From the IMG/VR virus record IMGVR_UViG_3300027963_000312, positions 1-25,437 of that record: DNA of 25,437 nt. One strand, 5' to 3'. Position numbers and translations under genes: made by a program. This document shows positions 1-25,437 of this stretch, piece by piece. The notes under the pieces are model-generated. The model was not told the origin of the DNA. It was given only the letters and a program-made list of their open reading frames with translations, and made no database searches. Every line of letters begins with the position of its first letter. Position 1 is the stretch's first letter. Origin of the DNA: a virus.

Positions 1-8
1 AACACATC

Positions 9-1190
9 ATGAAAGAATATATTGACCGTCAGGTTGAGATTCGCAATCGTGCATGGGAAGAAGCCAAGTCAATCTTGGACAAAGCCACCGCAGAAAAGCG
101 TGACCTCTCAGCTGAAGAAAACCAAACCTATGAGCGAATCTCAAAGGAACTGGACGAGCGTGCACAGACCATCGCAAAACTTCGTGAAGACGAAGCTCGT
201 GAACTGCGCCTCGATGCAGCAACCCGTGACATCGCCTCACAGGCACGTCCACAAGAATCAGCTGCACCAGTTGCAGATGATGCTTCGTTCCTCCGTTCAC
301 TTGTTATGGGCGAAAAGCGTTCACACACATTTGAACGTCGTGACATCACCAAGGGTTCAGCAGGCGCACCTGTACCAACCTCGTTCTACAACCAAGTAAT
401 TGCACAGGCTCGCCTTGTTGCACCGATCTTGCAAGTAGCAACGATTTTGAACACCGCCGGTGGCGAAAACCTTCAAATCCCTTCGCAGTTCAGCTGGTCA
501 ACAGCAACTCTGCCAGGTGAAGGAACCGCAATCAGCGAGTCCGATCCACAGTTCAACTCGTTCGTGACCTTGGGTGCTTACAAGTACTCATTCTTGACAC
601 AGTTGACAACGGAACTCATCGAAGACTCTGGTGTTGACATCCTCGGCTTCTTGGCAGAACAGACTGGTAACGCTCTTGGTTATGCAGTAGGTTCGGCTTT
701 GACAGTCGGTTCAGGAACCAACCAGCCAAAGGGCATCGTCACAGCATCAGCTGTTGGTGGTACCGCAGGCACCGCAACCGCATTCACCGCAGACAACTTG
801 ATTGACTTGCTGTACAGCCTTGATGGCGCAGCACGTAACCTTCCTGGTGTCGGTTGGATGATGAACGGCAAGTCAATTGGTGCAGTTCGCAAGTTGAAGG
901 ACACAGCTGGAAATTATGTATTCCAGCCAGCTCTTTCAATGGAATCACCAGACATGCTTCTTGGCAAGCCAATCTACGAAAACCCTTCAATGGTCGACGT
1001 AGCAACTGGAACCAAGTCAGTTATCGTCGGTCACCTTCCTTCGTACTACGTACGTACGGTTGGTGGAATCAAGTTGGAGCGCAGCGATGACTTCGCATTC
1101 AACACCGGCTTGGTGACTTTCCGCAGCACATACAGGGTTGACGCAAATCTTCCACAAGTTAGCCACATTAAGCACCTCCTACAACCATAA
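9..1190 (+). CDS. Major capsid protein, HK97 fold
   Basis: This 393-residue protein is the major capsid subunit. Residues 1-80 are charged and helical, as in the scaffold-like delta domain that HK97-type capsid proteins carry at the N-terminus and usually lose to the head protease. The body has family-typical features: a segment around residues 120-150 leading to a proline-containing strand (LQIPSQ), an alpha-rich region with NALGYAVGSALTVGSG followed by NQPKGIV, and a C-terminal VDANLPQVSHIKHL strand. The length is normal for the family. Codon choice is A/C-rich at third positions, unlike the G/T-rich structural genes downstream, which may reflect very high expression. Only 8 bases of upstream sequence are visible, without a clear ribosome site. 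A terminator follows directly. The protease and portal genes expected upstream are outside the window. Confidence 0.95.
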   Translation: MKEYIDRQVEIRNRAWEEAKSILDKATAEKRDLSAEENQTYERISKELDERAQTIAKLREDEARELRLDAATRDIASQARPQESAAPVADDASFLRSLVMGEKRSHTFERRDITKGSAGAPVPTSFYNQVIAQARLVAPILQVATILNTAGGENLQIPSQFSWSTATLPGEGTAISESDPQFNSFVTLGAYKYSFLTQLTTELIEDSGVDILGFLAEQTGNALGYAVGSALTVGSGTNQPKGIVTASAVGGTAGTATAFTADNLIDLLYSLDGAARNLPGVGWMMNGKSIGAVRKLKDTAGNYVFQPALSMESPDMLLGKPIYENPSMVDVATGTKSVIVGHLPSYYVRTVGGIKLERSDDFAFNTGLVTFRSTYRVDANLPQVSHIKHLLQP

Positions 1191-1205
1191 GTTGAAGGTA
1201 GTGCA

Positions 1206-1223
1206 ACCGATAGCAATATCGGT
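1206..1223 (+). other. Small RNA hairpin with GCAA tetraloop after the capsid gene
   Basis: A perfect 7-bp stem (ACCGATA with TATCGGT) closes a GCAA loop of the very stable GNRA type. It lies 16 bases after the capsid stop codon and 8 bases before the terminator stem. It could protect the 3' end of the capsid mRNA from exonucleases; that role is inferred. Confidence 0.55.
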
Positions 1224-1231
1224 GTAAGTTT

Positions 1232-1276
1232 GAGGGTAGGTCGAACACGCAGGGCGACCTACCCTCATTTCTTTTT
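1232..1276 (+). terminator. Rho-independent terminator after the capsid gene
   Basis: A perfect 12-bp stem (GAGGGTAGGTCG at 1232-1243 with CGACCTACCCTC at 1255-1266) encloses an 11-base loop and is followed by ATTTCTTTTT. This is a textbook intrinsic terminator. It would end a capsid transcript before the glycosyltransferase genes, so those genes either depend on read-through or on another promoter, which fits the need for far more capsid protein than enzyme. Confidence 0.88.
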
Positions 1277-1305
1277 ATACCCTGCGACCTGCGAAGGAGA
1301 GAACG

Positions 1306-2613
1306 GTGGGAAATGCTCGTAATCGTCAAGAACACAATGGTCGAGTTACCAGACCTAGAAGCGGAGATATTGCTCCGAAGGGGAATAGCGCACTTGCCAG
1401 AGCGGGCAGATTTGCCGATCCCGACACGCTACGAATCCTCTGGTATTCCAACGCACCATTCGCACCAACCGGTTACGGCACCCAAACAGCGCAAGTCGTC
1501 CAAAGGCTCATCAAAAAACACGAAGTAGCAATCCATGCGATGTATGGCATTGAGGGTATGGCTTCTATTTGGAATGGGATAAAACTTTATCCACGAGGGA
1601 TGTCAGCGTATTCAGATGATGTGCTTGTTGCGCATTGGATGGATTGGGCTAATGGCAATCGTGACATTCCAGCGATGTTGATGACGTTGTTTGATGTGTG
1701 GGTGTTGAAGTCACCATCGTTGGATCAGGTAGCGAATATCGCTTCTTGGGTTCCGATTGATCATGCGCCTTGCCCGCCTGAAGTGATTGCTTGGTGCAAG
1801 CGTCCTAATGTGAAACCGATTGCGATGTCTAAGTTTGGTTTGCAAATGTTGCAGAACGCTGGTGTTGATGCGATGTATGCGCCTCATGCGTTTGAAAAAG
1901 TTTTTGCTCCGACACCGAAGTTGGCTAATAGTCGTGGTGAGATGACAGGTCGTCAGCTGATGGAGGTTGATGAGGACAGGTTTGTTGTGATGATGAATGC
2001 TGCGAACAAAGGTCAGAATCCTTCACGCAAATCTTTTGCTGAGAACATTCTGGCGTTCGCTATCTTCGCTCAAGACCGTCCTGATGCTTTGCTGTATTTG
2101 CATACTGAACGTGATGGTGCGATGGGTGGAATCAACTTGGCTCACCTTCTTGATGCGTGTGGTGTGAAGCCTGAGCAGTACAAGATTGTTGACCCTTACG
2201 CTTATCGGACTGGTTTCCCTCAGCAGGCGTTGGCTGCGCTGTACACCGCTTCAGATGTGTTGTTGGCTTGCTCGATGGGTGAAGGTTTCGGTATTCCTGT
2301 TATCGAGGCGCAGGCTTGCGGTACGAGGGTCATCGTTTCTGATTACACGGCTCAGCCTGAGTTGGTTGGGGCTGGGTGGGCTGTGGACATTCAGCCGTTC
2401 TGGGATAGCCATCAACGGTCATGGTTCTGCACCCCTCAGGTACCGTCCATCGTGGATGCCCTGATACAGGCCTACGAGGCTCCTAGAGGCGTGTGCCAGG
2501 AGGCTGTGGACTTTGCAAGCCAATATGACGCTGATGCCGTATTTGAGAGCCATTGGAAGCCAATCATGAAGGAGTTGTCGGAATGGTGCCAGTCATCATC
2601 ATCCCCGTCCTAA
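1306..2613 (+). CDS. GT-B glycosyltransferase, GT4-like
   Basis: This 435-residue protein probably transfers a sugar from a nucleotide-sugar donor. The first strand of the N-terminal Rossmann domain is LRILWYSNAPFAPTGYG at about residues 42-58, with the glycine-rich acceptor loop usual in GT-B enzymes. The C-terminal half has the retaining GT4 signature: GEGFGIPVIEAQACG, giving an E-x7-E pair at Glu326 and Glu334, then a VSDYTAQPELVG donor-binding segment. The start chosen is GTG at 1306, six bases after AGGAG; no other ordinary start exists in this frame before the first Rossmann strand. The resulting 41 N-terminal residues are Arg/Asn/Gly-rich and poorly convincing, and a second frame overlaps them (see the 1313 entry). 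It lies between capsid and connector genes, so the acceptor may be the virion or a host surface glycan; the substrate is unknown. Confidence 0.85.
   Translation: MGNARNRQEHNGRVTRPRSGDIAPKGNSALARAGRFADPDTLRILWYSNAPFAPTGYGTQTAQVVQRLIKKHEVAIHAMYGIEGMASIWNGIKLYPRGMSAYSDDVLVAHWMDWANGNRDIPAMLMTLFDVWVLKSPSLDQVANIASWVPIDHAPCPPEVIAWCKRPNVKPIAMSKFGLQMLQNAGVDAMYAPHAFEKVFAPTPKLANSRGEMTGRQLMEVDEDRFVVMMNAANKGQNPSRKSFAENILAFAIFAQDRPDALLYLHTERDGAMGGINLAHLLDACGVKPEQYKIVDPYAYRTGFPQQALAALYTASDVLLACSMGEGFGIPVIEAQACGTRVIVSDYTAQPELVGAGWAVDIQPFWDSHQRSWFCTPQVPSIVDALIQAYEAPRGVCQEAVDFASQYDADAVFESHWKPIMKELSEWCQSSSSPS
1313..1528 (+). CDS. Possible small protein overlapping the glycosyltransferase start
   Basis: A 71-residue frame begins with ATG seven bases inside the GTG-started glycosyltransferase gene and ends 216 bases later. 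Its first 35 residues (starting MLVIVKNTMVELPDLEAEIL and continuing with LLRRGIAHL) form a plausible strand plus helix. They resemble the short 'LPxxxAxxLIxRGxA' type proteins often found directly after capsid genes in tailed phages. The last 35 residues are low-complexity Ser/Lys/Pro and look like a shadow of the other frame. Both frames could use the same AGGAG, which is spaced better for the GTG. No canonical -1 slippery heptamer was found that would join the frames. It could be a genuine overlapping gene, the remnant of a small head gene disrupted by the enzyme gene, or chance. Confidence 0.35.
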   Translation: MLVIVKNTMVELPDLEAEILLRRGIAHLPERADLPIPTRYESSGIPTHHSHQPVTAPKQRKSSKGSSKNTK

Positions 2614-3248
2614 ACAGGTATGACCTGCTTGACAGGTGCCTTCGGTCGATTGACTATCCGGTTGAAACTCTCATCATCATTGACAATGGTGGACAGTCCA
2701 CGTTGCATGATTGGCCTTGGGTCATTGACCGTCGAATGGTCAAGAACTATCACGTCTGGTCTATGCCCACCAATCTTGGTGTTGCTCCATCATGGAACAT
2801 CGGTATCAAAGCAACACCTCACGCTGACGGTTGGATCATTCTGAACTCTGATGCGTTCTTTGAGCCAGGTCAGTTAGAAGTTTTTTACAACGACTGCAAG
2901 CCTGATTCGGTGACATTGACTGAAGCTCAACCTGGTTGGTGTTGTGCATGGATTGGTTCTGAGGTTGTTGCCAAAGTTGGGTTGTTTTCGGAATGTTATG
3001 TTCCCGCCTACTTTGAGGACAACGATTTTCAGGAACGGGCTAAACGCCTAAATGTCGAGTTCTGGACTTCTGACGCTGGGGTCATTCATGACAACTCTTC
3101 TACTCTTTTATCTGCACCAGAACTACAGGAAAAGAATGCGAAAAGTTTTGCTGCCAATGGTGCGCTTCATGCGATGCGATGGCAGTCAGGTTTACCTGAT
3201 GCAGGTCATTGGGATTTAACACGACGAAGGGAATTGGGATGGGACTAG
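2583..3248 (+). CDS. GT-A glycosyltransferase, GT2-like
   Basis: This 221-residue protein has the layout of a family 2 (GT-A) glycosyltransferase. It opens with MVPVIIIPVLNRYDLLDRCL, the usual 'I-P-x-x-N-R' first strand and helix, then the strand TLIIIDNGG. It has NLGVAPSWNIGI at 64-75 and an N-S-D metal-binding motif at 88-90, where the family has DxD. Near the C-terminus are YFEDNDFQERAKRLN, typical of the catalytic ED region, and a final H-D-N-S-S. I chose ATG 2583 because AAGGAG lies eight bases upstream; an ATG at 2553 has no ribosome site. It overlaps the preceding glycosyltransferase by 31 bases and is surely co-translated with it. Donor and acceptor sugars cannot be read from the sequence. 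Confidence 0.82.
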   Translation: MVPVIIIPVLNRYDLLDRCLRSIDYPVETLIIIDNGGQSTLHDWPWVIDRRMVKNYHVWSMPTNLGVAPSWNIGIKATPHADGWIILNSDAFFEPGQLEVFYNDCKPDSVTLTEAQPGWCCAWIGSEVVAKVGLFSECYVPAYFEDNDFQERAKRLNVEFWTSDAGVIHDNSSTLLSAPELQEKNAKSFAANGALHAMRWQSGLPDAGHWDLTRRRELGWD

Positions 3249-3886
3249 AGGACTACAACCTTCTTCACGAAGGAGAAACAATTTATGTCATCGGGTCAGG
3301 TGCGACCTTAGATTATCTGTCACCTGATTTCTTTGATGACAAACTCAGCATCACGGTCAATTTCTCTGGGTCAGTTTTTGGGATGAAAAACTATTACTGC
3401 TTCAGTCATTATCACGGCGACGCAGTTCATGAGGCTCGACTTGATGAGTCAATCGCAGTCTTTACCCCGTTACGTGAACATGGAACCGATGCAGAGTTTC
3501 AAGGCTTCATGCCAAAGATCGTGACGTTCCATACCCGCACCGGCAGACCAGGTGTGTCGTTCAACCCGCATGACAAGGATTGGCCTGTTGAGTATGACCA
3601 GTTGGTTATCGGGTCTTCAGGGATTCATGGGGCGATGCACTTGGCTGCATACATGGGGGCGAAGTTCATTGTGTTGGTTGGGGCTGACTGCGGTTCGCTG
3701 GGTGGCAAGGACAGGGTTGATGGTTATGTAACTGGCGATACTCATTGGGCTTTATATGAGCAACACCTTCGAGCGATGAAGCAACGGTTGTGGGATGTGT
3801 ATTCCTGTCAGGTGTATTCGTTGAACCCGTTTGTGAACTATTCCCTTGAGGGTGTGAAGTATCGTGGTGCTGCGTCAATCAACTAG
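3239..3886 (+). CDS. DUF115-like / GT42-like putative sugar enzyme
   Basis: This 215-residue protein begins with a nucleotide-binding type loop, IYVIGSGATLDYL (residues 15-27), followed by a strand SITVNFSG. The pattern resembles the GxGxSL ... VN start of DUF115 (MptE-like, motility accessory factor) proteins and GT42 sialyltransferases. A second conserved-looking block is FIVLVGADCGSLGGKD, followed by TGDTHW. The likely role is transfer of an unusual sugar or pterin-like group, but the match is from memory and weak. ATG 3239 is preferred over TTG 3209 because GAAGGGA lies just upstream and it gives a 10-base overlap with the previous gene. It is the third member of the sugar cassette between capsid and connector. 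Confidence 0.5.
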   Translation: MGLEDYNLLHEGETIYVIGSGATLDYLSPDFFDDKLSITVNFSGSVFGMKNYYCFSHYHGDAVHEARLDESIAVFTPLREHGTDAEFQGFMPKIVTFHTRTGRPGVSFNPHDKDWPVEYDQLVIGSSGIHGAMHLAAYMGAKFIVLVGADCGSLGGKDRVDGYVTGDTHWALYEQHLRAMKQRLWDVYSCQVYSLNPFVNYSLEGVKYRGAASIN

Positions 3887-3898
3887 AATCGGAACACC

Positions 3899-4522
3899 AT
3901 GACCATCACGAACGGTTACGCCACACGCAATCAAGTTAAAGCTGCTTTGCGTATCGGCACAGCTGACACCATTGACGACGACCTGATTGATAACTGTGTT
4001 GGTGCAGCGTCACGCCTCATTGATGGTTATTGCAATCGTCGCTTCTGGTCTGCTGGAACAGCGACCCGTGTCTATCAGGCAGAAGATTCCTTCTACTGTT
4101 CCATTGATGATATTGCTGGAACGGCTATCACGTTGAGAACTTCATCGTTTGCTGATGGCAACTTTGATGTGACATGGACTGCAACTGATTACCAGTTGGA
4201 ACCGTTGAACGGAAACCTTGATGGGTTGACGTGGAGTTACGACAAGATTCGTGCTGTTGGCGATTATCTGTTCCCAACGGTGAACGCTAACTATGGTGAG
4301 CAGGCTTTGGTTCAGGTTACTGCTGTTTTCGGTTGGCCTGCAATCCCTGAGCCAGTAACTCAGGCAACGATCATTCAGGCTTCACGCATCTTCAAACGCT
4401 ACGACTCGCCACTTGGGGTGGCTGGGTTTGGTGACTTGGGTGCGATTCGTGTATCTCGATACCTTGACCCTGATATGGCTCAGTTGGTTGAACCGTATCG
4501 TCGTATGCGGATTTACGCATGA
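3899..4522 (+). CDS. Head-tail connector, HK97 gp6-like
   Basis: This 207-residue protein is the likely adaptor ring under the portal. Residues 6-50 give the short helix pair usual in the gp6/YqbG connector fold, including a DDDLIDNCVGAASRLIDGYC stretch. A beta-rich insertion follows, then a C-terminal helix region (QATIIQASRIFKRYDSPLGV) with a tyrosine/arginine-rich end. It is longer than many gp6-type proteins (about 100-160), mainly through the central beta part. There is no Shine-Dalgarno sequence; instead TAGAAT lies 9 bases before the ATG, so a leaderless or short-leader transcript is possible. The next gene starts at an ATGA overlap. Confidence 0.72.
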   Translation: MTITNGYATRNQVKAALRIGTADTIDDDLIDNCVGAASRLIDGYCNRRFWSAGTATRVYQAEDSFYCSIDDIAGTAITLRTSSFADGNFDVTWTATDYQLEPLNGNLDGLTWSYDKIRAVGDYLFPTVNANYGEQALVQVTAVFGWPAIPEPVTQATIIQASRIFKRYDSPLGVAGFGDLGAIRVSRYLDPDMAQLVEPYRRMRIYA

Positions 4523-4926
4523 GTTACTCAGTCACCGACATCAAGACTGGTCTCGCTAACGCTTTAGCAACTGTTCCAGGTTTGCGGGCTTACGCCCAGC
4601 AACCGGACAATATCAATGCTCCGTTCGCTTGGCCTATGTTGGATTCAATCACCTACAACGGGGCGATGCGTGGTGGGTTGGTGACCCATATTTTCGTGGT
4701 GTCTGTGGTTGTGGGTAGGTCTGCGGAACGTACAGCTCAGACTGCATTGGATGGGTTTCTGTCTTATGAGGGTACGACTTCGGTTCGTGCAGCGTTAGAG
4801 GCTGACAGGTCTTTGGGTGGGGTCGTATCAAATCTGTTGGTTGAGTCTGCCTCGAATATCTCCACGATGGATGGGAACGATGCGACTTACCTGATGGTTG
4901 ACTTCCGTGTGGTGGTGTACGCTTAG
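4519..4926 (+). CDS. Putative tail terminator / neck protein
   Basis: This 135-residue alpha/beta protein follows the connector through an ATGA overlap and immediately precedes the tail tube gene, the usual place for tail terminator (lambda gpU/HK97 gp10 region) proteins. It starts with a helix (IKTGLANALATVPGLRAY), has several strands (VTHIFVVSVVVGR, DATYLMVDFRVVVYA) and a central region with helices, matching the size and order of secondary structure in tail terminator proteins. No catalytic motif is visible. The assignment is based mainly on position and fold pattern. It could instead be a head-closure protein, since no separate one is seen. Confidence 0.55.
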   Translation: MSYSVTDIKTGLANALATVPGLRAYAQQPDNINAPFAWPMLDSITYNGAMRGGLVTHIFVVSVVVGRSAERTAQTALDGFLSYEGTTSVRAALEADRSLGGVVSNLLVESASNISTMDGNDATYLMVDFRVVVYA

Positions 4927-4930
4927 TCTG

Positions 4931-4960
4931 TTGATTCGTCGTCCTGCTGGCGTGTATAGT
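4931..4960 (+). promoter_or_regulatory. Candidate promoter for the tail tube gene
   Basis: TTGATT (4931-4936) and TATAGT (4955-4960) are 18 bases apart, a good match to housekeeping -35 and -10 elements. Transcription would begin near 4967, giving a leader of about 38 bases that contains GGCAGGAG before ATG 5005. The site lies in one of the few real gaps of the structural region and in front of the second most abundant virion protein. Confidence 0.5.
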
Positions 4961-5004
4961 TTCATTAGTTAATCTTCGAGTGCCGTGAGGCAGGAGTATC
5001 AAAT

Positions 5005-5430
5005 ATGGCAAAGCAAGTTCTCACAAACGTAGCGGTCACCTTCGGCACGGCGAACACCGACATCACTTCGTATGTCGCATCAGTAACGCTGAACCTGTCA
5101 AAGGCTGAAGTAGCTACAACAAGTTTCGGTTCGTCTGGTGCAGTAACTCGTGTTGCTGGTCTTGCAGACAACTCCATCACTCTTGAGTTGCATCAGGATT
5201 ACCCAACCATCGAGAAGTTGTTCTACGATGCTTGGAATGCAGGTACTGCTGTACCAATGACAGTCAAGCCAAACGGTACTGGCGCTGCTTCTTCTAGCAA
5301 TCCATCGTATGCGTTTCAGGCTCTCCCGTTAACTTGGACTCCAATTTCTGGGGCGGTGGGTGACCTAGCCACAGCCTCTATCACGTACCCAATTGACGGT
5401 GCAGTAACTAAGACTGGTACTGGCGCATAA
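5005..5430 (+). CDS. Major tail tube protein
   Basis: This 141-residue, beta-strand-rich protein is the likely tail tube subunit. It lies directly before the tail chaperone pair and has the expected size. It has a DITSYVASVTLNLSKAEV strand pair, a helix DYPTIEKLFYDAWNAG at about 72-87, and a C-terminal Gly/Thr-rich segment with ASITYPIDGAV, in line with the tube proteins of many siphophages. Ala, Thr, Ser and Val dominate. GGCAGGAG lies 12 bases before the ATG, and a promoter candidate lies upstream. No C-terminal Ig-like decoration domain is present. Confidence 0.8.
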   Translation: MAKQVLTNVAVTFGTANTDITSYVASVTLNLSKAEVATTSFGSSGAVTRVAGLADNSITLELHQDYPTIEKLFYDAWNAGTAVPMTVKPNGTGAASSSNPSYAFQALPLTWTPISGAVGDLATASITYPIDGAVTKTGTGA

Positions 5431-5450
5431 CTTTTCTTTAACAACCCTTA

Positions 5451-5462
5451 CCTGCGGAGGTA
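5451..5462 (+). promoter_or_regulatory. Hairpin that would hide the chaperone ribosome site
   Basis: TACCT and AGGTA flank GCGG, so the GGAGG ribosome site of the chaperone gene falls inside a small 5-bp hairpin ending five bases before the ATG. Such folding would reduce chaperone translation relative to the abundant tube protein just upstream. The stem is short, so the effect would be mild. Confidence 0.35.
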
Positions 5463-5466
5463 GATA

Positions 5467-5757
5467 ATGAAGATAGCCCTTGAAGTTACATCGGCATTGG
5501 ATCAGAAGACTCGCACAGTTATTGCTGCGTTTCCTGATTTCATCGCTTTTGAAAACAAGTTCAATCGAAGCGTCGCAAAGTTTGAAGCAGAACTAACGCT
5601 TACAGACTTGGCTTATATTGGTTGGCATTCTGAGCACCGCCAAAAGAAAACTGGTTTAGATTTTGATTCGTGGATTAACGACATTGAGTCATTAGCGATT
5701 GGTGATGCTGATCAAGCTGTGATCGTCCCTTTGGAGACCAGTCAGCCCATTGGATGA
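5467..5757 (+). CDS. Tail assembly chaperone, short form (gpG-like)
   Basis: This 96-residue protein is the unshifted product of the chaperone locus between tail tube and tape measure genes. Siphophages use a short and a frameshifted long chaperone to coat the tape measure during tail assembly. The sequence is alpha/beta with charged helices (AFPDFIAFENKFNRSVAKFE, then LAYIGWHSEHRQKKTG), like the G-type proteins of actinophages. GGAGG lies upstream but is partly sequestered. Its stop overlaps an ATG (ATGA at 5754-5757). The slippery heptamer near the 3' end indicates that a fraction of ribosomes bypass this stop. Confidence 0.75.
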   Translation: MKIALEVTSALDQKTRTVIAAFPDFIAFENKFNRSVAKFEAELTLTDLAYIGWHSEHRQKKTGLDFDSWINDIESLAIGDADQAVIVPLETSQPIG

Positions 5758-5876
5758 TTGCATACCTATCTGTTGAGACAGGTATCGCACCATCGGTGTT
5801 GCTGGCAGAAACTCCTCGAATGCTATTTACAATGCTTGCTTATTTGCGTTGGAGAGCAATTCATCTGAACAAGTAG
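5467..5876 (+). CDS. Tail assembly chaperone, -1 frameshifted long form (gpG-T-like)
   Basis: A -1 shift on CCCTTTG joins the first 89 residues of the short chaperone to 47 further residues read from 5733, giving about 136 residues. The added tail ends with MIAYLSVETGIAPSVLLAET, then PRMLFTMLAYLRWRAIHLNK, the kind of hydrophobic and basic segment that binds the tape measure in T-type extensions. The frame is open through the whole join. The same 40-residue tail also has an ATG of its own at 5754 overlapping the first stop, so coupled re-initiation is an alternative that would give a separate small protein at 5754-5876. Confidence 0.72.
5727..5733 (+). promoter_or_regulatory. Slippery heptamer for -1 frameshift
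   Basis: The bases C CCT TTG sit in the zero frame exactly as X XXY YYZ (CCC, TTT, G), 22 bases before the short-form stop codon. An ATACCT/AGGTAT hairpin begins about 28 bases downstream. Position, phase and the open -1 frame all agree with the conserved chaperone frameshift of siphophages. CCCTTTG is a less common heptamer than lambda GGGAAAG. Confidence 0.68.
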
Positions 5877-5885
5877 TCTGTTGAT

Positions 5886-6488
5886 ATGGCGCAAGCATTC
5901 GGCAGAGCAGGAGAAGTTTCAATTACTGGTGGCAACGATGCCATTGAAATTGTTGGTATCAATAAGTTTCTCCGTGATGCTTCTAGAGCGAATCAAAAGT
6001 TTGACGCTGAAGCTCGTATTGCTGCTGGAAAAGTTGCAGAAAACCTTTTAGCCAAGACTCAAACTGAGGCTGGTTCGGTGACTCGTAATCGCCAAGCTAC
6101 CGAGGTGATGAAAGGGATGAAGGTTGGCAAAGATCGAATCCCTAAACTTTATTTAGCAAGCAAATCTAGTTTTGTTTCAAAGTCCAATCCGAACAGGAAT
6201 CGTAAGCGTAAGGTGACCAGAGGTGATGTGTTCTTTGGTGCAGAGTTCGGTGGTGGCAAGTTCGGCAAGGGGGCGAAGACCTCTGCTGGCGGAAGGTCGG
6301 TAAATAAAAAGGGTGAGTCCCGTGATGGGTATCGCAAAGGTGGCGGGTACACCAGCCAGTTTCTTCGCCATCGTGGCAGGGCAGGATATTTCTTTTGGCC
6401 TACTGTCCGTAAAGAAAAAGAGAATATAGCCAGAGAATATCTGGACGCTATTGAGAAGGTGTTGAAGACCCTTGACGATAATGCTTGA
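5886..6488 (+). CDS. Putative HK97 gp10-like neck/minor tail protein
   Basis: This 200-residue, strongly basic protein starts with a helical, charged region (VGINKFLRDASRANQKFDAE) that is typical of the gp10-like family. It passes through a Gly/Lys/Arg-rich middle and ends with FLRHRGRAGYFFWPTVRKEK followed by a long amphipathic helix. The FFWPTV block before a terminal helix is common in such head-tail joining proteins. Its location after the chaperones instead of before the tube gene is unusual for that family. No ribosome site is visible before ATG 5886. The last codons (GAT AAT GCT TGA) overlap the -35 part of the promoter of the next gene. Confidence 0.5.
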   Translation: MAQAFGRAGEVSITGGNDAIEIVGINKFLRDASRANQKFDAEARIAAGKVAENLLAKTQTEAGSVTRNRQATEVMKGMKVGKDRIPKLYLASKSSFVSKSNPNRNRKRKVTRGDVFFGAEFGGGKFGKGAKTSAGGRSVNKKGESRDGYRKGGGYTSQFLRHRGRAGYFFWPTVRKEKENIAREYLDAIEKVLKTLDDNA

Positions 6489-6512
6489 CTTGAGCTGAGT
6501 TTCCTGTACCCT
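6485..6512 (+). promoter_or_regulatory. Promoter of the primase-like gene, replication-module type
   Basis: TTGACT (6485-6490), a 16-base spacer and TACCCT (6507-6512) precede GGAGGAGGGG and ATG 6529. The context TAATGCTTGAC ... CCTG-TAC closely copies the promoter at 18982-19009. The -35 lies across the stop codon of the preceding gene. The -10 is weak in its inner bases. Confidence 0.5.
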
Positions 6513-6528
6513 TCTAGGAGGAGGGGTT

Positions 6529-7239
6529 ATGGCAGTTCTGTTTAAGAATGTGAAGTCTATTTATCCGAAGCCGTTGGCTTCGTCGTGGGAGCAGCTCAAA
6601 GAGTTATTGTCGTTCCATGAGGAGAACTCAGTCAAGCAGGCTGGGGCGTTGTGGTCTCCGGTTGAGTATGACTCTGGCACCACCAGAGGTAACAACAACG
6701 TCAGGTTTGTTGAGGCGTTGGTTGTGGACATGGACGGTGAAGCCTTTGATGATGCTCGACTAGACGGTTTGGAATGGTTTGCCTATTCCACCTATTCGCA
6801 TCGCTTGGATGATCCTCACTATCACCTGGTCTTGCCGTTAGCGGAGAAGGTGCCTGCTTCGTTGTGGCGGGTGGTGTGGTCTGAGTTGCATGACCGTATT
6901 GGTTTGGTTGGTGACCCTCAGACTAAAGACCCTGCACGTATTTTCTATCTACCTCAACACGCACCGGATCAGCCGTTTGAGTTCCATGAAGGTCATGGTG
7001 TGTTGTTGGATTCTTCGTTCAGGTTGGATGTTGAACCTGTCATCAATCCTGTGTCGCCTCGCTCGAAGCAGGTTCGTCAACCTCGTCAGCGTCGTGCTGG
7101 TTCAGAGATAATGTCTGAGGCTTGGTGGAATGAGCCTGTAGATATTTCTCGTTGGGATGGCCTGTCGGGGAAGGCTTTATATTCTGCGATGCTTGATGAG
7201 TTTATTGCTTTGCGGAATGGGTTGTCTGTTATTGAGTAG
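6529..7239 (+). CDS. Primase-like (AEP-type) protein within the tail operon
   Basis: This 236-residue protein carries a pattern known from small archaeo-eukaryotic-type primase/replication domains. The strand ALVVDMDG contains Asp67 and Asp69 as likely metal ligands. It is followed by AYSTYSHRLDDPHYHLVLPL, with Ser90-His91 and His97/His99 where relatives have 'T-x-S-H ... p-x-y-R-l-v-i-P-l', and by KDPARIFYLP with Lys133, Asp134 and Arg137. The C-terminal 70 residues are basic and then acidic, without a helicase domain. It therefore looks like a stand-alone primase-polymerase or replication initiator core. It sits between a tail protein and the tape measure gene, with its own promoter and a very strong ribosome site, both unlike its neighbours. 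Codon choice is G/T-rich as in the flanking tail genes, so it is not a very recent arrival. A catalytically dead nucleic-acid-binding protein is the main alternative. Confidence 0.6.
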   Translation: MAVLFKNVKSIYPKPLASSWEQLKELLSFHEENSVKQAGALWSPVEYDSGTTRGNNNVRFVEALVVDMDGEAFDDARLDGLEWFAYSTYSHRLDDPHYHLVLPLAEKVPASLWRVVWSELHDRIGLVGDPQTKDPARIFYLPQHAPDQPFEFHEGHGVLLDSSFRLDVEPVINPVSPRSKQVRQPRQRRAGSEIMSEAWWNEPVDISRWDGLSGKALYSAMLDEFIALRNGLSVIE

Positions 7240-7248
7240 AATCTTCGC
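7237..7248 (+). promoter_or_regulatory. Possible -10 element for a leaderless tape measure mRNA
   Basis: TAGAAT (7237-7242) overlaps the preceding stop codon and lies six bases before ATG 7249, which lacks a ribosome site. That spacing would put the transcription start on the A of ATG. No clear -35 is visible. A similar TAGAAT precedes the connector gene at 3884-3889. Confidence 0.3.
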
Positions 7249-9855
7249 ATGGCTGGTGAGCGCACGTTTGTTGTTAAGTTTATTTCTGACATTCTCGGTG
7301 CCACCAAAGGCATCAAGAAAGTTGGGGATGACTTAGGAACCCTAGGTAAACAGGTTGATACTGGGTTCGGTCAAAAGTTCAAGAGCGTCATGCCATCGTT
7401 CAAACAGTTTGCGGTTGCTGGTACCGCTGCGTTTGCAGCTGCTAGTGCTGGTGCCTATAAGGCAATCCAATCTGCCTCTGACTTGGCTGAATCACAGTCC
7501 AAGGTTGGGGTGGTCTTTGGTGATTCAGCAAAACTTGTAAATGATTTTGCTAAGACTTCTGCGACTTCGTTTGGTATAACGAAGCAGGCTGCTCTTGAGG
7601 CAACTGGTACTTATGGCAACTTGTTCCAGGCGTTCGGTGTAGGTCAAGGTGAAGCAGCAACAATGAGTACAACGCTTGTCGCTTTGGCTGCTGACTTGGC
7701 TTCGTTCAATAACACAACTGTTGATGATGCGATTCTTGCTTTGCGTTCTGGTTTGTCTGGTGAAACTGAACCGTTGAAGAAATACGGTGTTGCGATTAAC
7801 GATGTTCGGTTGAAGGAGCAGGCTCGAAATATGGGTCTCTATTCGGGGACTGGAGCGTTGAGCGTTACCGCTAAGACACAGGCTGCTTATGCTTTGATCC
7901 TTAAGGACTCGACGTTGGCTCAAGGTGACTTTGAACGCACGAGCGGTGGCTTGGCTAACCAACAAAGAATCCTCAAAGCACAACTATCGGATGTGACTGC
8001 TCAGATTGGTTCAGTCATGATTCCGGCATTCCTGGGTGCTGTGTCGTTCATCAACGATTCAATGCTTCCAGCCTTCCGTGATTTTGGTTCAGCTTTAGAA
8101 GAAGGCGGTCTGGCAGGAGGGTTTGATTTTATCGCAACTAAGTTCAAAGAATCTGCACCTATGGTGTTGGAGGCTTTAGGTTCAATGATTACTCAGGCTG
8201 TTGAATGGATTGGCACATCAGGATTGCCGATGCTCTTTGATGGTATCAACAAACTTGCTACGGCTTTGACGGATTGGATTGAACCTCGAATCCCAATGTT
8301 CATCGGAAACCTCACCAAGTTTTTGATGGCTGGATATGAATGGATTTATACAAAGGGTTTGCCAATGTTGTTGGATGCTGTACAGAAACTTGGTGACACG
8401 CTTGCCAGTTTCGTCGGTAAAGCTGCACGTCAACTTCCAGCACAACTGGTAAATATGCTCGTCACTATTGGTGGATGGATATTGTCTGAAGGTATCCCAG
8501 CACTTTTGGCTATGGGTACTCGACTTGCTGGGTCGCTAATTAAGTGGACTTTGACTATAGGTGGACAACTTATCGCTGGTTTGGGTGGGGCTGTGGTGGC
8601 TTTGGTTGCTGCGGTACCTGACATCTTTGCTGGCTTCGTTAAAGGTATTGCAAACATCGCAGTCAATACAGTCAAGGGTTTTGTTGGCAAGTTTGGTGAA
8701 ATGAAAACAGCCTTAGCCAATGTTGCGGTATCTGTAGTCAACACTCTTATTGATGTATTCAATAAGATTCCTTTGATCCCTAACATCCCGAAGATTACTT
8801 TGGATACCAAGAAACTTGGTGCTCAGGTTGGTTTGACTGGTGCGCAACTTCAAACCGTTAACGAAAGATTTGATGACGTTAACGGCACTTTGAAGGTTGG
8901 TTCTGATGTGATGAACGATTTCAAAGAAGAGACCAAGAAGACTGAGACTGCTACTGGTGGTGCTTCTAAGACGATGAAGACTGCTAAAGAAAAGTTGGAG
9001 ATGTACACGGATGCTTTGAAGAAAAGCACTTCAGCGCAGAAGGGTTTTACAAAGGCTCAAAAGGACACGAAGTCTGCTCAGGATGATTTGACTCAAGCCA
9101 ATAGTGATGTCATCGCAGCTCAGGCTGCTTTAGATAAGGCCGTGTCTGGGTTTGGTGCTGGTTCACCGGAAGCGATTAAAGCACAGAAGGAATTGGATCA
9201 GGCTCAGCGTGGGGTTGAGCGGGCTGGGTATCGTGTCGAGGAATCGTTGTTTGCTGTGGCTGATGCTGAGAAGGCTTTGGCTGATGTTCGTGCTGATCCT
9301 GAGTCAACTCCTCAGGCGATTCGTGAGGCTGAGATTGCGTTGGCTGAGGCGAAGTTGTCTACGAAGGATGCTGTTGATGAGCAGAAGGATGCGACTGATG
9401 GTCTGATTGAATCGCAGTCGTATTTGAATGAGTTGATTGGTGGGGCGATTGTTGGTTCAGCATTTTATGCACAGTATTCTGATGCTTTGACGGAGGCTCA
9501 GAAGCGTCAGGCTGATGCACAGGAAAAGCTCGCTGATGCGAAGGATCGTGAGGCTGAGGCTCAGGAGCGTTTGAATGAGGCTTTGCAGAAGACTGCTGAT
9601 TTGATTACTAAGTATCCGAAGGTGCTTGGTGGTATGCCGAACCCTGTTGCTATTACTACTGGCGCACAAACTTTGGCTGATAACAATTCTGGAAGTCTGT
9701 TCAATGGTGGCGGTATGGGTAATTTCAACATTGAAATCAATGCTGGTTTGGGTGCGAGTGGCATTCAGGTTGGTCAGGAGCTTGACCAGTATTTACGAGA
9801 GTATCTCGGTTTTACCGGTAAAGAGTTCTCGTTTGGTTCTATTGGGACTTTGTAA
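7249..9855 (+). CDS. Tape measure protein
   Basis: At 868 residues this is the longest gene of the window and occupies the tape measure position after the chaperones. The N-terminal part (about 1-280) is a mix of helices and Gly/Ala-rich stretches, including KQFAVAGTAAFAAASAGAY and a QSKVGVVFGDSA region typical of tape measure N-domains. Residues 290-520 contain repeated hydrophobic helices with Trp (AVEWIGTSGLPML, AGYEWIYTKGLPML, TIGGWILSEGIPAL), a clear internal repeat. Residues 570-790 are long Ala/Lys/Glu/Gln coiled coils. By the rule of about 0.15 nm per residue, the tail would be near 130 nm. No lysozyme or peptidase domain was seen. The protein starts without a ribosome site and ends in a TAATG overlap with the next gene. 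Confidence 0.92.
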   Translation: MAGERTFVVKFISDILGATKGIKKVGDDLGTLGKQVDTGFGQKFKSVMPSFKQFAVAGTAAFAAASAGAYKAIQSASDLAESQSKVGVVFGDSAKLVNDFAKTSATSFGITKQAALEATGTYGNLFQAFGVGQGEAATMSTTLVALAADLASFNNTTVDDAILALRSGLSGETEPLKKYGVAINDVRLKEQARNMGLYSGTGALSVTAKTQAAYALILKDSTLAQGDFERTSGGLANQQRILKAQLSDVTAQIGSVMIPAFLGAVSFINDSMLPAFRDFGSALEEGGLAGGFDFIATKFKESAPMVLEALGSMITQAVEWIGTSGLPMLFDGINKLATALTDWIEPRIPMFIGNLTKFLMAGYEWIYTKGLPMLLDAVQKLGDTLASFVGKAARQLPAQLVNMLVTIGGWILSEGIPALLAMGTRLAGSLIKWTLTIGGQLIAGLGGAVVALVAAVPDIFAGFVKGIANIAVNTVKGFVGKFGEMKTALANVAVSVVNTLIDVFNKIPLIPNIPKITLDTKKLGAQVGLTGAQLQTVNERFDDVNGTLKVGSDVMNDFKEETKKTETATGGASKTMKTAKEKLEMYTDALKKSTSAQKGFTKAQKDTKSAQDDLTQANSDVIAAQAALDKAVSGFGAGSPEAIKAQKELDQAQRGVERAGYRVEESLFAVADAEKALADVRADPESTPQAIREAEIALAEAKLSTKDAVDEQKDATDGLIESQSYLNELIGGAIVGSAFYAQYSDALTEAQKRQADAQEKLADAKDREAEAQERLNEALQKTADLITKYPKVLGGMPNPVAITTGAQTLADNNSGSLFNGGGMGNFNIEINAGLGASGIQVGQELDQYLREYLGFTGKEFSFGSIGTL

Positions 9856-11108
9856 TGGCTAAGACTGCGGTTTGGGGGGAAGTCCTCAAAGTCAATTTGG
9901 ATGTTGGGTTTAAGTCCAATATTTTTAAGTTGGATTCAAGCGTTCTTGATGGAACTGATGCGCTTGAAGGTTCAACAGATTTCGTTGATATTACTGAGTA
10001 TGTTCAAAGCATTACGATCAATCGTGGTCGTAGTAATCAGTTAGATACTTTTTCAACTGGCACGTTGTCAATCACAGCTGATGACCGTGCATCCGGTAGG
10101 TCGTTTGATCCGTTGAATACTGCGTCACCTTGGTATGAGGGTGAGTTGGGTATTGCTCCCCGAAGGTTGGTTGAGGTTTATGGTGGGTCTGCTGGTACTG
10201 CTGCGATGTTTAAGGGATATATCTATGACTTAAACATTGATTATGACGAACCGAATTTCTCCACCGCTCAAATTATGGCTGTTGATGCGTTGGCACAGTT
10301 GTCGCAAACAAACCTTGCAGGCTTCAACCCTTCGTCACAGTTGTCGTCTGATCGAGTGAATACTTTGTTATCTCGTAGTGAGGTTTCTTGGTCTACTGCT
10401 TTGCGTGAAATCAATACTGGTGTGGCAACTCTGGGGACTGTTGCTTATGCTGATAATGACAATGCGCTTCAAGCGTTGAACGCTGTACAGCTTGCAGAGA
10501 ATGGTCGGTTCTATGCGTCCCGTGATGGGATGCTCGTGTTTGATCCTCGTATTCAGGTTTCGTTTGGGACTGCTGTGGCGGTGTTGGGTGGGACTGCTGC
10601 GACTGATCTTCCGATTCGTTCTTTGAATAGCGTGTATGGGGCTGAGACTGTTTTGAACCGTGTGTCTGTTCAGGTGCAAGGGTCATCTGTTTCGAGTGTG
10701 GTGAATGGTACGGCCTCGCAAGTTGAGTATGGGATTAAGAACTTTAGTTTGACGGATTTGCCTTTGGTGAATGATGCTGCTGGTTCTGCTTTGGCATCTA
10801 CTTTATTGAACAGGTATCAGACTCCAGAGGTGGTGTTTGACGAGGCGAGCGTATTGCTTAATGGGCTATCTTCAGCGAAGCAGGAGTTGGTTGCGTCGTT
10901 GGAGATTGGCGATATTTTGGCGGTTGAGAAACGCTTTGCTGTTGGGTCGCCTTCTACGGTTCGACAGAACGTGGTGGTTGAGGGCATCCGGCATCAGATC
11001 GCTCCGTCACGTCATGAGGTGGTTTTGCGGTTGGGTCAGATTCAGTTGGTGTTGCCGTTTATACTTGACACCAGCAAACTTGATGACACTACTTATGCAC
11101 TAACATAG
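9855..11108 (+). CDS. Minor tail protein, probable baseplate hub / distal tail
   Basis: This 417-residue protein follows the tape measure directly (TAATG overlap), where distal tail and hub proteins lie. Its N-terminal third is beta-rich and contains DITEYVQSITINRGRSNQLD, a segment I associate with hub or Tal-type N-domains in siphophages, then a DDRASGRSFDPLN loop and a GYIYDLNIDYDEPNF strand pair. The C-terminal part has EVVLRLGQIQLVLPFILDTS. No peptidase or lysozyme motif is visible. It probably anchors the fibre proteins encoded next. Confidence 0.68.
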   Translation: MAKTAVWGEVLKVNLDVGFKSNIFKLDSSVLDGTDALEGSTDFVDITEYVQSITINRGRSNQLDTFSTGTLSITADDRASGRSFDPLNTASPWYEGELGIAPRRLVEVYGGSAGTAAMFKGYIYDLNIDYDEPNFSTAQIMAVDALAQLSQTNLAGFNPSSQLSSDRVNTLLSRSEVSWSTALREINTGVATLGTVAYADNDNALQALNAVQLAENGRFYASRDGMLVFDPRIQVSFGTAVAVLGGTAATDLPIRSLNSVYGAETVLNRVSVQVQGSSVSSVVNGTASQVEYGIKNFSLTDLPLVNDAAGSALASTLLNRYQTPEVVFDEASVLLNGLSSAKQELVASLEIGDILAVEKRFAVGSPSTVRQNVVVEGIRHQIAPSRHEVVLRLGQIQLVLPFILDTSKLDDTTYALT

Positions 11109-11116
11109 GAGACACT

Positions 11117-11500
11117 ATGGCAGTACGTCCAACATTCTCACCAGGTGACACCCTCACCGCAGCATCAATGTCAGCGTTGTCAAACAGCCTGATATCTATC
11201 AACGCTCAGACCGGAACGGCCTACACACCTGGCACAGCTCAGGTCGGTCAGTTGACGACTTTGAATAATGCAGCAGCACAAACGATTACTATCCCAGCCA
11301 ACGCAACAACCGCATTCGCTATTGGTGACCAACTCAACTTCATGTTGCTCGGTACAGGCACCGCAACTTTTGCTGCGGGTGGTACAGCTGTCATTCGATC
11401 TGCTGGTGGCAAACTTAAACTCACAACTCAATACGCTGTTTGTACCGTACTCAAGTGGGATACCGACGCTTGGATTATGGTCGGCAACGTAAGCGCATAA
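11117..11500 (+). CDS. Small beta-rich tail/fibre protein
   Basis: This 127-residue protein begins with VRPTFSPGDTLTAASMSAL, a start often seen in short baseplate or fibre-base proteins, and continues as Thr/Ala/Gly-rich strands (AAQTITIPANATTAFAIGDQ and TATFAAGGTAVIRSAGGKLK). It ends in WDTDAWIMVGNVSA, which resembles the closing strand of phage beta-sandwich fibre domains that display a Trp. TAGGAGAC provides a ribosome site. It lies between the hub-like protein and the glycine-rich tip, so it may join them. Function is inferred from position and fold pattern only. Confidence 0.55.
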   Translation: MAVRPTFSPGDTLTAASMSALSNSLISINAQTGTAYTPGTAQVGQLTTLNNAAAQTITIPANATTAFAIGDQLNFMLLGTGTATFAAGGTAVIRSAGGKLKLTTQYAVCTVLKWDTDAWIMVGNVSA

Positions 11501-11504
11501 CATC

Positions 11505-12377
11505 ATGCAAATCTTCGCAGGAGTGGGAGCAGGTGCAACAGTATTCTCGGTTGAGTATCTTGTTATCGCTGGCGGTGGTGGCGGTGGCTCTTCTCACGGT
11601 GGAGGTGGTGGTGGTGCAGGCGGTTATCGCACAAGCGTATCGGGAGCTACTTCTGGAAGAAATACTTCTGCTGAATCAGCAGTCAATTTTCTAGGTGGCG
11701 ATAATGTGACTGTAACTATCGGTGCCGGTGGCGCAGCACAAACGGCAGGTTCCAACTCGGTTTTGAGTACTATCACATCAACTGGTGGTGGCCAGGGTGG
11801 AAGTGGAGGTAATGGTGCAGCGGGTGGAGCGGGTGGCGGTGGTGCTGGTTTTTTTGTTGCATTAGGCGGTGCAGGTACGGCAGCTCAGGGCTTTGATGGT
11901 GGTAACGGATATACAACACCTGCGAGTTATGGCGGTGGTGGCGGTGGCGGTGGTTCTAGTCAGAATGGAACCTCAGCTCTTACCAGTCTTAATGGTCAGC
12001 CTGGAGGCAACGGTCTTTCTAATAGCATCACAGGTTCAGCTGTTACCAGAGGCGGTGGTGGCGGTGGCGGTGGTGCTGCTGGTGGTTCAGCCGGTACAGG
12101 TGGCGGTGGTGCTGGTGCTGCTAGTGGTGCTGGAAGCCCTGGAACAGCAAATACTGGTGGCGGTGGTGGTGGTTCTGGTGCTGCGGGCGGTGCAGGTCGA
12201 ATTGGTGGTGCAGGCGGTTCAGGAATCGTGGTTATCAGATATGCCGATACACTTCCCAACCTCACAGCAATCGATGGTGGTTTGACTAAAACTGGTGGTG
12301 GATTAACTCCAACAACAACAACTGGTGGATACAAGATTTATGAGTTCACGGCAGGCACAGGATTGATTACTTTCTGA
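11505..12377 (+). CDS. Glycine-rich tail fibre / receptor-binding tip
   Basis: This 290-residue protein starts with a short beta segment (FSVEYLVIAGGGGGGSS) and is then dominated by Gly, Ala and Ser runs up to about residue 235. It ends with the strand GGSGIVVIRY and a small Thr-rich C-domain. The V-x-Y-L-V-I-A-G-G-G-G-G ... G-I-V-V-I-R-Y frame is the mark of the glycine-rich phage fibre family, in which polyglycine II helices form a bundle and the loops between them can bind host receptors, as in T-even gp38-type adhesins. Three in-frame copies of one (GGT/GGC)n DNA repeat lie in the gene and could change loop number by recombination. No ribosome site is visible; it starts 4 bases after the preceding stop and is probably coupled. 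The next gene overlaps by one base (TGATG). Confidence 0.78.
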   Translation: MQIFAGVGAGATVFSVEYLVIAGGGGGGSSHGGGGGGAGGYRTSVSGATSGRNTSAESAVNFLGGDNVTVTIGAGGAAQTAGSNSVLSTITSTGGGQGGSGGNGAAGGAGGGGAGFFVALGGAGTAAQGFDGGNGYTTPASYGGGGGGGGSSQNGTSALTSLNGQPGGNGLSNSITGSAVTRGGGGGGGGAAGGSAGTGGGGAGAASGAGSPGTANTGGGGGGSGAAGGAGRIGGAGGSGIVVIRYADTLPNLTAIDGGLTKTGGGLTPTTTTGGYKIYEFTAGTGLITF

Positions 12378-12682
12378 TGGCACATTACGCATTCATAGAC
12401 GAAAACAATATTGTTGTTGAGGTAATTGTTGGTCGTGATGAGAACGATTTACCTGATGATGTTTTGTCTTGGGAATCTTATTATGGCGAGTTTCGTGGCA
12501 TGACTTGTCTGCGAACTTCATATAACACTTATCTTGACGTTAATGGTGTTTCGCAACATCGTGAAGGTGGTACACCGTTTCGTGGAACATTTGCAGGTAT
12601 CGGATACACATACGATCCTGATGCAGATGTCTTTGTTGGCTTTCCCATTGTGGAAACTCCATATTCAGTAACAGCAAGCTAA
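12377..12682 (+). CDS. Small fibre-associated protein
   Basis: This 101-residue protein opens with AHYAFIDENNIVVEVIVGRD, a pattern common in small proteins encoded next to fibre genes of marine and freshwater phages, where they accompany fibre tips. It continues with a Trp-Glu-Ser-Tyr-Tyr turn, a YNTYLDVNGVSQHREGGTPFRGTFAGIGYTYD region cut here into its key parts (Asn-Thr-Tyr, His-Arg, Phe-Arg-Gly) and an acidic, aromatic C-terminus. It is read from a TGATG junction with the fibre gene and itself ends at a TAATG junction with the sulfotransferase gene. No enzyme motif is visible. A structural or assembly role is likely. Confidence 0.5.
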   Translation: MAHYAFIDENNIVVEVIVGRDENDLPDDVLSWESYYGEFRGMTCLRTSYNTYLDVNGVSQHREGGTPFRGTFAGIGYTYDPDADVFVGFPIVETPYSVTAS

Positions 12683-13380
12683 TGATTAGTTACTTGGCAG
12701 GATTGCCACGAAGCGGTTCAACATTATTGGCAAGCGTAATGAACGAGAACCCGGATGTGTTCGTGTCATCATCCAGCCCGTTATGTAATGTTTTATACCA
12801 TTCGCATCGATTGTGGCAGGCGCAAATTGCGTTAAAGGCAAACCCAAATCCGTTGGCTGTTCACAATTCTTTAAGTGCAATAGTTCCAGCGTTCTATGCT
12901 GACCGCACCGAGAAACTTATTGTAGATAAAGCATTCTCTTGGGGCGTGGCAGATAACCTTTCTTTGTTGTTGCAGTATGCTCCAGAACAACCACGTTTTA
13001 TCGTCATGACAAGAAACCTTGACGATGTTATTGATTCGCTAACACGAATCGTATTTGCAAACCCAAATAACAATTTTGACCAAGACTTCACAGGCGAGCG
13101 AACACCAGAAGCGATACGGCAGCATCTATGTTTAGATGGTGGAATCGTTGATATGTCTGTTCGCTCACGAGACACGTTGTTGTCCCAACACCATGACCGT
13201 TGCTTTGTCGTCGAATATGAACGCCTAGTGAAATCACCACAACAAATACTAAATCAACTTTATGATTTCTACGGTATGGAACAATTTGTGCATAACTTCC
13301 ATTCCATCACAAATAGCAATACCGATAACGACAGCGTTTGGGGAATCCCTGATATGCACAAAATTAAAACTTCTTTATGA
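12682..13380 (+). CDS. PAPS-dependent sulfotransferase
   Basis: This 232-residue protein has the two cofactor sites of the sulfotransferase family that uses 3'-phosphoadenosine 5'-phosphosulfate. The 5'-phosphosulfate loop is GLPRSGSTLLASV at residues 7-19, and the 3'-phosphate site is FIVMTRNLDDVIDSLTR at about 106-122 with Arg111 and Ser119. Between them lies KLIVDKAFSWG, matching the 'l-v-d-K' strand of the family. The C-terminus has CFVVEYERLVKSPQQILNQL, again typical ('v-x-Y-E-d-L-v-x-x-P'). It would move a sulfate onto a sugar or tyrosine hydroxyl. It starts at a TAATG overlap with the fibre-associated gene, so it is expressed with virion tail proteins. Its target is unknown: fibre, virion glycan or host cell-surface glycan are all possible. 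Confidence 0.85.
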   Translation: MISYLAGLPRSGSTLLASVMNENPDVFVSSSSPLCNVLYHSHRLWQAQIALKANPNPLAVHNSLSAIVPAFYADRTEKLIVDKAFSWGVADNLSLLLQYAPEQPRFIVMTRNLDDVIDSLTRIVFANPNNNFDQDFTGERTPEAIRQHLCLDGGIVDMSVRSRDTLLSQHHDRCFVVEYERLVKSPQQILNQLYDFYGMEQFVHNFHSITNSNTDNDSVWGIPDMHKIKTSL

Positions 13381-13404
13381 ACGACATATCTACACAAGCA
13401 TTAA

Positions 13405-14763
13405 GTGTTCAAGGTGAATACAAGTAGTAAGTCCCGTTGGCTAGTCCTTGTCCCAGCGTTAATAGGTTTTCTTTTCACAGCATCGTCGGCTGAGGCTGAC
13501 ACGTTTGGTGTGTGGGAGTTCTCTAAGTCTTGTCTCGCTGCTGAGGGTGGGTCGGTTGTTCCGATTGAGGGTGGGTTTACTCTTGTTGGTGCTGATGGTG
13601 GGACGTGTGCTGGGAAGTCTCATTATGTTCGGATGCAGGCCACGATTCCTGAAGGCACTAATCAGATTGGTTTCTTGTGGTCGTATCAGACGAACGATGG
13701 TTCTTGGTATGACCCTCCACAAATCATTCTCAATGGGGTTATCACGAAGCTGACGAATGAGAACAACGCCACCGGATCAGGGTTGATTCAAGTTCAGGCT
13801 GGGGATGTGTTTGCGTTCCAGCAGTACTCGACTGATTCATGCTGCCAACCGGGCAACCTCACGATTACAGGCCTGACATTAGGCTTGGGTGAATGGGTAT
13901 CTACAACCTCATCCACAACAACGACGACGACCTCTACTACTACTGTCCCGCTAGTGACTGTCCCTGTCACCAACCTGACTACTACGACTCTTCAAACAGT
14001 CGTGCCATCAACCACAACGGAACCACCACAAACAACAACAATCCCAGAAACAGTTTCAACGGTTACCTCAACTAGTTCAACGACAACAAGTACGTCAACG
14101 ACTGTAGCCCCAACAACGACCACGACGACTGTGGTTTACACGCCTCCGGCAACGACAACTACCGTTCCTGAAACAACGACAACCACCACAACGGAACCAG
14201 AACCAGCCCCCACCACAACACTCCCGCCTCCGTTAGAAACAACCACATCAACTTCAACAACGACATCAACTGTCCCCCCTGTGACCACAACTCAACCAGA
14301 TGTGACTACAACGCTACAAGCCCCCACAGATGAGCCTGAACCGCTCACCCAAACAGAACTACTAAACACCCTGAAAGCCCTCTCAGAAGCCACGACAGAG
14401 GCCATAGAAGCCATCGTAGATTCAGTCCTCAGCAAAAACCTAGACACCAGCCAAGCGACCCTGCTCATCACCAGCCCAGCCGTATTAGAAAACATCACCA
14501 CCGCCCAAGCCGAACAACTCTTCAGCGAAATCGCCCCAACCGAACTCAGCCCCGACGAAGCCGAAGCAGTAGTCGAAGCGGTGCAAAATGCACCATCATC
14601 TGTGCGTAAAGCGTTTGAGTCTGTGTTGAATATCTTCCAAGGTTTCGCTGACAATTATGTTGCGCTGAACTCAACGGTGCCGGTGAAAACCCGTCGTGCG
14701 CTGATTGCGTTGAGTGCTGTATTCTTGACGGTAGCCCCTGCACCTACACGAAGGATTCGGTGA
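13405..14763 (+). CDS. Secreted mucin-like surface protein with C-terminal anchor
   Basis: This 452-residue protein has four parts. Residues 1-31 form a Sec signal peptide (basic start, WLVLVPALIGFLFTASS core, AEA before the likely cut). Residues 32-165 form a beta-rich domain with four Cys (SCLA, TCAG and the CC pair in DSCCQPG) and several Trp. Residues 166-310 are a Thr/Ser/Pro/Val stalk with many Thr runs. Residues 315-425 are acidic and helical, and a final hydrophobic stretch ALIALSAVFLTVA plus TRRIR looks like a membrane anchor with positive stop. No LPXTG motif is present. GTG 13405 is taken as start; GTG 13414 is equally possible, and neither has a good ribosome site. Third-position use changes from G/T-rich to A/C-rich at the stalk and back near 14590, so the gene seems assembled from parts. 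It is not obviously a virion protein; a role on the infected cell surface, such as blocking further infection, is speculative. Confidence 0.65.
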   Translation: MFKVNTSSKSRWLVLVPALIGFLFTASSAEADTFGVWEFSKSCLAAEGGSVVPIEGGFTLVGADGGTCAGKSHYVRMQATIPEGTNQIGFLWSYQTNDGSWYDPPQIILNGVITKLTNENNATGSGLIQVQAGDVFAFQQYSTDSCCQPGNLTITGLTLGLGEWVSTTSSTTTTTTSTTTVPLVTVPVTNLTTTTLQTVVPSTTTEPPQTTTIPETVSTVTSTSSTTTSTSTTVAPTTTTTTVVYTPPATTTTVPETTTTTTTEPEPAPTTTLPPPLETTTSTSTTTSTVPPVTTTQPDVTTTLQAPTDEPEPLTQTELLNTLKALSEATTEAIEAIVDSVLSKNLDTSQATLLITSPAVLENITTAQAEQLFSEIAPTELSPDEAEAVVEAVQNAPSSVRKAFESVLNIFQGFADNYVALNSTVPVKTRRALIALSAVFLTVAPAPTRRIR

Positions 14764-14927
14764 TGAAGTTTTGGGGTGAGTTCCATGCGTTGATATGGAC
14801 AATCGCAGCATCAGTCACCACGATTCTCACGTTGTCAGGCACGTTGCAACAGATCGTTATCTGGCTCACTTTGGCAGCTCTCGTTCTGCACTTCATCGGC
14901 GCATTCACCAATAAGGACAACAACTAA
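14763..14927 (+). CDS. Small two-TM membrane protein, holin-like
   Basis: A 54-residue protein begins at a TGATG overlap with the preceding gene. It has two hydrophobic segments (IWTIAASVTTILTLSG at about 11-26 and IVIWLTLAALVLHFIGAF at about 31-48) with a very short turn between them and a charged KDNN end. Small two-TM proteins just before an endolysin are usually holins or antiholins. It ends in a TAATG overlap with the next small membrane protein. Confidence 0.6.
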   Translation: MKFWGEFHALIWTIAASVTTILTLSGTLQQIVIWLTLAALVLHFIGAFTNKDNN

Positions 14928-15154
14928 TGGAAACCCTCAAGACCCTCATCCTTCGTATCGTTGCAGTATTCGGCTCATCAGCTTTGGCTGCTGTTGCCGG
15001 TGGTGCAGTCCTCGACGTGGAACTTTGGAAGGCAGCAGCAATCGCAGGAATCGTTGCAGCAGCCAAAGTCACCGAAGCCCTCCTTCGTGCTTGGTCATCT
15101 GATGGTGTGTTGACCAAGGATGAGATTGCTGAAGCGTTCGGCAAAGCTAAGTAA
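14927..15154 (+). CDS. Holin-like membrane protein
   Basis: This 75-residue protein has two hydrophobic helices (ILRIVAVFGSSALAAVAGGA and KAAAIAGIVAAAKVTEALL) and a soluble tail, SSDGVLTKDEIAEAFGKAK. The 'D-G-x-L-T-x-x-E-I-x-x-A-F' tail is shared by holin-region membrane proteins of many actinophages. It overlaps the endolysin start by one base (TAATG). Together with the 54-residue protein before it, this makes a tandem holin pair; which one forms the lesion cannot be told. Confidence 0.68.
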   Translation: METLKTLILRIVAVFGSSALAAVAGGAVLDVELWKAAAIAGIVAAAKVTEALLRAWSSDGVLTKDEIAEAFGKAK

Positions 15155-15711
15155 TGGCATCCCTGAAGAAGGGTGCTGACCTTCCGATTATCCCTGTTGT
15201 TCTTTGCTCATGTTTGAAGAACGCTGTGCCTGGCAAGTTGCCACCGAAGTTACTTCGAGCGATTGAAGGCAAAGGCAAGTTGCACCAATGCGCAGCGGAT
15301 GCGTATGAGGCGATGGATGCTGCTGCGAACGCTGAAGGAATTGACTTGTCTCCGACTAGCCAAGCTGACACATATCGCAGTTTGGAAACTCAGGAGTATG
15401 GCTTCTATCAAAGGTACACAACCGACGTAATCCCAAATCAGAAGCCGAAGGTCTACAAAGGCCAAGCCTGGTATCTCAAAAAGGGAATGGCGATGTTGGC
15501 AACACCAGGTCAATCGAAACATAACCTCGGAATCGCCATTGACATCGCTAACGCCAACGGGAAACGGCTGGAATGGTTGAAGAAGAACGCTGTGTCGTTT
15601 GGGTTCTCTTGGGAAGTTGTGCCAAGTGAGCCTTGGCATTTGAGGTACGTCGTCGGTGATAAGACACCGGAACGAGTCAAGGCTTGGTTGGCTTCAAAGG
15701 CTCAGGTGTGA
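15154..15711 (+). CDS. Endolysin, M15-type L,D/D,D-peptidase (VanY-like)
   Basis: This 185-residue enzyme should cut peptide bonds in peptidoglycan. The zinc peptidase motif set is complete: SKHNLGIAIDI gives His123 and Asp130, and SEPWHLRY gives Glu159 and His162, the S-x-H-x-x-G-x-A-x-D ... E-x-W-H pattern of the M15 family. Arg75 in DTYRS matches the substrate-binding arginine. The region before residue 60 may be a small wall-binding or structural part (three Cys at 18, 20 and 46). There is no signal peptide, so export depends on the holins encoded just upstream, with which it overlaps. A small TM/coiled-coil gene starts at its stop codon. Confidence 0.85.
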   Translation: MASLKKGADLPIIPVVLCSCLKNAVPGKLPPKLLRAIEGKGKLHQCAADAYEAMDAAANAEGIDLSPTSQADTYRSLETQEYGFYQRYTTDVIPNQKPKVYKGQAWYLKKGMAMLATPGQSKHNLGIAIDIANANGKRLEWLKKNAVSFGFSWEVVPSEPWHLRYVVGDKTPERVKAWLASKAQV

Positions 15712-15712
15712 T

Positions 15713-15931
15713 GTGGAGGTTGTTCTCGCAGCGTTGGTCACCGCAGTTGGTGGAGTCATTACTACGATTCTGTTGAAGGTACGCAAAGAAAACACGAATG
15801 ACCATGCAAGCGTCATGGAAATCCTGCGGTCAGTCGGTGGAAAAGTAGAGCGAATTGATAGTAAGTTAGATTCGCATATCGACTGGCATCTCAAGGAGGC
15901 TACAGGTGGGGAAGTTTCTAAGCGAAATTAA
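15713..15931 (+). CDS. One-TM coiled-coil protein of the lysis region
   Basis: A GTG start two bases after the endolysin stop gives 72 residues: a single N-terminal TM segment (VVLAALVTAVGGVITTILL), then a charged helix with IDSKLDSHIDWHLKE. This layout is that of the DUF2746-like small membrane proteins found near lysis genes of actinophages. They may act as a second holin or spanin-like partner, but the role is not established. Earlier in-frame starts would run far into the endolysin gene and are not convincing. Confidence 0.55.
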   Translation: MEVVLAALVTAVGGVITTILLKVRKENTNDHASVMEILRSVGGKVERIDSKLDSHIDWHLKEATGGEVSKRN

Positions 15932-16133
15932 AGGTCAGCCCGTTGGCAACAGCGGAAGCATAGATTCCATTCTCGCCAAACTTGGTGAAACTGATGGTCG
16001 TGACTTGTTGGATGCGTTGAATGATCCAAACATTCGTCCGACCCAAATCATTAAAGCGTTGCAAGCCCGACAAATAAAACTATCTCCGTCAGTCATCACA
16101 CGATACAGGGCTGCCAATGTCACTACTCAATGA
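15906..16133 (+). CDS. Small HTH-type DNA-binding protein
   Basis: A GTG start 6 bases after AAGGAGG (15893-15899) gives 75 residues. Residues 33-70 (DLLDALNDPNIRPTQIIKAL, then QARQIKLSPSVITRYR) have the spacing of a helix-turn-helix domain in which a second helix ends in 'S-x-x-x-I-x-R-Y-R', like small phage regulators or terminase-small-subunit-like binders. It overlaps the TM/coiled-coil gene by 26 bases and the metallophosphoesterase by 17, so the three are translated together. A regulatory partner role to the phosphoesterase is only a guess. Confidence 0.5.
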   Translation: MGKFLSEIKGQPVGNSGSIDSILAKLGETDGRDLLDALNDPNIRPTQIIKALQARQIKLSPSVITRYRAANVTTQ

Positions 16134-17085
16134 AATACGCCAGTCGTATTATCCTTCGTGGCCTGTTGTACAACAAGGCAAGAAGTATGCACTCCCTGCA
16201 ACGAAGGCATCAAAGACACCGCAACGAGATTATGCAGTCGCAGTCGTCCTACCCGACATGCAACTCGGATACTTCCGATCCCACAACAACACACTCGAAC
16301 CCATCCACGACGAGCAAGCCTTAGACGTTGCACTCCAAATCGTCAAAGCCTCCAAGCCTGACCAGATCGTTTTGGTTGGTGACAACCTTGACCTGTGTGA
16401 GTTCGGCAAATATAGGTACACCCCAGCGTTCGCCAGAACCACCCAAGCTGCGATTGATAGGGCTAGTCAGCTCTGCGCACAACTCCGCAAACTAGCCCCA
16501 GACGCTCGCATCATTTGGATTGCTGGCAACCATGAGGAACGGCTCGGCAACTTCATCCTTGATGGTGCGGGTGCTGCGTTCGGATTGCGTCGAGGCTTGC
16601 GTCCTGAAGAGTGGCCTGTGATGTCGGTACCGTATCTCTGCAACCTTGACGACTATGACGTGGAGTATCTGCCTGGATACCCAACGGGTGCGCATTGGAT
16701 CAACCAGCGTCTTCACGTCATTCATGGTGACAAGGTTGCCTCCGGTGGAAGTACCGCCCACAAGTATCTTGCGACAGTAAAAACCTCAGTCATCTACGGT
16801 CACATCCATCGCAGAGAATGGGCTGAACGCACTAGGGACGACCATGATGGAGCGAGAACAATCCTCGCTGCATCGCCTGGTTGTCTTGCCCGAATCGATG
16901 GTGCCGTGCCCAGCACTAGAGGAGGCCACGATCTTGACGGTCGCCCGTTGTATCGAGCGGAAGACTGGCAACAAGGTTTAAGCGTGGTTGAGTATGTGCC
17001 TGGTGACGGGGAGTTCAACCTTGAGATGATCCCTATTCGTGATGGTTGGGCTAGGTGGAGAGGACGAGATTATGTCGCACAATGA
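16117..17085 (+). CDS. Calcineurin-like metallophosphoesterase
   Basis: This 322-residue protein has all core motifs of the two-metal phosphoesterase fold in order: LPDMQ (Asp47, with Gln49 in place of the common His), GDNLD (Asp89, Asp92), GNHEER (Asn138, His139), HGDK (His203) and GHIHR (His229, His231). The Gln at the second position of motif I occurs in some DNA-processing and phosphatase members. The substrate cannot be read; nucleic acid ends, nucleotides or signalling nucleotides are all possible. The first 35 residues are basic and could be a small binding extension. Its end overlaps the next small gene by 14 bases. Confidence 0.8.
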   Translation: MSLLNEIRQSYYPSWPVVQQGKKYALPATKASKTPQRDYAVAVVLPDMQLGYFRSHNNTLEPIHDEQALDVALQIVKASKPDQIVLVGDNLDLCEFGKYRYTPAFARTTQAAIDRASQLCAQLRKLAPDARIIWIAGNHEERLGNFILDGAGAAFGLRRGLRPEEWPVMSVPYLCNLDDYDVEYLPGYPTGAHWINQRLHVIHGDKVASGGSTAHKYLATVKTSVIYGHIHRREWAERTRDDHDGARTILAASPGCLARIDGAVPSTRGGHDLDGRPLYRAEDWQQGLSVVEYVPGDGEFNLEMIPIRDGWARWRGRDYVAQ

Positions 17086-17359
17086 GATGAGGACGATGGT
17101 TGTGGTGAGATGGCATGACGCTCATTCTGCAACCGACACATGGACACCAATAGACGACATCGGAACCGACCCCTGTGAGGTCGTCAGCTGTGGATTCCTG
17201 CTCCCTACCAGCGATGGTGGCAAAGAAGACCACATCACGATATTCCAATCGAAGACTGACGCAGACGACGTTGACGGGGTTTTATGTATTCCAGTTGCTA
17301 TGGTTCAAGACATGAAGGTCATGACCAAAAATATCCCAGGCTTAGCTCCAAGCAAGTAG
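17072..17359 (+). CDS. Conserved-looking small protein, unknown function
   Basis: This 95-residue protein starts at ATG 17072, behind GGAGAGGA and within the end of the phosphoesterase gene. It reads as a small beta-sheet protein (MVVVRWHDAHSATDTWTPID, then CEVVSCGFLL and KEDHITIFQSKTD). The opening 'V-x-W-x-D-a ... W' and the 'I-T-x-x-q' strand recall short phage proteins of unknown role found in many environmental phages. No catalytic motif is visible. Confidence 0.55.
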   Translation: MSHNEMRTMVVVRWHDAHSATDTWTPIDDIGTDPCEVVSCGFLLPTSDGGKEDHITIFQSKTDADDVDGVLCIPVAMVQDMKVMTKNIPGLAPSK

Positions 17360-17405
17360 ACTAAACCTCGGATCGTTCGCCCGCCTTTATTGGGCTTGAA
17401 CATCC

Positions 17406-17441
17406 CGCACACCTCCCCCTCCTTGGGTGTGCGTTATATAT
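17406..17441 (+). terminator. Possible weak terminator before the secreted lysozyme-like gene
   Basis: An 8-bp perfect stem (CGCACACC at 17406-17413 with GGTGTGCG at 17426-17433) with a 12-base loop is followed by TTATATAT. The tail has few consecutive T residues, so termination would be weak. The rest of the 104-base gap (17360-17463) holds a possible GCCC/GGGC hairpin and the ribosome site GGAAGGAAA; I see no convincing -35/-10 pair. Confidence 0.45.
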
Positions 17442-17463
17442 CGGACAAACGGAAGGAAACAAC

Positions 17464-17994
17464 TTGCTGAAATTAACCGCAAGCCTCATAGCCATACTCA
17501 CCTTTGGTGCAGGCGTAACTTACGCTCAAGCACCCCAATCAACCCAGACCAACCCAGCCGTAATAATCGAGCATCAACGGCAAATGCGTGAACTGATGCC
17601 ACAAGTCGTAGAAGAAAAACTCCCCAGAGGAGTCCCAAAAGATAAGTCCAAGCGATGCCCACAATGGGAACCTAAGATCGCTGAAGCAGGCTTACCGGTG
17701 CAAACCTTTAGTTATATCGCTTGGCGTGAGTCGGGTTGCAATAGAAAAGCGGTCAATGCCCGTTGGGACGCTCAAGGTCAAATCGTGTGGACACTCAACA
17801 AGAACGGTTCATATGATTCAGGTCTGTTTCAGCACAACTCGTCATGGTGGTCAGCAACGAAGCAGGTCTGCGGTATTGATACAGGTTCAAGGCGCAAAGA
17901 CCTAGAAGCCCTCTATGACGTGGACTGCTCAATAGCGATGGCTGTATGGCTCATGGAAAACACCAAAGGCAAACTAGCCAACTGGAATCTCTGA
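17464..17994 (+). CDS. Secreted lysozyme/transglycosylase-like protein
   Basis: A TTG start behind GGAAGGAAA gives 176 residues. Residues 1-23 are a Sec signal peptide (LTASLIAILTFGAGVTYAQA). The mature part has CPQW (Cys65), then YIAWRESGCN with Glu89 as the likely catalytic acid and Cys92, then DSGLFQHNSSWW and a C-terminal YDVDCSIAMAVWLM with Cys155; Cys136 is also present. This is the layout of the SLT/lysozyme-like enzymes secreted by actinobacteria, which cleave glycan strands. Unlike the endolysin it can leave the cell without a holin. It may assist lysis or alter the host wall during infection. It is not in the lysis cassette but two kilobases downstream, with a small membrane protein next to it. 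Confidence 0.7.
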   Translation: MLKLTASLIAILTFGAGVTYAQAPQSTQTNPAVIIEHQRQMRELMPQVVEEKLPRGVPKDKSKRCPQWEPKIAEAGLPVQTFSYIAWRESGCNRKAVNARWDAQGQIVWTLNKNGSYDSGLFQHNSSWWSATKQVCGIDTGSRRKDLEALYDVDCSIAMAVWLMENTKGKLANWNL

Positions 17995-18054
17995 CCATCC
18001 ACCACATCGCTTCAGTCTTGCTCTAATGTCATGAATGACCCGAAGGAGGGCATC

Positions 18055-18327
18055 ATGACAAACCGTCAAAAGCAAATAGGAACCGTAATCGGAATGGGAA
18101 TCTTGTGGGGATTCTGGCTCATGCCAACAGCAGAAGACCTACCGGATGCGCAACCAGCAACACCGCTCGAATGGAAACTATTCATCGCACTCAACTTCGC
18201 AGCGATAATCTATTTACACATCTTGAACGTGCGTGAACATCAACTCCAAATCCGTAAAGAAGCACAGCAACGATATTGGGAACGAATGGAAACTCGTTCA
18301 CGCAACAATCATCCAACCGCCAAATGA
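18055..18327 (+). CDS. Small two-TM membrane protein
   Basis: This 90-residue protein starts at ATG 18055, five bases after GAAGGAGGG; an upstream ATG at 18031 lacks such a site. It has two hydrophobic segments (IGTVIGMGILWGFWLM and LFIALNFAAIIYLHIL) joined by an acidic, proline-containing loop, and a basic, Gln/Arg/Glu-rich helical tail. It does not match a holin strongly. Its stop overlaps the WhiB start (ATGA), so the two are co-translated. Confidence 0.6.
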   Translation: MTNRQKQIGTVIGMGILWGFWLMPTAEDLPDAQPATPLEWKLFIALNFAAIIYLHILNVREHQLQIRKEAQQRYWERMETRSRNNHPTAK

Positions 18328-18626
18328 GTAGCGGTCATGTAGTTGATATGTGGTCAGACGGTGATAACACGTTTAGACCACAACGCCCAGACTGGCAAGA
18401 AAAAGCACGATGCAAAGGCGAGACCGAACTGTTCTTTAACGAAGGTTCACCACACGCAATCGCTGATGCGAAACTGTTTTGCGCTGGTTGCAACGTGCGT
18501 CGAATCTGTCTCAAGTTTGCGTTAGACAACGATGAGGTCGGTATTTGGGGTGGTACGACTACTATGGAGCGTCAAAGGTTGAAACGGTCTAGGAGGCGTA
18601 CTGGTGACATCACCGCAGAAGCGTAA
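18324..18626 (+). CDS. whiB: WhiB-family iron-sulfur transcription regulator
   Basis: This 100-residue protein has the four-cysteine 4Fe-4S pattern of the family: Cys30, then CAGC (Cys53, Cys56) and Cys62 (C-x2-C-x5-C), preceded by a conserved Trp24. It is followed by GIWGG at 73-77, the turn that contacts the sigma factor partner, and a basic tail ERQRLKRSRRRTG for DNA. WhiB proteins bind the host principal sigma factor and redirect transcription, and phage copies can take over or silence host WhiB programmes. This one is of WhiB2-like size without a long N-terminus. It overlaps the upstream membrane protein gene (ATGA) and the downstream nuclease gene by 23 bases, so it is in an operon with DNA-processing genes. 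It is the main evidence for an actinobacterial host. Confidence 0.93.
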   Translation: MSSGHVVDMWSDGDNTFRPQRPDWQEKARCKGETELFFNEGSPHAIADAKLFCAGCNVRRICLKFALDNDEVGIWGGTTTMERQRLKRSRRRTGDITAEA

Positions 18627-18972
18627 AGGTTCCGCAGCTGAACTTGCTGTAGCGAAGTGGTTGCGCAAACTTGGCTGGATTCACGCCGAGCGCAGCCGTT
18701 GTGGTTGGTCGGACGATAGAGGCGACATAGACGGAATGCCTGGAGTCTGCATTGAAGTTAAAGCAGAGAAGAAGATTGATATTCCAGGCTATTTGCGTGA
18801 GCTTGAAGTTGAAATGGAGAACGCTAAAGCATGGACAGGTACCGTCATCATCAAGCGCAGAGGGTCAACCAATGTGGATGACTGGTATGCGGTCATGCCT
18901 GCGAAGGTGTGGGGTGAACTGATGTTCATGCTCGACCAACCAACTCAAAACCCTGTTACACCCACCCCGTAG
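18604..18972 (+). CDS. PD-(D/E)XK nuclease, Holliday junction resolvase-like
   Basis: A GTG start behind AGGAGGCG gives 122 residues. The fold signature is clear: KRKGSAAELAVAKWLRKLGW with Glu13 in the first helix, then RGDIDG (Asp41) and CIEVKAEK with Glu51-x-Lys53. This E ... D ... E-x-K set is that of small resolvase-like or VRR-type nucleases. A C-terminal strand region (GTVIIKRRGS, DDWYAVMPAKVW) is also typical. It could resolve recombination junctions or process replication intermediates. Overlap with the WhiB gene means joint expression. A promoter for the replication module follows. Confidence 0.75.
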   Translation: MTSPQKRKGSAAELAVAKWLRKLGWIHAERSRCGWSDDRGDIDGMPGVCIEVKAEKKIDIPGYLRELEVEMENAKAWTGTVIIKRRGSTNVDDWYAVMPAKVWGELMFMLDQPTQNPVTPTP

Positions 18973-18981
18973 AAGTAATGC

Positions 18982-19009
18982 TTGACAAAGCAAATCAACC
19001 TGCTACTGT
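18982..19009 (+). promoter_or_regulatory. Promoter of the replication module
   Basis: A perfect TTGACA (18982-18987), a 16-base spacer and TACTGT (19004-19009) lie in the 79-base gap before the exonuclease gene. Start of transcription would be near 19016 and the ribosome site AGGAGG lies at 19037-19042, nine bases before ATG 19052. The bases TAATGCTTGAC ... CCTGcTAC match the promoter before the primase-like tail-operon gene. Confidence 0.65.
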
Positions 19010-19051
19010 CAATTCACACCCATAATTCCCAAGCTCAGGAGGCCTGCGAAA

Positions 19052-20206
19052 ATGACTACATCAGACGAGTTCAGCTTATTAGCCGAAGCACCAAAAGACC
19101 GTTGGGGTCGCTACAAAATTAGCGATCCAGCATCTGGCAAAGAACGTGGCTACACACGAGTTACAACAATCGCAAAAGTGTTGGACGATTCATCGTCACT
19201 TGCTGATTGGAAAACACGAATGGCAATCACCGGCATCGTTCAACGAGCCGATCTGCTTGCTCAAGCATCAACAGCATTAGATGATCGAAGCAAACTCAAC
19301 AAGATTGCTAACGATGCCATTGATGCTGCTGGTGCATATTCACGAGCCAATCTTGGTACAGCACTTCACTCAATCACCCAGCAGTTAGACCTTGGTATGA
19401 AGCCACAAATCCTTCAAGGATTACAGGCAGATATTGAAACTTATGTTGCATCAATCGCAGCGTGGGACTTCGGTATGCGCAAGGAATGGATTGAAGTTCT
19501 ACTCATTAACGATGAGTACGAGTATGCAGGTACAGCAGACCGAATCGTCACTACCCGTGATGGCAAGATTTGCATCTTTGACCTAAAGACCGGAACAGAC
19601 TTGTCTTACTCTTTCGGTTCAATCGCAGTCCAACTCGCTATGTACGCAAACGCTGACTGGATTTACGACTGGAAAACTGGCGAACGCACAGCACTCCCAG
19701 AAGGCTTGGATATGAAAGAAGGAATCATCTGCCATCTTCCAGCAGGTGAAGCGACGTGCAAGTTCTACACAGTTGACCTGGAAGCAGGATGGGAAGCAGC
19801 GAAGATGTCGTTCGCAACCCGCAACTGGCGTAAGCGCAAAGACCTCTTCAAGCCTTATCAGTTCTCTGACGAGAAGCGGAGAGTCGTCGAGCCTGTGTCA
19901 AATCCGATGGCACAGGCCGATGATTCCGTCTCGCCAAAAGAGTTGCAAATCCGTCAAGAATGGATGAAGCAACGCATCGCCAACCTCACCCGTGAAGCCC
20001 AAGCGATGCTCATTCTTTGCTGGCCTGAAGGATGCCCCAAACTTCAGGAGACTTCACCGGAACAGTTACAACAACTGGTGAAGGTCATTGAAACTGTTGA
20101 AGCTCAACATGACATCCCGTTCTTTGAAGATGACCCAACCGTCAAGAAGCCTGCAAAGCGTAAGTCGAAGGCGTTTGACACGGCAGAAATTGACAGCATT
20201 CAATGA
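19052..20206 (+). CDS. Cas4/RecB-like PD-(D/E)XK exonuclease
   Basis: This 384-residue protein has the core of the RecB-nuclease superfamily. GTALHSI contains His106, then YEYAGTADRIV (Asp163), then ICIFDLKTG with Asp177 and Lys179, and finally the QLAMYA motif with Gln194 and Tyr198. The four-cysteine iron-sulfur cluster of true Cas4 is not visible. Residues 290-384 form a helical, basic and acidic C-terminal extension without recognised domain. In phages such proteins act with a single-strand annealing or binding protein in recombination, and an SSB-like gene lies two genes downstream. It is the first gene behind the replication promoter. It ends in an ATGA overlap with the next gene. Confidence 0.82.
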   Translation: MTTSDEFSLLAEAPKDRWGRYKISDPASGKERGYTRVTTIAKVLDDSSSLADWKTRMAITGIVQRADLLAQASTALDDRSKLNKIANDAIDAAGAYSRANLGTALHSITQQLDLGMKPQILQGLQADIETYVASIAAWDFGMRKEWIEVLLINDEYEYAGTADRIVTTRDGKICIFDLKTGTDLSYSFGSIAVQLAMYANADWIYDWKTGERTALPEGLDMKEGIICHLPAGEATCKFYTVDLEAGWEAAKMSFATRNWRKRKDLFKPYQFSDEKRRVVEPVSNPMAQADDSVSPKELQIRQEWMKQRIANLTREAQAMLILCWPEGCPKLQETSPEQLQQLVKVIETVEAQHDIPFFEDDPTVKKPAKRKSKAFDTAEIDSIQ

Positions 20207-20628
20207 ATAGCATTGAAGGTCGTGACCTAGATCAGACAGGCGACGAGCAAGCAGTCACCTATATTCGTGAACGCCTCAACAGCATTCAAGGTGCTGACAG
20301 GGCAAGGATGGCGATGCTTATCACGCAAGCCGAACTTGCGGGTCGCAGCATCAGCCTCAAAGAAACAAAATCTCTTCGAAGGTTTGAAATCGCCAGAGGG
20401 TTATTCCTTCTGTTCGACTCAGGCCAATTCGATGAAGACTTGGTGAAGGACATCTGTTCCCAAATCACCTCGCAGAAATACACAAAACCAGGTGAAGCAC
20501 TTGCCAACCTTGACGTGAAACAAGCACAGCGGTTCGCTAACGCTTGTCACGGCATCGCACGTGACCTGCTGAACCTGATCTATATCCCAGAAACCAATCA
20601 ATTCCACATAGAGGAGCAAGCATCATGA
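20203..20628 (+). CDS. Conserved-type helical protein between exonuclease and SSB-like genes
   Basis: I do not recognise this 141-residue protein. It is mainly helical and acidic: QAVTYIRERLNSIQGADRAR, then AMLITQAELAGRSISLKETK, then FDEDLVKDICSQITSQKYTK. It lies between the exonuclease and the OB-fold protein with four-base overlaps on both sides, so stoichiometric co-production with them is likely. A loader, annealing co-factor or exonuclease partner is possible. No metal-binding or nucleotide-binding motif is visible. Confidence 0.55.
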   Translation: MNSIEGRDLDQTGDEQAVTYIRERLNSIQGADRARMAMLITQAELAGRSISLKETKSLRRFEIARGLFLLFDSGQFDEDLVKDICSQITSQKYTKPGEALANLDVKQAQRFANACHGIARDLLNLIYIPETNQFHIEEQAS

Positions 20629-21026
20629 CAGACATATTCCTATCCGATGGCGGGAGCAAATATCCCGCTTTGAAGTTTGAGAATATCAATGACACCCACT
20701 CAGGCACAGTTATCGAAGTGAAGAAGCTCGAAGACCGTGATCCTGCTGGGACAGTCAAAACTTGGGACAACGGCGACGTGCGATACGTCTTCGTATTCAC
20801 CATGAACACAGCCGATGGCATCGGAAACCTTTGGGCGAGAGGCAACATGGTTAAAGCAATCCGTGAAGCAGCTCAAGCCATCGGAGCATCAACAATGGTT
20901 GGAACGAAACTGACCGTCAAGTACACCGGTGATGGCGAAAAGAAATCAAAAGCCTTCAACGCACCGAAGTTGTACAAGGCCAAGGTTGAACCAGCCGTGA
21001 AGGATGACTCAGAATCAATGTGGTAA
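20625..21026 (+). CDS. Putative single-stranded DNA-binding (OB-fold) protein
   Basis: This 133-residue protein has the strand order and size of an OB-fold binder: ALKFENINDTHSGTVIEVKK, then WDNGDVRYVFVFTMNTADG, then a helix VKAIREAAQAIGAS and strands TKLTVKYTGDGEKKSKAFNA and LYKAKVE. It ends in an acidic tail with an aromatic residue (DDSESMW), as in many SSB proteins where the tail recruits partners. Its place after an exonuclease in a replication operon agrees. Not a canonical SSB by motif, so the call is moderate. A long hairpin follows the gene. Confidence 0.6.
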   Translation: MTDIFLSDGGSKYPALKFENINDTHSGTVIEVKKLEDRDPAGTVKTWDNGDVRYVFVFTMNTADGIGNLWARGNMVKAIREAAQAIGASTMVGTKLTVKYTGDGEKKSKAFNAPKLYKAKVEPAVKDDSESMW

Positions 21027-21040
21027 ACCCACAATAAATC

Positions 21041-21105
21041 GTGACAGGTTGGGTAGCGAGCGAACCCCCATTCGCCCCCTGCGGTACCCAACCTGTCGCA
21101 CTTAT
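21041..21105 (+). terminator. Long-stem hairpin after the SSB-like gene
   Basis: GTGACAGGTTGGGTA (21041-21055) pairs with TACCCAACCTGTCGC (21085-21099): 13 perfect bp plus a U-G and a G-C pair. The 29-base loop has its own small stem (GCGAA/TTCGC). ACTTATTTAG follows, with too few T residues for a classic terminator. It may be a partial terminator that lowers expression of the small genes downstream, or an mRNA end-protecting structure. Confidence 0.55.
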
Positions 21106-21121
21106 TTAGCCAGGAGAACAT

Positions 21122-21253
21122 ATGACCATCCAAGACCTAAAGAACGCAATAGCGTTTCTTGAGAAAAGTTTCGTCGGTCAAGGTGACCAAGAACGACTCT
21201 TCAAAACCATCGAAGCATTAAAGATTGAAATTGCTAGGAGGCAAAAAAAATGA
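21122..21253 (+). CDS. 43-residue helical microprotein
   Basis: ATG 21122 follows CCAGGAGAA with good spacing. The product is one charged amphipathic helix region (IQDLKNAIAFLEKS, then DQERLFKTIEALKIEIARRQ). The 3' end of the gene contains AGGAGG, which serves as ribosome site for the next gene, whose ATG overlaps this stop by four bases (ATGA). Function unknown. Confidence 0.55.
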   Translation: MTIQDLKNAIAFLEKSFVGQGDQERLFKTIEALKIEIARRQKK

Positions 21254-21459
21254 TTGATGTTAACCAGTTCGCAGAACTAGAGCTGCGAGTCAACGACCTA
21301 CAAAACGCCCTCGCACGAGTCATCGAGGAACGTGACAACTACAAAGACACAGCAGACTCCCTGTTCCGTGAACTCGAATCCTGTCGTGCCACACTCACTC
21401 AAGCCAACTCAGACATCTCACGCCTACGCATCTACCTAGCCCAAGGTGCCGAACTCTAA
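21250..21459 (+). CDS. 69-residue coiled-coil protein
   Basis: The whole protein is predicted by eye to be a coiled coil: heptad-like ELELRVNDLQNALARVIEER, then DSLFRELESCRATLTQANSD and ISRLRIYLAQ. It has one Cys. It starts at an ATGA overlap behind AGGAGG, and ends in a TAATG overlap. No known function; small coiled coils in such gene runs are often host-takeover or scaffolding factors, but nothing here shows that. Confidence 0.6.
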   Translation: MIDVNQFAELELRVNDLQNALARVIEERDNYKDTADSLFRELESCRATLTQANSDISRLRIYLAQGAEL

Positions 21460-21677
21460 TGGACGCACGAAGTTTCATCGCCGGTGTACTCACCTCAACC
21501 CTCATAACCTGCACCGCACTCTTCATCGGAGGCTGGATGGCAACAAACGCCAAAGAAGATGCGTGTACAAAGTTTGGCGCTGCGATAGGTGAGCAAACCA
21601 AGTTCATTACCTTCGGTTTTACTGAAAGCAAATGCTTCATAACTATCAACGGACAATGGACGGATGTGAACCCATGA
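21459..21677 (+). CDS. One-TM small membrane protein with C-terminal Cys pair
   Basis: This 72-residue protein has a TM segment (FIAGVLTSTLITCTALFIGGWMA) and a short outer or soluble domain with two Cys (DACTKF and SKCFITI) that could form a disulfide if exported, ending in Trp-Thr-Asp. It overlaps the previous gene by one base and the next by four. Function unknown. Confidence 0.55.
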   Translation: MDARSFIAGVLTSTLITCTALFIGGWMATNAKEDACTKFGAAIGEQTKFITFGFTESKCFITINGQWTDVNP

Positions 21678-21862
21678 ACCCAATGATTCTGTCAGACAAG
21701 GTTGCAGGCATCATCAAAGACCTAGAAGTGCAGGTCGGTATCAAAGACATCGCACTCAGCTCAGCGATGCGACGTATCGAAGACCTTAAGTCCGAAGTTT
21801 ATGAACTGACCAACACAGTCGAAGAATTACGGGAGGTCATTCGTGACATCGTTACAAGGTAG
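21674..21862 (+). CDS. 62-residue coiled-coil protein
   Basis: ATG 21674 lies in an ATGA overlap with the previous stop. The protein is a long amphipathic helix (DKVAGIIKDLEVQVGIKDIA, then MRRIEDLKSEVYELTNTVEE) of coiled-coil type. The gene also contains GGGAGG, the ribosome site for the next gene, which starts 20 bases before this stop. Function unknown. Confidence 0.55.
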   Translation: MNPMILSDKVAGIIKDLEVQVGIKDIALSSAMRRIEDLKSEVYELTNTVEELREVIRDIVTR

Positions 21863-22085
21863 TTTCCCAGACGCACCACACACCATCAGCGTCCTCGCCC
21901 ATCGTGACCAGTCAGCGAACTGGGTGGCACACATCGCCAACCATGACATCATGACAGCCAAAGACACAAACGGCCTCTACCTACTCGTCAGCCTTGACGA
22001 AGACGGAACCATCACCATCGCAACCAAACCAGGTAGTGCTTGGGATTCACGCTGGTCATCGCCAATCAAACTGGAACGACGATGA
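21843..22085 (+). CDS. 80-residue beta-rich protein, unknown function
   Basis: GTG 21843 lies 6 bases after GGGAGG. The protein seems to be a small beta sheet (TISVLAHRDQSANWVAHIAN, then GLYLLVSLDEDGTITIATKP) with several Trp and a basic end (IKLERR). It overlaps both neighbours, so it is part of the same translationally coupled run. No family recognised. Confidence 0.5.
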   Translation: MTSLQGSFPDAPHTISVLAHRDQSANWVAHIANHDIMTAKDTNGLYLLVSLDEDGTITIATKPGSAWDSRWSSPIKLERR

Positions 22086-22228
22086 GTCGTGACAACGAGT
22101 TAGCCCTAGACCTATTCATGCTGGGTTATGAACGCAACGAACTAGTACATCTGCTCAACGAAGCCAACCAGCTCATCGAATCATTACGCAACGAACTAGA
22201 CGCACTCAAAGAGGAGTTAAACAAATAA
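22082..22228 (+). CDS. 48-residue helical microprotein
   Basis: ATG 22082 sits in an ATGA overlap. The protein is acidic and helical (ALDLFMLGYERNELVHLLNE, then QLIESLRNELDALKEELNK), the last part with clear leucine heptads. It ends at a TAATG overlap with a 20-residue TM peptide, with GAGGAG placed to serve it. Function unknown. Confidence 0.5.
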   Translation: MSRDNELALDLFMLGYERNELVHLLNEANQLIESLRNELDALKEELNK

Positions 22229-22290
22229 TGGAAGCACTCATAGCTCTCGGAATCATCATGTCAGTATTCTTCTATTGGTTGACCCGATGA
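22228..22290 (+). CDS. 20-residue single-TM microprotein
   Basis: The reading frame MEALIALGIIMSVFFYWLTR is almost entirely one membrane helix. It starts in a TAATG overlap with the previous gene, has GAGGAG at 22211-22216, and ends in an ATGA overlap with the next. The double coupling and the ribosome site argue that it is translated despite its size. Confidence 0.45.
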   Translation: MEALIALGIIMSVFFYWLTR

Positions 22291-22457
22291 TCTACCGAGT
22301 CCAATGCAACAAGTGTGGCTCAATGGTCAGACACGACACACAAATCCTTCAAGGCTGCCTCTGCGACCCTGATGCTCCAACATGGATCGCTATCCAACAG
22401 GACGGACGAATGCTCAAGATGAGCCATGCAGATTACACAGTCTTTGAGCAAGCATGA
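22287..22457 (+). CDS. 56-residue zinc-ribbon-like protein
   Basis: ATG 22287 overlaps the previous stop (ATGA). The protein starts IYRVQCNKCGSMVRHDTQIL and goes on to GCLCDPDAPTW; the C-x2-C and C-x-C pairs could hold one zinc ion. The rest has a beta-hairpin feel (WIAIQQDGRMLKMSHADY). It may bind nucleic acid or protein. It ends at an ATGA overlap with a 30-residue frame. Confidence 0.5.
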   Translation: MIYRVQCNKCGSMVRHDTQILQGCLCDPDAPTWIAIQQDGRMLKMSHADYTVFEQA

Positions 22458-22546
22458 CTCAAGCCCGTATCTGCAACTGCACCATCAAACGTGCGCTACC
22501 AACGAAGCCGTTATGCGGAGATAAGCCAGACGACTTTGACGAGTAA
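22454..22546 (+). CDS. 30-residue Cys-containing microprotein
   Basis: ATG 22454 overlaps the previous stop. The peptide (MTQARICNCTIKRALPTKPL, then CGDKPDDFDE) has three Cys, including a CNC, and an acidic end. It may be a metal-binding peptide. Support is the overlap on the 5' side and the fact that the larger frame over the same bases has no good start here. Confidence 0.35.
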   Translation: MTQARICNCTIKRALPTKPLCGDKPDDFDE

Positions 22547-22781
22547 TTATGAAGACCCAATCGCAGAGTTCATAGAAGCATCAGCTGAAGGACTCTGCAC
22601 CGGCTATGTCGTCATCGCAAACATCGAGCGCATCAACGGAGACCAATCATTCTGGGTGACCACCCTACGAAATCAAACCGCATCAACCAGTCTCGGCCTA
22701 CTTGAATCAGCGAGCGCAGCAGAGAAGTATCGGATCGCACGATCATTCAATAATAGGTATGACGAAGACGAAGACGAATAA
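22536..22781 (+). CDS. About 81-residue protein of unknown function
   Basis: The convincing part of this frame begins at NYEDPIAEFIEASAEGLCTG and continues VIANIERINGDQSFWVTTLR, QTASTSLGLLESASAAEKYR, ending in an acidic tail (DEDEDE). It reads as a small alpha/beta protein. The start is uncertain: TTG 22536 overlaps the previous stop by 11 bases with GGAGA 15 bases upstream, while GTG 22491 would add 15 residues that look like a shadow of the 30-residue peptide. No family recognised. Confidence 0.5.
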   Translation: MTSNYEDPIAEFIEASAEGLCTGYVVIANIERINGDQSFWVTTLRNQTASTSLGLLESASAAEKYRIARSFNNRYDEDEDE

Positions 22782-22820
22782 CACCTACACTCAAACGAAA
22801 CCTAATCCTGTAGGAGGGAT

Positions 22821-23072
22821 ATGAAAACTAAAACACGCAAGAACAATGGCTACAACTATCCCGCCTCAGCCTTACTGAAACTGTTCCCAGAAGATACGTG
22901 GGCATCAACAATCGGTGAACATCTCGGAGTTGGTAGAGCTGCAATTCAAACATGGCGAGAAGGCAACACCTACCTAGACCAATGGCGAGCAGATAAATAT
23001 GCTTGCTTGCTGGGCAGACATCCTTCAGAGATTTGGTCTAACTGGTTTGATGAAGTGGAGTTGGCATCGTGA
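22821..23072 (+). CDS. HTH protein next to the replicase gene
   Basis: ATG 22821 follows TAGGAGGGAT. This 83-residue protein has a basic start (KTKTRKNNGYNY) and a helix-turn-helix core: TWASTIGEHLGVGRAAIQTW, in which the second helix reads VGRAAIQTWREG, then a helix DQWRADKYACLLGRHPSEIW. The form is that of Cro/XRE-like or replication-accessory HTH domains. It overlaps the prim-pol/helicase gene by four bases (GTGA), so it probably acts with it, for example in origin binding, or regulates the operon. It lies behind one of the few gaps in the early region (22782-22820), in which I see no strong promoter. Confidence 0.65.
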   Translation: MKTKTRKNNGYNYPASALLKLFPEDTWASTIGEHLGVGRAAIQTWREGNTYLDQWRADKYACLLGRHPSEIWSNWFDEVELAS

Positions 23073-25072
23073 CAATGCGTGAGGAAGCCATCAAACTCGC
23101 TGAACTTGGTATCAGGGTTATTCCGATTAAGCCTGGGCAGAAGTATCCACCGATGCCACAATGGCAAGACAAAGCGAGCAACGACATCCACGTCGTCAAC
23201 GATTGGTGGACGAATCAATACTCAGGTTACGGAATCGGTATCGCAACGGGGCAAACCAAACACGGACGCATCTTCGTACTCGACGTGGATGACCGTGAAG
23301 AATACAAAGGCTCAGACACCCTGCACGACCTACAAGAAAAGTACGGTCAACTACCCGAAACAGTCACAGCGATAACTGGTACCGGTGGACAACACCTGTA
23401 CTTCTACTGTGAAGAAGATATACGCAACGATGCAGGATCACGCCTCGGAGTAGGGCTGGACATCAGGGGAAGTGGGGGTCAGGTTTTATGCAGCCCAACT
23501 GTTCACCCCAACGGCAGAAGCTACCAATGGGAACATGGCCTCAGCCCACACGAACGACGACCAGCCAAAGCCCCAGACTGGCTCGTCAAACTCTTAACCA
23601 AACAACCAGAGATGGTCAAACCAATCGGTCAGCCTGATTCATTCCTAACAGACCCGAACACCCCCTCAGCCCGTTACTGTGCGAAGACAACGTGGGAAGA
23701 ACTGCTTATCCCTGACGGCTGGACGCTTGCAAAGGTTGACCGTCATGGTGAACAGCATTGGGTTCGCCCAGGCAAAAATCCAAAGGACGGAACCTCAGCC
23801 ACCATCGGGCATAACGGGAATGATGCACTCATCGTCTTCACCTCTAGCATCCCTTGGCTACCCGAAGGGGGCTACAACCGCTTCGGATACTATGCAGCAT
23901 CAAAGCATGGTGGAGACTGGAAACAAGCCTCCCAAGCCTTCCTAGCCACCTCTGAAGGCAAACCTGAACCCATCACACCAATCCCCACACCAGACGAAAT
24001 GCTCTCGATGCTGGTGGACTGGAAAGCATTCTGGTCACTTGAACACGCAACAGAAGAATGGTTAGCCAAACCACTCATCGCCAAAGGCAGACAGACCGCA
24101 CTATTCGCTGGAGCCAAAACAGGTAAGTCCTGGTTGACACTCAATGTCACCGCAGCACTAGCCACCGGCAAACCCATCCTCGGACAACCAGCACAACCAC
24201 CAGTCCACGTCCTCTACCTTGACTACGAAATGATTGAGTCAGACCTCTACGAACGCCTAGAACAATTCGGCTACACAGAAGACGACGACCTCTCCCACCT
24301 CCACTATGCACTCATCCCAAACCTCCCACCACTCAACACCACCGAAGGTGCCTCAGCCGTAATGAAACTCGTAGAGCTAACCAAGGCTGAAGTCGTAGTG
24401 ATAGACACCACAGGACGAGCCATTGATGGTGAAGAGAACTCAGCAGACTCCTATCGTGAGTTCGCACGCACCACAGGACTAGCCCTCAAACGCTCCAACA
24501 TCTCCTGCATCCGCACAGACCACGCAGGTAAAGATGGTGGCAAGAAGCAAGGCCAACGAGGTTCCTCAGCCAAGAACGATGACGTGGACATCGTGTACCG
24601 CCTTGACAAGTCAGACGATGGCCTAACCCTGAAGCGCACCCACACCCGCATCAGCTGGGTACCAGAAACCGTCTCACTTGTCGTAGAAGACTTTGACGAC
24701 ATCATCACCATCAGACTTCGCACACGGGAAACAAAAGGCTGGACACCAGCCGAAATAGCCCTAGCCAAACGCCTAGACGACCTAGGCATCCCACAAGACG
24801 CAGGAGTCAACGAAACCCAACGCATCGCCAAAGAACGAGGACTCACACTCGCACGCAAATCAATCCTCGGACGAGCCATCCAATGTCGCCAACAACCACG
24901 ACCAGACCCCCTAGACACGGGAACCACCCTTGGGAACCACTTCACAGAACCCAACACGGACAAGGGAACCACCCCCCGTACCGTAAGGTACGGTGGGGTT
25001 CCGTCCCAGCCCCAGCCCACCTCAGCCCTAAGCAATCAAGACAACATCAACATCGAATCAGAACTTTGGTAA
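23069..25072 (+). CDS. Prim-pol / helicase replication fusion protein
   Basis: This 667-residue protein unites a bifunctional primase-polymerase domain with a RecA-fold helicase. Residues 1-175 have the prim-pol set: a start typical of the family (AIKLAELGIRVIPIKPGQKY), VLDVDDREE with Asp72 and Asp74 as metal ligands, GTGGQHLYF with His109, and GLDIRGSGGQVLCSP with Asp131 and Arg133. Residues 335-560 have Walker A GAKTGKS (348-354), Walker B VVVIDTTGR (Asp446), and DHAGKDGGKKQGQRGSSAKN, like RepA/AAA_25-type hexameric helicases. The C-terminal 100 residues are basic and then disordered. The start is GTG 23069 (GTGA overlap) or ATG 23075. It should prime and unwind DNA for phage replication. 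Direct 9-base repeats and a hairpin lie in its last 160 bases. Confidence 0.9.
   Translation: MTMREEAIKLAELGIRVIPIKPGQKYPPMPQWQDKASNDIHVVNDWWTNQYSGYGIGIATGQTKHGRIFVLDVDDREEYKGSDTLHDLQEKYGQLPETVTAITGTGGQHLYFYCEEDIRNDAGSRLGVGLDIRGSGGQVLCSPTVHPNGRSYQWEHGLSPHERRPAKAPDWLVKLLTKQPEMVKPIGQPDSFLTDPNTPSARYCAKTTWEELLIPDGWTLAKVDRHGEQHWVRPGKNPKDGTSATIGHNGNDALIVFTSSIPWLPEGGYNRFGYYAASKHGGDWKQASQAFLATSEGKPEPITPIPTPDEMLSMLVDWKAFWSLEHATEEWLAKPLIAKGRQTALFAGAKTGKSWLTLNVTAALATGKPILGQPAQPPVHVLYLDYEMIESDLYERLEQFGYTEDDDLSHLHYALIPNLPPLNTTEGASAVMKLVELTKAEVVVIDTTGRAIDGEENSADSYREFARTTGLALKRSNISCIRTDHAGKDGGKKQGQRGSSAKNDDVDIVYRLDKSDDGLTLKRTHTRISWVPETVSLVVEDFDDIITIRLRTRETKGWTPAEIALAKRLDDLGIPQDAGVNETQRIAKERGLTLARKSILGRAIQCRQQPRPDPLDTGTTLGNHFTEPNTDKGTTPRTVRYGGVPSQPQPTSALSNQDNINIESELW
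24919..24972 (+). repeat. Three direct GGGAACCAC repeats, iteron-like
   Basis: GGGAACCAC occurs at 24919-24927, 24932-24940 and 24964-24972, near the end of the replicase gene; the first and third copies extend to GGGAACCACCC. The copies fall in two different reading frames, so the repeats are not due to a repeated peptide. A partly inverted copy (GTGGGGTTCC) lies at 24993-25002. Short direct repeats next to a replication gene suggest a protein binding array or origin. Confidence 0.45.
24965..25002 (+). other. Hairpin with GTAA loop at the end of the replicase gene
   Basis: CCGTACC (24976-24982) pairs perfectly with GGTACGG (24987-24993) around a GTAA tetraloop (GNRA type). Outside it, GGAACC (24965-24970) can pair with GGTTCC (24997-25002), leaving small bulges. 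The whole is about 38 bases within coding sequence. No T-run follows, so it is probably not a terminator. It could be part of an origin, or an mRNA structure. Confidence 0.45.
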
Positions 25073-25074
25073 CC

Positions 25075-25377
25075 ATGCCTATCCAACGCCCCTGCCTAGT
25101 GTGCAGACAACTCACAACCAACATCCAACGCTGCAACACCTGCCAGCAGGCATGGCAGTCCAACAGGAACAAGAAGCGAACTCACTACCAAGGTGATTAC
25201 GCATCACGAGCAAAGCGAGTACGAGAGACCACCCTGCTCTGCTGGCTATGTGGCAAAGGCTCTAATCCAGATGATCCTTGGCAAGCAGATCATGTTACGC
25301 CAGGCGATAGTGCAAGTGAGCTTCGTGGAGCGCATCGCAGCTGTAATGCGTCCAGAGGCAACCGAGGTAAGGCATGA
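25075..25377 (+). CDS. HNH endonuclease
   Basis: This 100-residue protein has an N-terminal Cys quartet (CLVC at 7-10, CNTC at 20-23) likely to hold zinc, then a basic linker and the HNH core: LCWLCG (Cys56, Cys59), ADHVTPG (Asp72, His73), LRGAHRSCN (His87, Cys90, Asn91) and RGNRG. The start ATG lies two bases after the replicase stop. Small HNH proteins of this type, next to terminase genes in HK97-like phages, assist DNA packaging by stimulating terminase cutting. The terminase genes would be expected just outside the window. A GC-rich hairpin begins at its stop codon. Confidence 0.85.
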   Translation: MPIQRPCLVCRQLTTNIQRCNTCQQAWQSNRNKKRTHYQGDYASRAKRVRETTLLCWLCGKGSNPDDPWQADHVTPGDSASELRGAHRSCNASRGNRGKA

Positions 25378-25409
25378 CCCCCCCACCGGCAGATCGGGGG
25401 GTGGGGTCA
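25375..25409. other. GC-rich hairpin after the HNH gene, possible packaging-site element
   Basis: TGACCCC (25375-25381) pairs with GGGGTCA (25403-25409), and inside it CCC/GGG and CCG/CGG pair around a GCAGAT loop, with one bulged T and one A-G mismatch: 13 pairs in 35 bases. The left arm starts on the HNH stop codon. There is no T-run. As HNH genes often neighbour cos sites, this may be a packaging signal; a factor-dependent terminator is the alternative. The remaining bases to 25437 show no gene. Confidence 0.4.
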
Positions 25410-25437
25410 AACTGTAAGGCTTGCCTAACGCAACTAC

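What the first reader, a model, noticed from the sequence alone, without database searches (positions are those of the whole stretch)
6529..7239. Stand-alone primase-like gene inside the tail operon, in a phage that already has a prim-pol/helicase
The window shows an Asp-Met-Asp, Ser-His, His-Tyr-His and Lys-Asp-x-x-Arg motif series like that of small AEP-type primases, in a gene between a tail protein and the tape measure gene. A second, unambiguous prim-pol sits at 23069. A replication enzyme placed among tail genes with its own promoter and a very strong ribosome site is not the usual siphophage order. It might prime a different template, inject with the virion, or be an anti-defence or mobile insertion.
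Basis: partly seen in the sequence, partly recalled or inferred. Interest (0 to 1): 0.72.

Follow-up and report, generated by a model that had tools for sequence, protein, structure and literature searches.

The report
Stand-alone primase gene beside tape-measure gene
A large group of bacterial viruses known from environmental DNA keeps a small primase-like enzyme gene, with its own promoter, among the genes that build the virus tail, in addition to other replication genes, and what this extra enzyme does has not been tested.

Summary
[quoted passage not shown] AlphaFold models of two subfamilies both match the AEP domain of cyanophage S-2L PrimPol best (Foldseek E 6.1e-5 and 4.7e-6; Z 9.0 and 10.1). 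Asp67, Asp69, His91, His99, Asp129, Asp134 and Arg137 are present in 202 of 202 relatives. A PF09250 prim-pol lies at 23069.

It is not a recent insertion. In 187 of 190 relatives with enough sequence an ORF with a tape-measure-type start begins within 80 nt downstream; the 3 exceptions are satellite-like contigs. Among loci fetched by a tail gene, 47 of 47 close relatives have it, 1 of 11 distant ones does. It diverges in step with five tail genes (Mantel r 0.85-0.96); dN/dS is about 0.12. A promoter-like sequence precedes it in 118 of 121 loci of its subfamily, against 0 of 903 upstreams of six neighbouring genes.

Best reading: an active accessory primase, expressed independently, acting in trans on phage DNA; its place reflects an old insertion. 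Activity is unproven; virion ejection and phage-satellite conflict stay open.

The parts
6529..7239 (+). Stand-alone AEP primase-like gene (236 aa). Catalytic core about residues 1-165; basic, low-confidence linker about 165-190; small helical C-terminal part 192-229.
6485..6512 (+). Conserved sigma-70-like promoter TTGACT-N16-TACCCT of the AEP gene
   Evidence: pattern in 118 of 121 loci of its subfamily against 0 of 903 upstream regions of six neighbouring genes
6516..6526 (+). Strong ribosome-binding site (AGGAGGAGGGG) before the AEP start
   Evidence: SD-like match in 121 of 121 loci of its subfamily (61 of 81 of the rest)
6727..6735 (+). Motif I codons D67-M-D69
   Evidence: D67 and D69 in 202 of 202
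6799..6825 (+). Motif II region, H91 to H97-Y-H99 (H99 aligned with S-2L H118)
6913..6939 (+). Motif III/IV, D129 to R137 (D129 aligned with S-2L D146; R137 with R154, three residues before R157)
5886..6488 (+). Upstream neighbour at the gp10/neck position (label weak: no family hit itself; homologue in L179 hits phrog_5 'tail completion or Neck1' at E 0.015)
7249..9855 (+). Downstream neighbour: tape measure gene, ATG 9 nt after the AEP stop
23069..25072 (+). Second AEP-type protein of the phage: PF09250 prim-pol fused to an AAA_25 domain

Best explanation
The gene encodes a catalytically competent stand-alone AEP of the same broad group as the N-terminal domains of VirE-type phage primase-helicases. 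An ancestor of a large group of (probably actinobacterial) siphophages gained it just before the tape measure gene and kept it. It is transcribed from its own host-type promoter, so it need not wait for late tail expression. It most likely makes or extends short primers on phage single-stranded DNA in trans (gap filling, repriming or lagging-strand help) beside the main replication system. Shown: predicted fold, conserved active-site residues, purifying selection, inheritance with the tail genes, fixed position, conserved promoter-like sequence. Inferred: enzymatic activity, promoter function and timing, host, and the DNA it acts on.
For: PHROG primase match. AEP fold in two models: 6zp9 is the only Foldseek match at E <= 0.001 in both, and the rows shown at Z >= 5 are AEPs. 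Active-site residues 202 of 202. dN/dS median 0.12. Mantel r 0.854-0.961 with five tail genes over 84 loci, 0 of 499 permutations as high. One copy in each of the 27 of 30 searched records that have it. Of those 27, 13 also have a PF09250 prim-pol (10 of 12 over 29 kb), and G014 (32.1 kb), without a PF09250 match, has a replisome-organiser-like gene: it goes with different replication systems, as an accessory would. A stand-alone relative of the same PHROG in Vibrio phage henriette (308 aa) lies next to a DNA helicase gene.
Against: No activity has been measured. There is no helicase partner next to it. Its tight spacing to the tape measure gene (9 or 16-17 nt in 174 of 187 cases) is unexplained if the function is only replication. 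Motif II differs from its VirE-type relatives (H-Y-H for K/R-x-R). Only one solved structure matches above Z 8, TM-scores are 0.38-0.49, and the residue match to S-2L rests on a weak profile alignment (probability 2.9%). The AEP-bearing G011 (29.9 kb) has no PF09250 match either, so I cannot say what its main primase is.
Confidence: 0.55

Rival explanations
1. The AEP is loaded into the virion with the tape measure protein and ejected into the cell, where it acts on incoming DNA.
For: In phage loci with enough sequence it is always directly before an ORF with a tape-measure-type start (187 of 190 loci, the other 3 satellite-like; N-terminus MAGERTF in 171 of 187), and it has a strong ribosome site.
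Against: No virion data. It has its own promoter-like sequence, which the tail genes tested lack. The same family occurs in three satellite-like contigs without a tape measure gene beside it. A literature search for ejected primases found no paper with all five terms, which is weak evidence.
Confidence: 0.13
2. It is a weapon or shield in conflict: anti-defence, or phage against satellite.
For: An AEP 50-53% identical (L197, L199) sits in contigs with an HK97-type capsid gene and, in L199, a Terminase_4 small terminase gene; two of three have a tyrosine integrase; they look like phage satellites. Accessory genes also settle just upstream of the AEP: a ribbon-helix-helix ORF in L179 and a SprT-like protease in L229.
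Against: No PADLOC match in four members. dN/dS 0.12 and one copy per record look like a housekeeping gene rather than an arms-race gene. The satellite-like contigs are short and may be fragments.
Confidence: 0.14
3. A moron-like cargo gene or recent mobile insertion with no role in the phage cycle.
For: Own promoter-like sequence; 9 of 11 distant relatives lack the gene, and in four of five whose ORFs I listed the preceding gene abuts the tape-measure-like ORF (L092 has another order).
Against: Inheritance with the tail genes; present in 47 of 47 close relatives fetched without using it; no tyrosine integrase in 17 of 17 AEP-bearing phage records tested; base composition within the range of its neighbours.
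Confidence: 0.06
4. The AEP fold was co-opted for a tail-assembly or translational-coupling role, without catalysis.
For: Fixed place and spacing before the tape measure gene.
Against: The presumed metal- and nucleotide-binding positions are invariant in 202 of 202, which a dead enzyme would hardly keep.
Confidence: 0.06

Closest known systems
Cyanophage S-2L PrimPol, AEP domain (PDB 6ZP9)
   Same: Best structural match of both models (Z 9.0 and 10.1); His, Asp and Arg positions of motifs II-IV align (residue roles from passages of PMC8065100)
   Different: S-2L protein has AEP, PriCT-2 and C-terminal domains to residue 737 and lies near helicase and nuclease genes; ours is stand-alone and among tail genes. 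Overall sequence similarity is very weak
VirE/NrS-1-type phage primase-helicases (phrog_9765, phrog_256; for example Emery gp96, Dina gp45)
   Same: Closest by sequence: E 4.7e-17 and 7.6e-9; W20, G39, R53, V58, D67, D69, Y86, P103, D129, T132, R137, P142 shared by all eight aligned
   Different: Emery gp96 and Dina gp45 are about 800 aa and lie outside tail genes; they have K-Y-R and R-L-R where ours has H-Y-H
Vibrio phage henriette 12B8 VPDG_00043
   Same: Stand-alone protein of 308 aa, phrog_9765 E 1.5e-94
   Different: Next to a DNA helicase gene; 24% identical
UniProt A0A6J5S580, uncultured Caudovirales phage
   Same: 63% identical, 234 aa; top BFVD match; the same family
   Different: Named 'Uncharacterized protein'; its gene context was not seen
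PrimPol-PV1 AEP supergroup
   Same: Conserved Arg followed by a hydrophobic residue downstream of motif III (R137-I138), as in its motif IV (PMC5862659, outline and section 6 parts 1-2)
   Different: Clustering with its families was not tested here

Membership tests
AEP (archaeo-eukaryotic primase) superfamily | AEP catalytic fold | tested here: met
   Two models, best match 6zp9, rows shown at Z >= 5 are AEPs
AEP (archaeo-eukaryotic primase) superfamily | Motif I, two acidic residues (DxD) | tested here: met
   D67, D69 in 202 of 202
AEP (archaeo-eukaryotic primase) superfamily | Motif II His (variable in some families, PMC5862659) | tested here: met
   H91 and H99 in 202 of 202; H99 aligns with S-2L H118 (hhalign probability only 2.9 percent, E 0.016), so which His it is stays unsure
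AEP (archaeo-eukaryotic primase) superfamily | Motif III acidic residue | tested here: met
   D129 in 202 of 202, shared with VirE-type primases and aligned with S-2L D146
AEP (archaeo-eukaryotic primase) superfamily | Primer synthesis or extension activity | not testable with these tools
   needs purified protein
VirE/NrS-1-type primase-helicase | Helicase domain fused to the AEP domain | tested here: not met
   236 aa; 14 representatives are 221-239 aa; no helicase family in the five scanned
VirE/NrS-1-type primase-helicase | Sequence similarity of the AEP domain | tested here: met
   phrog_9765 E 4.7e-17, phrog_256 E 7.6e-9
PrimPol-PV1 supergroup | Invariant Arg of motif IV | tested here: met
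   R137 in 202 of 202; feature as described in PMC5862659
PrimPol-PV1 supergroup | Clusters with PolpTN2, PrimQH, PrimHYQ and related families | not tested
   no clustering was run
Virion or tail structural protein | Present in virions | not testable with these tools
   no proteomics
Virion or tail structural protein | Fold of a known tail protein | tested here: inconclusive
   no such match named among the listed rows, but absence proves nothing
Moron (independently transcribed prophage cargo) | Own promoter | tested here: met
   by sequence conservation only
Moron (independently transcribed prophage cargo) | Own terminator | tested here: inconclusive
   only 9 nt separate the AEP stop from the tape measure start; the scan lists a 5-pair terminator-like stem inside the AEP gene at 7159-7176, but finds no more such sites than shuffles (11 against 12.7)
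Moron (independently transcribed prophage cargo) | Carried by temperate phages | tested here: inconclusive
   0 of 17 AEP-bearing phage records have a tyrosine integrase; records may be fragments and serine integrases were not sought

The most novel reading that the evidence does not exclude
A dedicated primase tied to the tape measure gene: made with it and ejected through the tail, or used against (or shared with) capsid-gene-carrying satellites that may need this phage group's tails, so that a replication enzyme acts at DNA entry or in phage-satellite rivalry rather than at the normal fork.
Probability: 0.17. Interest if true: 0.82.

Novelty: new variant of a known kind. Interest (0 to 1): 0.55.

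Why it matters
Phage primases are usually in replication modules, fused or next to a helicase (established knowledge; the INPHARED relatives examined fit). Here hundreds of IMG/VR contigs (341 and 503 relatives counted by two overlapping scans, of which 80 each were kept) carry a stand-alone AEP, and in the phage loci examined it sits at one site before the tape measure gene with its own promoter-like sequence. Either an accessory primase is important enough to be kept in small genomes (longest AEP-bearing record searched 35.8 kb), or a primase has been drawn into DNA entry or satellite conflict. The same enzyme in satellite-like contigs gives a concrete way to ask which, and activity can be tested on one short protein.

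Tried and rejected
Recent or mobile insertion: rejected by synteny, Mantel tests and the count on loci fetched with a tail gene instead of the AEP. Relation to the phage's own prim-pol at 23069: BLASTP finds nothing (best E 0.64), so not a duplicate that sequence can show. Sequence match to solved structures: best E 1.1, chance-like, with the protein and 0 hits with the profile; only fold comparison found the AEPs. Pfam and NCBIfam: no hit for the window protein. Relatives in cellular genomes: two scans of genome contigs gave 32 and 15 pattern matches, none a relative; the patterns were narrow. Plasmids: 11 weak matches at 21-27% identity. Rooting the AEP tree with Emery, Dina and henriette: outgroup branches far too long, bootstrap not settled, and the program warns that the L197 and L229 branches may be joined falsely; whether satellite-like copies came from phages or the reverse is not decided. 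Promoter pattern: my first pattern missed the more distant loci (0 of 81); a second, made after looking at those sequences, fits 58 of 80, so that figure is post hoc. Chance copies of the promoter: with 2 mismatches the window has 7 matches against 5.9 expected; only the site at 6485 is exact.

Ascertainment: the loci were fetched with the AEP itself and cannot show how common it is; (tail-terminator query) is the fair set, used: 80 loci, of which 22 reach less than 3 kb beyond the terminator (18 without and 4 with the AEP) and were set aside, 58 counted. In one search no locus fell in the 55-75% band; that band comes only from AEP-fetched loci (46 of 46). The 30 records and the 22 were chosen by me from the longer contigs. 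My notebook entry after says 18 AEP-bearing records without integrase; the call shows 17.

Papers searched for a report of such a gene. No title or abstract start in those listings names an AEP in a tail operon; of freshwater actinophage papers, PMC6802176 and PMC10202952 have no 'primase' in the main text (passages only). Most subscription papers are not in that library. PMC4538821, PMC8718748, PMC8065100 and PMC10690885 were seen as passages only; PMC5862659 as outline and two of four parts of section 6. The other papers were seen in listings only.

Full report
What is there. Window 6529-7239 (+) encodes 236 aa. The window is the whole of a 25,437-base virus record. Upstream are a capsid gene (34% identical to the PF05065 capsid protein of L199), glycosyltransferases, a head-tail adaptor, a tail terminator and a major tail protein, a tail-assembly-chaperone-like gene with a frame-shifted extension (my reading of the translation), and a gene at the gp10/neck position with no family hit of its own. 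Nine bases downstream of the stop starts the tape measure gene. A WhiB-like gene and a distantly similar phage of Pontimonas point to an actinobacterial host; this is inference.

What it is. The protein has no Pfam or NCBIfam match but matches PHROG phrog_9765 'DNA primase' at E 4.7e-17 and phrog_256 'DNA helicase' at 7.6e-9, over about profile positions 68-204 of 939 and 71-192 of 798. In INPHARED, tblastn finds 84 records; the 40 listed are 24-31% identical, mostly annotated as primases, helicases or VirE proteins, and none of the 84 covers 80% of the query. AlphaFold with 54 relatives gives mean pLDDT 77.5, pTM 0.66, with residues 165-190 below 50. Foldseek puts the S-2L PrimPol AEP domain first, E 6.1e-5, the only match at E <= 0.001 of 184 at E <= 10. 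VIA-align gives it Z 9.0, rmsd 3.4, 136 aligned, then RepB', archaeal and human primase subunits, CAPP, Prim-PolC and LigD polymerase domains at Z 5.0-6.3. A second model, from the other subfamily (L171, 35 sequences, pLDDT 79.7), gives the same top match, E 4.7e-6 and Z 10.1, rmsd 3.2, 138 aligned. Lower rows are more distant AEPs and Rep-type folds, and at Z 2-2.4 a few unrelated proteins. The tool warns that Z under 8 may mean only a common arrangement; only the S-2L row exceeds it. TM-scores are modest (0.38-0.49). In BFVD the top match is an uncharacterized phage protein 63% identical, followed by VirE and NrS-1-like proteins among the named rows.

Active site. I extracted 202 AEP proteins from the loci fetched (149 distinct). 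Fourteen representatives below about 88% identity to each other span 35-100% identity to the window. D67, D69, T88, S90, H91, H99, D129, T132, D134, R137 and L141-H144 are present in all 202. Against S-2L PrimPol (residue roles in PMC8065100, passages) hhalign aligns H99 with H118, D129 with D146 and R137 with R154 (E 0.016, probability 2.9%, so only suggestive). D67, D69, D129, T132 and R137 are shared by all eight sequences aligned with three more distant phage primases, of which Emery and Dina have K-Y-R and R-L-R, and henriette K-L-R, where the window has H97-Y-H99.

Age and inheritance. IMG/VR holds 341 relatives by one query and 503 by another (overlapping; 80 kept from each). Two phage subfamilies appear, about 43% identical to each other, plus small groups L090, L229/L240 and L197/L199/L238. 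In 187 of 190 AEP loci with at least 400 nt downstream an ORF of at least 120 aa starts within 80 nt, 107 times at 9 nt and 67 times at 16-17 nt, 171 times beginning MAGERTF; the three exceptions are L197, L199 and L238 (some contigs count twice). Loci fetched with a tail-terminator alignment instead: 80, of which 58 reach 3 kb beyond that gene; the AEP is in 47 of 47 with a terminator at least 75% identical and in 1 of 11 below 55%. Of five AEP-less relatives whose ORFs I listed, phiPsal1, L089, L094 and L096 have the gene at the neck position abutting the tape-measure ORF, and L092 has a different order. phiPsal1's gene there shows no BLASTP similarity to the window's, and its tape measure only a weak one, so the comparison is positional. 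AEP distances follow those of five tail genes over 84 loci (Mantel r 0.854-0.961; 0 of 499 permutations as high) and, within the window's subfamily (48 loci), r 0.541-0.721. There the AEP varies less (mean distance 0.115) than the neck-position gene (0.247) but more than the terminator (0.084). dN/dS to the window's copy has a median of 0.12 over the 75 of 80 loci that differ by more than 3%. GC3 is 0.525 against 0.27-0.56 for 18 other genes. This is an old, constrained gene, not a recent insert.

Expression. TTGAC-N16-19-TAnnnT lies within 70 nt before the start in 118 of 121 loci of the window's subfamily, and before none of 903 starts of six neighbouring tail genes; all 121 have a ribosome-site-like match. 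In the 80 other loci with enough sequence (including L090, L229 and one satellite-like contig) a variant, TTG[AC][AC]-TAnnCT, chosen after looking, is found in 58, again 0 of 903 controls. No RNA data exist here, so promoter activity is inferred. The tape measure gene has no strong ribosome site of its own in the window, so its translation may be coupled to the AEP: inference.

Company. Of 30 longer records that I chose, 27 have exactly one AEP and 14 have a PF09250 prim-pol, 13 of them AEP-bearing. Of AEP-bearing records over 29 kb, 10 of 12 have PF09250; G011 and G014 do not. G014 has a replisome-organiser/initiator-like gene, and G026 has the prim-pol without the AEP. The AEP is thus not tied to one replication module. 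None of 17 AEP-bearing phage records has a tyrosine integrase. All these records may be fragments.

Satellite-like relatives. L197, L199 and L238 (4.4-7.4 kb) carry an AEP with an HK97-type capsid gene on the other strand (PF05065 in all three). L199 has a Terminase_4 small terminase gene, and similar ORFs are seen by eye in L197 and L238. L197 and L199 have a tyrosine integrase, L238 none. L197 has a replication-initiator-like gene. The window's tail genes find nothing in L197 and L199, and no ORF scanned there is a tail gene; not every ORF was scanned. L197 and L199 AEPs are 50-53% identical to the window's; L238's is 89% identical to L197's. They resemble capsid-forming satellites (as described in PMC10690885, passages), but portal, protease and large terminase were not seen in these short contigs. 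The tree groups them with L229/L240 (93/82) but warns that this join may be false, and its root is unsure.

How it works. Best supported: a working accessory AEP expressed from its own promoter that makes or extends primers on phage DNA in trans, confidence 0.55. Ejection with the tape measure protein, satellite or defence conflict, inert cargo and non-catalytic co-option are the rivals. None of these tools can show activity, timing or virion presence.

Verdict. Interest 0.55.

Noticed in passing
L197 1-7363, L199 1-5691, L238 1-4442: Satellite-like contigs with an AEP of this family, an HK97-type capsid gene, a small terminase gene (Pfam in L199, by eye in the others), a tyrosine integrase in two of three, and no tail gene recognised.
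   Followed up: partly
L179 7620-7996: A 78-aa ORF and a 47-aa ribbon-helix-helix ORF (RHH_1 E 1.8e-5) between the neck-position gene and the AEP; similar text replaces the promoter before the AEP in several other distant loci.
   Followed up: partly
L229 7264-7998: A 244-aa SprT-like ORF (E 7.8e-5, below Pfam's cut-off) in the same spot between the neck-position gene and the AEP.
   Followed up: no
window 5757-5876: Frame-shifted extension after the tail-assembly-chaperone-like gene (ends SVETGIAPSVLLAETPRMLFTMLAYLRWRAIHLNK), like the usual G/GT arrangement.
   Followed up: no
window 1306-3886: Two glycosyltransferase genes and a weakly MptE-like gene between capsid and neck genes; phiPsal1 has glycosyltransferases at the same place.
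   Followed up: no
window 12682-13380: Sulfotransferase-like gene (Sulfotransfer_3 E 1.4e-14) after the tail genes.
   Followed up: no
window 13405-14763: 452-aa protein with long Thr/Ser runs and what looks like a signal sequence; no PHROG match.
   Followed up: no
L090 2062-2076: The most diverged tail-operon AEP has TACAAT ending 6 nt before its GTG start, which suggests a leaderless transcript.
   Followed up: no
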